Shown: piece after piece, positions 1-64,000 of the stretch
Numbering within the stretch: the first letter of the stretch is position 1
Layout of the letters: the number at the start of each line of letters is the position of its first letter
Assembly (NCBI RefSeq): GCF_000150955.2
Contig: NC_011680.1
Span: forward strand, 1 to 64,000
Length of the DNA stretch: 64,000 bases
DNA from: Phaeodactylum tricornutum CCAP 1055/1
Taxonomy: Eukaryota > Bacillariophyta > Bacillariophyceae > Surirellales > Neidiaceae
Direction of reading: 5' to 3'
Made by a program: the position numbers and the translations under genes
The notes under the pieces: model-generated
Seen by the model: only the letters and a program-made list of their open reading frames with translations
What the model was told of the DNA's origin: nothing
The model's database searches: none

Positions 1-434
1 ATCTCTCATCGGACGCGCTGCGATATAGCTATACATTTTTGGCAACGGTTGGCATCCGTGACAAATATTTTGGCATTTAGTTTAAATAGTTTGGATATTT
101 AATAATATACTGGCGCCAAATGAAGCTACTTAGAGCGAACACGTTCTGTCCCCTTTAGCGAGTTTTTCACCTTTTTCCATCCCCTTTAGCGTATTTTCTC
201 TCTAAAAAACCTACCAATTAAAACAATTGGAGCCTCTACGAGGCTTTCCCCCAACTTCTACTCTTTCGTCGTATTCTACAAATACATTTGTAAGCAGGTA
301 GAATTCTCTCATGATGATAACATTAGGGGACTGAAAATATATAGCAAAAGTTACTGGCCATAAGCAAGACACCAACGGAAACCCTGTTAGTGCTGCAAAT
401 TCTGACTCAATTCTGGAAACCAATGTCTAAACAG
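1..434. other. AT-rich left edge, no gene seen
   Basis: No convincing coding region is visible. The 11-mer CCCCTTTAGCG occurs twice, at 150-160 and 181-191, about 31 bp apart, which suggests a small decayed tandem repeat. The stretch leads into retroelement-derived DNA and is probably part of the same accessory block. Confidence 0.5.
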
Positions 435-900
435 TCAAGTTCCAGATGGGACCAAAAAGGTGTATATGGCCAACATCATTGTAAGGTCTTTGGATTCTGC
501 AGTCAATCAAGATAGATAGCATTTCCATTTGATCAATAAAAACAATCATCCCAAGGATACATTGTTGAGAAAGAATGATGAAATGTATGTGGATAAGGAT
601 GGATCCAGCTGGTATTTGTGTTGGATAAACAAAAGGTTGGAAGCTTTGGCTTCAGTGGAAAGGTGAAATGTCTGGAGAAAAACTTGCTAACCTCAAGTAA
701 GTAAACCCTGAGCAAGGGGCTGAGTATGCCCTTGCTTTCAAGCTTGCAGACAAACCGGCATTTATCTGGTGGATCCAAGACATTGCAATTGGATTAATTG
801 GTACTGGAAGTGCACTGACAAAATTGGAATTTGTGTTCCCAATGTCAGCTTGAATGACAATTTTGAGTACTGTTTTGGGCAATGGCATGCAGGAGTTGGG
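435..900 (+). mobile_element. Ty1/copia (CoDi-type) pol relic
   Basis: Short stretches on the plus strand resemble the part of diatom copia polyproteins that lies between integrase and reverse transcriptase, including a Trp-rich segment near 620-660 and a segment near 710-780. The likeness is to the family as I know it and was not checked by search. The copy is a fragment, clearly broken in several places, with no recognisable gag, protease or RNase H beside it. It looks old. Confidence 0.5.
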
Positions 901-959
901 TTGTGGCATCCAAGGGGAGCCTGTCAAAATCAATCTTGTGTGTTTAGCCAAAAATCCCA

Positions 960-1510
960 ACACCAATGATTTTGGACAGGTGCAATCCAAGTTGAGTATC
1001 CAGAAACATCATGTTACTAATTTGGGACTTTACTGTTGCCATGCTCAGAAGCATGGTAACTACAATGAATGTGACCACGGTGCTGTGTGTAATACCAAGG
1101 AGACAAATGCAGCAGACCACAGTGGCATCTGGCACACTGTGACCAAAAGGGAAGTGAACAGATTTGCTTTGTACAGAGTTTGTAAAGCTTACAGTTGACA
1201 ATGATTGTGTTATGGTATACACCATTGTGACATGCCTGTGTGACAGGTAACAGACACCAACAATAACATGAATGGTAATCATGTTGAGGATAGCAATCGA
1301 ACCATTGGATTTGTGTCAGCATTATTGTACAACACAATGCATTCACGGAATGACTATGGGAATCCAATGGAAGAGGATACAGGAAAGGATAATACAAATG
1401 AGTGATTGCGCAAACCGGTACTCAAAACTGTCATTCCAGTCGACACTTCACTAGAAGCAAGACAAGTCTTGAGCGCCCTGTGCTGTCTTCAGAAGCCAGG
1501 AGATATTGGG
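960..1510 (+). repeat. dispersed repeat module shared with 62.57-62.94 kb
   Basis: Several blocks match the right end of the window in the same order and orientation. Examples are a CATCATGT block near 1007, GAAGCATGG near 1049, a GTGTGTAATACC-like block near 1085, AACAATGATTGTG-like sequence near 1196, and GTGCTGTCTTCAGAAGCCAG at about 1480-1499. By eye the alignable blocks are roughly two-thirds identical. The right-hand copy lies just upstream of a gag-like reading frame, so the module may be LTR or leader sequence of related copia elements. It has no protein-coding sense that I can see. Confidence 0.55.
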
Positions 1511-2891
1511 CGTTGATACCAATGAAGCAATAGGTAGTTGGGTTTGGTTGTTGCAGTAGTGATGGGTGCAAGCTTGCTATGCAGAAACAACTTGATGAGT
1601 TAGTCCCTTGGGAGTTGACTTGCTGTACAAATTGATGTGGGTATGGTGAAAGCAATTGGATCTTTTTGAAGTGTCCTTGTGGCCATACAGAGGCTTGAAC
1701 TTGTAGTGGCAGGCAGTGGTAAGAAGGTACCATGATATTGTTGTGGTCAATAGATGATGACATAAGGAGGTTGACTTTATTATTAGTTCTCTTGATGAGC
1801 TCTACAAACGCTAGAATGCAAATGATGGAAATTGCTGAACTAATGAGATTCATGAGACAACTTGAGAATCACTATGACATTTGTGCAAATTGGCTAACTT
1901 GCTAATGACCAATGACTGTTTGAATTGACAATGGACAGAATGAAGAATGTCTGCTTGTGTTCATCAATCTGTATGTATCTGTGTAAAGTTCTTGAGATAC
2001 AATTACTTCCGGTCACAACGGATCGGCAAAGATCAATTGGATCCTAAGGACACTCCGACGAATCACGAGACAAATTTTGCTTCCGGGACTGCGACTGAAA
2101 GCTACTGTAACGTTCTCCACAAGTCTACCTTTTCATCACGGCCTGTCCGACGCACGATTTTGTGATTCACAGTATTTGTCGTGTTTGTCCAATTTCTATT
2201 GCCAGGACTTACTGTTAGAGTCCGAGGGGACAGTAAGGGAACGGCTTGTTCTCTTGAACCTCGGGTTTCTTAGTCGGAAGTAAGACGGGACGTCTGTACA
2301 CCTTCCTGTCGGTAATTAGCAAACCTTGACTGCTCGTCTGTTTCCTTTCAATTTACCTTATCAATGAGGAAGCTCCTAAGTTGCTGTGATCAATAGCGAC
2401 TTAAACTTTCCTTTGTCTCTTTACAACGGAGTGTAAAAGACCTCGGTTTAGCAACAATTGTATTTGGACAATAGTGGTCTTTCGTAGAGAACGAGCAAAT
2501 ACAAATTGTGTATTTCCAATATAATAAAGTCTTTTACTTTTATTAAAACTATAGAGAGGCTTTTGGATCCAACTTAGAATGCCTGACTGTTTAGCATGTT
2601 TTGTGTAGTGCTAGTACAACTCAAAAGACTGCATTCTCCAAATGCCTGATGAACGGACTTTGGAAGCCATTGTCGAATAATAGACGCCATCGTCAAATGA
2701 TAGAAACTAGTTGTCGAAATGATAAAACGACAAAAGTATCATTGGAGAAATCGACCCAGTCGACTGTTAGGGTTGAGAAGTTGAAAGAGAAGAAATGAAT
2801 CATCATTCTTCGGTCAACGGTAACAAAGCAACTGGAGATATTGCTGCAAGGACGCAATGAAAAGGATTCGACCAGTACGAAGGATTAAAAA
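1511..2891. other. intergenic, no gene recognised
   Basis: Short open frames occur (for example 2601-2798) but none resembles a known protein or has a convincing start. Composition becomes less AT-rich between about 1980 and 2400, where single-copy intergenic DNA probably begins. The last 300 bp should carry the promoter of the kinase gene at 2892; a GACTGTTAGG motif lies near 2761. Confidence 0.45.
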
Positions 2892-4580
2892 ATGACCTAC
2901 ATAAACTTCTCTATAATTCTCTGCTCGCTACTTTATTTGAGGAAGTGCTGCTGTGATGCGTTTGTGGTGGACAAGCAATCAAAAAGGTGTTTTGTCGACC
3001 CTCTATCGATGGCTTTTTCAGAGAATGGAGGTAGCGGGAGCCGGCGTGTACAGAAAAGCGTCCGTGATCGCACCCAGGAAGAAACGTTTAGTCTGATAAA
3101 AGATGTGCTCCGAGCTGCAGTTGATGCCGGTCCCCGTGCTGGACCTGCCAGAACTATGCAAGCATATCGTGCCTTCGCCACAACAGCCCAGGAGTTCCTG
3201 CCCAAGTTGGCCCAAGGGCCTGAAACCATCTCTCCGGCGGCCGTTCTCCGAACCCTTTTTGAGCGAATGGGTGCTACCTACATCAAGCTAGGCCAGTTCA
3301 TTGCAAGCAGTCCGACTATTTTCCCAAAAGAATACGTATTGGAATTCCAGAAATGTTTGGACCAGACAGAATCTCTACCTTGGCCAATAATCAAGAAAGT
3401 TATTGAGGACGAGCTAGGGCCTATTTCAAAGAATTTCCAATACGTCAACAGCAAACCTCTTGCCTCCGCTAGTATTGCTCAGGTCCACGTTGCAAGACTA
3501 AGAACTGGAGAAGACGTCGTCCTCAAGGTACAAAAGCCGCGCATCGACGAAAGTCTCAAAGCTGACCTTGGTTTCATTTATGTTGCTGCTAGGATTCTAG
3601 AATTCTTCCTCCCTGACTGGGAACGAACATCTCTAGCGGCAATTGCTGGAGATATTCGTTCGTCTATGCTTGAAGAACTTGATTTTGAAAAAGAGGCACA
3701 AAATACAATAGAGTTCAGAAGATTTATTCAAGACAAGGGACTAACAAAGCAGGCAACAGCTCCGTTTGTGTACCCGGCTTTCACAACAAAGAAAGTATTG
3801 ACAATGGAGAGACTCAATGGTGTTAGTCTTTTGGATGAAAACACAATGGGAAAAGTCACCAAGAATCCTCAAATGGGAACGGACGTAATTATTACTGCTC
3901 TGAATATTTGGAGCCTCTCTGTCACAGCAATGCCTTGGTTTCACGCGGATGTACATGCTGGAAATTTGTTACTGCTCAACGACGGACGGGTCGGATTCAT
4001 TGATTTCGGTATTGTAGGGCGGATCAGCGAAAAGGTGTTTCGCTCTGTGAACGAGTTGTCAGCGGCCTTGGTTGTCGGTGATTCTGAGGGGATGGCTATT
4101 GCCCTTTGCAACATGGGAGCGGCAGGTAAAGATGTGGATACGAATCAATTTGGAAAAGACATCCAGCGTGTGCTAGATCGAATGAATACTGTGCAGCCAG
4201 AAATGACTGTCACTGCACACCAGGATGGTATTCTTCAAGGGCAGCTCAACGTGGACGAGGGCGAGGGTACAGATCTGCTCCTTGAACTAGTTGAAGTAAC
4301 AGGTGCGAAATGAGAAACCTAAAAGTTACTTTCTTTGCTCTTCTTACTGTTAGTTTTCTCACTCATTTTTCTTTTTACAGAGAAGAATGGCCTGAAGCTA
4401 CCTCGAGAGTTTGGGTTGCTGGTGAAGCAAAGTCTCTATTTTGACCGGTATCTCAAGATCCTCGCACCAAATGTAGATGTTATGAATGATTCACGAGTCA
4501 TGATTGGGGGTACAAAAAGAGAAGAGTCCGATTCGGTAAACGGATCGGAATTCACGGACACAGTTGTGATTGATGTTTAA
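2892..4580 (+). CDS. ABC1/UbiB (AarF, ADCK) atypical kinase, probably plastid
   Basis: Two exons, 2892-4302 and 4381-4580, with a 78-nt GT-AG intron; the join keeps frame and restores a conserved C-terminal segment, giving 536 aa. All hallmarks of the ABC1 family are visible: KLGQ (about residues 132-135), the Ala-rich loop ASASIAQVH (about 191), the catalytic HADVHAGN (about 351) and DFG (about 371). Family members regulate prenylquinone metabolism and stress responses in plastids and mitochondria. The N-terminus is a short signal peptide followed by CDAFVV, a plausible diatom plastid-import cleavage site. The exact quinone or lipid role cannot be read from sequence. The gene converges on ClpS, 88 bp downstream. 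Confidence 0.9.
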
Positions 4581-4668
4581 TTGTTTTTTCATGAGTACTT
4601 TGGTTGCGTTTCTACTCTAGTAAATTTCAAGCGGCAGAATAGGATATTTAGCAAGACCAGAGTCGTAA

Positions 4669-5178
4669 TTACAGACCTCCTCCTGAGTGTCCACCGTCAA
4701 AGTCTTCATCTGGCGAAATGCTGACAGTCAATCCTTGCCGTTGCAGTCCTAGGCAGTGCTGTTCCGCTTGCTTCTTCCATGTTTTGGTGATGGTCGCTTT
4801 GCCAATGCCATGTGTTTGTACGCAAATTTCGAAAGCAGCTTTTCGATCCAGTGTTCCAATTACCTTACAGAGCGAGCGAATCACATAATTGAACGTATGG
4901 ACTTCGTCGTTGTGCAGTACGACACGCCACATTTCTTCCTTTCTTTTTTGTTCTTCAGGCAACGTCTCGGTTCGGTCCTTGACCAGAATACCTTTCTTGG
5001 TCGTTTTTGCCTTTTCAGTCGACGACATATGAAGCTCGGTGATGTATGCTCGACATGGGGCTGAAACAAAGGTTGGTCCAGCGCTCCCTACCGACCGCAG
5101 TGCCGGGGAAAAGGACGCCACCCGCGTGGAAAACAACGCGACGAGGGCTAGAACAAAAACGTGATGGATCGGCTTCAT
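4669..5178 (-). CDS. clpS: ClpS-like N-recognin adaptor, plastid-targeted
   Basis: Single exon of 169 aa from the ATG at 5178; an earlier in-frame ATG at 5229 would add 17 residues ahead of the signal peptide. After a hydrophobic signal peptide comes ASFSP, a diatom plastid cleavage motif, then a linker and the ClpS fold with WRVVLHNDEVHTFNYVI, which holds the N-degron-binding Asn/Asp and the conserved TF. A second conserved segment with HGIGKA follows. ClpS hands substrates with destabilising N-terminal residues to the Clp protease, here probably in the plastid stroma. It shares a divergent intergenic region with the PP2A gene. Confidence 0.88.
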   Translation of the reverse strand: MKPIHHVFVLALVALFSTRVASFSPALRSVGSAGPTFVSAPCRAYITELHMSSTEKAKTTKKGILVKDRTETLPEEQKRKEEMWRVVLHNDEVHTFNYVIRSLCKVIGTLDRKAAFEICVQTHGIGKATITKTWKKQAEQHCLGLQRQGLTVSISPDEDFDGGHSGGGL

Positions 5179-5680
5179 CCGTGCAGAAATATGGAAAAGA
5201 TGGTTTCTAAAAAGCCAAGGAGCGATCAAAACACATGCGCTATCTCGAAGATTGTACGAGTAGATCCAACAGCCACAGAGAGAAAGGCGGACGAAGAAAG
5301 AGGCAAGTGATGGATGTTACTTACGTTAGGTAATCGTTTTCCCTTACTCGATCGATCGACATCTCTCCGCGTGGAAGAAAAGGAGGGTGGGTGGATCCCG
5401 TCTGTGTGCGACCCGCCGTTTCGAAAGAACGCTTCTATCTATGTAAAACGGTAGTACCCGGATTTGGTACAGAGCACCCGGTTTTCTTATGAAGTACAGT
5501 GTGGCCTTGGTTCGTAGATTGGTTCCCCCTCAGCTAATCGTTTGCGGCTCGTTTCCGGTTTACAGTTAGGTGGTCGCACAGCACGACGTGCCTTTCTTGG
5601 CTACACAGCAACATCTGAGGCATTGATACCAGTTGTATTCAAGGGTCCTGTACTACCCGGAGTTTGAGCCGTAAGACAAC
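5179..5680. promoter_or_regulatory. divergent intergenic region, clpS / PP2Ac
   Basis: These 502 bp lie between the divergent starts of clpS and the PP2A gene and contain no open frame of note. TTTACAGTTAGG ends at 5570, about 110 bp upstream of the PP2A start, and TACAGTGTGG lies near 5495. The same ACTGT/ACAGT core recurs upstream of many genes in this window, so a promoter role is inferred. Confidence 0.4.
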
Positions 5681-7029
5681 ATGTCCCTCGATACTGCAAA
5701 AATCGACGAACATATCGAGCGGCTGCGGGAAGGAAACACATTGACAGAGAACGAAGTCAAGGCTCTGTGCGAAAAGGTACGATTTCCGATTTTGGCCAGA
5801 CCCATTTCATTGCTTGCGTGTGGGGTACGGTAGTGAGCGACGATGATCGGAAGCAATCACAAGGCTCTGCATCAGATGATGGAAGTTGGTCAACGGGACA
5901 GCTAGAGGAAGGCCAACTGCACGTGATGTTTTTCTTTCGATCTATGACTATGCTGTCCTGTCTATGCCTGCATTTCTCATCCGTTTTCAATATTTCCACG
6001 ATCTTTCTCGTAGGCAAAAGAGATCTTGCGAGACGAATCGAATGTGCAGCCTGTTACTGCTCCCGTAACTGTTTGTGGGGACATCCATGGCCAATTCTAT
6101 GATTTGGCGGAGCTTTTCCGTATTGGCGGAGCCTGTCCAGAAACAAACTATCTTTTCATGGGAGATTACGTGGACCGCGGCTATTATTCCCTCGAGACAG
6201 TTACCTTGCTCATGGCTTTGAAGGTTCGCTACCGTAGCCGTATAACAATTCTGCGAGGTAACCATGAGAGTCGTCAAATTACGCAGGTGTACGGATTTTA
6301 CGATGAATGCCTCCGGAAATATGGAAACGCTAATGTGTGGAAGTATTTCACCGATACGTTCGATTATTTACCCATGACTGCGGTTGTATCCGACCGCATT
6401 TTCTGCTTGCATGGCGGACTTTCACCCTCGATCGATACATTGGATCACGCCCGCGAGCTTGATCGAGTCCAGGAAGTTCCTCACGAAGGTCCCATGTGTG
6501 ACCTTGTGTGGTCCGACCCCGATGACCGGTACGTATTGTTATATGAGCTAGATACAGTGTTTGAGTTCCTTTCTAACAATGCACCAACTCATTTACTGCA
6601 GCTGTGGCTGGGGTATATCTCCGCGAGGTGCTGGTTACACCTTTGGTCAAGACATTACGGAACAATTCACGCACATAAATGGTCTCCACTTTATTGCTCG
6701 CGCGCATCAACTCGTCATGGAGGGTTACCAATGGCAGCATAATCGAAGTGTCGTCACTGTCTTTTCGGCACCGAACTACTGCTATCGGTGTGGAAATCAG
6801 GCGGCAATTATGGAAATTGACGATACCGTCGACCAGACCAATAAAGACACCGTCCACGATCACTGCAGATTGTAAGTGCTTGCGATTTGAATTGCTCTTT
6901 GTAACCATATTCTGATTGTGCTAGTATTCTAACGCATTACTTCTTCATTTCGGCAGTTCGCAATTTGATCCTGCCCCGCGAGACGAAAGTTGGCACAAGA
7001 GTTCAAGAACATTGGACTATTTTTTGTGA
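5681..7029 (+). CDS. serine/threonine phosphatase PP2A catalytic subunit
   Basis: Four exons: 5681-5776, 6014-6528, 6602-6871 and 6957-7029, all joined by GT-AG introns in consistent phase, giving 317 aa. The metallophosphatase motifs GDIHG (54-58), GDYVDRG (about 82) and RGNHE (about 114) are intact. The long identity to PP2A rather than PP4 or PP6 runs from the start ([16 protein letters not shown]) to the end (QFDPAPR, then DYFL). The terminal Leu is the residue carboxymethylated by LCMT1 in PP2A. Two oddities: about 10 extra residues sit before SQFDPAPR, and the tail reads TLDYFL where most PP2As have TPDYFL. The first intron (237 nt) is the longest seen here. Confidence 0.95.
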
Positions 7030-7361
7030 GCAGCTTGTAATACCCTTGAGTCTATTGAGTTTGTACAAGCCTAGAAGGGGATAAAAACGGTTTATTGAAG
7101 TTTCGCATGGTTGTTCTATTCCAGATTAGATATGGGTGTACTTTAAATGGATCCGATGAACTGTGGCGTAGTTCCTTACACCTGGGTGAGAATGCGCTTC
7201 CACCACGTGCCCTACTTAAATTTATTCTGCGACTACAAAAAAACATAAATTCCTGAGGGTGGGACCCAATTTGGAGATGATTGTGCTTCGACTTGAGTAA
7301 GTGCAAGTCTTTAAACGTCAGCCGTAAATAAATTAGGGCACCGTATCTGGTATACATGGGG
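7030..7361. other. convergent 3' intergenic region
   Basis: Lies between the 3' ends of the PP2A gene and the pseudouridine synthase gene. No motif, RNA gene or convincing open frame was seen; it should hold both polyadenylation sites. Confidence 0.4.
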
Positions 7362-8222
7362 TCAAAAATTGCTTCTTTTCCGTCTACGGGAAGTCCCAGT
7401 GACAGCCTTCGTTGTTTTTCCTGCTCGACTGAGAGCAGAAACCTCTCCAATGTACCGTGGCCTCCAATCCAAAGCAGTCTCAACCTCCTTTTCGGTCAGG
7501 ATTCGCCATTGCCCTGCCATTGGAACACTCGACAGTGTCAAGCTTCGCCCAATCTGTGTTCGGCACAGTCGTATCACTCCGGAGCCAAGGGCATGGAACA
7601 TTCGTCGAATTTGACGATTCTTCCCTTCACAAATGGTCAACGAAACAAGAGTCGATTTCAACGTCGGATTCGTCTTTACTATCAGCTCATCTACGGGACG
7701 GGTTGTTCCTCCATACTTATCACCAATGTTTACACCCTGCGTACGCATTTTTTCCAACAACGGTGAATGGTTGTCGTAAAAACCCATCACGAGAGCTTCG
7801 TACGTTTTGAACACGGGGTTTCCATGATGCTGATGCGATACTGAATCTTTGTTGGTTACATGATGGACGAGACCACCATCGTTCGTGAGGAGAAGTAGAC
7901 CTGTTGTTTCGGCATCTAACCTGCCAATGGCGTGCAGTTTGGAACGGATCTGGGTTGCTTCGGCGAACGATGCGGGAGTGCGCTCCCGGTCAGCACTTTT
8001 ACCGACATGATTCCAACCAGAAAATCCCTTCATGGATAAAACATCGTCGTACACATTCATGCGTCCCTTCACATCGTTCGCCGCATGTGTTGTTACCACA
8101 TTGATTGGTTTGTGATACAGCAAGACTACAGTTCGTTCAGGAGGACTATACAATGGCTTCGAATAGGCACGACTCTTCACGGTCAGAAATAGAAGTATTG
8201 TGGAACTGCACCTGACTAACAT
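7362..8222 (-). CDS. RsuA/RluB/RluE/RluF-type RNA pseudouridine synthase
   Basis: Single exon of 286 aa from the first in-frame ATG at 8222; the frame stays open a little further upstream only through a GTG. The catalytic motif GRLDAETTGLLLLTND, with the nucleophilic Asp, and the late motif EGKNRQIRRMF identify the bacterial-type family that isomerises uridines in ribosomal RNA. The S4 domain often found at the N-terminus is absent. Instead there is a basic, Ser-rich leader (MLVRCSSTILLFLTVKSRAY) that looks like an organellar presequence, more mitochondrial than plastid because no Phe cleavage motif is visible. The substrate site is unknown. Confidence 0.85.
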   Translation of the reverse strand: MLVRCSSTILLFLTVKSRAYSKPLYSPPERTVVLLYHKPINVVTTHAANDVKGRMNVYDDVLSMKGFSGWNHVGKSADRERTPASFAEATQIRSKLHAIGRLDAETTGLLLLTNDGGLVHHVTNKDSVSHQHHGNPVFKTYEALVMGFYDNHSPLLEKMRTQGVNIGDKYGGTTRPVDELIVKTNPTLKSTLVSLTICEGKNRQIRRMFHALGSGVIRLCRTQIGRSLTLSSVPMAGQWRILTEKEVETALDWRPRYIGEVSALSRAGKTTKAVTGTSRRRKRSNF

Positions 8223-8549
8223 GGCATCTCCGAGCGTATTGTTCACATCGACAACGAAAGGCGCGATACCCTACGACTGTCATGGTGAAGCGCTCTTTTT
8301 GCGGGTGTGGCGATACTTCCGGGGCACATTTTCATTCGTTTCCGTTCCCGTGTAAAGTTTAGGATCTTGAGAACTACGTCACCGAACGTCTGTTTCCGAC
8401 CGCTGAGGCTTTACCTCTTACCGTTTTTTCTATTTTCTGGATTTACAGTTAATAGGTGAAGTGTGGTGTATGGTATGCCGTCTCACGCCCCGTTTTACAT
8501 CGAGCATCTGCTATATGCGCCTTCACAACAATCTAGCAAACCAGAAACC
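8223..8549. promoter_or_regulatory. divergent promoter region of Psi synthase / RPL4
   Basis: 327 bp between divergent starts. The motif TTTACAGTTAA at about 8442-8452 sits roughly 100 bp upstream of the RPL4 start and matches the motif upstream of the PP2A gene. An in-frame upstream ATG at 8463 exists but is unlikely to be the RPL4 start. Confidence 0.4.
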
Positions 8550-9698
8550 ATGGCCGCCCGTCCTCTCGTCAGCGTCTTTTCTCTCTCCGGTGACAAGTCC
8601 GGAGATGTGAGTCTTCCTGCTGTAATGACGGCTCCTCTGCGCCCGGATATCGTTCAGTTTGTGCACACCAACATGAACAAGAACCATCGTCAGGCGTACG
8701 CTGTTAACATTCGCGCCGGAAAGCAAGTTGTCGCGTCGTCTTGGGGTACTGGACGTGCTGTCGCCCGTATTCCTCGTGTTGGTGGAGGTGGTACTTCCCG
8801 TTCTGGACAGGGTGCCTTTGGTAACATGTGCCGTGGTGGACGCATGTTCGACCCCACCAAGACCTGGCGCAAGTGGAATAAGAAGATCAACATTTCGCAG
8901 AAGCGTTATGCCGTTGCTTCTGCCCTAGCTGCCACCGCCGTCCCGGCTCTTGTGATGTCCCGTGGGCATGTCGTCGACAACGTTCCGGAAATTCCCCTCG
9001 TTGTGGAAAACGCCGTTGAGTCTGCCAAGAAGACCTCGGCCGCGAAAGACATCCTCTCCGCCATTGGTGCCTTGGATGATGTCGAAAAAGCGGGAGAATC
9101 GAAGCAAATCCGTGCCGGTAAGGGTAAGATGCGTAATCGTCGTTACACCCTCCGCCGTGGACCTCTCGTTATCTACAAATCGAACGATGGCGTGGAACAG
9201 GCCTTCCGCAATCTTCCCGGCGTAGAGCTATGCTGTGTTGACCGACTGAACCTTTTGCAGCTAGCCCCGGGTGGTCACATGGGACGATTCTGCATCTGGT
9301 CTCAGGCTGCTTTGGAAGAGCTGGACATTATTTACGGAGAAAATGGCAAGCGCATCCCCCAAGCAGCCATGACCAACGCCGACTTGGCCCGTATCATCAA
9401 CTCCGATGAAGTACAGAGTGTCGTCAACCCCGCCAAACCTGGACAGAAGGACAACGCTCCCAAGCAAAATGCTATTCGTAACGTTGAGGCGTTGGAGAAG
9501 CTCGATCCATTTGCCGCCGAAAAGCGCCGTGCCCAAGCTCGCAATGACGAGGCTCGTGCTTCGAAGAAGGCCGAAACTTTGGCGAAAAAGCGTGATAGCC
9601 GCACGGCTAAGAAAGCTTTCAAGGAGCAAGGAAAATCGTTCTATGCAAAGGTTTCCCAGCAAGGAACAGTCTGTGAGAATGGCTTTGCTCTAGAGTAA
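8550..9698 (+). CDS. RPL4: cytosolic 60S ribosomal protein L4 (uL4)
   Basis: Single exon of 382 aa. I place the start at 8550 (context ACC ATG G) because MAARPLVSVFS is the usual L4 N-terminus; the open frame extends 29 codons further upstream. Eukaryotic L4 landmarks are clear: RPDIVQFVHTNMNKN, SWGTGRAVARIPRVGGGG, SGQGAFGNMCRGGRMF, KGKMRNRR and LAPGGHMGRFCIW. The C-terminal tail is Lys/Ala/Arg-rich, as expected for the eukaryote-specific extension. Codon use is strongly biased towards C- and T-ending codons, consistent with high expression. Confidence 0.97.
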   Translation: MAARPLVSVFSLSGDKSGDVSLPAVMTAPLRPDIVQFVHTNMNKNHRQAYAVNIRAGKQVVASSWGTGRAVARIPRVGGGGTSRSGQGAFGNMCRGGRMFDPTKTWRKWNKKINISQKRYAVASALAATAVPALVMSRGHVVDNVPEIPLVVENAVESAKKTSAAKDILSAIGALDDVEKAGESKQIRAGKGKMRNRRYTLRRGPLVIYKSNDGVEQAFRNLPGVELCCVDRLNLLQLAPGGHMGRFCIWSQAALEELDIIYGENGKRIPQAAMTNADLARIINSDEVQSVVNPAKPGQKDNAPKQNAIRNVEALEKLDPFAAEKRRAQARNDEARASKKAETLAKKRDSRTAKKAFKEQGKSFYAKVSQQGTVCENGFALE

Positions 9699-10475
9699 AG
9701 ACCAAGCAAACAATTAAAGATATGGCGCCATGGATTTTTGCGATCTGAATATACCACCTAGCATTTGAGGAGTCGTTCCTTCGTCATGAAAGCTGTCTTT
9801 CCCGTAGTATTAGCCTCAACCAACTAGGCCACCATGTAGTTCACAATCAGTGAAATAACAAGCGCGAACCACATCAATTCGAAAGAACTAATGTGAGAGG
9901 TTACACTAGTCTATTTATGGACTAGTCAAGCCGTTGTATCCATCTCGTGACTGGATTCGAACATACGTCATTACATTGTTTGCCGCGACTCTGACACATT
10001 TCGGAGAGGTTGGGACCCGATTGCCATCGCAAGATCGACATCGAACAAACTTCACTGCTAGGACGGTAAATTACTATTCACTGTAATAACATTGCGACGT
10101 GATTCAGTATGGCCATACGGACCCGGATAACTTGTGACGTAGTCATTGGGGTTATCCTTCGGTCATGCAACTAGTCTAAACCTTGGGCACATCGGATGAT
10201 GTGCTCACTTATTTTATTATAAAGCACTTTGCAAGATGTACTTCTAGTCCCCTTGTGTGCTTGGTTGACCAACATGCAAATTGATTGTCTCCGTGGATGC
10301 GGGACAATGGTCAACGAACTAATTCAATATAGTCCGGATATCGTGTTGACCAGAAATGTACCTACACGTGGATATCAAATCAGACGACATTGAGAGGATC
10401 TGCGATTTTACCTAAATCTGTACATCCCACAGATCTGAAAATCCACTATCGGATCGAGTCTCTACAACTACTGCC
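9699..10475. other. intergenic, upstream of CDGSH gene
   Basis: 777 bp with no convincing open frame. A short box resembling a tRNA B box (GGATTCGAAC near 9952) was examined and rejected because the T-arm does not pair. TTCACTGTAATAAC near 10078 carries the recurrent ACTGT core. Nothing else was recognised. Confidence 0.4.
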
Positions 10476-10862
10476 ATGAAGTACGTCGCCACTGCTCTCT
10501 TCCTCTCCCAGGCTACTGCCTTCACCATCGTTGGCGCTCCTCGTCTCCAGACACGCCTCGCTGCTGCTGAGTACGAAGCGATGGATGGTGAAGGAAAAAT
10601 TAATCTCAAGGTCTGTACTTGCAAAAAAATCAGCATGCTTTCAAAGTTCCTTCCTCGCCTAAGCTTTGTTTTTTACTTTCTAAAGATTGATTTGGACTCA
10701 CCGAAGGTTGCGACGATGGATGACATTGAAAAAGGCAAGAAAGTCTATTGCCGCTGCTGGTTGTCAGGAACCTTTCCCCTTTGCGACGGTACCCATCAGA
10801 AGCACAACGATGCTACGGGCGACAATGTTGGCCCACTAATCGTATCCGTGAAGAAGGAATAG
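10476..10862 (+). CDS. CDGSH iron-sulfur domain protein, plastid-type leader
   Basis: The CDGSH motif [16 protein letters not shown] is complete, giving the three Cys and one His that hold a [2Fe-2S] cluster. The N-terminus [20 protein letters not shown] is a signal peptide with an ATAFTI cleavage site, so plastid import is likely. Positions 10611-10685 look like a 75-nt intron (AAG|GTCTGT to CTAAAG|A). It is a multiple of three and free of stops, so both a spliced 103-aa and an unspliced 128-aa product are possible. The intronic segment is hydrophobic and lies outside the family domain, so I favour splicing. Plant NEET proteins act in iron and redox homeostasis. Confidence 0.85.
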
Positions 10863-11020
10863 GCAGCCTCGTCGAAGGAAGCCCCGCTTTTTGAATAAAG
10901 GACCATTGACTGTAATTCAATCAAAAGCCTGTCTTGATGCCAAAAAAAGAACATACCTAAATCCAATTATTCACGATATCGCCCACACATATAGCATGAT
11001 AATAGTTCTTTTGGAAGTAT

Positions 11021-13791
11021 TCAGACATCAAGCATGCTTTGGACGACTTGCTCTTGTACGCTTGCCGAGTGTTTTTTTAGTTCAACGGATCGAATGCGCT
11101 TGATAGATTCCGTCTTCCACATTGGAACTCCTTCGCTTTCTTTCAGCATCGCGTTTTCCGATATAAAGGCCTGGGCAAGCGCTGTCGCCAGCAATTGGCG
11201 CAATTGGATAGTCTCGTCTCCCGGTGATTGTCTCGAACTCAGCGCACACAGTCTTGCAAGACATTGCATTAAGATGGCTACACCTGTCTTGTCAAAGGCC
11301 GACCGTCGGGCAAACTCAGCTAGACATGATGTGCTCTTCTCCTGCAATTCCAATACTTTCTTGGCTACCTGAAGCACAGACCAGTGTAGCGAATAAGGAA
11401 GTGCGCAGGAAAGATCACCAGTGTCGACCTTCTCGTCTCGCAGACATGCGACAATGTGCTCTGCTGTCAAGACAAGGTCATTGGACAGCATGGCGTCAAA
11501 CAGTAACACAACACACTTGAGTCCCTTTGCTTCTGGTATTGCGATTAAATCGCTATCCAGCAAATCGACTGCTTCACGAGCACTAACCGCTACCTTGGAA
11601 TTCGCGGGTGAATCGCCTACCAAGATCGTAAGCAGTAATCTGGCTGTTTCAAGGCAAACAGATGTCAACTTTCGATAACAGGATCCTTGATGAACAACAG
11701 GCAAAAGACTGGCTTCCGATTCAATACCGACTATTAGCCATTGCATAGCCTCCCGAAGGCAATCGTTCTCGATGTAGTGTCGATAGCGTGACAAGATTAT
11801 CGCAACGTAGGCGTCCAAACCAAGCAAACTCTTTCGCTCAACAAATGGACGGCAAAGGGATAGAAGCTCCCGCGCCTCAGCATCAGTGGTAACCAGAAGG
11901 TGCTCAAAAATAGAGGCAATGCTTGCGACTGTCTCAGGGCAGCCAGCGTCGAGAGCTACCGGTGAAAGCAAGCGAGTTGCTAAACGTGCGCCAGCGTCGG
12001 AATTGTTATCTTGAAGAGAAGAAATAATCGCTGAAGCTGCCTCGCAAATGAACTCAGTCTTTCGAAAAGCTGATTCAGAAGGAAGGATGTTGACTTCGAT
12101 GTAAGAATTATAGAGGATAGAAAGCTTCATAAATACAGCAAGAGAAAGGTTTTCGCGTGAGGAAGTAGCATCTAGATGTGCCGAAGTCCAGCGCTTTTGA
12201 GCTCGCTTACCAAGGTTGTCGGCAAAGCAGCTCCACTCGCTCCTCCGTAAATATACATTATTTCAATTGCCCGACCTGCGTTCCCATTCATAATACTGAG
12301 TAGTTCTTCCATTGGCCCATTGTCAATTCCCCGACGTTCCATCTCTTTCATAAACCGGCTGGCACTCGCACTCATATTCCTCGGTCGTATATCTGGTCGA
12401 ACGAAGAGGAGCTCAGCGCACATCTGCTCGGCCCACGAATCGAAGGAAAGCTGCTTCAGTTGTCCACAGAGAATAGCCATGATGGAATCGAGTTCAGGAA
12501 TACGGCGCGAAAGCTTGAAAGACCCCCGACACTCGGATACATACACCTGCCATGATCGATGTTTCTGCATCGCCGCGTCAGAGTTGTACACCATTGAGAA
12601 ATTCGTTTGACCGCTAGTCGCGCCTTCCCAGAACTTGTAATCCGAGCGTTCTACAGTCAATCCCTCCAAGAAGTATTCTGTCTGTTCAATATCGTCGTCG
12701 TGCCAGTCAGGTGTGTCGAGGCAATCATCATAATAGTCGTTGCGTCCACCCGGAAGGGGAGCTCTCAGCATCAACTCTTGAAGAATCATGAATCCCTCAC
12801 GCGTTTCGTCGAGAGTCGATACCAAGTAAGGGTCATCCGAATACGAATTGAAATGCTTGTTTGAGCGAACAAACATAGAATGCGTAGACAAAACATCCCA
12901 GGCCTCTTCCAAACATCCACGTAGCGTTAGGGTACGAATACACGCCCAAAACAATTCGCCGTCCCCGTATTGCTCTGGCTGGGCGGAAGCACTCATTTCC
13001 TGTATCGATGGATAGATTTTTTCAACCTCGAGCATGTGTTGACATCGAAGATAGCGTACCATATCCGCTGTGGCCACTCCTGGCTTATCGAAGGGGTCCT
13101 GCTGAAAGTTAATATCGTTGTGAGACGGCAACAGTGGTAAAAATACGTCAGAGAGATGCATCACGGTGTAAATCGCTTTGAGAAACTCGAGACTGTTGCA
13201 ATCGTCCGAAGACAAAGCATCTGGACCCCCCTGCTGTTGCTCGTCATCCCATCCTTTCACACAATTTTGAACAGCCGAGCGACATTGCAGTGAAAGCTGT
13301 TGAAAGGATTTGAAAGATTCTCGCTGGTCGTCTTCGTAAAAATCTTCGTGCGCTCGGATAATCGCGTACAATGCGGACAACTCGTGCTTGTTGCAGCCTG
13401 CACCTGGATAGGCAAGTTGCTGAAGTAGAGCTGGATTTCCATCTTCTGAAGAAACCAAGTAAAGGGAAGCGGGTGAAGATGTGTCCCACAAGAAAGGGCT
13501 ACTCTCACGAATATATGAAGCCATCTTTGAAGTGATATACTTGCAATCTAAACGGGTAAGAAAGAAGCTGCCTGTCGACGTAGTAATTGTATTTGTCTTT
13601 GATCGGGATTGCCGGCAAACATTGCCGTGTGCCGGTTGCGTGCTACAGGATGCATTGCGCATGTCCAAAGCATGCTGCAAGTTTTCATACGCAGGACAGA
13701 CGTGATATTTTACAGTTGGCTTGTTAAGGTGAATGAAAAGCGATAACGTTACATTCGCAGTCAAGTAAAAAACTACCGTATCTGACGGCAT
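11021..13791 (-). CDS. probable nucleoporin Nup85 (Y-complex)
   Basis: Two long open segments on the minus strand, 13791 down to about 12172 and 12130 down to 11021, look like one gene. Stretches such as LRGCLEEAWDVL and SWQVYVSECRGSF, followed by the alpha-helical solenoid, resemble Nup85, a scaffold of the nuclear pore Y-complex; this is a family judgement by eye. The segments are in different frames. A GTAAGC donor at 12210 and an AG acceptor at 12125-12126 would remove 86 nt in phase and give about 894 aa. However, the open sequence just past that donor also looks Nup85-like, so the junction is unsettled. The start is the first ATG, 52 nt after the stop of the upstream TRM11-like gene. 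Confidence 0.55.
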
Positions 13792-13843
13792 AGCTATTCT
13801 CTCCACGTTTTTAGATAAGAGAATGTGTTGGGTATGAAAGTAT

Positions 13844-15379
13844 CTACCGTACGCACAGGTACGACACAAGCCACCGACTTAGACTGTCGTTGAGCGGTTG
13901 CTCTCGTACAACTTCGCACTGCAAGCCAGCCGATTCCGCTTGTTCCCGACTCGGTAAGACATCTTCTAGATTCTCATCTTCATTGCACGGGACAAAGCAT
14001 ACCAGGCGCCCACCTTTTTTCAACAAACGTCTGCCTAAGTCTCGATCTTTCGCGATGGACTGAAACAGCTCTTCCGCTGGAGTTAACGTGTTGTAGTTTG
14101 ACGATTCTCGTATGCCGTACGGTGGGTCGGTAATGATCAAATCGAACGCATCGTTGCCGATCGCTTTCTTGGCTTCTTCCCTCATGAGCTCATTGGTTGA
14201 GTCACCATGCAGTAAAGCCAAAGGCCGCGTCAAGTTCCGCGTATCAAAATCGAGCAAAATATCGTCTCGGTTGACATATCCATTATCGGCAATTTCAATA
14301 CCGACAGACCGGCAACTTGGTTGAATCATGGCTGCTGCCAATAAAATGGCGCCCGAACCCACGTATGGGTCCAGGATAGAAACGATTTTTCTTATACCGG
14401 CAACATTGCAAAGCAAAAATGCAGCGACAGGGCATAATGGGGTGTTGGTAACACAAATGCGAGTGTTGGGGGCAATAGCGAACACCCGCGGACCGGAGGT
14501 GATTCGTCTCGCTAACACCTTGTCCGTTCTTACAAGCCCATCGAAAATGTAGATTTTGCAGTCTGGTGAATTGAGATTTACCTTTCCGCCGAATTGAAGT
14601 AGAAGGGGTTCAAGAGCTTTGAGAGCTTCTTTTTCCAATTTCATCGACCGGGCGCGAGCGCCGTACCGCTTCTCTTTCTCGCTGCACAATGATTGTCCAA
14701 AACGCCGAACACGTACACACCAAGTTGCCTCCTCGTTCTGTGAACCGCTGTACATGTCTCCGAACCCATTATTCTGAATAGCCGATGATGCCAATGGCGG
14801 ATACGCGTCGCTTGCAGAAACAATGTCATATAAAGCGTGAATAAGGGAGCATCGCTCTGCCGCTTCCACCAGAGATTTTCTGTGTATGTTCCGAGGAATA
14901 TGTATGTACTGCATCGCTGAATTAAACTGTACTAGCTTGCTTGCTTGTAATTCCACGCTGCCCGTGTAGTCCAAAGCGTCTTCAAATGCTACATCGACAA
15001 CTGAGGTTTCCAGTACTGCTGATAGTGCACCACGGAATTCCAAATGGCGGAACTGTAAACTGTAACCATCCACGCCTTCCCCTTTCCAGTGTATTATGTA
15101 TTCAGGATGCCTGTCTTTTTCTACCAAGCTCGTAGTCGCCCAGCCTTCGGAATCATTTTGACTATCGATTGGCAAGGCTGATAGTTGCCATAGATTCTCT
15201 TCCAGTCCTCTCGCATTCAGTCCCATGGGCACTCGCAAAACGAAGGAAACTGTCAATTTGCCTAGCAAAACATACAGTAACTTTCGAAAAAGCATTTCTC
15301 CGTTGTTTGTCGTCAGTGCCTTGACGTGATAAAAAATGTTTGGCCTTTCTGATTGATTTGATGCCACCAGTAACTGCAT
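13844..15379 (-). CDS. TRM11-like tRNA guanosine N2-methyltransferase
   Basis: A class I SAM methyltransferase of the TRMT11/UPF0020 type. Motif I reads DPYVGSGAILLAAA and the catalytic motif IV reads DLIITDPPYGIRE. The N-terminal half would hold the THUMP-like RNA-binding part. TRM11 with TRM112 makes m2G10 in tRNA. From the ATG at 15379 the product is 511 aa. The frame stays open to 15505, but only a GTG is found there, so a short upstream exon cannot be excluded. A closely related THUMP methyltransferase is the main alternative. The stop lies 52 nt before the Nup85 ATG on the same strand. Confidence 0.65.
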   Translation of the reverse strand: MQLLVASNQSERPNIFYHVKALTTNNGEMLFRKLLYVLLGKLTVSFVLRVPMGLNARGLEENLWQLSALPIDSQNDSEGWATTSLVEKDRHPEYIIHWKGEGVDGYSLQFRHLEFRGALSAVLETSVVDVAFEDALDYTGSVELQASKLVQFNSAMQYIHIPRNIHRKSLVEAAERCSLIHALYDIVSASDAYPPLASSAIQNNGFGDMYSGSQNEEATWCVRVRRFGQSLCSEKEKRYGARARSMKLEKEALKALEPLLLQFGGKVNLNSPDCKIYIFDGLVRTDKVLARRITSGPRVFAIAPNTRICVTNTPLCPVAAFLLCNVAGIRKIVSILDPYVGSGAILLAAAMIQPSCRSVGIEIADNGYVNRDDILLDFDTRNLTRPLALLHGDSTNELMREEAKKAIGNDAFDLIITDPPYGIRESSNYNTLTPAEELFQSIAKDRDLGRRLLKKGGRLVCFVPCNEDENLEDVLPSREQAESAGLQCEVVREQPLNDSLSRWLVSYLCVR

Positions 15380-15956
15380 GATGGTCTGGATTCCGTTTCT
15401 AGCTGTCTTCGCGCCCGATTGACTTTTACAGTTAACGCGACGGGGTAAACAAACCAGACCGTCCGTCAGTCCGTTGTCTTGATGTTCTCTGGTTACCGGT
15501 TTCACGCATGTTGAAATCTCGACCCTCTCTCTGTATATTCCACGTAGAATAACAGTAATCTTCTCTCAAGTTGACTAAACCTAAATTAGTGAGCATTTGC
15601 TCTTATCCTCTAAAGTGATTTCGCACGATCAACTTCGACCAACTCATTCCTTCTTTCTTGCTGATTCGTTCCCATGTTGAACTTATCTTGCTTCTTCACG
15701 TTCAATACTGTTTTCCTAAATGTGTATCTTGAACTTCATGATCTTGAATAGTTTCTCTCTCCACGTCAGTCAGACGTGCGTCTCTAACGTATGCTCTCAG
15801 TCCGAAGTACGGACACATGACTGACCGTCATATCACGACACACGCAAACAGCGACAGCCAGGAAAAAATGAAACAATGAACACCTCCACGTTCGGCCAAA
15901 CCCAGCAAAGGGACTGAGAATATAGCAATTACAAGGGCTTTGTAAGAAATACGCGA
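15380..15956. promoter_or_regulatory. divergent intergenic region, TRM11-like / TTC27
   Basis: 577 bp between divergent genes. TTTTACAGTTAAC at about 15424-15436 lies some 50 bp upstream of the TRM11-like start; in that gene's sense it reads GTTAACTGTAAAA. The middle is T- and C-rich with no long open frame. Confidence 0.4.
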
Positions 15957-18776
15957 ATGAACTGTATGGACAGACAACATTCCGAAAGCGAAAGCGATGA
16001 CTCGGTCGTTGCCTTCGCGGCTGTTGATTTTTCTGGTGTTGATTTTTGCGCCACCACGAGTGAGACGCCTGCTGAGCACCGCGGCAGTGAGCCCCTGATC
16101 GATGACGAAGAAAAGAAAGCTCTCTTAGATTGGGAAATGAGTCTTGGCGTTGCAGATCCATTGGAACAGGATATTGGAGCAACACGCGACTCATTTCTTC
16201 CTTTGAAGGAGTTTGCGGCGCTTTTGGGCTGTGGCATGTACGCCGAAGTTGTCCGGAAAGGCCGGTCTTTCTTTGATAGTATAGAGCACGACATCGCTAA
16301 TGAAGCCTCACATATTACAGTTGCAAGAGTAATTCGACGACATGTGGTTCTACAAGCTACAACGCTGATGAAATGCATTGAGCTCGAGTACATAGCTATT
16401 GCTGCTTTGAACTTGTTTCTCCAAGGCAACTATACAGGACCTTCGTTTGAAGACTTAAAGGAAGGAACCTTGGATGATATTAATCCTCATTTATGCTTTG
16501 AAAGTATACTAAAGGCTTCGGATGGCAAGACGGACGAAAGAAAATCAGCTGCTGCTCTTAGGATGCGGGACGTAAACTACCAAAACGCAGTTCTTGCCGA
16601 ACTTTCTGTTGACGGAGAGTGGCCCTGTCATGTGTGTAATGGGCCGTACTTTTTACTGATCGCTAGATCAATCCTTTCCATCCTGTCAGAACCTGAGAAA
16701 CCCGATTGGGCTGGGAACGAAGATACCGACAGTTCTGAAGTGTTTTCTAGCGTCTGTCAACAATTGACTTTAGTTCATCTTTGGAATGCAAGGGCAATCG
16801 TTGCCCATGAACGCTTGATGCAAGCGCGCAATCCGTCTGAAACTCTTTGGAATCAGGTATCTTCCGCTTTTCGTAAATGTGTAGAAAGTTTTTGCCCTGA
16901 AGAGGTTTCTATTGACCATGCTGCAGCAGCCGTAATGCTTGAGTTCGGACTCGCAGAACATCATTTCAATCGTCAAGGGAAAGGTATACAGTCATTTTTG
17001 AAAGCGAAGGAATATTCAGGTCTTCGCGTAAAAGTAACGGGAGCAGAAGGGAAAAGAACAAAGTTTCAGCAGAAAGCCACGGCTCAGATGCTTGTTCGAG
17101 CGACATCTCATCACGATAGTACCGCCATGTCGCTACTATCGGAAAACGAAAAAGAACACAACAAAAACCAAATGATAGAACATTCAAAAGATGGAATTCT
17201 CCTGGAAAAGATCAAGTTCGAAGACGAGAAAGAGAATCAAATAACGGATTTAAGTATTCTTGATCAAGCGATTCTCATGGCCTTGTGTCTGGATGTGAAA
17301 AACAGCAACCCCATTGACGGTCTGACGGGTGAGGAAATGGCAGCATTCCTAGCACGTGTATTGGAGCACCACGACGACTGGATGGTGTATTCCACTGCAC
17401 TCTTGGAACGATCTTGGTTGGAATTTGAAAGATCTCATGCCCGTGAGCGTGCCATTCTTCAAATGCAAGCTCTTGCTGATCAGCACACGAACAGGCTTAC
17501 AATCACACAATCAACAAAGAAGAGTGTCGAAGAATCAGCACAGGTTCAGAACCGCTTAAAGAATCTTCACAAAATTGTGTATCCTCCACGATGGCTGATG
17601 TTACAAGACTTGGCTGATCGATATGCCAATTTGGGAATCGTCACAAGCGCTGCCGAGATCTTTACTGAAATCGAGTTCTGGGACGACGTTGTGGATTGTT
17701 ACAAAAGAGCTGGCAAGAAATCAAAAGCTGAAGAGATCGTTCGCAAACGTCTATCTATACAGCCAACACCGCGTATGTGGGCGGCTCTTGGTGATCTAAA
17801 AAGTGATCCCCAATACTACGTACGAGCAGCTGAGTTGTCGAAGGGACGTTTCTCGAGCGCTTACGTGTCGCTGGGGCAGCACTACTTTGACAAAGGCATG
17901 CTGGAAGATGCCTCTGAACAATATATAGCGGCGTTGAGGATTCGACCACTTGACCCTCCAACCTGGTTTCGGTTGGGAGCTATCTCGATGCAACTGCAAC
18001 GATGGGAGACAGCACTTCGTGCGTTCTCTCAAGTCGTGCAACAAGAGCCAGAGGAGGCCGAGGCGTGGGCAAATGTCGCGGCAGTCCATATGCATAACAA
18101 GCATCCTGCAGAAGCGTATCCAGCTCTTGTTGAATCTTTGAAATACAATCGAAATAATTGGCGCGTATGGAACAGCAAGCTCTATACATGTCTTGATCTT
18201 GGAAAGTACGATGAAGCCATTCAAGCCTGCAACATGCTTCTGGATCAACGCTCTGAAAAACAAATGTCAGCTGGAATCCCTCCCGTGGAAGAAAAGTGTG
18301 TCCGGGCGATTGTAGGTGGCGCACTTCAGACGTTTCAAGATAGTATGGGTAATGAAATATCTATGGATTCTGCACGTCGAACGCTCTCGCGCGTTTACTC
18401 TCTGCTTGAACGGATCAGTAAAATGGAAATTGCGAAGCCTTGGCTCTTTGATACCATAGCATTCTTTCATGATCAAATCGGAAACGACGAAAAGGTCATG
18501 GAAAATCTAATGAAAGAGTATCGATCGCTGCTGACCATCGACGGTTGGGAGAAGGATAACTATCAGATCAAGAAGCTTTGTCAGACTGTCTCGCATGTCG
18601 CTCATATCCATGCCGCCGAAGGTAGCCGAGAAAGTTTAACCAAAGCACGGATCCATGTCAACGGAATTGTGAAAAGGATCCTTTCTGCTCGGCCTGACGA
18701 CGCTACAGTACCCGAAGAAGTCTCACAGTTAGAAAAAGTACTCCTGAATATTGAAGAAAAAATTGATGCGCTATGA
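15957..18776 (+). CDS. tetratricopeptide repeat protein TTC27 homologue
   Basis: Single exon of 939 aa. The C-terminal half carries the TTC27/Emw1 signature: a conserved lead-in (LADRYANLGIVTSAAEIF, then EFWDDVVDCY), DPQYYVRAAELSKGRFSSAY, and consecutive TPRs between about residues 600 and 770 (for example SLGQHYFDKGMLEDASEQY and WFRLGAISMQLQRWETAL). The N-terminal third is acidic and less conserved. TTC27 and yeast Emw1 are linked to assembly of large complexes and cell-wall or cytoskeletal functions; the precise role here is unknown. The gene converges on the dehydratase gene, only 45 bp apart. Confidence 0.85.
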   Translation: MNCMDRQHSESESDDSVVAFAAVDFSGVDFCATTSETPAEHRGSEPLIDDEEKKALLDWEMSLGVADPLEQDIGATRDSFLPLKEFAALLGCGMYAEVVRKGRSFFDSIEHDIANEASHITVARVIRRHVVLQATTLMKCIELEYIAIAALNLFLQGNYTGPSFEDLKEGTLDDINPHLCFESILKASDGKTDERKSAAALRMRDVNYQNAVLAELSVDGEWPCHVCNGPYFLLIARSILSILSEPEKPDWAGNEDTDSSEVFSSVCQQLTLVHLWNARAIVAHERLMQARNPSETLWNQVSSAFRKCVESFCPEEVSIDHAAAAVMLEFGLAEHHFNRQGKGIQSFLKAKEYSGLRVKVTGAEGKRTKFQQKATAQMLVRATSHHDSTAMSLLSENEKEHNKNQMIEHSKDGILLEKIKFEDEKENQITDLSILDQAILMALCLDVKNSNPIDGLTGEEMAAFLARVLEHHDDWMVYSTALLERSWLEFERSHARERAILQMQALADQHTNRLTITQSTKKSVEESAQVQNRLKNLHKIVYPPRWLMLQDLADRYANLGIVTSAAEIFTEIEFWDDVVDCYKRAGKKSKAEEIVRKRLSIQPTPRMWAALGDLKSDPQYYVRAAELSKGRFSSAYVSLGQHYFDKGMLEDASEQYIAALRIRPLDPPTWFRLGAISMQLQRWETALRAFSQVVQQEPEEAEAWANVAAVHMHNKHPAEAYPALVESLKYNRNNWRVWNSKLYTCLDLGKYDEAIQACNMLLDQRSEKQMSAGIPPVEEKCVRAIVGGALQTFQDSMGNEISMDSARRTLSRVYSLLERISKMEIAKPWLFDTIAFFHDQIGNDEKVMENLMKEYRSLLTIDGWEKDNYQIKKLCQTVSHVAHIHAAEGSRESLTKARIHVNGIVKRILSARPDDATVPEEVSQLEKVLLNIEEKIDAL

Positions 18777-18821
18777 TGTCGCTACTTCACCACAGCTTTA
18801 TTGAATAGGGACGAGCTTTTA

Positions 18822-19247
18822 TTAATCATGTGCTGCTGTCCTTTTTGCATCAGGATTGTCACGTAGCCACTTTGGACTGTAATTAATCTTGACTTCTTTA
18901 TCTAACAAAGCGGCGAGATCAAGGTCCTTCTCAGTCAAACCCTGCAGCTTGTGTGTCCAAATTTTTACCTCGATATCTCGGTAACTAGTAAGATGGAAGT
19001 CGGGGTGGTGACTTTCGCGTTCAGCTATGGCCCCCATCTCGTTGATGCATTTTAAAGCAGACTGAAAATTGCGTGCCGTAAATTTACGAGATATATGCAA
19101 AGGTTCTGATTCACTCGAGCAAAGATTCCACAGCGATCCCCTTATCCCAAGTTTGTCCACTGCACTTTCAAATGTCAATAGAAAAGATGCGTCCAGAGTA
19201 GAGCAAGGAGCGCAATGTTTCGGTCCTTGCGGGGAGCCTGAAGCCAT
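18822..19247 (-). CDS. pterin-4a-carbinolamine dehydratase
   Basis: 141 aa from the ATG at 19247. The frame continues upstream through a TTG-led hydrophobic segment, so an upstream exon or leader is possible. The family core is complete: ARNFQSALKCINEMG, then ESHHPDFHLTSYRDIEVKIWTH, with the catalytic HH and the TH of the pterin site, and GLTEKDLDLAALLDKEV. The enzyme regenerates the pterin cofactor of aromatic amino acid hydroxylases; plant and microbial versions also salvage pterins. A CAPC motif near the N-terminus matches the short Cys-containing N-terminus of many non-animal members. Confidence 0.92.
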   Translation of the reverse strand: MASGSPQGPKHCAPCSTLDASFLLTFESAVDKLGIRGSLWNLCSSESEPLHISRKFTARNFQSALKCINEMGAIAERESHHPDFHLTSYRDIEVKIWTHKLQGLTEKDLDLAALLDKEVKINYSPKWLRDNPDAKRTAAHD

Positions 19248-19443
19248 CACTAATACTGTGAAAATGAGAGCCGGCAATTTCTGAAGACTATGTAATTCTC
19301 CGAACAGGAAGGAAGCGCAAGCAAACCACAATTCGAACTCCAGATAAACTTGCTGTTAGCACAATCAACATGACCATGTACAAGCGTCGTCTGCTTGTGA
19401 GCCCGTCAATATGATTGATTGACGGCAGATCCTTAGCACTTTA

Positions 19444-20081
19444 CTGGGGCGTGCCGCAAAGCCTTGAATATGAGTCCCGAAAAATAACGACCAGTCATTA
19501 CGTATTTAAAGGAGCTCGGTTGTAATTATGATCGCATCCGGCTGGCGTTTCCAATATCCGTTGAGAATTTTGCAGAAAAAATTAGAGTCGTTTTCGAAAT
19601 CCGACTCTAAATTAGAATCGATTTCCAAATCCGACTCTAAATTTAGAGTCGCTTTCGAAATCCGACTCTAAATTAGAGTCGTTTTCAAAATCCGACTCTA
19701 AATAGAGTCGTTTTCGAAATCCGACTCTAAATTAGAGTCGTTTTCGAAATCCGACTCTAAATTAGAGTCGTTTTCAAAATCCGACTCTAAATCAGAGTCG
19801 TTTTCGAAATCCGACTCTAAATCAGAGTCGTTTTCAAAATCCGACTCTAAATTAGAGTCGTTTTCAAAATCCGACTCTAAATCAGAGTCGTTTTCAAAAT
19901 CCGACTCTAAATTTAGAGTCGTTTTAGAAATCCGACTCTAATTTTTTTCGCAAAAATAACCGTAACGGGCAACAAGAACGCCAGCTCGGTCGCTGACAAT
20001 TTACATGTTTAACGAAAACATTGAAAATGACCAAAAGTTTTTTACTAGGGACTGACATTTTGCTTTTGCGGCACGCCCCTG
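19444..20081. mobile_element. 638-bp foldback / MITE-like element with TTA duplication
   Basis: Both ends carry matching inverted termini: CTGGGGCGTGCCGCAAAG at 19444-19461, and CAGGGGCGTGCCGCAAAAG read from 20081 on the other strand. TTA stands directly outside on both sides (19441-19443 and 20082-20084). The inverted similarity continues inwards through both arms of about 140 bp, with shared blocks such as GAGTCCC/CAGTCCC, GTCATT and GCTGGCGTT, and ends in AAATTAGAGTCG at the core. There is no open frame for a transposase, so it is non-autonomous. A 3-bp TTA duplication fits PIF/Harbinger-type MITEs, but assignment by termini alone is tentative. Confidence 0.75.
19581..19941. repeat. tandem array of 12 palindromic ~30-bp units
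   Basis: Twelve units of 29-31 bp run without interruption. Each unit has AGAGTCG, a spacer of about 11 nt (TTTTCGAAATC or TTTTCAAAATC), then CGACTCT, so it is a hairpin. The junction between units, CGACTCTAA-A-TTAGAGTCG, is itself a 9-bp inverted repeat around one base. Variation is mainly at C/A in the spacer and T/C in AAATTAG versus AAATCAG. The array forms the core of the foldback element at 19444-20081. Confidence 0.95.
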
Positions 20082-20084
20082 TTA

Positions 20085-20666
20085 ACCCTGTAAACATTTT
20101 TGTTTTGGCTCTCATCATCAACGGCAGCTGTAGCGAATCTATAGCCTGCCGGGCAGTATAACGTCCATGATCAATAATGTAGTGTATATAAGTCGATAAA
20201 TGTATCCCTTTTTCTTGCGATATAAATTTTTTTGAACGATGAACACTAAACACACATAGCTATCTGACATCGAACATAAATGTAAGAGTCATTCCAAATA
20301 AGTAGAGATGCAATGTGGACATCATGGGATGATGTGTGGATTTACGATCCCCTCAACTGTAAAACTATTCTTAGGCACAATTTACCGAGCGAACAAAAAT
20401 ACTAAAGAAACTTAGCATATTTTCGAAAGCATTGTAATTTTCAACCTTTGTGAAATTTTTTCTATATTTTCCGAAGTGTGACAGTGAATTCCAAATCTTG
20501 AGTCTGCTTTGTGTACTTTGACATGACAACTTTCGGACACGCTCACTTTTTGACGACCACACGTTCAATCGTTGCTGCGCTCCGGCACAGACTAAAGTTC
20601 AGGAATTGCTTGTCACCTACGCAGCATCACCACTCTCTCGTCTCTACCGTGATTCAAGGCTGAATC
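20085..20666. promoter_or_regulatory. upstream region of TauD-like gene
   Basis: About 580 AT-rich bp with no convincing open frame. TCAACTGTAAAACT at about 20353-20366 carries the recurrent ACTGT core, some 300 bp from the start. A C- and T-rich stretch with CACTCTCTCGTCTC lies directly upstream of the ATG. Confidence 0.35.
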
Positions 20667-21773
20667 ATGGCCGCCCTTGCTGTTTCTGCTGCCCGATCCA
20701 TTCGAAAAGAAGTCGTAAATCCACGTTGGTGGAGTGGGGCCTACGATGTGATTGACACTAGTCGTTTCATTATTGATGGTAAAGGGAAAGTCTGCAAGAG
20801 TGATCTACTGCCTACTTCCTGGCTTGGACAAGAGATTCAGGAGAAATATGACGACGTGGGTGTGCTTCATCTTCAGAATACTGGGCTTGTGGACATGGCC
20901 GATCAGCGGACACTAGCTCGAATCATCATGGGGGAAGAAACCGAGTATGAAGGTGGCGCAAACCCTCGAGGAAGAGCCGAAGGCCTAGCGAACGTCTACG
21001 ATATTGGTGCCCCTCTAATGGCAGATCTTCACTACCATCATGAAATGACGTACAAGTCCCATTCGGTTACAAGCTTAGGCTTCTTATGCAAGCACGCCGT
21101 AACGACCAGACCAGGCGTTGGTTGGAGTTTTGTTTCGGATAGTGTCCAGGCTCATGACTATATCATGCAAACAGAGCTGGGCCAGAAGCTGAAGGAGAAA
21201 GGCCTCTGTTTCTTGAGGCGCATGACAGATGCGGAGGACAAGCACATGTTGGACCGAAACAAGCAAGGCTCAGTTTATAACCACTGGCAACAGTCTTGGA
21301 TGACCAGTTGTCCTCAAGAAGCTGAGGCTCGAGCTAACGCACAGGGTTTGCAAGTGGAGTGGCTTGACGATAAAGAAGATGGTCGAATTATGCAGACCCG
21401 ATACTACAAGTCTGCTTTTGAGTATATTTCGTTCCTCGACCGCAATATCATGGTCACTTCTATTGCTGATGATGGAGAATGGTTCGATTCTTGGCCCGGA
21501 ATTATGGATATTCCCCAGGAAAAGCGTCCTCTGGAGATGCTTTTTGGGGACAACGAACCATTTACTTTGGAAGAGAAACAGCTCTGGACAGATATCTATG
21601 GCATGTTTGGTATTCCAATCACCTGGAAACCAGGAGATGTCGCTGTGGTTTGCAACATGCGTTTTGCCCATGGTCGTCCAGGCATAGAATTGCTCCCTGG
21701 CGAGAAGCGTGAGCTTGGAGTCATGCTCGGACCATTTTACGAGCGTATGGAGACTAGAGAGGACAAGTGGTAA
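20667..21773 (+). CDS. TauD/TfdA-like Fe(II)/2-oxoglutarate dioxygenase
   Basis: Single exon of 368 aa starting in a good context (ATC ATG G). The iron-binding facial triad is visible as HHE at 124-126 (the H-x-E/D element is HHE or HYH within LHYHHEMTY) and the distal His in FAHGRPG at 335, with Arg337 as a candidate 2-oxoglutarate ligand. The layout and the closing segment GDVAVVCNMRFAHGRPG match the TauD/TfdA group, which also includes clavaminate-synthase-like and gamma-butyrobetaine hydroxylase-like enzymes. The substrate cannot be told from sequence. No targeting peptide is evident, so it is probably cytosolic. Confidence 0.82.
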   Translation: MAALAVSAARSIRKEVVNPRWWSGAYDVIDTSRFIIDGKGKVCKSDLLPTSWLGQEIQEKYDDVGVLHLQNTGLVDMADQRTLARIIMGEETEYEGGANPRGRAEGLANVYDIGAPLMADLHYHHEMTYKSHSVTSLGFLCKHAVTTRPGVGWSFVSDSVQAHDYIMQTELGQKLKEKGLCFLRRMTDAEDKHMLDRNKQGSVYNHWQQSWMTSCPQEAEARANAQGLQVEWLDDKEDGRIMQTRYYKSAFEYISFLDRNIMVTSIADDGEWFDSWPGIMDIPQEKRPLEMLFGDNEPFTLEEKQLWTDIYGMFGIPITWKPGDVAVVCNMRFAHGRPGIELLPGEKRELGVMLGPFYERMETREDKW

Positions 21774-22748
21774 ATTTCAGATTAAGTTTTGAACAATTTG
21801 CTTTTATTATGTTGTGCAGGCACGATTGAAACTGTGAACGGTTTGTGTTGTATGCGTGCTCACTGTCAATTTACGGTGGTTTATCAGGAATCGGATCAGG
21901 ATTGGCAAAGGTCAAACCCTACCTTGCCCACCTCTAAGATTCTAATCATCAATCAACATTTGCTTTGGAGATTTGGCTGCTGGAATCAGCCAAACTGTAT
22001 TGGGTACGAGCCATTGCCAGACCAGAAATAGCGACCCATATAAGCTCTCTGCCAGCAAATGGAAGGCTATCTTTCTTACCAATTTCTTTCCCCGAGCGGT
22101 AGCGGATACGAAGACCGTATCAAATATATATACTTACATTTCAATAAAGGCGTCCAGTGACGATAATGGTATACTGCGTATCTTGTCTCACGATGTAGTG
22201 CGTGCAATAGTTAGAAAAAATGTGCAAGTGATCCATACCTTGCAATTTTTTTGGGACCGAGGGACTTTTTTGGCTCGGATGGTGGATAGGCGGACTTTTC
22301 CGTTAAGTATACTCTTTGGAGAGGTACATACAAATCTTCGAAATGAGTCAGAAGAAGCGACATTTAAATTTTGAGGATATTGGATTGGGTGGAGTGTATT
22401 AACAGTAAAGACAACGACTTCAGAGCAAAGGCGAGAGGCTATTTCGTTCACAAGTGAGCCTCACGTGTCTCATGGTTGTCCGACGACTTTTGGATTCGTG
22501 GTCAGAAAATCGAACGAAAGAGTGGAAACGAATCTCTGTACGTTTGCCAGTTGGTGGTCTTGGTTTGTTTGGACACACTGTTTCTGCTAACGATTTGTTT
22601 GACCGAAAGACGGTGAAGAGCATTGAACCTTGAGGAAAAGGAGATTTACTGTCAGTAAAAAACAAGACTATTGAGGTAGGAACGAACCTTTTGAGTTGAC
22701 TCGAACTGGACTACCGTTTGACAATTTTCGATAGCCAATGAGAGAAAC
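21774..22748. other. intergenic, upstream of mitochondrial carrier
   Basis: 975 bp without a supported gene. Near the right end TTTACTG-T-CAGTAAA (about 22651-22665) is a perfect 15-nt palindrome about 85 bp upstream of the carrier start and contains the recurrent ACTGT core twice. Otherwise nothing was recognised. Confidence 0.4.
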
Positions 22749-23948
22749 ATGAAGGGTCCAGGGACGAAAGAACCAGTGCCCACCGAAGAAAGAAAAGAAA
22801 GTTATTCCAAGGCGGGATTCGTTGCGCGTATCGTTTCGGGATCAATTGGATCGGTCGTCACGTCCCTCATAGTGACGCCATTGGAAGTCGTCAAAGTCCG
22901 AGTGCAAAGCTTGAGCTCGGAAGCAGCTGTAACGGCATCGCACCGCACCCACTCCTTGCCATTGAATGTTGCTCCCTGTCCAAAAGGATGCGGCACATTC
23001 GTGCTCAACAACGGACAAATGGATTGCGTCCTTCCCAAGATAGCGGTACCGTACTTTGATCAACGGACAGGGAATTTGACACCGAAGGCTCGAAGTTCTT
23101 GTTCCATTTCTTGTGGAACCTCTCAAAGGAGTCTTGGCACGTTTGCCATGATTCGTCGCATCTTCCTCGAGGAAGGATACTCAGGCATTTACGCTGGCCT
23201 CCGACCCACTCTAGTCATGGCGATTCCAAACACAGTCCTTTACTTTTCCGCTTACGAAGAGTTTGTTGGGAGTCTTCGTCAAGGTGCAGAAGACCCGTCG
23301 GCAAGCTGGATTCCTCTACTAGCCGGTGGTTCCGCGCGATTCTTGGCGTCAACTTTGACTGCACCATTTGAGTTCCTGCGTACTCGCGAAGCGTCCATGG
23401 TCGGTCATGACAGACCTGCATTGGGTATGACGGTACAATTTCGTGCCATTGTGAAAACGGACGGTGCTGGTGCCCTGTTTCGGGGTCTCCGGCCGACACT
23501 GTTGCGGGATGTTCCCTTCTCTGCAATATACTGGCTGTGCCTCGAGCGCTTCCGGGAAAGCTGGCAACGGCAATCTACCGTCGCTCCGTCTCCGGTAGAA
23601 CAGGCTGGGCAGGCGTTTCTGAATGGAGCTACTGCGGGAATGATTGCTGCTGCTTGCACGACACCCTTTGATGTTGTCAAAACGCGACAGCAAGCCGTCT
23701 CCGAAAGTACAACCGTCACGTTGTCAGAAGCGGCTGCCAAGGCTTGTCAACACGATGGTGCAGTGGTCTACGAAGCGACAAGCGGCTTACGATACAGCAC
23801 AGGAACGCTGGCACAGATGCGGAGTATCATCGCTAAGGAAGGTGTGGCTGGATTGTGGCGAGGTAATCAAGCGCGTATGCTCAAAGTCGCACCGGCATGT
23901 GCTATTATGATCTCGTGCTACGAATTTGGTAAACGCGTTCTTGAATAG
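22749..23948 (+). CDS. mitochondrial carrier, SLC25A39/40 (MTM1) type
   Basis: Single exon of 399 aa with three carrier repeats marked by PLEVVKVRVQ (from Pro44), APFEFLRTREA and TPFDVVKTRQQ. The first matrix loop has a long Cys-containing insert (Cys77, 81, 93, 118, 122). Such an insert is characteristic of SLC25A39/40, which import glutathione into mitochondria and in which matrix-loop cysteines take part in iron-sulfur-dependent control of protein stability. The extra insert in the third repeat is unusual. Location in the inner mitochondrial membrane is expected from the family. MTM1 was earlier linked to manganese loading of SOD2. Confidence 0.85.
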   Translation: MKGPGTKEPVPTEERKESYSKAGFVARIVSGSIGSVVTSLIVTPLEVVKVRVQSLSSEAAVTASHRTHSLPLNVAPCPKGCGTFVLNNGQMDCVLPKIAVPYFDQRTGNLTPKARSSCSISCGTSQRSLGTFAMIRRIFLEEGYSGIYAGLRPTLVMAIPNTVLYFSAYEEFVGSLRQGAEDPSASWIPLLAGGSARFLASTLTAPFEFLRTREASMVGHDRPALGMTVQFRAIVKTDGAGALFRGLRPTLLRDVPFSAIYWLCLERFRESWQRQSTVAPSPVEQAGQAFLNGATAGMIAAACTTPFDVVKTRQQAVSESTTVTLSEAAAKACQHDGAVVYEATSGLRYSTGTLAQMRSIIAKEGVAGLWRGNQARMLKVAPACAIMISCYEFGKRVLE

Positions 23949-24104
23949 AAAAACTATGTAACTTAATAGATCGAAACACATCGCGGCTACCAAGTGTGGT
24001 GCATGGTGTGCTGCGAAATTGATTTAACTGAACACCAAAATGAAAAGCTCGAGCAACGGAAATTTCCAACTATGGTCGGCCTTCTCTCCCCACCTTGAAA
24101 CACT

Positions 24105-25972
24105 CTATTGTGTCGATGCAAACCCATCCACAAAACCGTCTCCTCCACCGGTCACAACAATCTCCTCGTCCGTAATGTCGAGAGACAGATCAATCTCGTC
24201 TTCTTCGGGCTCAATCATAATCTCATCATCATTACGTTGAATGGGTGGCAAAGGAGAAATACCGTTACTTGAAAAATATCCAGTCAACTGCTCCGGGATT
24301 TCGTGCAACGTCTCCGAAGTCAAGGCGACACTGTTTGACGCATGGCGGTTAAACTGAACAAATTGGGCAATATCCCGTTTACCGGGCTTCGAGGAATCAT
24401 CCAAGAACTGCATGCTGGAGAAGTCTGCATCTCCCAACCCCACAATGACGACAGACAAGGGTGCGTGACTGACTTGATTCAAGCTGTGCGCCGTGGCCTG
24501 CACGTCGGATACCGCACCGTCGGTAAGAATCAAAAGAACTGTATAGGATTGTTGGCCTTTTCGCTGCGCTTCGGACTGCGAGCTCATGGCTCGCGCGGCC
24601 GCGGTTTCAATGACTTCAGTAAAAACAGTGGGTCCACTCATCACGAGACCTGATTTAAATACCTGCTTGTACGCATCCAGCACGCCAGCAACACCATGGG
24701 ATTCCTCGTGAGGCCCACATTGGAAGCAATGTCGCACGACTCCGCCATACTTAGCTCCAAAGCCGACCACAGGAAACTTCTGGTCGGAGTCGTACTTGGA
24801 AAGAATTCCAACGATCGCTGAAATTGCCTTTTCGTAATCGTTTTTACGTCCGTCAGGATGCAAGTAGTGAAGAGTTCCTGGCTTCCGAGGGTCCCCATTG
24901 GAGCCCGTAAAATCGATAGCGACGACGACATTAATTTCACAGCCGCCACTCACATAGTCAACAAAGTTGGCCTGTCCCATGGGAGTAAAGGGTGCCGAGG
25001 GTGCGGGTCCTACCGTCGGAGCGGACGAAAGAGTCACCGTTGCCATTCGACTAGTAACATCCTCAGCTCCGCTCACCTCGGCTTTGACTACAGTGATCGC
25101 TCCGACGTCCTTACCCTTCCGTTGGAGCTGGAGTGAATTGCGTGTCTCGGCGGCTTGTTTGAGTCCATTGACGCTAGTTTCTAGCTGTCCCATAGGCTTG
25201 TGCTTTCCACTACTCTCATGATCAAAAACAGAAAGCAGGATGGGCAGATCTAGATTACCCCCGCATAGCGTCGACAACGAAATGATGGCCGTCTCCCATT
25301 CGGGATTGAGGTTGTTGTGAATATCTTTGGAGCGATAAACGTTATCCCAAGTCAAGCTCCCGGCAGCATCAACCTTCCGCGAAAGTTCAAAAAAAGGGTC
25401 ACTTTTCGAAAACATGCCTTCGACGTTCTTCAGCTTAGTTCCTTTCACTTGAAGACGGAGCATACCGGATCCTTGACTTTTTCGAACCGTAGCAAACAGC
25501 GTTCCGCCCTTCTTTAGTTTTCGCGCCTTGGTGTTGCCGCGGGCACCGAGGAGCTCACCGATGTCGAAGACTGCGCTGCCAATTCCCTTATTCTCACCTT
25601 TACGGACTTCGTCGAAAATGTTAACAGCGACCTTGCTTGGCGTTCCTAACTCATAGTCAATCTCAAACACTTTGACCCAGTGAGGACTCAGCGAGTTTTT
25701 GACGCTGCAAAATTACCGAGGTAAGAAAATAACTCAGTAAAGGCCAGTATTTTCCAAGCACGACAATGTATCGATACGACTTACACTTCAGTCTTGCCCA
25801 GAACTTTGGGTTTGCTGCCCTGTGACGTTGCGATCAAGGTGGCGACGGCAAAGGGGTCGCTGGTTCCTTTAAAAGCACCAGCAACATTTTTCAACTTCGA
25901 GGCGTGGAGTGAAAGCTCTAATTTCATGATTACCGGCTCTTCTAGTGTTTGCTGCTTGTGTGATTGGACCAT
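24105..25972 (-). CDS. copine (C2A-C2B-vWA)
   Basis: Two exons, 25972-25785 and 25704-24105, joined across an 80-nt GT-AG intron, giving 595 aa. C2A begins at LHASKLKNVAGAFKGTSDPF and C2B at LQVKGTKLKNVEGMF. The copine-type A domain has the MIDAS motif DFTGSN near residue 325, followed by the family signature GDPRKPGTLHYL. Copines bind phospholipid membranes in response to Ca2+ and recruit partner proteins. The C-terminal tail after the A domain is acidic (DDEIMIEPEEDEIDLSLDI), which is not typical. A second in-frame ATG 15 codons in is an alternative start. Confidence 0.93.
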
Positions 25973-26399
25973 GAAGGTGTTTGCCGGAAGACTTTATTCG
26001 ACCTCGCTTGAATGTATTATGCGAACTGACAGTGAATGTAATGACCATCCGTACGGCAATCCACCAGCTTCCTCATTCGTAACAAGCGATCACGACCGTT
26101 GTGAGTTCGGAAGCAGGACTATTAGCGAGCTGCCACCAACGAACGAACAAAAGTCGTCGATGGTTTTATGTCGCTGTGACAACAGACGATATTGGAGATA
26201 CCGTCTTAAAAAGAAGAATACATTGGCAGTGAGGGGAATTTATTGATCGTACGTAACGTATGCCAGCCTAACCTGCTCTACTACTAGCGAGAGAGACATT
26301 TCCATCTTGCACAATTGTTTACATTTACTCCATTCATTGACACAGAACAGGCAATCGTATTACCGGTGGCCATTTCAAATCTAGGTCAGTCAACTCAGG
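25973..26399. promoter_or_regulatory. divergent intergenic region, copine / Tim17-like
   Basis: 427 bp between divergent starts. GAACTGACAGTGAATGTAATG near 26020 carries both orientations of the ACTGT core about 50 bp upstream of the copine start. No coding potential was seen. Confidence 0.35.
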
Positions 26400-27005
26400 A
26401 TGTCCTCCTGGGAAAGAGCGCGCTACATTCCATGGGATCGTATTCCACAAACAGGAACAAACTTGGAGGAACAAAAGGAAAGAATTTTTCGTGAATTGCA
26501 ACGCGAAACAATCGAGGATGAATTTCTGCAGCAAGATCGCCACTCTGAGCAACCGGTGGTTACCGGGGAACAAAGCACTGACTCCGCAAAACCATTCACT
26601 TCAAATAAGGTCCCTTACTCAAACATGGAATTACTACGTCAAGCAGCGTTTGGAGGTTGTCTCGGTACCATCACTGGCGCTGTTTTTGGATTCATGGATG
26701 GCATGAGGACAGCTCAAGAGTCGAGTGTTTTACAAAATGCGTCCAATGTCGCCAAGGGGCGGTATTTAATGCAAGGTACCACGCGCTCAGCGACCTTGTT
26801 TGGTGTCTTTTTCGGTGGTTTTCACATCCTGAAATACGGGCTCAAAGTGACGCTAGACCCTGGCGATGTAGGCGAGATTGGCGTTGCCGGAGCTGCGTCA
26901 GTAGGGACGCTGTTTGCAAGGCCGGCATGGCGTCCGAACATACCATATGCTCTCATGCTAGTAGCAATGGATGGATTCAATCTGTACATGCGTAAAAGCA
27001 GCTAA
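26400..27005 (+). CDS. Tim17/Tim22/Tim23-like or TIMMDC1-like membrane protein
   Basis: Single exon of 201 aa. The first 75 residues are hydrophilic and charged. The rest has three to four Gly-rich membrane segments, including AAFGGCLGTITGAVFGF and ATLFGVFFGGFHILKYGL, with the arrangement of the Tim17 superfamily. That superfamily covers protein import channels, complex I subunit NDUFA11 and the complex I assembly factor TIMMDC1. The second-segment pattern fits the latter group slightly better. Inner mitochondrial membrane is likely; the specific role is inferred only at superfamily level. Confidence 0.6.
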   Translation: MSSWERARYIPWDRIPQTGTNLEEQKERIFRELQRETIEDEFLQQDRHSEQPVVTGEQSTDSAKPFTSNKVPYSNMELLRQAAFGGCLGTITGAVFGFMDGMRTAQESSVLQNASNVAKGRYLMQGTTRSATLFGVFFGGFHILKYGLKVTLDPGDVGEIGVAGAASVGTLFARPAWRPNIPYALMLVAMDGFNLYMRKSS

Positions 27006-27152
27006 ATTTACATTTACATGGTGAACGTCAAATACGTAGTCTTTTGAAATCAACGGCGGGCTCATTCTTTGTATACAAAAGAGGTCTCTTCTTCTTACTA
27101 CATCATCAGCCTGCTTAAAATGAAGGTTCTCCGCTCTTCGTTGTATGATCAG

Positions 27153-28121
27153 TTAGTGTTCTCCTTCGTCTATTTGATTGGCGGCTTGGAGTACGTCAGG
27201 ATTCTGTGCGTTGGCTACGAGGAACTCAGGGTTCGCAAGCAGAATACGCCCTAGGCCGAAGATGGTCGGTATATGAGCATGATTTCGCACTTGATCCATT
27301 CCCTCATGTCTTCGAATCTCCCGTTCTTCGATATCAGCCTGTACTAGTCCTTCCAAAGCCGACAAACTTCTTTGATTCACTGCAATTTCGTGCTCCTGTA
27401 AATATGTTACCAATTCCTCGTCAGGAGTTCGTTTTTGTTCCAGCTGATGCCGGAGAAGCTGGAATATGCGAACAAGTAGACATGGAAAAAAAGTTTGGGT
27501 CTGAGCTGGAGGTGCATTTTCAAAGAGGAGCGCGGGATTAATGACACCGATTCGAGTCAAATTTCGATATGATTGAGCAATAGTTTGATGCTCGTCGTCA
27601 AAGATGACAGTGCGAAGATTGCCATCGCTTAAGTGTAAGCTGTGACCGCCTCCTCCGCCTGCCTTGTACCAGAAATAGTATATGTCACTGTCGATTGGCA
27701 CAAAGTTTATCCGCAAAGCCGATTGTTCATGAGGTGCAATATCTGATTCGAAAACGATTCGTCCATCCTCAAAGGCATCTCGTCTTTGTGAAACAGTACT
27801 GGCAGATATTGCCGTAACAAATACTTGGCCTTTGCGGTTTCCCCAACCTTGGTCGCGCCAGCGAAGACCGAGCGAGAGGGAGTGGACCCTTCTGTTCAAA
27901 ATTGGGAAGCGGAATGCCCGGACCGGGTTATCGCCATGCTCAAAGTCTCCGACTCGATCCATGCGCGCAAACAAAAGGAGAGGCGGATCCAGTGAAGAAA
28001 GCGATAGGCTTTGGCGAAGTGCTACGCATGTAAGCCCCACCTGTACAGCATCATGAGGGCAGAGGAAGGTAGCTATCTTTTGCTTGATTTCAGGTGGTAT
28101 CGTTAGTAAATCGTAGCACAT
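27153..28121 (-). CDS. F-box-like protein of unknown function
   Basis: 322 aa from the first ATG at 28121; four more upstream codons are open but start with GTG. Residues 8-40 (LTIPPEIKQKIATFL, then TCVALRQSLS) resemble an F-box, which would dock to Skp1 in an SCF ubiquitin ligase. The middle may be a beta-rich, SPRY- or PHR-like domain judging by a Gly-rich GGGGGHSLHL segment. The C-terminus is helical and charged. No substrate-binding repeats (LRR, kelch, WD) are visible. The call rests on the N-terminal motif alone. Confidence 0.6.
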   Translation of the reverse strand: MCYDLLTIPPEIKQKIATFLCPHDAVQVGLTCVALRQSLSLSSLDPPLLLFARMDRVGDFEHGDNPVRAFRFPILNRRVHSLSLGLRWRDQGWGNRKGQVFVTAISASTVSQRRDAFEDGRIVFESDIAPHEQSALRINFVPIDSDIYYFWYKAGGGGGHSLHLSDGNLRTVIFDDEHQTIAQSYRNLTRIGVINPALLFENAPPAQTQTFFPCLLVRIFQLLRHQLEQKRTPDEELVTYLQEHEIAVNQRSLSALEGLVQADIEEREIRRHEGMDQVRNHAHIPTIFGLGRILLANPEFLVANAQNPDVLQAANQIDEGEH

Positions 28122-28554
28122 ATCGGCGTTCACAACTCAGCCTCCCGACCCCTTATTCCTCGGACCCGCCTTGAACGATCGAGACAATCGGTTCCTTGCG
28201 TCGATTTTACATTCAATAGAATTAACAAATGCTTGTCAAAATCTGGATTTTCATTAATTTGATGTTGTCGGCTTCACTTCATTTGTCAGGATCAAAGGTT
28301 TCAATGCAACCACTTGTCCAACGGATGTCATAGTCAAGAACGCAACCCTACCCTACATAAATGACCATTAAATGGGTACCACAATAAGTCTTTTGTGTGC
28401 GTACCAGTATACAACTTACACCCATATTACCGCACCTTGGAACTTCAGTTTTGGAGAAAACTCAGTCAGTCAAATTATAGTGTGCGGCGTGTGTCTGCTC
28501 CCTGCGACCGGAGCGAATAACAAATATAGATATGTACAGCACTTACTTCCTCGA
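28122..28554. other. divergent intergenic / possible 5' extension
   Basis: 433 bp between divergent genes. An open frame in phase with the downstream gene begins at an ATG at 28372, but its first 61 codons look non-coding and may be leader, so I leave it out of the gene. No other feature was seen. Confidence 0.35.
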
Positions 28555-28980
28555 ATGGTTCATAGCATGCCTTGGAAATCACGTGTTGTTCTTGTCTGCT
28601 TAATGCAGGTAATGATGAGTAATGCTGAGAATATGGCGTCAGCTTCGCAGCGCTCTCTAGGCTTTGCGGCGGGCATTCCGCCCGATAAGAGGCAGGAAAT
28701 TGAAAGAGCGGAAGCAGCCTTGCCCCAGTTACCGTCAGCTGATTCAACATCAGATCTTCCGCGTATAAGCTTGGGTGAAACAATTTCTTTTGAAGCCATG
28801 GGCCCCGTTATTCTAAATTTGGATGGGACTACGCGCCGCATTGCCAATTGGGATCAGATGACGAAGAGGGAGCAAGAAGTAGCTTGGCGAAGAGTTAGCA
28901 AGCGAAACGAAGAACGTAGGGAAATTATTTTAGAGAAATTGGAGCAAGGTGAGCAGGAGTCTGGAAATAATGAACTTTAG
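28555..28980 (+). CDS. small conserved protein with DGT/NW motif
   Basis: 141 aa from the ATG at 28555; further in-frame ATGs follow at 28567 and later, and 28372 is an upstream alternative. The C-terminal 60 residues carry GPVILNLDGTTRRIANWD, then MTKREQEVAWRRVSKRNEER. I recognise this as a small uncharacterised domain found in algae, plants and fungi, with no assigned function. The N-terminus is hydrophobic and could be a signal or transit peptide. The stop lies only 23 nt from the stop of the convergent ChaC-RCC1 gene. Confidence 0.6.
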   Translation: MVHSMPWKSRVVLVCLMQVMMSNAENMASASQRSLGFAAGIPPDKRQEIERAEAALPQLPSADSTSDLPRISLGETISFEAMGPVILNLDGTTRRIANWDQMTKREQEVAWRRVSKRNEERREIILEKLEQGEQESGNNEL

Positions 28981-29003
28981 TGCAACAAAAATTACTCTTA
29001 GAC

Positions 29004-31185
29004 TCAGCTTGTCTTTTTAGCGAGTCGCATAGCAATCATATGAGCTCCACCCAAGGCGAGTCCTAAACTACTCTTTTCTGAATAGCCTGGAGTCAAAGTG
29101 ATCGGAGCCCCTTTGATTTTGGTTAGTTCGAATGCATCAAAGTCATGTCCTAAACCCAGGTTTCCGTGCTCATTCCAACCGCAGCTCCATATTTCGCCGT
29201 CAGTGTCGACGATTGCAGTAGACTCGGATCCGCAAGCGACAAGTCTAATTTTATGCGAAGGATACAACCGTACAGGATTAAAGACGATGCTGCTTGTGCC
29301 AACCCCAAGCTGGCCTTTGTCATTCCTTCCCCAGCCAAATAATATTAGTTCTCCCTTGCCATTTTCCAATTGAAGGATAGTGTGAGACCAGCCGCAGTGC
29401 ACTCCGGTGACTGACAAGCTGTCGAGCCCCCAATCGCCATCCACCAGCGATGGTACCCTACTGTATTTTTCACCTTTAAGATCGCGTCCAAGCTGGCCGT
29501 ATTTATTTTCACCAAAACTCCACACTCGCCCACGATCGTCAAACGTAACTGTGTGGCGACGTCCACAAGCAACACCAAGCACCCTGCTTCCGTCATCTGG
29601 TTTCCAGTGCCCGTACAATCTATGCCGTACAACAGGAAGGCACTGTCCAAATCGACCACAGCCCCAGGTTATGAGTTCGCCATCTTCGCTCACGGCAGCA
29701 GAATGGAAAACTCCAGCGAACACGGCCACAATATGTTCCTTGAGCGGTAGAGCAGTTGGCAATGGAATGGTGGAGGCGCAGTTATCAGGGTCAGCTTGGC
29801 CTCTTGCGTTGTCCCCGAAGGAATATACACGACCTGTCTCTTTTTCGACCACCAATGAATGAGAAAAACCAAGCGAGCAATAGGAAATAAACAAATCACG
29901 GAGACAAGTAAGGATAGGGAGCGGAAAGGAGGATTGTGTGATTCCACTTGCTCCCAACTGACTATGTTCGTTTGACCCGAATAGGAATAGCCTTCCGCTT
30001 TGCATAAGGATCGCACTGTGTCCTCCTCCTGCAAATAAAGAAATAACTTTTTCATTCACTTCGATTTTGTCGGTTTGGTCAGCGCACAAAACGATTTCTT
30101 TCATTTCATGGGCATCTTCGTTGTTAAATAGAGCGGCCGCATTATTTTCTGTTTGCAGTAAAAGCTGGTTTCGCTGATTAGACCCCGAGCCAAACATGAA
30201 ATGCAAATTTTGATTGCGTAACTGTTTCGTCATAGATGCAAGCACCAGTGTATCGTCGTATTTCTTCAGTGTGGAACCTGAAGCTACTTTTCCTAGAAAG
30301 TGGTCCAAACGGCTCAAATAAACTTCATTCTCACCACTCGGACCGATCGCCGTAGCCATGATTGCTAAAAAAAAAGACAATTATGATAGTGAGCGAGATG
30401 TATCAATGCTTTGACTGGCACGTAGTGCCACTCTGAAGGGACTCGCCTGCTGCAAACGGAAGATCTCGCAATGCTCTTGGCCAAAACGCCGGATTCTGTG
30501 GGGTGCCTCTATACAGTAAAGCCTGAACCACTTTACCACTCTTGTCTTCGACAACTTCTATTATGTCTCTGGCGTAGCCACCTTTTTCTCGAAAATCTAG
30601 CTCCGCTAAGCATTCTTCAACTAAAGGCGGAGGGACTTCGAAAATTAGTCCTTCCGTCAACGTTTCCTCGTCTACGCCAGACGAGAGAAATTCTCGAAAT
30701 TCTTGGTCTTTCAGCAAAGTACACACAATTCCAGGGAAGCAAGGAAGGCCGCGATGATCGGTCGACTTTTGTGCCCAACAGCGTCGGTATCCTCGTGCCT
30801 GGCCTGGCGCGTATCGCACTGACGGATCGGCAAGGGCTCCGGTGCCGGGGTTCCAACACAGAGACCCGTAGCCGAACAGTCGGAGGGTGCCGTTGTTCTC
30901 CGCAATCAAATCCTGGATTTCGACTGTTTGGGGTAGTACTCCTCCGGTATAAATTTGTTGAATGGGGTCCCAGAGCGGTTCCTCATTCTCTTCAGTGTCC
31001 ATGGCTTTCTGTTTGCAAGCCAATTTCGCAAATACAAGGGTGTGAATATGCTGAAAGGGGTAGTTTGAAGTATCGGTGGGTTCCCTTAGAAACCAAAGAG
31101 CGATAGGGGGAGCGAATGAAATGGAAGGGCCGATTAGTGTAGTAATGGCCAAAAGCGTCGACAGGACCGTGCAATTTCCAAGCAT
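29004..31185 (-). CDS. ChaC gamma-glutamylcyclotransferase fused to RCC1 repeats
   Basis: Exon 1 (31185-30447) encodes a signal peptide with SISFAPP, a classic diatom plastid cleavage site, then the ChaC fold: FGYGSLCWNPG substrate loop and LDFREKGGY, with the catalytic Glu. Exon 2 (30364-29004) begins with IMATAIGPSGENEVYLSRL, the expected C-terminal end of ChaC, and continues into about seven RCC1-type repeats (for example SFGENKYGQLG, GWGRNDKGQLG). The 82-nt intron has a GC-AG border (CAG|GCGAGT to TTTAG|C), and splicing restores phase, giving 699 aa. ChaC enzymes cleave glutathione to 5-oxoproline and Cys-Gly; RCC1 propellers mediate protein contacts. The fusion is unfamiliar to me. Confidence 0.82.
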
Positions 31186-31722
31186 TGAGGATACAGCTTT
31201 TCAATCTGCTGTTTGCCGTACATGCCGGAGAAGCCGATACTTGGACCATGCGTGACCAGCTGGAACGTAAGAAAGTCAGTCCGCGCAGTCGTCCGGATCA
31301 CTGTCAGTCAAATTACTTCATCTTTGCCCCACTTCTGGATTACAGGGATTCCTGTTTAACACGCACCGGAAATAGTCATGGATTGGGTTTGCAAAGCAGA
31401 GATTATTTTGACAGCCAATATTTGACTTGTCTAGTCTGTGTCGTATACATGTCGAAACGGTACCAGAAATGAAACGTGCGCGATTCTGGATACTGACTGA
31501 TTGTTACTGTGAAGTTCCTAACTGTAAAACTTGACCGCGAGCAGAGTTGCGAACTTGAAATGAGAAGAGTATCGAGAATGTATATCACAAAAAGACGCAG
31601 CAACAAAACCTTCGTTCTCAGTTGTCTATGGCAGACACCTAGTCGGCAAATACCGCTTGACGCAATCGCTATATTGAGGCCGGAAAGGGATTATTAACAT
31701 ACTTTTGGCCTTTTGAGAAGGC
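31186..31722. promoter_or_regulatory. divergent intergenic region, ChaC-RCC1 / 2OG oxygenase
   Basis: 537 bp. Two copies of the recurrent core are seen: CACTGTCAGTCAAATT near 31297, closer to the ChaC-RCC1 gene, and TAACTGTAAAACT near 31519, about 200 bp upstream of the oxygenase start. No supported gene. Confidence 0.4.
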
Positions 31723-33006
31723 ATGATCGGTTCTTATTCCAGGCAAAATAGAATTGGCTTGTTCTTCGTTTTCGTTGCGACATCGAAAGTAGGTGCGAAA
31801 GTCCCAACGTCTCGTAAAAGAGTCCTTCCTCAAACAGATATGCCTGGCAATAGCGATGCATGGAATGGAATTGGCGGTGGAGCCGTCAATGAAAAGGTGA
31901 GAACACAGGGTTCTCAGGATGGAACGAAGGACCTTCTAGATAATCCTAATTCGTCGGGCTTTAATCCTTCAAATTCACGGGCACACTTATTCCACGCATT
32001 GGAAGGACTGGATCGCTATCCGAACTACCTCGCAAGGTGGAACGAGTCAGATATAAATTGCTTAGAAAATGCTTTAGAAGAGGTACTGGTGAAGGTTTGC
32101 GAGCAGAAGCGCTCAATACTGGATCAGAAAAAAGGGATACAGGCCTTAGTCGGGGAACTTCTTGAAGCCGACGGAGATAGATGGCGGAATCTTTTGCGGC
32201 CCCCAACCAACTGGTCAGAAATGCAAGATGGTGTTTTAGATAGCAAGGCATATTGCACTATTATCGCTCCAAGACTTTTTACCCAAGCAACACCTCCTAC
32301 AGTACGACAAATCCTCGCAGCGGAAGTCGAAATAGAGCTAGACGTAGGGCAATTGACATGCTTGATGAACGAGGAGATGTATGATGTTTATTCTCTCTCC
32401 ATTCTCTCGGAGAGTTTTTGTGGTAGAGTCCGAGAGTTTGTCTCGGAAGTTTCCAGGCTCGGGCAAACGGAGAAGTATGCTAACCTGCAAATGGGACGAC
32501 GGCCCATAGACCTTGACACTATTGGACTCGGCTGGATCAATGACTTACTATTTTACCTTATCCTACGTCCTATTTCGCGTCATCTTTTCGAATCATCGGA
32601 AAGTTTTGGCGACTTGAACTGGCGACAAGGATATGTTGCTGCCTACTCAGCAAACCCTACCGAGGGAAGGCCTAGAGCACAACTAATTACTCATACTGAC
32701 GACAGCGAAGTTACATTGAACATCGGTCTGGGGGAAAACTTCACAGGTGGGGCTATAGAGTTTCGAGGATTACGGGGAACGCCGGAAGCTGGAAAGTTGA
32801 TCGGTACGATTCAGCCTCGAGTTGGCGTAGCTCTGATACATGCAGGCCGGCATTTTCACGATGTCACAACCGTGACGTCTGGGGATCGCTTTGCCCTAGT
32901 CATGTGGGCCAGGTCCTGGGGTGGTATTCGCCAGCAAGCTTGTCCCTGTTGCTGGCTCAATCGACGTAAAGATGACCATTGTGTATGCGGTCCAAGCTGG
33001 AATTAG
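31723..33006 (+). CDS. prolyl-hydroxylase-like 2OG-Fe(II) oxygenase with Cys-rich tail
   Basis: Single exon of 427 aa. The catalytic C-terminal domain has HTDDSEVTLNIGLG (His about 324, Asp about 326), GGAIEFRG, then HAGRHFHDV with the distal His, and GDRFALVMWAR with the 2-oxoglutarate-binding Arg near 389. This is the P4H/PKHD arrangement. The protein ends with a Cys cluster, CPCCWLNRRKDD then CVCG, which may bind metal. The N-terminus is moderately hydrophobic and could be a signal peptide. The substrate is unknown. Confidence 0.8.
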   Translation: MIGSYSRQNRIGLFFVFVATSKVGAKVPTSRKRVLPQTDMPGNSDAWNGIGGGAVNEKVRTQGSQDGTKDLLDNPNSSGFNPSNSRAHLFHALEGLDRYPNYLARWNESDINCLENALEEVLVKVCEQKRSILDQKKGIQALVGELLEADGDRWRNLLRPPTNWSEMQDGVLDSKAYCTIIAPRLFTQATPPTVRQILAAEVEIELDVGQLTCLMNEEMYDVYSLSILSESFCGRVREFVSEVSRLGQTEKYANLQMGRRPIDLDTIGLGWINDLLFYLILRPISRHLFESSESFGDLNWRQGYVAAYSANPTEGRPRAQLITHTDDSEVTLNIGLGENFTGGAIEFRGLRGTPEAGKLIGTIQPRVGVALIHAGRHFHDVTTVTSGDRFALVMWARSWGGIRQQACPCCWLNRRKDDHCVCGPSWN

Positions 33007-33122
33007 GAAATCTGCAGTGTTACTCTATATAGATTATAGATAGTCAACTGTGAATAAGATGCACAAATGTTCGGCTTTCATTCGGGGTAGTACGTGTAAA
33101 GCACACAATAATCATAATGCTT

Positions 33123-33998
33123 TCATCGCCAGTGAGCTCGTTCAGCATCGCCTGGATTTCCGCAAAGCCAGCGCAGAATAGCAGGCGGTTCTAGTATCCT
33201 TTTCACTTGCCAGCCGCGAATATCGGCAATGACCGGGTAAACAAATTCCAGAAAATAATAAGAATGACCGACACAGATACCGATGATGTCCATTAAGGGA
33301 GAATTTCCGATAAGAACACTAAAGGTTAGCATCACCCAAGGCAGATACGGAGCGTGAAAGGTCAAGAATCCAAGAAAACTCATTTTCACGTCTTCGTTGC
33401 GGCGTCCCCAAACGTACGCCATCATGAAAGTCAAGGCACTTCCCAAGAACTCCACATTCATGTAAGAGGCTACGATGGAAATTTGGAAAATTCCAAAAAG
33501 TAAGAACATAACATAATTCGCCGTACGTCCGCGGAAATCTCCGTCTTCCAATAGCCGACTGTATCGTACCTTGTGTGGAAAACCATTAGAAAATGAGATA
33601 CAAAAAAAGCGCGGGTTCCAAAAAGTAAAAGTGCACTTACTAAAAAGTACATGTGAAAGAGGAAATCTACAGAAAAAACACCAAAGAAGAGGTAGGATGT
33701 GATGACACGCCAAATTTGTCCCTGAACCACCAAATCGTAATTGAAGTAAAGGGAGAATGGACTGATGATTTCGATAGCACAAGCTGCGCTGGTTAGAAAG
33801 GCGCCCGTCAAATAGAGACGGGAAACAGGAGGGATTTCCATATACCTGGTAACAAAGAGCGATATCGGCAAGTGTGAGAAGATGTTCTCTTAGGCACTGG
33901 CTCTATCGCTTAAGAGAACCTAAGACTGACCATGACATCAGATCAACGCCAGCACCAGCGTGACCACCAGCGCCCAACGCTTGCGCCCCAAAATCCAT
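33123..33998 (-). CDS. Derlin (Der1-like), ER-associated degradation
   Basis: Three exons (33998-33931, 33845-33641, 33569-33123) joined by introns of 85 and 71 nt, giving 239 aa. The first small exon is inferred because splicing it on restores the WY before the conserved IPPVSRLYLTGAFL. The body shows ISPFSLYFN, QIWRVITSYLFFG, RLLEDGDFRGRTANYVM and HSYYFLEFVYP, with several membrane helices. Derlins form the ERAD retrotranslocation channel. Diatoms also have a plastid-surrounding (SELMA) Derlin that needs a bipartite presequence. None is seen here, so the host ER copy is more likely. Confidence 0.9.
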
Positions 33999-34460
33999 GA
34001 TGTCGATAGGGCGTGGCGACAGACTTCTACGCCGCTTTCGTCTCGTCTTTCTGCGACAAGATTAAAAAATCGATGTGTTGTTCGTCGTAGTTCTACCTTT
34101 CAGAATGAAGGTAAAGAAATCATGGAAATAGAGATTACAATCGTGTTGTGATTGAACTGACTGAACGTTTGCGTTTCGCAGCACTCTGTGTCCTGTAAAG
34201 AAAACGAGACTCTTTCGTGAGAGACATTTTTTTCTGCCAGAACACAGCCTGACTATCAAAACGACGAGACATGTTTCCGACAAAATTCTGTGCGTGCGCC
34301 TTTTGTCCTTCCACGTGGCTAACCTACCCTAGTTGCAAAAGAAAACCACCTTTATTTATTATGTAACTTCCTCCTGCCAATTACGTTGCTAACATGGATT
34401 AGAAAATTAGAGTTGTAGAGTAAAACAGGCTCTCGAAACCTTCTTTCAACAGATTCATTT
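33999..34460. other. intergenic between two minus-strand genes
   Basis: 462 bp between the PIG-U stop and the Derlin start, so it holds the Derlin promoter and the PIG-U 3' end. No motif or open frame of note was recognised. Confidence 0.35.
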
Positions 34461-36011
34461 TCACTCACTTTCTTGTACGGCTCTTTGATTGATCTCCTTT
34501 GATTGTCTTTGTTTTTCATGGTCTATTTCAAGGTTCAGTGCAGTGGAGGTCATTGAAGTATCGTTCTTTTCCGTCCAGCGCAGTGCCTTGTCGCGACTCA
34601 GACTTGCACCAGTGAATTCAACTAGTAACATTGCGATGAAAATGTTGTAGGCCAGACACTGAAAGAAAATGTAGTTTGCTTCACCGTTGCTCGGTTCCAG
34701 CCACATCCAGTATCCCGCTGAATACAAAAGAACTGGTACTGGCCAAGCGCAAAAGCTGACAAGACACGGAAGAAATCGCATACGGACTAGAGAGCGGGGC
34801 TCAAGCAGCATCAAACAGAAGAGTAAATTCCAATCATATAAAGTGTGAGTGGCACTGAACACAACTGATAGAAACCAAAAAATAATAACCTGGCATGAGA
34901 AACGTACAATTAGGTTAGAAGATAAATCGACATGTCACCGTTCAAAGCCAGGACCACTCACCATTACGATTGGGTATCTGTAGAGACGGAGTGCCAAAGG
35001 AGTGACTAGAACGAACGGAATGCTTCCTAGTAAACATCGGAAGTAGCTGTGGAATCGACCAAACATTTCCATATGCAGATACCACACAACCGACAAACTC
35101 GGGACGGATTTCGAAAGGAAGGGTTCTCCATGCGTGGCAGTGAATACGCGCAAGTAGTTTGACTGTCCAACAAGCAACAAGGACAGTATTTGGAGCGCCA
35201 GAGTGCAGATCAAGAAAGAGAATATCAAACTACCGCACTTCCTCTGCCGAGATTTTAAGGAGAGAATTGCTGGGAGCACAAATAATGCGCACCGTGCATG
35301 TAAGTATGATGCGGTTGCCAATGCTCCACCTGCTAATACCGGTGAACCGCTGAACGAAGACAAGACTCCCTGAAGAACGAGGAGCACCGTCACATTTTGG
35401 AAGGAGCCGAAGCAGCTGCTCGAAAGAATTGTGATGGGACTACAGAAGTACACCAGCGATGCCAGTATTGGAAGATCTTCCGAAGACAGTGCTGTCGATG
35501 AGTCTACCGGATTCGTCACGTCGAACACATGAGCCAATTGAGGTCGAATTGCAGCTGGTAGTTTGACATGCCAACGCTCCTCCCATGAAGACTCTTGTCG
35601 TCGTGCAGCGATGGTAGCTATTTGCTCGAGAGTTCTTGCAACTGCATAATCAATAACCAGCGAAAGGGTAAATCGCATGAAGAAGAAGCTGTACGGGACT
35701 CTGTAAAATGTCTCAAGCAGCGCTAGCAACAATGGTTGAAGGTGTACTTGCCCTCCATCGTCATAGGCGTCAACAAACCGATGAGGAGGTATCAAGGATC
35801 GAAAAGCAGTGGCTTCGCTCGCGCATTCAACCAGACCTTCAGGATTACAAATGATAGATCGAACAGCCGAGGATTGGACCCAACTCAACAAATCAGATGA
35901 TAAACCGCCGGAAATCAATGCAAGACGGATTCCGATGGCAATTTTTGTCAGGCTCGACGTCTGGAACGAGGCTATTCCCGATATTTGTCTTCCAACCCTT
36001 ATCTCATCCAT
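34461..36011 (-). CDS. GPI transamidase subunit PIG-U
   Basis: Two exons, 36011-34962 and 34889-34461, separated by a 72-nt GT-AG intron, giving 492 aa. PIG-U hallmarks are DAYDDGGQVHLQPLLLALLE in the N-terminal loop, YFCSPITILSSSCFGS in the middle, WYLHMEMFGRFHSYF, and a C-terminal run of hydrophobic helices including the segment after YDWNLLFCLMLLEP. PIG-U belongs to the ER membrane complex that attaches GPI anchors to proteins. Length is slightly above the usual 420-435 aa because of a polar tail rich in Lys, Glu and Gln. Confidence 0.88.
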
Positions 36012-36767
36012 TCTTTTGATGGCTTCTTGTCAAATAAACCTAAAAACTGTAAGGTGCTTGTAGTATCGAGAGATAGTTGCGTTGTTTGCTACTTTGTCTT
36101 CCTCGAACCTCATTTTGATTCTTGGAGTTTGCAAAATAACCTCTCGATACCGTCTGACGCAGCCCGTTACAGTTCACTATATATGTTAACGAGAGTGGTA
36201 CGACGGCAGACGAGGCCGCATGAGGACGTACAAGTAGGGCTCCAATATCCATAAGTCCAGAGCTGAAACTATGCCAGTGACTAACTGAGAAGACTCTCAC
36301 GACCACAGTCACCGACGAAGTATAAGCGGATTTACCCAAACGATTATCAAACAACCCAGTGAAAGGTTATATGACCGAATATATAACAAGCGTGATGGAT
36401 GCTACGATTGAATGACTGGCATACAAAAGACCAGCATCTCAATACAGGAAGTAGATAGAAACGTAATGTGAAGCAACTCACAACTTAGAACAAGGTAACG
36501 AACGGAACGGTTACATCTAGGTTAGGCAGTAGATACGGATAATCTACTGGGAACGAACGAGTATTTCAACATATATACAACTGGCAACGACAGCTTTTTA
36601 CCTGTAACTCGATGGTTTCTCTAGAAACCTGTCTAACTTTTCATTTAAAGCGAAACCAAAAGAATAACGCACTTCTTTAAGGTGTAGGCAGATATGCGTC
36701 AAGCAGGAATAAATAATTAGTAAAATGGATGCAAATTGTGTTCTACCGACAACCTACAATACTTCTC
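36012..36767. other. intergenic, PIG-U promoter side
   Basis: 756 AT-rich bp upstream of PIG-U and downstream of the glycosyltransferase gene. AAAAACTGTAAGG near 36044 lies about 35 bp upstream of the PIG-U start. Nothing else was recognised. Confidence 0.35.
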
Positions 36768-38195
36768 TCATATCCTCTCTTCAAACGAGCATGGTCCGTG
36801 TTCGTTTGGCGACTCGGAACACAACGATATTATGCGCCCAAAGAGCACCTCTTCCATTCGGTGCCAAGACCGGTGCTTCGACATTGCTATGAAGCGTCCT
36901 TCTCTAGCGATTGATAAACGGTCTTTCTCATGGCCAATATAGAATTGAATGTACTCACGCAGCTCAGCAGAATTACTATACTCAATCAGCGAAGTTCCAT
37001 TTTTCAATCCCTCGGGTAGCGATAGCATTCGGTCCGTCAAAACAAGTGCACCGGAAGCTAGCGCCTCCATTAATCGATAATGGTCTTCCCATTGATCCCT
37101 TTGGGAGACCACATGAATCTTGCTTGTGAGCATGACTTGTATAAGCAATCGTGAAACCTTTTGTCGCCCCAGATACCGTGCTTTCCCTACAATGCCTACC
37201 ACAGTTTTCCAATCAGGATGTTGCTTGGAGAGATCAACCACTATCTGACTTACTTTTGTCCGCAAATTGGAATATCCCTGATAAACTTCGGATGAGTTGC
37301 CCAATGGCCACAGATGAATGACGTCAATAGGTCTTGGGAGGCTCGCAATGTCGTCGCTCAAAGATCGACCTCTTATTTTCAGATAATTGTGCATAGCCTC
37401 AACGATATCGCTACGCACCACAAGCGGCGTGTGTATCTGATCAGGAAGGAAGAGTCGATTCTTGCTGTTGATATGATATCCAGTATCAACCCACTGCAAA
37501 GTCTCGTTCCATGACCGGTGTAAAATGACGGATCGTTTAAAGTAACGTGTCCAATATTCACCACCCAACTCGTCTCGAGACGGCTTGCACAGGTAGTCAG
37601 ACGGGAAGTCGTAGTGGGTTTGAAGGAAATGAATCGGCCAAAACAACGGTAAAGTCTTGGTGCGACGGTACCTGCGGACATTATGTACAGCCTGAAGCAA
37701 GTTTTCGCACCAATCTCTCGGAACGTTTCCGCCCACCGTTTCATCGGCAACCCAAACTGTATCAGGGTGATCATCATACATGTCAACAAGTTGTATGTAT
37801 GGGCTTTTGAAGAGCCCGTCCTCACCGACGTGGATCGCATCGGGAGAAGATCCGATTGTTACGTAGGGCCAGTACACAACACGGAGAGGGAGGTCTACTG
37901 TTCTGTGTAGTAGTGGAACAAAAGCACGATCCGGATGCAACGGGCTCAGTGGTCTTGATTGGGACGAGCGATTTACTACCGCAATTTCAACATTCGTCAG
38001 TAGACTCGTGTCGAGGTCAGAAGAATGCAAAAAGTAGTCAACCTGAACAAAAGAGTAGGTTCCCAACAGCTGTCGTATCAGTCCGAAGACAGCAGCAAGC
38101 AAGCCAATTCGGAAACACCACCATGTTGGTCGACGCAAACCATCATACAGGTGTTCTCCCACGAAGCGCAAAGTTGAAACAGCTCGAAAACACAT
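36768..38195 (-). CDS. type II membrane glycosyltransferase-like protein
   Basis: Single exon of 475 aa. A short cytosolic N-terminus is followed by one membrane helix at about residues 25-45, the topology of Golgi glycosyltransferases. The C-terminal third resembles the GT-B 'glycosyl transferases group 1' fold, with DHYRLMEALASGALVLTDRM followed by LREYIQFYIGHEKDRLSIAREGR, where the Glu of the E-x7-E type loop and the Gly-Ala turn are visible. The middle is lineage-specific. Donor and acceptor sugars are unknown; a CgeB/YkvP-type relative is the closest that I recognise. Confidence 0.65.
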   Translation of the reverse strand: MCFRAVSTLRFVGEHLYDGLRRPTWWCFRIGLLAAVFGLIRQLLGTYSFVQVDYFLHSSDLDTSLLTNVEIAVVNRSSQSRPLSPLHPDRAFVPLLHRTVDLPLRVVYWPYVTIGSSPDAIHVGEDGLFKSPYIQLVDMYDDHPDTVWVADETVGGNVPRDWCENLLQAVHNVRRYRRTKTLPLFWPIHFLQTHYDFPSDYLCKPSRDELGGEYWTRYFKRSVILHRSWNETLQWVDTGYHINSKNRLFLPDQIHTPLVVRSDIVEAMHNYLKIRGRSLSDDIASLPRPIDVIHLWPLGNSSEVYQGYSNLRTKVSQIVVDLSKQHPDWKTVVGIVGKARYLGRQKVSRLLIQVMLTSKIHVVSQRDQWEDHYRLMEALASGALVLTDRMLSLPEGLKNGTSLIEYSNSAELREYIQFYIGHEKDRLSIAREGRFIAMSKHRSWHRMEEVLFGRIISLCSESPNEHGPCSFEERI

Positions 38196-38788
38196 TTCTT
38201 TTGTGTGGGAGGCATGTCTGACAAGTCAAAGGCATCCTCGGGTCTTCAAACCTCAATAATATTGCCCTTGGATCCGTTTCCATCACTCTAGAAAGGTGTA
38301 TAACTGGCGAATCGAAGCAAATACGTACAACAGTGAATCCAGATAACGGGCGACAGGAGAGCAGGTGCCCCTTTTATATTCTCGTCATTCGAAAGAGATT
38401 GACCCTGATACGTGTTTTTCAGGTAGAGCCCGGATTGAATGATTGACAGTCGAACGGAGTGCTTTTTTGGTGTTGAACTTGACAGTGAGACAGACAGCCA
38501 GACATTCGAGGTGTTTTTGTATGTAAATAGGTAGACTACTATTTTCCAGTTAATTCGATGACTTCCAAAAATCATTTTGATCGTACCTTTGACCTTACTG
38601 TTGCTTGCGTGCCATTTATATTAGACCGACTATAAACCGACGTTCGGCAACTCCTCCCTTTCTCCAACCCATCTCGGCTCTATCTCTTTGCATTGTTCCG
38701 GATTGGACTTTTTTCCGACGTCCGTGCTGCAGATCACACCGACTCACTTGATGTGCCCCAACTTTGTCTTTATGACTTAACGTGTATC
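38196..38788. promoter_or_regulatory. divergent intergenic region, glycosyltransferase / MED8-like
   Basis: 593 bp. The recurrent core appears as CAACAGTGAATCC near 38328, TTGACAGTGAGACAGACAG near 38478 and CCTTACTGTTGC near 38597. The in-frame open sequence from 38693 to 38788 starts only with TTG and is taken as leader. Confidence 0.4.
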
Positions 38789-39199
38789 ATGAGCTCCGGA
38801 CCACGAAGAAGCGACGAGCAACATGGCATTTACGCACGACAGGCAACAATCCTGCGGAAAAATATGTTGGAATGGGATCGTATGTTACGGAATCCGCGTG
38901 GTGAAGATTGGCCTACAATGCTTGGACGATTGAACGCTGCTTTGAATCAATCAGCTAATCTCAATAGAAGCATCGAAGACGTTATGGATCATTTTGTTTA
39001 TTTACCGAAACAAAGTACAGCTAATCCGCAAGATATACCGTTCTTCTTGTCAACAAGGCTAGAAGCACCCGACAATCAAGATACGGGAGAAGAATCCGTC
39101 GAAATATTGCGTAACGATCCCATACAACAACTTGCTGTTTACGAGAGCAAGGCTGCACAATTAGCAGCTGAATTTGAGAGAAATTTGGTTCGCTTCTGA
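38789..39199 (+). CDS. Mediator subunit 8-like protein
   Basis: 136 aa from the only suitable ATG. The pattern is that of MED8: an N-terminal helix pair with LRKNMLEWDRML, WPTMLGRLNAALNQSANLNRSIED, then HFVYLPKQSTANPQDIPFFLSTRLE, which corresponds to the 'hLx-hPxhLSxxxD' stretch after the coiled region in known MED8 proteins. MED8 sits in the head module of the Mediator complex and links to TBP. Because the protein is short and helical, similarity to another coiled protein cannot be ruled out. Confidence 0.6.
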   Translation: MSSGPRRSDEQHGIYARQATILRKNMLEWDRMLRNPRGEDWPTMLGRLNAALNQSANLNRSIEDVMDHFVYLPKQSTANPQDIPFFLSTRLEAPDNQDTGEESVEILRNDPIQQLAVYESKAAQLAAEFERNLVRF

Positions 39200-39352
39200 T
39201 CAACAAGAAATGTGTGCTTTGCTTTTGAATAGAGTTACATTTAAGTAAGCAATGCGAGACTCAAGTGATCCAAAAGCTTCCGGAACCTCACTTGTTAAAT
39301 TGAGCTTTCTATAGTGGTAGAAGATCATGGCATACGATAATATACCGTTTCC

Positions 39353-41415
39353 TTACGGTCGACCAATTAAGCCACGTGCAATTAGATCATTCATCATTTT
39401 CGTGTCTTCGTCGCCCTGGACACGCAGTACTTCTTCCGACAAGGTTAAAACGTGCAGGCGGTCCGAGGAGGCTACTGCAATACGACGTCCATCACCGGAC
39501 CATTCTAGCTTGTTGAGTCCGCGACCCGACATTGCGTCAGGCTCAATTACAATACCGTCTTGACCAGTGACAGGGTCCTCCAACGATTTAGCCAGATTCC
39601 AAAATCCTACTGTACCATTACTAGACGCTGCTGCAAACAGCGAGGGATGCGTTGGACTCCATTTGACGTCGGACATGTAATCGTAGGAGTGACTCACAAA
39701 ACTCAATAACGGCTTATCGGCATAGGCGGGGGCCCAGAGCTTCACGGTCCAGTCAACACCAGACGATAAGACAAGCCCGTCGCTGTTTCTCAGAAAGCCT
39801 TTTGTCAAACCGGTGGCCCGACTGGCTGTGCTTTTTTTAAAGGTCTTAGTGGAAAGAGACGTCACCATTCCGTAGTGGCCGATACTCTCGCCCTGGTCGT
39901 CTTTGGCATCAAGCTTACGTACTTGTTTTCGCGAAGACCGTTGACCCCCGGAAGTAGCCGACGAGGGCACAGAGTAAAGTGTACCATATTCGTCACCGAG
40001 CACCAATGTTTCGGACTCCGGCGCAACAGCAAAGCAAGAAACACTGTCGCCAACTTGAACGGACTCGACTGGTTCACGTAGATTCGAGAGAGACCAAAAG
40101 TTCACACGACCGTCGGTAGAACTCGTAACTATTCCAGACTAACAGAGTTGATAAGAGTTATGTAAGTAAGCACGGGTCTGAACACAAAAAGCTCAACAGG
40201 TTTGTATGTTTCTCTTACCCCTCCTTCGACGACTTCCATTCGACAAATTGGGTGCACATGCCCTTTGCTGGATGCTCCAGCAATGCTGGATAAGGCAGAT
40301 TTCTGAACTGGAAGTCGACCGGCCCGTACGTCCCAAACAACCATTTGTCCACTTTCACAGCCTCCAACGATCAATGGAGATTCTGAGGGGTGGAAGCGCC
40401 CTGTCGTTACTGGACTGCCACACGTAAATACGTGTTCCGGGCGAGATGGCATGGTCAAATTCCAAACTAATGCTAAGCCATCGGACTGCAATTCCCCACT
40501 ACGCGGTGTTAGTGACGACGACAGAGTATCGTTGGGAGACACAGCCGAAACTGCTGCGGATCCCTTCGAAAGATGCGCTGAAGCACTGGTCGACATGCAC
40601 ATATGATATGTTGAAAGAAGAAGCTCACGATGCAATGGAGACCAATCCATATCAGTAACGTCTCGACCGGAAGTCCATTTGACGCATTCGTAGACCTGCC
40701 GAGATGCCAAAAACTTGCTTTGGTCCGTCTCTTTAGAGACACTTTCTGTGTGCTCGAGATCATGGCTTTCGCCGACGTAGTCTGCGAACAAGTCAGTGAG
40801 TAAAGGGGCGCCCAAAAGGCGTTCAACCTTTTTGGAAGCGCTATTAAGGAAGTTAGAAAAAGGTTTCGAGGCAATTTCTTTCTCCAGATCTTCTGGTGAA
40901 AGCATTTTCGGAATTTGATTGTGTTGGTCTTTGCTTGGATCATTCTCTGCTGCGTCTTTGTCTCCCAACAGCCTTTCCGTCAGATCTGGCTTATTCTCTT
41001 CGGAAGCTACGGCATCAGGTGAGTCATCAATATCTGTATCCGTCTGGGTTCCAATCGTGAAGGTTTCGACGGTTTTCGGCAGGGGTGCTGGTGCAGGCTC
41101 AGCAAAGACATTATTAGTCGTTGTCGTCGAGCTGCTCGCCGATTTCGTGGATACAATCGCTGCGACGGTGCCGTTTTGAGTCGATGGGACGAGCTCGGCT
41201 ACCGTATCCGCATCAGACTCGGTTAAGCGCACAGATTCTGTCGAAGGTTGGCTCAGTAAGCCGTCAATATACTCGTCTAGATTTGCCGATGCCGATGCTC
41301 GAACATTAGCGGTATCTTCACCTCGCCGGGAGCGGCGCTGCTTTAGCTCCTCCAGTCTCCGTCGTTTTTCCTCCAAAGCAGCGGCACGTTGGGTGCGGGA
41401 TTCCGAATCCGCCAT
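39353..41415 (-). CDS. cytoplasmic dynein intermediate chain (WD40)
   Basis: Two exons, 41415-40219 and 40138-39353, with an 80-nt GT-AG intron, giving 660 aa. The N-terminus ALEEKRRRLEELKQRRSRR is the charged helix that binds dynactin p150 in DYNC1I proteins. TQT at 123-125 (GTQTD) is a light-chain LC8-type site. The C-terminal two thirds is a WD40 propeller with GLALVWNLTMPSRPEHVF, SGQMVVWDVRAG, STDGRVNFWSLSN and SNGTVGFWNLAKS. It would carry cargo and light chains on the dynein motor. Two WD blades are interrupted by Ser-rich inserts. Confidence 0.93.
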
Positions 41416-42003
41416 TCTTTTCGGAAACGACCGATCGATTGGGGCCGGGATTCGGGATTAACAGCACGAATACGTTGGGCGTGGCCTGACTATGTGAATG
41501 TGATACGCAGTGAAGCCACTCGCAACAAAGAGGTAGACGGCCGATGTGTTGCACGAGTTTTTGTGTATTCAAACGGTGCGGTGCGTGTAGCCTTTTTCAC
41601 GGTTGGCAATCTTGTGGCTCTCGCTCTTTGCTTATGGCATTGCAATTTTTCCAATGTCTGAAAAGCGTCCTATTCGTTGTCCATATTTATATACGATATG
41701 TTACTTTATTCATATATTTTGTATAAGCTTTTCCGTTCTCTGATCCACTCTCTCTAGCTAGATAAGAGCATCAAACGTTTTGTGTGGAAACTTTCTGTCG
41801 AGCAGCGCTGACCGGCTGTGAGTCCGCAACAGAAATTGAAATTCGACGATTGTCAACACCAGCGCAAGCGCGTAGATGCGCGATACGGCAAGCTTTCCCT
41901 TGCCATTATTAAAGCGTACAGAACATACGCGAGAAAGCACAGCGACAACAGTAGCACATTAGACTCGCCATTGTTGTGGACGCCAAAGTGTCCGAGTGGG
42001 CCG
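41416..42003. other. divergent intergenic region; possible 5' coding extension
   Basis: 588 bp. The frame of the downstream gene is open back to 41818, but only a GTG begins it, so an unrecognised upstream exon is possible. No other signal was found. Confidence 0.35.
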
Positions 42004-43191
42004 ATGGAAACAATGTCAAAGTCCTTGCCCGACCCTTTACTGCTTGCTTTTTTCACGCAAGCGAAGACGGAATTGCAAAACTGCAAAGTCAGCGGAGCAA
42101 GTCGGATGGCGGAAATTCGCGCCGTCCTTCTTGCTAACCAAAGCGCATGTCTCGGAACTGTCCTAAATCAATACAATAGGCAAAATGGTACATCTTTCAC
42201 CGTCGACCAAATACAAGCGCAGCTAAAGTCTCTCCGGGCGGAGACTGTGTCTTTGCAGGTAAAATTGAAATTGGATGAGATGAATGAAACCGCTCGATTG
42301 GCCTTTTGTCGGCTTGTGCTTTACTCGGAATCTTCCCAGCATCAAGACCGGAGCCTCCGGGACCAAATGCAGCTGGAGGCGTCGCAGCCAATGCAGCGAG
42401 ACGAGATAATGGAATTTTGTGCACTCTGTAATACGGCGTTGCGCTTACCCAATGTCCGATTACACTTGGAAAAGGGTAAGTCGCTATTCGATGATGGAGA
42501 ATTTCCACCGGTACCGATTGATCCGCCCAAACGCATTGAATTGATCCAGCGAATGTTTTTCCGAGCTTTGGGTTACGATCCAGATCACGGCATGGCGGAA
42601 ATCGAGCGAATCTTCTTTTCCGAGCGCTCCAGCGAATTTGGCGACGATAAGGAACTGATGGCCGTCTTTGCCGATATGTTATCCAAAACGAAAGTTGTTG
42701 TGACCAATGCGACTTTAATTGCTACTGAGGCGGCTTTTTCGGATCATGACGATGGTGGATGCACTCGAGTTGTCTCGGTGCAGTATTCAGAGAAAGTGAT
42801 TGATTCTTTGACTGGTCAGTATGTTGATGAGGCTGAACGCATAGCTCCCTCTAGTCTAGCCATGGAGCAACAAACAGAGTCTCAACAGCGTCAGCAATTG
42901 CGTGTGGCATCGCAAGCGGCCGCTTTACAACAAGAACTACTTGGGCAACTCTTATCTATGCCAGATGAAGAACGCGAAGAACGAATGTCGTTGGCCAAGG
43001 AAGCTTCAGACGAGTTTACACGAAAAATACTGGCTATTTCTCCAGGTCCAGACCGTATAGTATTTCTGCAGTCAGTTGATGAGCGAACACAGAAAGAGTT
43101 GGCGATGCTAAAGCTTTGGGAGAATATGTTGGCGTCAAACGAAGGCAAGCCACCAACTATTCGGAAAGAGCTTGACACGCGCGCTCACTGA
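42004..43191 (+). CDS. unrecognised protein, helical, 395 aa
   Basis: I do not recognise this protein. From the ATG at 42004 it is 395 aa, single exon. The most distinctive segment is FCALCNTALRLPNVRLHLEK followed by PPVPIDPPKRIELIQRMFF; it looks conserved rather than random. The C-terminus (AAALQQELLGQLL, then DEEREERMSLAKEAS) is predicted helical and possibly coiled. A Cys pair (CALC) is too isolated to call a zinc finger. No signal peptide or membrane segment is evident. Base and codon use resemble the neighbours, which supports a real gene. Confidence 0.6.
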   Translation: METMSKSLPDPLLLAFFTQAKTELQNCKVSGASRMAEIRAVLLANQSACLGTVLNQYNRQNGTSFTVDQIQAQLKSLRAETVSLQVKLKLDEMNETARLAFCRLVLYSESSQHQDRSLRDQMQLEASQPMQRDEIMEFCALCNTALRLPNVRLHLEKGKSLFDDGEFPPVPIDPPKRIELIQRMFFRALGYDPDHGMAEIERIFFSERSSEFGDDKELMAVFADMLSKTKVVVTNATLIATEAAFSDHDDGGCTRVVSVQYSEKVIDSLTGQYVDEAERIAPSSLAMEQQTESQQRQQLRVASQAAALQQELLGQLLSMPDEEREERMSLAKEASDEFTRKILAISPGPDRIVFLQSVDERTQKELAMLKLWENMLASNEGKPPTIRKELDTRAH

Positions 43192-43664
43192 CATTAAAGA
43201 GCGAAACTCCCTTTTTAGATTGAATCCATTCGGCTTTTCTATCCTTTTCGAATTTTGCCTGCGGGAGAGTTCAGATGGACGGTCATGCCACATTTTGGAC
43301 TTGTTCTTTTTTTGCGTGGCAAGCGGCAAATTACCTGACTCTTTGTTGTGTCTAAGAGAGCATCCCTATTTTGACAAGTGTAGCCCCTTGTCTCGGTAGT
43401 TGTATAGCAACTTGATAGCAGGACGACGGATTATTGTGGCGGTGGCAGCGATCTTGCAGTTAGGATGGGTTTTTCAGTGACGTCACGAGTTTTTTCGGTG
43501 TCCGTCAGAAAAGTAACCAATCTCGAGACGTGCTTCCAGACGTATTTTGAAATCGAGAACGAATGTACTGTTACTGTAGCAAATCACAGTCTGTGTAGAG
43601 ATGTTATAAAAACAGATATCCTTATCCATTACGTGTATATTCACAGCTAGCCGCACATCAACTC
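43192..43664. other. intergenic, upstream of tRNA 2'-phosphotransferase
   Basis: 473 bp. TACTGTTACTGTAGCAAATC near 43567 and TCACAGTCTGTG near 43586 carry the recurrent core, about 80-100 bp upstream of the next start. No open frame of note. Confidence 0.35.
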
Positions 43665-44414
43665 ATGTCAGAAAAGAAGAAGAATTTACGCAAGTTGAGC
43701 CATAGATTGTCTTACGTCTTGAGACACGGTGCCCTAGATATGGGTCTCGAGATGACTGCTGACGGGTACGTCCCAGTTGACAGTTTGTTGATTTTGCAGC
43801 ATCCCAAGTTCATTGGTAATCAATGGACGCTTCAGGATATACGGGATGTAGTCAGCGATAGTGACAAGCAACGATTCAAGCTGCGCGAAAAGCCTGCTTC
43901 GGATTATGGACAAGCAACTCAACGTACCGTTGAAAGACTAACACAGACTACGACTGCCACCAGCAATATGCTTCTCTGTATTCGGGCCAATCAAGGTCAC
44001 ACAATTTCATTCATAAAGCCAGAGTTGCTGCTAGTCCGTCTGTCCGCTGAAGAATTACGTCGAATTCCCACCATTGTACACGGAACATACTCTGCTTTGT
44101 GGCCGGCTATACAAATTTCTGGGGGGTTGTCGCGGATGAAGCGGACGCATATACATTGTGCATCCGGTCTGATTGGAGAGAACGGAGTAATATCTGGGAT
44201 GCGACGAGGCTGCGATGTCTATATATACATAAATGCGGAGGCATGCGCTGACGCCGGCGTTGTTTTCTACCGCAGTGACAACGGAGTGCTGCTTACAGCT
44301 GGAATAAAAGGAGGAATTCTACCTTGTAAGTATTTCTCGCACGTGACAGACGCTGGCGGAAACGAGATTCTCGTTCGGTCCAAGACGGAGGGAAGTAGGT
44401 CATGCCTAGGCTGA
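43665..44414 (+). CDS. TPT1: tRNA 2'-phosphotransferase (Tpt1/KptA)
   Basis: Single exon of 249 aa. All four family blocks are present: RLSYVLRHGA near the start, IRANQGHT, HGTYSALW, and GLSRMKRTHIHCASG followed by RRGCDVYIYIN. The enzyme removes the 2'-phosphate left at the splice junction after healing-type tRNA ligation, using NAD+ and releasing ADP-ribose 1'',2''-cyclic phosphate. No targeting peptide is seen. The last nine bases overlap the 3' end of the convergent GEN1-like gene. Confidence 0.95.
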   Translation: MSEKKKNLRKLSHRLSYVLRHGALDMGLEMTADGYVPVDSLLILQHPKFIGNQWTLQDIRDVVSDSDKQRFKLREKPASDYGQATQRTVERLTQTTTATSNMLLCIRANQGHTISFIKPELLLVRLSAEELRRIPTIVHGTYSALWPAIQISGGLSRMKRTHIHCASGLIGENGVISGMRRGCDVYIYINAEACADAGVVFYRSDNGVLLTAGIKGGILPCKYFSHVTDAGGNEILVRSKTEGSRSCLG

Positions 44415-46496
44415 ACTCCGGCGAATGAATATGTGACGGGGTGGGAAGGTACGACGGTTGGATATAATCGGCGTAATCTCAATGAATACACCACCCATAT
44501 TGCAAAACACCCTTCCTTCCGGTGAGTGCAATGAAGCTTTTGATTTGTATACGTTCTTTCGCGGCGATGGAGTACAGTGACCGCGCAAGCTCGTTCCAGG
44601 AAGTAATCCATATTTGGAGTTGTCAATCGGACTGAATCCCAATGGATCTTGTGTGATGTCGCTAGAACGGACAATATAACGTAACAAATGACCAACGTCA
44701 TCTCCCGTCTTGCGCTTGGATCGATTATTTCGTCTGCTTGATGCGTAGAGTTTTGGAAGGCTTGCTTCTTTGGTCTCAAAGAATCCTGCTCGGTGCTTCG
44801 ATCGTTTCACCTTCTTTGCGTCGCCGGTTTCTGAAGGACGTTGCGGGTCTCTGTGAAGGAACAGGTGCGATTGTAGAAAGTCTAAACGACGAAGCTTTTC
44901 TCCGTCTCCTTGCTTCATACGCTCTTTCTCCGCTTGCTGAAACTCCTTTATTAGGACGGGGTAACGGTTCGCTATCAGGTCACAAGGTTCAACCGTGGAA
45001 TATTCGTAGCCATCGATTCCTTCACCGAAATTATCAGTCACGGTAGCGTTAACCAACCATTTTACCTCGTAAGAAGGCACTCCGTTCTGCGTCATTGAGT
45101 TCGTAATTTTGTGGGGAATGGGTCTTTCTCGCGCTCGGCGATAAGAAGTCATCAGTTCTTTTTCATCGCTTTCCTCGTGCTTTCGAAATAGTTCAGCACG
45201 AGATAAGAGGCGGCCAACTGAACGAACCAAGTACTCGCGACTCTCTTCCTGACTACGACCCTTGAGTATTAGAGGGAGTTGCAAGAGAGCGTTGAGGTCC
45301 GGTGGGTCCATCTTTATTTGATTTGAGGTCTTGCCAGCCAGCTGAGCGGGGAGCTGATTGTCGTTAGGTCGCAGATAGGCCTCAACAACCTGGGAAGGCT
45401 CAAAAATCGGAATGACTTTTAGAGCTTTTTCGCGGAGAGACTTTCGGAAGCGATCTTCCGTAGAGAATGCATAGCATGGTTCTCCAGGAGCAGTACCACA
45501 AGCTTCACACCCTAGTTTCTCGTGGCTGTGCTTGGTTCCGATATGACAGCAGCGACTACAGCATTTTTCGTTCGCTTTCGTTTGATGTGGCAGGTTGGTT
45601 GGTCGAACATGAGCGGCAACTGCCCATGATTTCACCTCATCAATGGAGGCCATCTCAGTCGTAAGGGGGTTGTCGATTTGGCACTTTCGAATGAAACGAA
45701 TGGCCTTTTTGTGCCCAACCTTCGGTAGTCCGTTCCCTGCTAAGTCGCTGCCGGTGAGCAATGCAAAAGAGAGGAGGTCAAAACGACTGAGAGAAAGCGA
45801 TCCAGTAAGCTGGTCTGAGGCTTCTTTGTCGCCGGCGTGGTCAATCAGGGCTCGAAGATTGCCGAGGTCATACCGCATAACACTACCTTCAACAAGGTTT
45901 TCGACCGAGAATTTCGTGTATACAACTCGGGCTCCGAATAGTAGACAATCCCCATCATTGGAAATTACACCATCAACAATATTGCGCTGTGAAAGTAAAG
46001 CACAAAGAGCTTCACCTTCGGCTTTGGCCCGGAAAACTGGAATGCCAAGCCGTGTCAACAAGTCATGACATTGCTCACCTGCTTTCCAAAAGGTAGTGCC
46101 ACTGCGCCGATTACGAAAATTGTCTCGCTTTCCCGCCGTTTGCACGCGTCGCTTGCCTTCAAGCACGAAAATAAGCTTTATTCCCAGGGAAAGCAATTTC
46201 ATTGTTCGTGAAAAGACCAGATGAAGAGCCGGATTGGCGTGATTTTCCGTCATCGCACGGGACGTAAGGGACTCACAAATCCAAATTGACAAATCCACCG
46301 CCAATGTGGTTGCCTTGTGTTGCTCTCGTATTGCAGATGGACGAACGCCCAGGTTGTGATTCCACGGACTCGCCTCATTGGGTGCTTCTTGACTACGAGC
46401 GTAGTGCTGTGGGTCATAAACAGTAAACTCTGCTATACCCACTGGGGTGGCGCAACCGGCCTTGTCCAAGACTTTCCAGAGAGAAGAGACCGTCAT
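44406..46496 (-). CDS. GEN1/SEND1-like XPG-family structure-specific nuclease
   Basis: Single exon of 696 aa. The XPG N domain begins with SLWKVLDKAG and contains LAVDLSIWICESL. The I domain holds the acidic catalytic motif AEGEALCALLSQRNIVDGVISNDGDCLLFGA. A helix-hairpin-helix region follows (LTGSDLAGNGLPKVGHKKAI). Next comes a Cys/His cluster, CCSRCCHIGTKHSHEKLGCEAC, probably zinc-binding and seen in plant GEN1-like proteins, and a chromo-like segment (SYEVKWLVNA). GEN1/SEND1 enzymes resolve Holliday junctions and cut flaps. The C-terminal 170 residues are basic and poorly conserved. Confidence 0.88.
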   Translation of the reverse strand: MTVSSLWKVLDKAGCATPVGIAEFTVYDPQHYARSQEAPNEASPWNHNLGVRPSAIREQHKATTLAVDLSIWICESLTSRAMTENHANPALHLVFSRTMKLLSLGIKLIFVLEGKRRVQTAGKRDNFRNRRSGTTFWKAGEQCHDLLTRLGIPVFRAKAEGEALCALLSQRNIVDGVISNDGDCLLFGARVVYTKFSVENLVEGSVMRYDLGNLRALIDHAGDKEASDQLTGSLSLSRFDLLSFALLTGSDLAGNGLPKVGHKKAIRFIRKCQIDNPLTTEMASIDEVKSWAVAAHVRPTNLPHQTKANEKCCSRCCHIGTKHSHEKLGCEACGTAPGEPCYAFSTEDRFRKSLREKALKVIPIFEPSQVVEAYLRPNDNQLPAQLAGKTSNQIKMDPPDLNALLQLPLILKGRSQEESREYLVRSVGRLLSRAELFRKHEESDEKELMTSYRRARERPIPHKITNSMTQNGVPSYEVKWLVNATVTDNFGEGIDGYEYSTVEPCDLIANRYPVLIKEFQQAEKERMKQGDGEKLRRLDFLQSHLFLHRDPQRPSETGDAKKVKRSKHRAGFFETKEASLPKLYASSRRNNRSKRKTGDDVGHLLRYIVRSSDITQDPLGFSPIDNSKYGLLPGTSLRGHCTPSPRKNVYKSKASLHSPEGRVFCNMGGVFIEITPIISNRRTFPPRHIFIRRSSA

Positions 46497-46988
46497 GACT
46501 CTTCAAATTTTCTGATGAGAGAAAGAAATTTGAGAGTGTTGGTGGTGATCGCAACAGAAAATTTGTCCGGGAGATCCACAAAATATCATGGAGGCGAACG
46601 GTTGGGTGCTTTTCAAAAAATGGGGGAGGCAGGAATCTCAATCACGGCTGGCGTGGCAAGCGACGGGCAACGGACTTTTGATTCCGGCCAATCAGTCTCC
46701 AGACAATAAGTGTAAGCCACGAACACTAGCATAAGTCGATTGGCAGACTGCAAATACCAACTATTATACAAAGCGACACATGTATTTCAGCCATCTCCAG
46801 AAGGCCGGCTCCGGTGCTCCGACCAGCTGAAGTATGCAGGTCGTCGTTTGCCATCTCTTCCTTGGAATCTGATCTCGACGCGAACAAGTACGTGTGCTCT
46901 GCAACTCTGACAAACCTGTGGGAACTACATATTCTGAAACGCGAACAAAGGTGATTTGATTTCTTGGGTGGGTGGAAATAGCATCGCC
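46497..46988. promoter_or_regulatory. divergent intergenic region, GEN1-like / flavodoxin
   Basis: 492 bp. The frame of the flavodoxin gene is open for 11 codons upstream but starts only with TTG. No motif stands out and no gene is supported. Confidence 0.35.
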
Positions 46989-47963
46989 ATGAATAAGATT
47001 TCCGCATTGCTCGCCGCTTCGGCTTTGGGCACATCGGCATCGTTTGCACCAATTACATCATTTCGTACTTCGGATCCTCGCTCTGTGTCACTAGATATGG
47101 CCGCTGTCGGAATATTTTTCGGCACGTCCACCGGTAGCACCGAAGCATGCGCGCGGCAGATATACAAAGCATTCGGCAGCGAGTTGGCCGCCGAACCGGT
47201 TGACGTCGAAAATGTAGACAACCTTGTGAAAGCCTTTGGGTCTCATGATTCATTGGTCGTCGGTACTCCTACCTGGAATACAGGGGCCGATACAGAACGT
47301 AGTGGAACTGGCTGGGACGTGCTCTACTACAACCAACTTGCATTCATGAAAAGTACTCTAGAAGGAAAGAAAATAGCTGTATTTGGTTTAGGGGATCAGA
47401 TTACATATTCTGAAAACTATGCTGATGCGACTGGTGAGCTCTTCGATGTCTTCGATAGCCTCGGTTGCCAAATGCTGGGTTTATGGAGCCGAGAAGGCTA
47501 CGCAATTAAAGCATCGAAGAGTATTAGGGACGGAAAATTCTGCGGCTTGCTTCTGGATGAAGTCAATCAAGAGGAACTTACGGCTGAGCGTATCGAGAGA
47601 TGGGTGGCCCAGCTGAAAGACGAAGGTATCTTAGGCAGCAAAAAAGCCTCATCTCTGCCTACTATCTCCCCCGAAATTACGCCTCATCCTCCTAGTACGA
47701 TGCCCCCGATTTTTAACTACGATGCAGATGCATTAAAAGGTTCTTCAATGAATGAAGAGCAGACCGAAACTGAAAGGCTGATCGAATATCGCGAATTAGA
47801 AAGAAATTCGTTTGAAGAAAAAGAAAGGGTTCGCTCGTCAGATGACTTTACACCTCATTTTAATCCATTTACGGGCAGGACCATGTGGACGAGCGCTGAT
47901 GGACGTACATCGTATGTCACCGTTAAGGATCCTACGTCTACCCAAAGCAAACTCTCGTCCTAA
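46989..47963 (+). CDS. flavodoxin with long C-terminal extension, plastid-targeted
   Basis: 324 aa from the ATG at 46989. A signal peptide ends at ASFAPITS, a textbook diatom plastid site. The flavodoxin fold follows: FMN phosphate loop FFGTSTGSTEACA, the 50s loop GTPTWNTGADTERSGTGWD with its Trp, and the 90s loop GLGDQITYSENYADATG with its Tyr. Flavodoxin replaces ferredoxin in photosynthetic electron transfer, often under iron limitation. About 110 extra residues follow the fold, Pro-rich then charged, ending with DDFTPHFNPFTGRTMWTSA, which no ordinary flavodoxin has. Confidence 0.93.
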   Translation: MNKISALLAASALGTSASFAPITSFRTSDPRSVSLDMAAVGIFFGTSTGSTEACARQIYKAFGSELAAEPVDVENVDNLVKAFGSHDSLVVGTPTWNTGADTERSGTGWDVLYYNQLAFMKSTLEGKKIAVFGLGDQITYSENYADATGELFDVFDSLGCQMLGLWSREGYAIKASKSIRDGKFCGLLLDEVNQEELTAERIERWVAQLKDEGILGSKKASSLPTISPEITPHPPSTMPPIFNYDADALKGSSMNEEQTETERLIEYRELERNSFEEKERVRSSDDFTPHFNPFTGRTMWTSADGRTSYVTVKDPTSTQSKLSS

Positions 47964-48602
47964 AAAACCATACAGTTAGTAGAATATCTCAAAGGTACAA
48001 GACATCCGCCTGAGGAGGCATGCTGTCGCGAGCCGCATCAAACTTTAGATGATTTATTTGGAAGGCTTTAACGTAAAGACCTTGTGCAATGTAGCTGTCA
48101 TCTAATTTAGACTTCAAACACAGGCTATTGATGAGTACTCTATTACCTTGGTGAGTGCTTTTTTTGCAATTGACGGGCATCTTCATCGGGAGCAGTTGGA
48201 GTGGAGAGGAAACCGTTGATAGCGACACCTTTTCTTGAGACATCAAATTAGAAAGTTAGACTCTTGACTGTGAGACATCAAATTAGAAAGTTAGACTCTT
48301 GACACAGTCAGGTCCCGGAACGAAAAAAGACAAACTGTAATCATGAACTCAAGGTAATCCTTGTTGCCAGGATAAAAGGTCATTGTGTCTATCAAAATAG
48401 ATGCCTCTTCCAATCATGGCCCAAGTCACGATATGAATGACCTTTATTAAATACCTAAATAAATAAAGGATCATCATTAATTACTCGTGACTACCATAGT
48501 CATTTGCTCATAATAACGTAGTTTTTGGGCACTGCTCGAGTTTTCCTAGAGATCGCACAGGGGTAAACTAATTTCTACCGGACACAAGTCGTATAATTCT
48601 CC
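47964..48602. promoter_or_regulatory. intergenic upstream of HSF, with a tandem duplication
   Basis: 639 bp with no supported gene. A unit of about 35 bp is duplicated in tandem near 48237-48307 (see separate entry). CACAGTCAGG near 48303 and AAACTGTAATC near 48333 carry the recurrent core. Confidence 0.4.
48237..48307. repeat. tandem duplication, period 35 bp, two copies
   Basis: GAGACATCAAATTAGAAAG and the following TTAGACTCTTGAC occur twice, 35 bp apart, with no mismatch over about 32 bp. The perfect match points to a recent local duplication. Confidence 0.9.
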
Positions 48603-50126
48603 ATGGCGCTTTCACCGTCAATCCACAGTCAGCTGCTTCCACCGTGGGCGACCATGAGCGACAGCGAGAAGGAGACGGAACCATCTTCGGATGTTGCAAG
48701 CGCATCAAGTCTCCCTCCTCTTCTCCTCGACGAAGGTGGGGATTACGCTGTTGGAGAACCCGTAGGAAGTAGTCTTTACATGTACCGTGATTTCAGCACC
48801 GTCAACGAGGACGATGAAGATGCACCAGATATTCCGCCGCCTACCCCGAGCACTCGTGGAAACATGGAAACTTCAATTCGGGTCCAAAAGTTTCCTGTAA
48901 AACTGTATGCGATTTTAGCTCAAAGGGAGTTTAACGACATTATCGCATGGATGCCGCATGGTCGTGCTTGGAAAGTGTTGAAACCTAGTATGTTTGAAAG
49001 CATGGTTATGCCCCTGTTTTTCGAGTATAGCAATTACCATTCATTCAATCGCTTGGTTAACGCATGGAGCTTTCGCCGAGTAAGCTCGGGGTCTGATCGA
49101 GGAGCATATTATCATGAGGTACATGGAATTTGAATAAGCTATGTTTTGTGTGTAAGAGAATATTGCGTCGTACCCTACTAACTCATCGTTCATTTCGCCA
49201 TAATTCAGTTGTTTCTTCGTGGCAGACCACACCTGCAAAAGTATATGAGACGTTTGCCAAAGACGCATAAAAAACAGCCCATGAAGAAAGGAAACGAGCC
49301 AGACTTCTATGTTTTGGACAAGGTGAAGCCGCTACCGGCCTTGGAAGATGCACCAGTTCCGGCTGTCGCAGCAACAAATATGACAATGCAAGCCCAAGCG
49401 CATACTCAGATGCATCAACCGCGGCAGGCGAGCTCATATCACACACAATCGCAAAGTGGTCCACAGCATATTAATATTGTGACTCCTCCGCATCCGTCGA
49501 CGGACCTCATGCAAAAGTCATGTATTGGTCGGGCTCGGCTCTCGTCAAGCTACGATACCCAGCCGTACAGTACTCCTGAATATGCGATGCCACAAGTTGA
49601 TGAGTATGACATGTATCCCCAGATGGATCATTGTCATTCTTTCAATCATATCTCAATGCAGGTTGTGCCACCTCCTCAGAGTGGAGGCATGGTGGGGTTT
49701 GCCGGTCCTCAGATGCAGCAGAATACCAGCATACGAGGAATTCATGGTCTCAGTATGCGCCAGCCTCAGTCGTACCGTCCGGCGCCTCCGACAATGGAAT
49801 CGGTGCATTCTGAGCAAAGGCATGTGTCCGACTTTTCTCCCCACACCATGCAACAGCCGACTGTTCAGCCACAGCATCATACAAACGATCCACAACCATT
49901 GCAGAGACATGCGCTAATCACACATCAGCACTCGGACGATTATTACAACTACCAGCAGCAAATGAAGCACATGCAACGGCTCCAGGCACAACAACAAAGT
50001 ATATACCACGAAAGAGGACCTCCAATTAATGGAATGCGTTCAAGTTCGCCCGCGCAAACGATGAACATACCGCAAGGAGACTACATCGGTGTCCATCGTC
50101 CACAAGCCCAGCGTCCGCAGTGTTGA
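48603..50126 (+). CDS. heat shock transcription factor (HSF-type DNA-binding)
   Basis: Two exons, 48603-49118 and 49209-50126, with a 90-nt GT-AG intron inside the DNA-binding domain; 477 aa. The HSF domain spans about residues 93-190: KFPVKLYAILAQREFNDIIAWM, then RAWKVLKPSMFESMVMPLFF and the recognition-helix region SNYHSFNRLVNAWSFRR, then HELFLRGRPHLQKYMRR. The N-terminal part is acidic; the C-terminal 280 residues are rich in Gln, His, Pro and Met, typical of a low-complexity activation region. No clear heptad trimerisation domain is seen, a usual state in the expanded diatom HSF family. Confidence 0.93.
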
Positions 50127-50963
50127 ATTTGAATAGTATTTACAGAGCCAGTACGGGATGCGAATTTATTCATAACTAAATGTAGGCAGTATTTCTTGTG
50201 TAAACTTCGATTCCATAAAAAGATTGTTGACGTTGCGATTTTTTTCTTAAGCACCTTAAAGTATAAATGGTGCTCCTTGGTATCGACTTGTTGATACTAT
50301 TGTAAGAGATGAGGAACTGACCTTCATGGTATATTCTATTGGGTAGTAAAGGAAATTTATGGGCATGGGAATTGTTATGAATGGGTTGCGTGTTCGCGTA
50401 CCATAGAATTTTGACAGAGAACCAAGGAGCACTATCCCCAACCACATCTTTCGACCGCGTCACATTTCAGGTATGTCAGGCATAATCACTCGTTCCTTGA
50501 AATATTGGAGGGGGATGGCAGAGCTGGGGATAGTAGCTTTGGTAGGGAACGCCCAAATTGCTTTTATGGCCTAATGCAAAACCAAGGTTCCTGTCAAGAA
50601 TATTACAGGGAACATTAAGTACTAGAGAGGAGGTTCCTTTGTGACTCTCTGTACAATATCTTGGAAAAACGAATCAACACTCTGGATGGGCGGGCGTACG
50701 AGCGACTGATCAAATTCGATACCAACAAAATTAGCTGACGGTTACAAATGAAGTTTGTCGCTTTTGGAGTCGCGAGAACGACTAGACTGACTGTGAGATC
50801 TGTCCGTGGTTCATGTCCGGAGCCGAACCGAGACGACGCGTCTTTTTGCTTTTTTCCGTCCAACAGTAAAAACAAAGGACTTTCCTTTCCCACAATCGAC
50901 CAACTCACTGTCACATCTTTTCAAAATTCTTCTCTCACAGTAAATAGATGCTCTGATAGGGAG
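50127..50963. promoter_or_regulatory. intergenic and 5' region of TFIIIC subunit gene
   Basis: No separate gene is supported. An in-frame ATG at 50748 would extend the next protein by 72 residues. I place the start at 50964 because CTCACTGTCACATC near 50904 and CTCACAGTAAATAG near 50936, which look like the recurrent promoter core, lie between the two ATGs, and the extra residues look non-conserved. Confidence 0.4.
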
Positions 50964-53900
50964 ATGCCACCGACGTGTAAAAAATCGAAGACTAGTTCTT
51001 CAATAGAGACTGAAGTCTGGAGAGATGGCGTTGATAATGCGAGTCGTTCTCGTTTACGCCAAGAGCTTAACCTGTTGCACAGTGAGATGGAAATAGCTCA
51101 ATATGGGAGGACGGTGAACGGGCAATTTCGAAAAAAAATGCCTAGAAAGCAATCTATTGTCCGAACCAAAAAGCGAAAAGACCTAGAAAAACGCGAAGCC
51201 AAGCAGCAGGAAATATTGGATGTAGTGGACACTTCACACAAACGACTTCGTGGCTCGAAAGCCGCTCAAGACTACAAAGTAATCGAAGGCAGTATTGTGT
51301 TTGGAACCAAAACCCAGGTAGAGACACAAGAAGAAGACGGTTTATCTGAGGTTTCAAAAGATGCAGGAGATGGGGAAAGGGAACACAATTTTGCTGAACC
51401 TAACGAAGGGGGTGAGTGTCCGGATACATATGAAAAAAGTGATATCGAGCACCCTGAAGAAGAAGTGGATAGTACCCACCTAGCCAAGGTTTCACCCCAG
51501 AAAACGTCTGGCTCTTCAGAACCGCGAAAGAGATCGCTTCATCGCCTCAAAAATTTCAAATCGCAACGTATGGCACACAAGCATGGCGATGCCCTAGGGG
51601 CTCACGCCCGTGGACAGTCGAAACTTGCTATCGAAAAGCTGAAGCAGGTTGCTCGGGAGGCGCCCTCTGCCCCACAAGTGTATTCATCGCTCGGAATGGT
51701 TTATGAAGACATTCTGAAAGACAGCCGTCGTCGGCATGAGACGGTAGATCGATGCCTCGATGATGACAATTTATCTGAGCATAGCCCTTTTTTCTCATCT
51801 TATCTAACCGAGGCCGGTGCGGAATTGGATTCGTCTTGCCATCGTAACTCAGCCTTCACTGACTTCTCTGATGCCTTGCTGAATGAATTAGTGGACATTG
51901 CAAAGAAAGCTTACGGATCGTACCATATTGCTGCCATTCTGTGCAAAAGAGACTACACACTCTGGGTACGAGCCGCTGAAATGGCCTTGGAAATTGCCCA
52001 TCTTCATTCATCTGTATTGGTTTTGCAGGGCGTTTCTGAAAGCGCTCAAACATTTCACCAGTCCGAATCGGAACGCTGGTTAAGCGAAGCTAAGCGCGAC
52101 TTTGAAACTGCCGACAACCTTCATCCTCCAGGCATCGATGTTCCCGCAAAGCTCGCTACTGTGCTGATAGAGCTTGGTTGTCTTTCGGAGGCGCTAACTC
52201 TGCTCACTGACTTGAAAAATCGGAAGTCAAAAGCGGACGCTTGCTCCGAGTTTGAGTCAAGTTATCAAGCGTGGCTACTTTACGCAAATCTCATGCTACA
52301 AATTGGACACGAATGTATTCAATGGGAGAAAGGAGTCCAAACAAACCGAAATTACATGTTTCGTCGATGGTTGCGGAAATTTGCATCAACTTTCAACTGG
52401 CGAGAAAGGCGTTTACAAGCACTTTGCAAAGCTCTCGAAGCTGCAGCAGGATCGACGAGTAGTGCACATTTACTAACGTGGCTTCAAAAACGAGCCGAAG
52501 ATCTCCCATTCGCGACAACACACGATGACGAGAGCCCTACTAGCACTGAAATGGTGGAGATTGATGTGCAATCAATTATGAGAGGTAGAGAAAGAGGTAT
52601 TGAAGAAGGCGATGATTCATATCACTTGACATCATCAAAAATAGAGCAAGATCTCCTTCTTCGTCGCAACGAAGCAGAACTGGCTGACTTTGACAAAACG
52701 ACAAGGGATATGATTGTAGACAATGCGTCCATAGCGGTAAAGCGACGTGCATCCATTCGCAAGGAGCTTATATACCGCCACCAACAGCAGATTGCGGATT
52801 TGTCCACCCTTGACTTAGGAAGCAGATTGAGAGAGACGAGTGTAGCTGATGCGTTGAACGAACGTGGAGGAGTCGCATGTGGGTTCATGTCAAGCCACTC
52901 TATTGGCGCGTCTTGTACTACTGTTTGCCAAATTTCGTCTATATTGATGCGTCACATGATCTTTTTGCATTTATTTGAAGGAGCTGTGTTGGTGGGAGAT
53001 ACTGTTGCTCTCTACATGAAAGAGCGGGCGGCTAGACATGAGCGAAGAAGCGAATTCCTTAGAATTCGAACTGCTAAGAGACTTTCTATTAGCAACAGGG
53101 TAGTGCAAGACGAGGCGTACGACGAAATGCACGACATTGAAAGCGATGATGAAGATATACTGTTATCGGACGAGGACCATCTAACAAACGAAACCGGTAT
53201 ATTTCTTTCTTTGAAGAGTGGGGCTTTGCCGCCTGAATTGCTAGTTCTCAAGTCTTTGGCGTATGTCGGTATAGGTGGAAAGGACTATCTTGCTGCCAAG
53301 GGTCTTGAGTCGGTCAACGCACTGGTCCAGGAGCCAGATAGCTGGTTCACTAAAGACACGAGACGCGTGAAAAACTGCGGTACATGCTGGGAAAGCTTTA
53401 GACAGGATATGACGGAACCCCTTCGCAAGACAACCGCGCTGTCGCTCACGGCTAAAGTAGTTGGGGAAGTAGGGAAAATGCGTGAAATGGCCAATTTTTT
53501 GAGGCCCCTGTTTGATGAATATGAAACTGTCCTTTTTGCACAAGGCTTTGTGGATCAATTGATAGAAACGCTTCAATCAATGCCATGTTCCAAAAGCACA
53601 TGCCATACGTTCGACGTTATTGTCGCCGCTTCACGCTTCCGCCTACAGATTGCAGCCAAAATAATATCATCAGGGCGTGATAAAAGCAAAAGTACAGCTC
53701 TGATAATATTGTCGTTGGAGAAGTCGTTGTCCATATTGTCAAAAATGTGGAGTATCGAAAGGGACAGATCAATTCCGGAACCATGTGTTACTTTACTGGC
53801 AGTTGTCGCCGAAGCTGCAAGGTTGGTCGCGAAGCTACAGATGGGCTCTGATATCACTCAAAGTTCGCTTGAAAATATATATACCCACATTTTAAGAGCT

Positions 53901-55649
53901 GTTTCGCATATCTGTGATCACGATGGCCTCGATCTTACACTGGACTGCAAGGATGATGTGCTGGAGTTATTGTCAGAGGCTCCGTTCGCTGTGTCTTGGA
54001 TGTCAAGCTCGCATGAAGTTATTGCATTGCGATCGTATAACATGTGCGTCGCTAAGAACGTATCGTTCTTTTCTGGCTGGGAGAAGGGAGAATTTGCTGA
54101 GCAGCTTTTGCGCTACCGCGAGGTTCCAAACTTGTTTGGAGTTACAACAGCAGATTCTAGAACTTCTGGGTTTGTAGGATTATCTCTTGAGATCGAGCTT
54201 GAGCAGGTTTGGCACGTCATGCATAGTATTGTTCCTGAAACATCTGCTTTCGACTTCAGAAACCAGTTGATGGCAGTGCGCAAGACTCAGTGGTATGAAG
54301 AAACAAAAGGCGATATAGAGGCAGCAGAGATGCGCTTTTCTATTGCCTCTTTTGGGGAGGATTCGGGCCTGAGTCTCCTGTTGAGTTTCGCTAAGATTTG
54401 CTTGGAGCGAGCCAAGTTGTCGCGTTCAGAGCTCGAGAAGAACAAAAATGTGCTGAATGCTCTCAGTATTATTTTGCCTATTTCACAATTCTGCTTAAAT
54501 ACGAAAGTTTGGGAGTCTGCTATAGGAAGCGCTGCTGCTGGCGCTAACGGTGAACGTGTGGCATTAGAATTTAAGAGAATTCGCAAGTTTGGTATGGGAG
54601 GCACGGTGCGTCCCTCAGGTCGCGAATCGGCCAGTACAAAGAAACGTGCCTTGGAACCGCAAGGGAGTGAAACAAGATTCCGAGGCTGGTTCGAAGGGGA
54701 GAACAACAAATATCCCATGCGTAATTTTTTGAATATTCCTTGTAGTTCATTCAGAGACGCCTGGCATTCCTGTTCAGGCGATGAAACCGTTGTGTCAATC
54801 GAAACGAAAACAGCTATGCAAAGGTTGGCGAGATCAGTGGGACTTCTTCGAAATTGTTATACGGAGCAAGCGATAGAGCGAGCATCGTTGAGTATTGCGA
54901 CTTTGCTTCTGGATCTTGCAGCGAAACCTGGTTGCCGCAATCCATTTATTTGCATGCAACAAGCTACTCTTTTTTCAAGCCAAGCTGCGAAGGGAGGGAC
55001 AAGCGATCAGCCTTTCAAAGTTTCTCTTCCAAATCAACTCGCGGTCCAGCCTGCACAAGCATTAGCAATCCTTGGAAGGGCCGACTGCTTACAGGCAATA
55101 CACTTCTGCGATGAAGCTGCTTATCTATGTTGGTTTGTCGTCAGTCTTTGCAGACAACGACGCGATCATCGACGAGATGATTTCGGGTGGACTCGTCAGT
55201 GGAAAATCATTGCCGTGTATGCGTACAATGTAAGTGTTGGGATTCGATTAACGTCAAATTTACTCAACAAAATAAGAGAGAAATCCTCAGAATCAGGGTT
55301 TACATGGAGTTCTGAGTCTGTGAAAGAGCTGCAACAAGCCAGGGCCGATGGAATTGCGTGGAGTGCTACGCTTTGTGGAGACGGCAGCGTCCAGAAAAAT
55401 AAAAATACTGAAGAAGACGAAGGAGAAATAGACGTAGAATCATTTTCTCCAGCAATCAAAGTTGACCGATCTACTGGATTCACCGAAGTAGGCGATGTGC
55501 TTGCTGATGCACCGGTGCTCAACAATAGTAACCCTTCAGTTGGGCTTCAATGTTCGTCTTCAGAAGAATCTCCCATGAAGCCCGGACCCTTCCTCCCTGA
55601 TGCTGCCGGTAACTATCTTGAATCCTCGCCAGGCAAGCTTCAGGGCTGA
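50964..55649 (+). CDS. TFIIIC TPR subunit (GTF3C3/Tfc4-like)
   Basis: Single exon of 1561 aa from the ATG at 50964 (1633 from 50748). After a charged, acidic N-terminus comes a TPR region beginning AHKHGDALGAHARGQSKLAIEKLKQVAREAPSAPQVY; this excerpt, kept short here as GDALGAHARGQSKLAIEKL, matches the first TPR of the TFIIIC 102-kDa/tau131 subunit, as does DYTLWVRAAEMALE. The subunit bridges TFIIIC to TFIIIB on RNA polymerase III genes. The rest is a long helical solenoid with coiled and acidic inserts and is poorly conserved. Its unusual length is due to those inserts. The call rests on the TPR block. Confidence 0.72.
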   Translation: MPPTCKKSKTSSSIETEVWRDGVDNASRSRLRQELNLLHSEMEIAQYGRTVNGQFRKKMPRKQSIVRTKKRKDLEKREAKQQEILDVVDTSHKRLRGSKAAQDYKVIEGSIVFGTKTQVETQEEDGLSEVSKDAGDGEREHNFAEPNEGGECPDTYEKSDIEHPEEEVDSTHLAKVSPQKTSGSSEPRKRSLHRLKNFKSQRMAHKHGDALGAHARGQSKLAIEKLKQVAREAPSAPQVYSSLGMVYEDILKDSRRRHETVDRCLDDDNLSEHSPFFSSYLTEAGAELDSSCHRNSAFTDFSDALLNELVDIAKKAYGSYHIAAILCKRDYTLWVRAAEMALEIAHLHSSVLVLQGVSESAQTFHQSESERWLSEAKRDFETADNLHPPGIDVPAKLATVLIELGCLSEALTLLTDLKNRKSKADACSEFESSYQAWLLYANLMLQIGHECIQWEKGVQTNRNYMFRRWLRKFASTFNWRERRLQALCKALEAAAGSTSSAHLLTWLQKRAEDLPFATTHDDESPTSTEMVEIDVQSIMRGRERGIEEGDDSYHLTSSKIEQDLLLRRNEAELADFDKTTRDMIVDNASIAVKRRASIRKELIYRHQQQIADLSTLDLGSRLRETSVADALNERGGVACGFMSSHSIGASCTTVCQISSILMRHMIFLHLFEGAVLVGDTVALYMKERAARHERRSEFLRIRTAKRLSISNRVVQDEAYDEMHDIESDDEDILLSDEDHLTNETGIFLSLKSGALPPELLVLKSLAYVGIGGKDYLAAKGLESVNALVQEPDSWFTKDTRRVKNCGTCWESFRQDMTEPLRKTTALSLTAKVVGEVGKMREMANFLRPLFDEYETVLFAQGFVDQLIETLQSMPCSKSTCHTFDVIVAASRFRLQIAAKIISSGRDKSKSTALIILSLEKSLSILSKMWSIERDRSIPEPCVTLLAVVAEAARLVAKLQMGSDITQSSLENIYTHILRAVSHICDHDGLDLTLDCKDDVLELLSEAPFAVSWMSSSHEVIALRSYNMCVAKNVSFFSGWEKGEFAEQLLRYREVPNLFGVTTADSRTSGFVGLSLEIELEQVWHVMHSIVPETSAFDFRNQLMAVRKTQWYEETKGDIEAAEMRFSIASFGEDSGLSLLLSFAKICLERAKLSRSELEKNKNVLNALSIILPISQFCLNTKVWESAIGSAAAGANGERVALEFKRIRKFGMGGTVRPSGRESASTKKRALEPQGSETRFRGWFEGENNKYPMRNFLNIPCSSFRDAWHSCSGDETVVSIETKTAMQRLARSVGLLRNCYTEQAIERASLSIATLLLDLAAKPGCRNPFICMQQATLFSSQAAKGGTSDQPFKVSLPNQLAVQPAQALAILGRADCLQAIHFCDEAAYLCWFVVSLCRQRRDHRRDDFGWTRQWKIIAVYAYNVSVGIRLTSNLLNKIREKSSESGFTWSSESVKELQQARADGIAWSATLCGDGSVQKNKNTEEDEGEIDVESFSPAIKVDRSTGFTEVGDVLADAPVLNNSNPSVGLQCSSSEESPMKPGPFLPDAAGNYLESSPGKLQG

Positions 55650-55840
55650 TCTCTCAAACATCGTCGAACTTTGAAAAGTCTCCCCAGACATGCAGAAAAA
55701 GACTTTTTTCTCGAATTATGTGCAGATAGCGGTTCCAATAGAATCTACATTGATAAGAAGTTAATCTAACTGTTAATCCCTTTCATCACTTTTCCGAGAT
55801 CTAAACTTCTGTTGGCTCCCACTCCTTCGTTGTAAAGTTA

Positions 55841-58800
55841 TCATATATTACAGCAATCGAGAATCAACCCATCGTCTGTTGGACAACAATTACCACTAAG
55901 TCCACCATTGCGGCATGAATCATAGTTCAGGCAAGAGGAATACTTTATAAAACGATCATGCACAATAGTTGATGCTTCAGATTTTTTCTCAACCGCTGAT
56001 AATGTAATCATAGACGGCGAAAATCCTTTACGATTTGCTATCCAGAACAGCAATTGGCTTTTGCTGAGTCCGGCGTCGAGTTCAGCGCTGAAGACTCCTT
56101 GCGCTTCCTCCCAGGCCGCCTGAGGGTCCATGATTGCGTGATCCCCAACAACAAAGCCCCTCCAAGCCATCTCAACTTCCCCAAGACCATTGAGTATGTT
56201 TGTGTACTCCTCAGTGACATATTTTCGACTGAATAGCTCTCCAGTAGCCGCCGTAAGTGGGATGAAATTGATCATGTGCACGTAGAGCTGTGACGTACCG
56301 AACCAAGTTGAGCATATGACGTCAAGCATTCCAAGGTTTCCGACCATGTAATTTTTAGCAAACGAATTACTATAGACACCGGTCACCTCTGTTTGATTTG
56401 TTGACTTTAAAGGTATCATCTGCCAGTATGTTTGTGCTCCACGTATTTCTGTAGCCAGAAGCAATCTGGCGAAGTCTGTCCCCTCCGACGTACTTTCATT
56501 TGGAGTTTCCGCTTCTTTATGCCGAACTAGCGACCAAAGATATGCTCCGTAGTAACCATTGACCGCCTCACTCGAACTCTCTTGCGACTTTCCATTTCCA
56601 AACGGAAAGAGACCAGACGCAAAGGAGTGACCGTCAAACCATGACTTATGCCGCGCTAGAGGGAAGAAGGCCCCGTTGCCCGTCTGTGACGCCGAATTAG
56701 AATCATGTGCGATATCATAAAAGATACTGAACGGAACAAAAAGCGGATAAGGTTTGCGAAGAAAAGTTGTCCTAGTATTTGGATGTTTGGACTTACGCAT
56801 CGACCTTGTCTCCGTATTTCAAAATGAACGAACGATCTAGTCTTCCCAACACTGCACACGCATACAATATGTAGCCGTAATGAAAATGGTGATCGTTGTA
56901 TCTGCCGTTTCCGAAGTCCCTGTTTGAATCTCGAAGGCCGTCGACACTCACCATTCCGCCAAAATTTGTATCGTAGACTAGTGAGTCAGAAATGTTGCTC
57001 GTCAAAAACTGCTGTAGGCGACTTGTCAAAAGGGAAAGCGTCCCGTTGAAGATCAAATCTAGCCTTTTCTCTTGCGATTCAAAGAGCTTGCTATTGTTCA
57101 TAACATTTGTATTTTCATCGACTTCAACGCCACCAGTCCGGAGCACGTCCGCAATGTGCGCGAGCTGTGACAGACGAGCGATTTGCTTGCCGAATCCGTA
57201 AATATTCTCGGTAAGAGTTGGTAAGGCCAGGTTCATATCTTTTTCGAGACTTTCAATGAGGGTGGATCGAATGTTGAGATCAAGGTACGCCTTGTTGCTA
57301 TTCGATCCCGTGTCTCCATCGAAGCCCAGGGATGGCAGGTTTTCATCGTATACCCAAGACGATCCGAGAATAGGAGTCATAGTGCCTTTAATACACTTGT
57401 AAGCAAGATCAAACGTTTCATCAGGAAGTTGCACGCTTGAAAGAAGACTCTGCGCATGATGAGGCAGAGCTAGCATCAGTAACGAATCGGCTGCGCTTGC
57501 GCTGGTTGCGGGAGCAAAGGCTTTCACTCCAAAGTCAAATTGTATTGTACCAATGCAACCAGGAGAGGAAGAAGACGACAGAACGGATTTCACAGCTGAC
57601 TCCGAAGCGGCGTTTGTTCCTTTTGCTCCCGACAAGAAATTTAACGACTTGGTGGCAGCTGACAATGCAGAATTATGCGCCGACGTCCGAAACGACCAGC
57701 TCACTTCCCCCGAAATAGGGTATACTCCAGCATGATATATCAAACGCTGCAGACCAGTTGACTTTGTTACATCAATTACATTGTTGGATGGTTTGGAAAC
57801 TGACGGAGGAATATAGGCGAGCCGGATAACACCTTTGAATGCGCTCGATGCTGTAATTGTGGTCTTTTGGATTTTATCGAATTGCAAAGTAACGGGCTCG
57901 GAAGCAAAGACAATCCAATTCATGCCCTCCTGTGTTTCCAGTATAAACTGAACTCCATGGAGCGACATTTGGCTCTCTTTTGAAGGATCCGTATTTTCAA
58001 TGCTGTAACACACTCCATAACTTAAATAGCGATCTGTATCATTCCTTAACGCCTCGACTCGCGGACAAAACGTACTCTTGAAAATGGAAAGTGCCCGAAT
58101 TTTTGGTGTCACATTATCATATCTGAGGGTAACATACGGACTACCTTGAACAAGATATGATTCCCAAGTACCTCCATTCATAGTAGAGTATTGCACTGTC
58201 ACACTCAACGGATCAAAGGCCGTGATATGGCGCTGACTGGTAGATTCAACACTGGCGAAAGTAAGGTCAGGGAAAAAGTCATCGTGAATCTCCTTAGGTA
58301 ATTCTCGTCGATGACTTGCTGGATAAGACACTTGTAACAGCTCCTTGGACCATTTATACGCGTACGGGTAGACAACAATTGGATACGACAAGCCGCGATC
58401 CGCGGTCGTAGGCAACACTAAATTCGTCCAAAATGCGCCGGTTGGAAAGGGAAAGATAAAAACTCGGGAGGGATCCTTTCCTTTGTATACGAGACTCGGA
58501 TGAAAAAGGTCTTTGTCCAGAACTTTAGAGACTGGGTCGCCGTACTGTGCCCGATCCACCCAAGGAAACGGCATGCGAAAGCTCAACTCTTCCTTGGGTG
58601 TTCTTATCACTCTCCCCGACTGGCCTTTTGAAAAGAAAATAACCGAGCACAAGAAAGCCAACAATGTTAGGGAACCCACAGACAAAAGAAGATAACCCAT
58701 AGGATGCTGACGGCGTAAATTGTTTATCGAGAAGAATCGCAAGCAGGATTTGGGCTCCATCCGTTCACTTCGACTCGAGTCGATGGGCCGTACGCCATTG

Positions 58801-59033
58801 ACATTGGACATGACAATTTGCTGAAAGTCCTGCTTTGCAATTTTTGATCGATCATCGTCTTGCTCATTGTCGGTTGGAAGCAAAGATTCGCCTACCAACG
58901 AGTCTTGATCAGTTGGGACGGACACTGCGTTTTCCCGGCGGTTGACTTGCGATTGGTCGTCAATGCTGCCGTAGAAGTAGTGGTATTGAGGCCGTTGGTT
59001 TGCAGCGCCGCTTTTAGAGTCCGGTGTCTCCAT
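55841..59033 (-). CDS. GH81 endo-1,3-beta-glucanase, membrane-anchored
   Basis: Two exons, 59033-56797 and 56726-55841, joined in phase across a 70-nt GT-AG intron; 1040 aa. A cytosolic N-terminus of about 110 residues precedes one membrane helix at 112-134 (type II topology). GH81 features are SRVFIFPFPTGAFWTNLVL, GRYNDHHFHYGYILYACAVL with the catalytic Asp, and HKSWFDGHSFASGLFPFGNG followed by QESSSEAVNGYYGAYLW with the acidic residues. The C-terminus is a small Cys-rich tail (CLNYDSCRNGGLSGNCC). The likely substrate is chrysolaminarin or callose-type beta-1,3-glucan. Confidence 0.93.
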
Positions 59034-60760
59034 GATGTTCTAATTCTTACGGGCCTGAAGTGACTTAAAGACAGGTATATTTCAAGCTCTTTTCTCACTC
59101 GGAACTTGTGAAAATCAACTAAGAGAAATATCGGTCTTTTAATTCGAAGGTGCTCTGTCGAACAAAATCTGGGAAAGGGGTACACAAATTGTAACTTGCT
59201 TTCACAGTCAATACTCTTGCTGAGGTCTCGGTTTGCCTCGTGGTGTATTGACTCTGATTGCACGACAGCAAGATCGATGGGAGCGTTTCTTACGTTTGTG
59301 CCAAGTTAAGTGGGGAACGCAAAAACAGCTCTGTTTAGTGCGCACATTGACACATATTAATTTATTGAAACGAGAGGAGACGGTTCTGAAGACTCGAAAC
59401 TGACAGTGATTTACTCAATTCCACTTAGGAAATCGAATCACAACACCGTTTTACATAAGCTCTCGATTGGGGAGAGACAATAGCTGGACATGCGAAATTT
59501 ACTCGAAGACGTCCATCCTGTGAACAACGTAATTGTGTATCATAACTGTGTTTTTGCTGGATAACTGCAAGTTGGCGGCTTGATTCTTTGAAACTACTCG
59601 AGAGAGGTAGAGACACAATAAGGAGAGACAACGATTCAGCACCAGCAGCAGAGAGTGAACGTGGCAACATCTTAGAAAAATATGAACGTAACAGCAATCC
59701 TTAAAACAAGGACAAGAAAACTTCAGTGCTTCAACAGTAAACACAAGAAGATGGTTACAAAATTTGTTGCTTTTGCAACTCGTCTCTTGGCAACAAAATC
59801 AATCCGGGTGCGTCATGGATGCACACTATCAGGTCGCAAAGAAATACGTTTGGCGCGATTTTTTCCGTGAGCTTTGCCTCACCCCGTTCTCACTTTTTGC
59901 GCGCTGCCAACAGGCTTCTGCTACTCCTTGTTCTTGGGGGACTGTGAGTCTTTTACACCGCTTCTTCGGATTACAAGGCGAGGAGACACACGATGACACA
60001 GCCAACAATGTTCTTGCTAGAGTGGTCAACAAAACTCCGAAACCAATTTCTCCTGCATATGAATTGCAACTGCAACAAGCTAGACAAGCGTTTGTACAGG
60101 AGCATTATTTAATCATGACGGGTCGAATCCACATAGCCACTGCAGCACCATCTGCTGGATCACAAAATTTTAGATTTTGTTTACGTGAGTCCCTACAGGC
60201 TTTTCAACACATTCCTGTCCACTCGAATGAGGGCATCAACTATATGACTCTTCCTCAATAGGATGATCTAATGTAAAGGCTGATGAAACCTTTCTTGTGG
60301 TTATGGAGTCCCAATCTCTACAGTTAGAAAATGTTTTGTATTGGCGGAGGCAAAGATGTATCCCAGTATTGTTGTTTGTGCACAAAGAACTTTTCCACGT
60401 TTCGCAATAGCCCGTGCGCTAAATGAAAGCTTATTGCTGAAGTTGTACTACCTTAATTTTAGTGACAGCTTTTATGCAAGAACATGGCTCATATTAGGGC
60501 TGCTAAGGTCTAAACTGTTTCCTGATATTTCAGTATGACAAACATAGAAATGGAAATCTGTTGGTTATTTTGCCGTAAGATTTTAAAAACAATGCTATGA
60601 AACCATACTTGTTTTTTCTACTGTTAGAATGGGCAGAATGAGTTAATCTCACCGTAGTCAATACCATACATTGCATGCAGGACGTGATGGTATGTAAAGC
60701 AAGCAAGATTAAAATACAGTTGCTGTGACACATTGCCTATGGCACACCACTTGATCCACT
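59034..60760. other. intergenic, no supported gene
   Basis: Contains the promoter of the GH81 gene, with TTCACAGTCAA at about 59201 (TTGACTGTGAA in that gene's sense) about 170 bp upstream. An open frame from 59815 to 60261 (148 codons from ATG) was noted, but it resembles nothing known and lies at the edge of repeat-rich DNA, so it is not called. From about 60262 the sequence is AT-rich and looks like decayed repeats. Confidence 0.4.
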
Positions 60761-62399
60761 GCCACTGCATTTGTTCAGTCCTCTCACATTATTGTTTGTA
60801 GCTCAGAATCTCAAAGTCCAGATCTGAATGATTGACAACCAAACAGGCGCACTCACAGAGTCTTCTGTGCCGTTGAGAGACCAATGCACCAACAACATGA
60901 CAGCTCCATCGGTTCCATTGTTGAATGCCGTGACTTGGTATGCACAGTACTACTGGCCACTACCAATGTAATCCAGACCAACTGTTCCATTTCCTTGAAC
61001 AAAGTTGTTGTTAACCAGTGTAGAGCTGACCAACAATAGAGCTGCCAAGATCTCCGGTTTTCGATGGAAAAACAATAACATAAACATGGTACCAGCTATG
61101 TTAGACATCTGAGACTCTCTCAAACACTTTTGTTGTTCAAGCTTATCTAGACTAGAATCCCATGCTTCTTAAGCTGTTAGTTCCACATGAACACAAGTAT
61201 CAATCTCTGTCAGGGTAGGCAACCATGCCTGGAACCCTGACATGACTCCTCTGTAATTCCAAAGAATTACGCAATTTTGTCTTACATTAGGAACATAGAT
61301 AGAGAGAGTTGTTTTGCGGTTGTGACACAAATGTTTAGGCACATCATCAACAATCAAACTGTTTGTACATAATTGATTTGGGCACCACGGCAACAGGTCT
61401 TGCTAATCTCCCGTCATGTCCTACACTTGAAACACATCCAAGATAAATATTATACCGGTGACTGGGTTGTTGAATGCAGTACTTGGTTTATACTTATCCC
61501 AATAAGGTATAACCATGCATTTCTGCCTGGTTGTACTGTTTATGTGGAAAACCCTCCCCGTAATACATGTATCCGCATGAGGGGCAAGATCCATGCAACC
61601 TTTGAATCTTGAACTTGTTGATCCTGCAACTATGCAACTAATTCCACGGTTTTCATTGGCTTGAATCCATTGCTTGTTTGACTTCAGTCCAGCAATTGAT
61701 AGCTTCATTTAATATCAAACAAGGATGACTGACAACATCTTGTTGACCCCAATGAGTCAATTGCGTGTTTTGTCTTCAAAAGCAACCCTCTGTTTCATTA
61801 TCTTGTTTGAGAGACCAAACTGATAACCTGCATCGGTTGCCTCATCTGTTACATAGTACAACCAATGTACGTACAAGAGACAGGAATAACGCAATATCAA
61901 CAATACCTGGTAAAGCAAGTGGGCGTTATTATGAATGACCTGCAATACACCTAAGCGGACTTAGGGACTGTAAAACTCAGCTTGCTTATGACGCTCCCCA
62001 CGGGTTAGATAGCGGATACAAGGACCTATGCTAATGCAATATTTGGATCAATGAATTTCTAAAACAATGAGAGGAAGATTATTCTACTACTAGTCCATGA
62101 GAATTGGTCTGTCCATACAAATGAAAGACCTCTTACCATGTGCCAGATAATCTTACTCCCACATAGAGTAATATCTTTCCTAGGTACAAATCCCACACAG
62201 AACCACTTGATGAGTAACCAATCCTGCTTGTCACTCTCCTTGTAGTTTGTGGGACTGTGTCCTATTCTCCATCCTTGAGTTCAACTCCCGTGGCTTCCGA
62301 TACAGGACACCCCTGATCATACCGCGTTTACATCGGGTTGTACAATAAGGCCAACATAAAGGAAACAATCTCAACACGATTCCCACCTTGACTCACATT
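60760..62399 (-). mobile_element. copia-type (CoDi) fossil, minus strand
   Basis: On the minus strand, a stretch at about 61421-61708 contains HADTC within a setting like the aspartic-protease region of diatom copia polyproteins. The flanking kilobase has many short open pieces but nothing else that I can name with confidence. The copy is a broken fragment without recognisable terminal repeats of its own. It looks old, and its orientation is opposite to the gag-like fragment to its right. Confidence 0.5.
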
Positions 62400-63650
62400 T
62401 CCATGGACAGTGTTAGATGTCTCTTGTCCCAGGGACATGTTGCCTTGGTGTCAACTGGAAAGTTGGTTTTGAGTACCGCATTGCGCGATTGCGCGCATGC
62501 CTTGAGTCATGACACCCAAGGCAAGTTGGCCAAAACTAATCATGTGTAATTGGTTTTAGATTGCAACAATGATTGTTTTGGATTGGTGACTGGACAGTTG
62601 AATGTCCAAATACATCATGTGACTGTTTTGGGTCTCAACCGTTACCATGCTTGGAAGCATGGTTACTATGGCAAACTTGCCCATGGTAGCGTGTACAATA
62701 CCGTGGGATTGATGAGAATGGTCCACGGTCATGCTTAAGACCGTGGAACTGGACCACGGTGGTTTTGGCACCGTGGAACTTGATGAAATTGAGTAGATTT
62801 GGCTTTAGTTTAGAGCTTATAAATCTTAACAACGATTGTGTGAAAACCATATTCGTTAGTTCGTATCTCTTCATTAGAAGCCAGACGAGTCTTGATCACC
62901 TCGTGCTGTCTTCAGAAGCCAGGAGATACTTGACCTTTGACAGATTAACAGTCTTGGATTGCTAATCACTTTGCTCCCGTTTGTTTGGGAATTGTCTGGT
63001 TCTGTGACAGAACGGCAATAAGACAATCCGTTGGGTAAGACCTGTGGCATTGTTGTTGTTTTCGGTCTGCTGACGAGTTGATCGAATAAATTGTTATCTC
63101 GCTTGTCCTTGGTGCACAAGATACTGTGTTTTCGTCTGGTTTGTCCTTGGTGCACGAGATATTGTTGTGTGAATGACCCGACAGTTGCGTTCAAGAATCA
63201 TTCCTGCTTTGAACATGGACCCGCTTGAGCATGTCCTTGTTAACCTTTTGGGTGCCACGTCATTGGACTCGCCCTATCATCGTTTCTTTGCGGAGTACGG
63301 AATTACTCAGGCTAGTGAGTTGACTGCTATCACTGAGGCGCGCCTTGCAACCATCTCATTTGGTGTTGTGGCACCAGTTGCTGGAGATGGTACATCCACC
63401 ACTGTTTGTATGTTTCTTCTGCCTGCGCAGCAGGATCGGATCATGAAGATCATCACTTGGTTCCTTGCTCAAGGACCCAATGTTACAAATGCTACCTGGT
63501 TTGTGTTGACACCAGCTATGCTTGAATACTGGCAACCGGCATTGGTCCCTGTTGCATCAGCTGCCCCGGCTACATCTGTTGTTGCCTCTGTTGCTAGTGT
63601 CTATTCTACTTCTGTGCTCACCTGAGGACCAGTCCTCAGGTGAGGACACT
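62400..63650 (+). mobile_element. copia-type (CoDi) 5' end: leader/LTR-like part and gag-like part
   Basis: A non-coding leader or LTR-like part (62400-63172) is followed by an open gag-like frame (63173-63625), with DPLEHVLVNLLGATSLDSP and the SPYHRFFAEYGIT segment, as I know them from the start of diatom copia gag proteins. The left part is the second copy of the module at 960-1510. Only the front end of an element is present in the window and what is seen is incomplete. Family assignment is by eye. It seems younger than the relic at 60.8-62.4 kb because its frame remains open for 150 codons. Confidence 0.55.
63103..63164. repeat. short direct repeat, period 38 bp
   Basis: TTGTCCTTGGTGCACAAGAT at 63103-63122 recurs as TTGTCCTTGGTGCACGAGAT at 63141-63160, with a further partial match after it. 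It lies between the leader-like part and the gag-like frame of the copia fragment. Confidence 0.85.
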
Positions 63651-64000
63651 TTTCAGACCTATGGTAATAAACAAAGAAATCATTATTAAAGAAAGTTACC
63701 GCTACGGTTGTCTTCAGCATGCTCTAAAACGGCTTGGGGTAAAGTAGCAAGCTTTAATATCAAAAAGTGACAGAGAAATGACCGTCAACAGAAAGTTCAT
63801 CGATTTTTTTTTCAATTTTTTGGCGGGTAAAATGGCTTGTCTGGACGTCAATGAAATGGCCATTACATCTCCAATACTTGGTTTGAGTCATGTAAATTAG
63901 GCTTGGTGCATTGTCAGACATGCCAGTGAGGGATCCTAGACTTAGAATTGGAGGGAAGGTGACGGCAAAGGCTTGTCATGTTGTGCATCTGAGCGAGTGT
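63651..64000. other. right edge, no gene seen
   Basis: About 350 AT-rich bp with no convincing open frame or known motif; probably more of the retroelement or its flank. Confidence 0.4.

Follow-up and report, generated by a model that had tools for sequence, protein, structure and literature searches.

A ChaC domain joined to an RCC1-like propeller across a GC-AG intron in Phaeodactylum tricornutum, a fusion shared by other diatoms

A single gene of the diatom Phaeodactylum tricornutum joins a ChaC domain to an RCC1-like propeller through a GC-AG intron, and the same two-domain protein recurs in other diatoms. The gene lies on the minus strand of the window, by which we mean the whole stretch of DNA analysed (64,000 nucleotides of contig NC_011680.1), with its start ATG at 31185 and a product of 699 amino acids once spliced.

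Results

One gene, spliced within the ChaC domain

Exon 1 (30447..31185, minus strand), delimited by the open reading frame list, an enumeration of splice sites and Pfam, comprises codons 1–246 plus one base and encodes the presequence, the WDP/QIY region and most of ChaC. Because this exon is 739 nt long, the intron that follows (30365..30446, minus strand; 82 nt, GC-AG) is in phase 1. Exon 2 (29004..30364, minus strand), placed by the open frames, Pfam and a structural model, supplies the end of ChaC (ATAIGPSGENEVYL), the connecting helices, the RCC1-type propeller and the stop codon. An earlier note on this DNA had held that exon 1 ends inside ChaC and that the rest of the domain opens the next frame, and both points were borne out. 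The exon-1 frame alone matches Pfam ChaC (PF04752) at E 2.8e-21 with 76.8 bits (cut-off 21), over positions 3–122 of the 176 in the model, and the translation of the second open frame (30380–29004) starts with the remainder of ChaC and continues into RCC1 repeats, matching the Pfam RCC1-like domain PF25390 at E 2e-69 as well as the repeats themselves.

The donor is CAG/GCGAGT and the acceptor TTTTTTTTAG/CAA; the note's in-phase joining of this donor to a TTTAG acceptor is correct in all its coordinates. To place the junction, we enumerated GT or GC donors between 30520 and 30380 and AG acceptors between 30440 and 30300, with an intron of at least 40 nt. An open frame was kept by 32 GT/GC...AG pairs, and in our comparison of these only CAG/GC...TAG/CA yielded the family sequence PFAAAIMATAIGPSG free of insertions and deletions. 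An identical junction is present in P0001, a database protein of 699 amino acids from a 2845-base JGI contig, which differs from the window protein by three substitutions (residues 109, 460 and 587), its listing giving 100% identity. The frame would meet a stop if left unspliced, which makes the contig of P0001 look like a spliced transcript. NCBIfam gave no match for P0001.

The position of the intron is common to other relatives. We aligned 110 of the 120 listed full-protein matches (alignment A1), leaving out P0081, P0086, P0090, P0094, P0097, P0107, P0108, P0109, P0118 and P0119 as N-terminally incomplete or RCC1-only; a second alignment (A2) holds 66 of the 110 rows. The stretch across the junction is of equal length in 108 of the 110 relatives, P0001 among them. 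The other two, P0018 and P0095, have insertions of 28 and 25 residues at precisely the junction, both starting GK, which seem to be each relative's own intron translated in frame, that is, gene-model errors. In the numbering of P0001 the site lies between residues 247 and 248. Two further models may contain mispredicted introns: P0251 (Pseudo-nitzschia multistriata) is without the end of ChaC and P0070 (Seminavis robusta) without its middle part.

The same locus could be read as two separate genes, one for ChaC and one for RCC1, truncated or degenerate at the junction and never spliced. On such a reading it would count that the exon-1 frame, left unspliced, meets a stop at 30403 within the intron, that an ATG stands in exon 2 shortly after the acceptor, that four of the 120 listed full-protein matches are RCC1-only (P0086, P0094, P0108 and P0109), and that the 120 listed short matches (of 274) bear ChaC alone in Pfam. 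These short matches, however, break off where exons read alone would be expected to: 24 end at this junction, 67 after REKG, 18 after GPSG and 11 elsewhere. It thus seems that introns recur at three sites among the relatives, one of them present in the P. tricornutum gene; these positions are deduced from protein, in which a GT donor cannot be told from a GC donor. Moreover, the spliced junction of P0001, the intron read through in two relatives and the MMETSP transcriptome names borne by seven fused relatives (P0014, P0054, P0055, P0067, P0089, P0102 and P0128) all stand against two unspliced genes, a reading to which we give almost no credence. We also considered whether the listed short matches represent a stand-alone diatom ChaC and rejected them as evidence for one: 109 of the 120 stop at the three recurrent intron-like sites, and the remaining 11, judged by reading, have no natural C-terminal end.

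Around this single fused gene, the window holds a convergent open frame on the plus strand (28372–28980, 202 aa) that comes within 23 bases of the ChaC-RCC1 stop and has only a sub-cut-off Pfam match, to DcuA_DcuB. A divergent neighbour (31717–33006, plus strand, 429 aa) has a weak sub-cut-off match to an OGFOD2-like domain, and the frame at 27153–28136 (minus strand, 327 aa) has no Pfam match at E 0.01.

The fusion recurs across four diatom classes

A full-protein search, in which the 7996 candidates sharing most words were scored, returned 219 matches, and 116 of the 120 listed carry both domains. The earlier note had proposed one fused protein of 699 amino acids, which P0001, these 116 and the seven MMETSP-named relatives support, and had suggested looking for the architecture in other diatoms; at least 116 two-domain relatives were found among the matches listed, and the organisms legible in their names are diatoms. 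It had also set the fusion against a background in which ChaC and RCC1 proteins are normally separate. The fused gene is real, but it is no oddity of this genome: among the diatom relatives seen, the fusion is the usual form and not special to P. tricornutum. Another search, with the ChaC part as the query and confined to proteins of comparable overall length, gave 153 matches; RCC1 domains were present in 118 of the 120 listed and absent from P0122 and P0127, both of which look like fragments.

Genera legible in the match names are Fistulifera, Nitzschia, Cylindrotheca, Mayamaea, Seminavis, Epithemia, Pseudo-nitzschia, Skeletonema, Thalassiosira and Conticribra. Taxonomy look-up places Fistulifera, Skeletonema and Thalassiosira oceanica among diatoms, and we take Nitzschia, Cylindrotheca, Mayamaea, Seminavis, Epithemia, Pseudo-nitzschia and Conticribra to be diatoms as well. 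By taxid, the fusion is also carried by Entomoneis paludosa, Attheya septentrionalis, Dactyliosolen fragilissimus and Pseudo-nitzschia pungens. The carriers looked up span four classes (Bacillariophyceae, Biddulphiophyceae, Coscinodiscophyceae and Thalassiosirophyceae), so the fusion is probably old within diatoms. No carrier from outside the diatoms appeared among the legible names of the matches listed. Distances between the ChaC halves correlate with those between the propeller halves (r 0.73, against a maximum of 0.13 in 999 permutations; 108 of the 110 rows), as would be expected if a single fusion had been inherited whole. A bacterial and a viral origin were both tried and set aside: scans that use few peptide patterns confirmed no relative in genome_contigs with A1, and none in viral_contigs with the ChaC exon or A1.

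In the Pfam column, entries from Fistulifera solaris, Cylindrotheca closterium, Seminavis robusta and Thalassiosira oceanica have the same two-domain make-up. These are named glutathione-specific gamma-glutamylcyclotransferase, with the fusion absent from the names as listed, whereas JGI names of other matches give both families. The literature searched, whose reach fell mostly short of subscription journals, held no description of a ChaC-RCC1 fusion, which thus appears undescribed so far. In the accessible parts of PMC9026201, PMC8495957 and PMC6362508 the two terms stand separately, either among the references or in tables of genes and proteins, and in the accessible part of PMC7050145 RCC1 proteins are present and 'chac' is part of an author's name.

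The ChaC half retains the counterpart of a catalytic glutamate

ChaC enzymes are known as small stand-alone proteins, and a glutamate, Glu83 in human ChaC2, has a catalytic role in them. The window protein is predicted to have the ChaC family fold, and PDB sequence relatives of this half are human ChaC2 and yeast GCG1. Its exon-1 part (30447..30894, minus strand; residues 98–246) and its C-terminal part with the connecting helices (30219..30364, minus strand; to about residue 295) were both placed by the model and fold matches, the former also by Pfam. Alignments to 6K95 and 6KY1 place Glu200 (codon at 30586..30588, minus strand) opposite ChaC2 Glu83, which is mutated in 6KY1, and Glu200 is invariant in all 110 aligned fusions. 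The window protein also has the GYGSL loop, each position of which holds in 108 of 110 rows; P0001 reads GYGSP instead. Residue 191, matched by one pairwise alignment to ChaC2 Glu74, an active-site residue named in the PDB title of 6KY0, is likewise Glu in the window protein, but among the 110 rows it is Glu in only 61 and Asp in 19, a variability that tells somewhat against the enzymatic reading.

The closest known systems for this half are the ChaC/GCG enzymes (yeast GCG1, 5HWI; human ChaC2, 6K95 and 6KY1; Arabidopsis GGCT2;1-3), of which the solved chains run to 176–240 residues. In contrast, the diatom protein has a propeller of about 400 residues after the enzyme and a plastid-like presequence before it.

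A second ChaC in this genome was sought and rejected, as an exon-by-exon search of 27,450,724 bases (88 contigs) gave a single match, the present gene. The same genome has one gene with Hydantoinase_B, in a 1358-aa frame that we take to carry this domain as in 5-oxoprolinase. Matches to gamma-glutamyltranspeptidase occur at two sites of contig 5, and GGACT is matched twice, once weakly. With these, a route from 5-oxoproline back to glutamate seems available.

A propeller that by fold resembles protein-binding platforms

The second half of the protein (29019..30209, minus strand; residues 299–695, by Pfam, model and fold match) consists of RCC1 repeats, which are predicted to take the fold of an RCC1 propeller. 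AlphaFold models of the protein from two distant diatoms have pTM values of 0.87 and 0.88, which suggests that ChaC and propeller pack as one body. Fold relatives of the propeller include HERC2 RLD2 (7Q40), HERC1 (4O2W), RCC1 (1I2M) and RPGR (4JHN); in none of the 50 listed fold matches, by their descriptions, is the RCC1-like structure joined to a glutathione enzyme.

One could suppose that the enzyme does all the work, with the propeller as a mere stabiliser or passive passenger, or that ChaC is a remnant and the propeller the working part. Mean pairwise identity is indeed lower in the propeller (0.46) than in ChaC (0.62; 108 of the 110 rows), but both halves contain invariant residues, for example Glu200 and GWSH (residues 571–574 of P0001, present in 110 of 110 fusions), and we judge either version unlikely.

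A different idea is that the propeller acts as a guanine-nucleotide exchange factor, as RCC1 does on Ran, coupling a small GTPase to glutathione turnover. The propeller does match 1I2M in fold. In the fold comparison, however, the HERC2 and HERC1 domains match better than RCC1 does, and RPGR about equally. The domains of HERC2, HERC1 and RPGR are binding platforms, and an exchange factor seems to us improbable.

By sequence, the best PDB matches of the propeller are UVR8 chains (best E 8.1e-54), and its invariant GWSH resembles one of UVR8's GWRHT motifs, so that a UVR8-like light sensor controlling glutathione breakdown might be imagined. But UVR8 has GWRHT motifs in three stretches and the window protein has none; it has one GWSHT, with neighbouring motifs that read CGRRHT and CGSEST. 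A light sensor is thus so improbable that we give it scarcely any weight. The propeller would most likely be a platform for protein binding, placing or regulating the enzyme.

A presequence and a candidate second start

Codons 1–61 (31003..31185, minus strand) encode a hydrophobic stretch followed by SIS/FAPP, modelled with low confidence by AlphaFold, and resemble a diatom bipartite plastid-targeting peptide. According to the available part of PMC4329603, diatom plastid preproteins have F at +1 within an ASAFAP motif. This pattern suggests plastid targeting of the long form; the earlier note had placed the whole 699-aa protein in the plastid.

Among the relatives, 54 of the 110 rows have at least 45 residues before the conserved W72 and 56 have fewer than 45. 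A hydrophobic core occurs in 47 of the 54 long rows, [ASGC]F stands in or after the core in 38 of those 47, and an internal Met lies no more than 35 residues from W72 in 49 of the 54. These rules are loose: [ASGC]F may itself belong to the core, and a core need not lie near the start. Shuffled controls for them gave means of 22.4, 21.7 and 33.5 and maxima of 30, 34 and 44, with relatedness ignored; the rows being related, the counts are not to be read as probabilities. Internal Met is densest 11–20 residues before W72 (37 of 540 positions), compared with 9 of 540 at 1–10 residues, 12 of 540 at 21–30, 5 of 540 at 31–40, 13 of 952 at 41–60 and 5 of 692 at 61–100. In 40 of the 56 shorter rows no more than 25 residues precede W72, so that these start about where the long rows have their internal Met. 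The shorter N-termini may be real short forms or a choice of the gene caller; equally, some species may lack a presequence, or gene callers may have cut it off.

In the P. tricornutum gene the second ATG, Met62 (31000..31002, minus strand), is a candidate start of a cytosolic form. The first ATG stands in the context tcaATGC and the second in gccATGG, contexts that would allow leaky scanning, and a further five ATGs fall in the 300 nt before the first start. Dual targeting, to plastid and cytosol, is possible on this basis.

Discussion

We think it probable, with reasonable though by no means full confidence, that this is a fused two-domain gene for a glutathione-specific enzyme with a docked platform propeller, with a probable plastid long form and a possible cytosolic one. 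On this reading, a single nuclear gene would give one two-domain protein, whose ChaC domain would convert glutathione to 5-oxoproline and Cys-Gly in the manner of a glutathione-specific gamma-glutamylcyclotransferase. Two short helices are predicted to lead from ChaC to the propeller docked on it. The long form, with its signal-peptide-like stretch and ASAFAP-like motif, would probably enter the plastid, and initiation at Met62 could yield a form that stays in the cytosol. The glutathione route of Arabidopsis (GGCT2;1-3) is described as cytosolic in the part of PMC8464934 available. A stronger version, in which a single ChaC docked to a propeller, made from two starts for plastid and cytosol, is a diatom-wide device by which a partner gates plastid glutathione breakdown, is tentative, and we think it rather less likely to be right than wrong.

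RCC1-only or ChaC-only gene models cut at this intron need correction. Beyond annotation, glutathione breakdown in diatoms may be tied to a putative protein-binding platform. If so, the fusion would offer a ready test of the propeller's binding partner and a handle on the turnover of glutathione in the diatom plastid under light, metal or sulphur stress.
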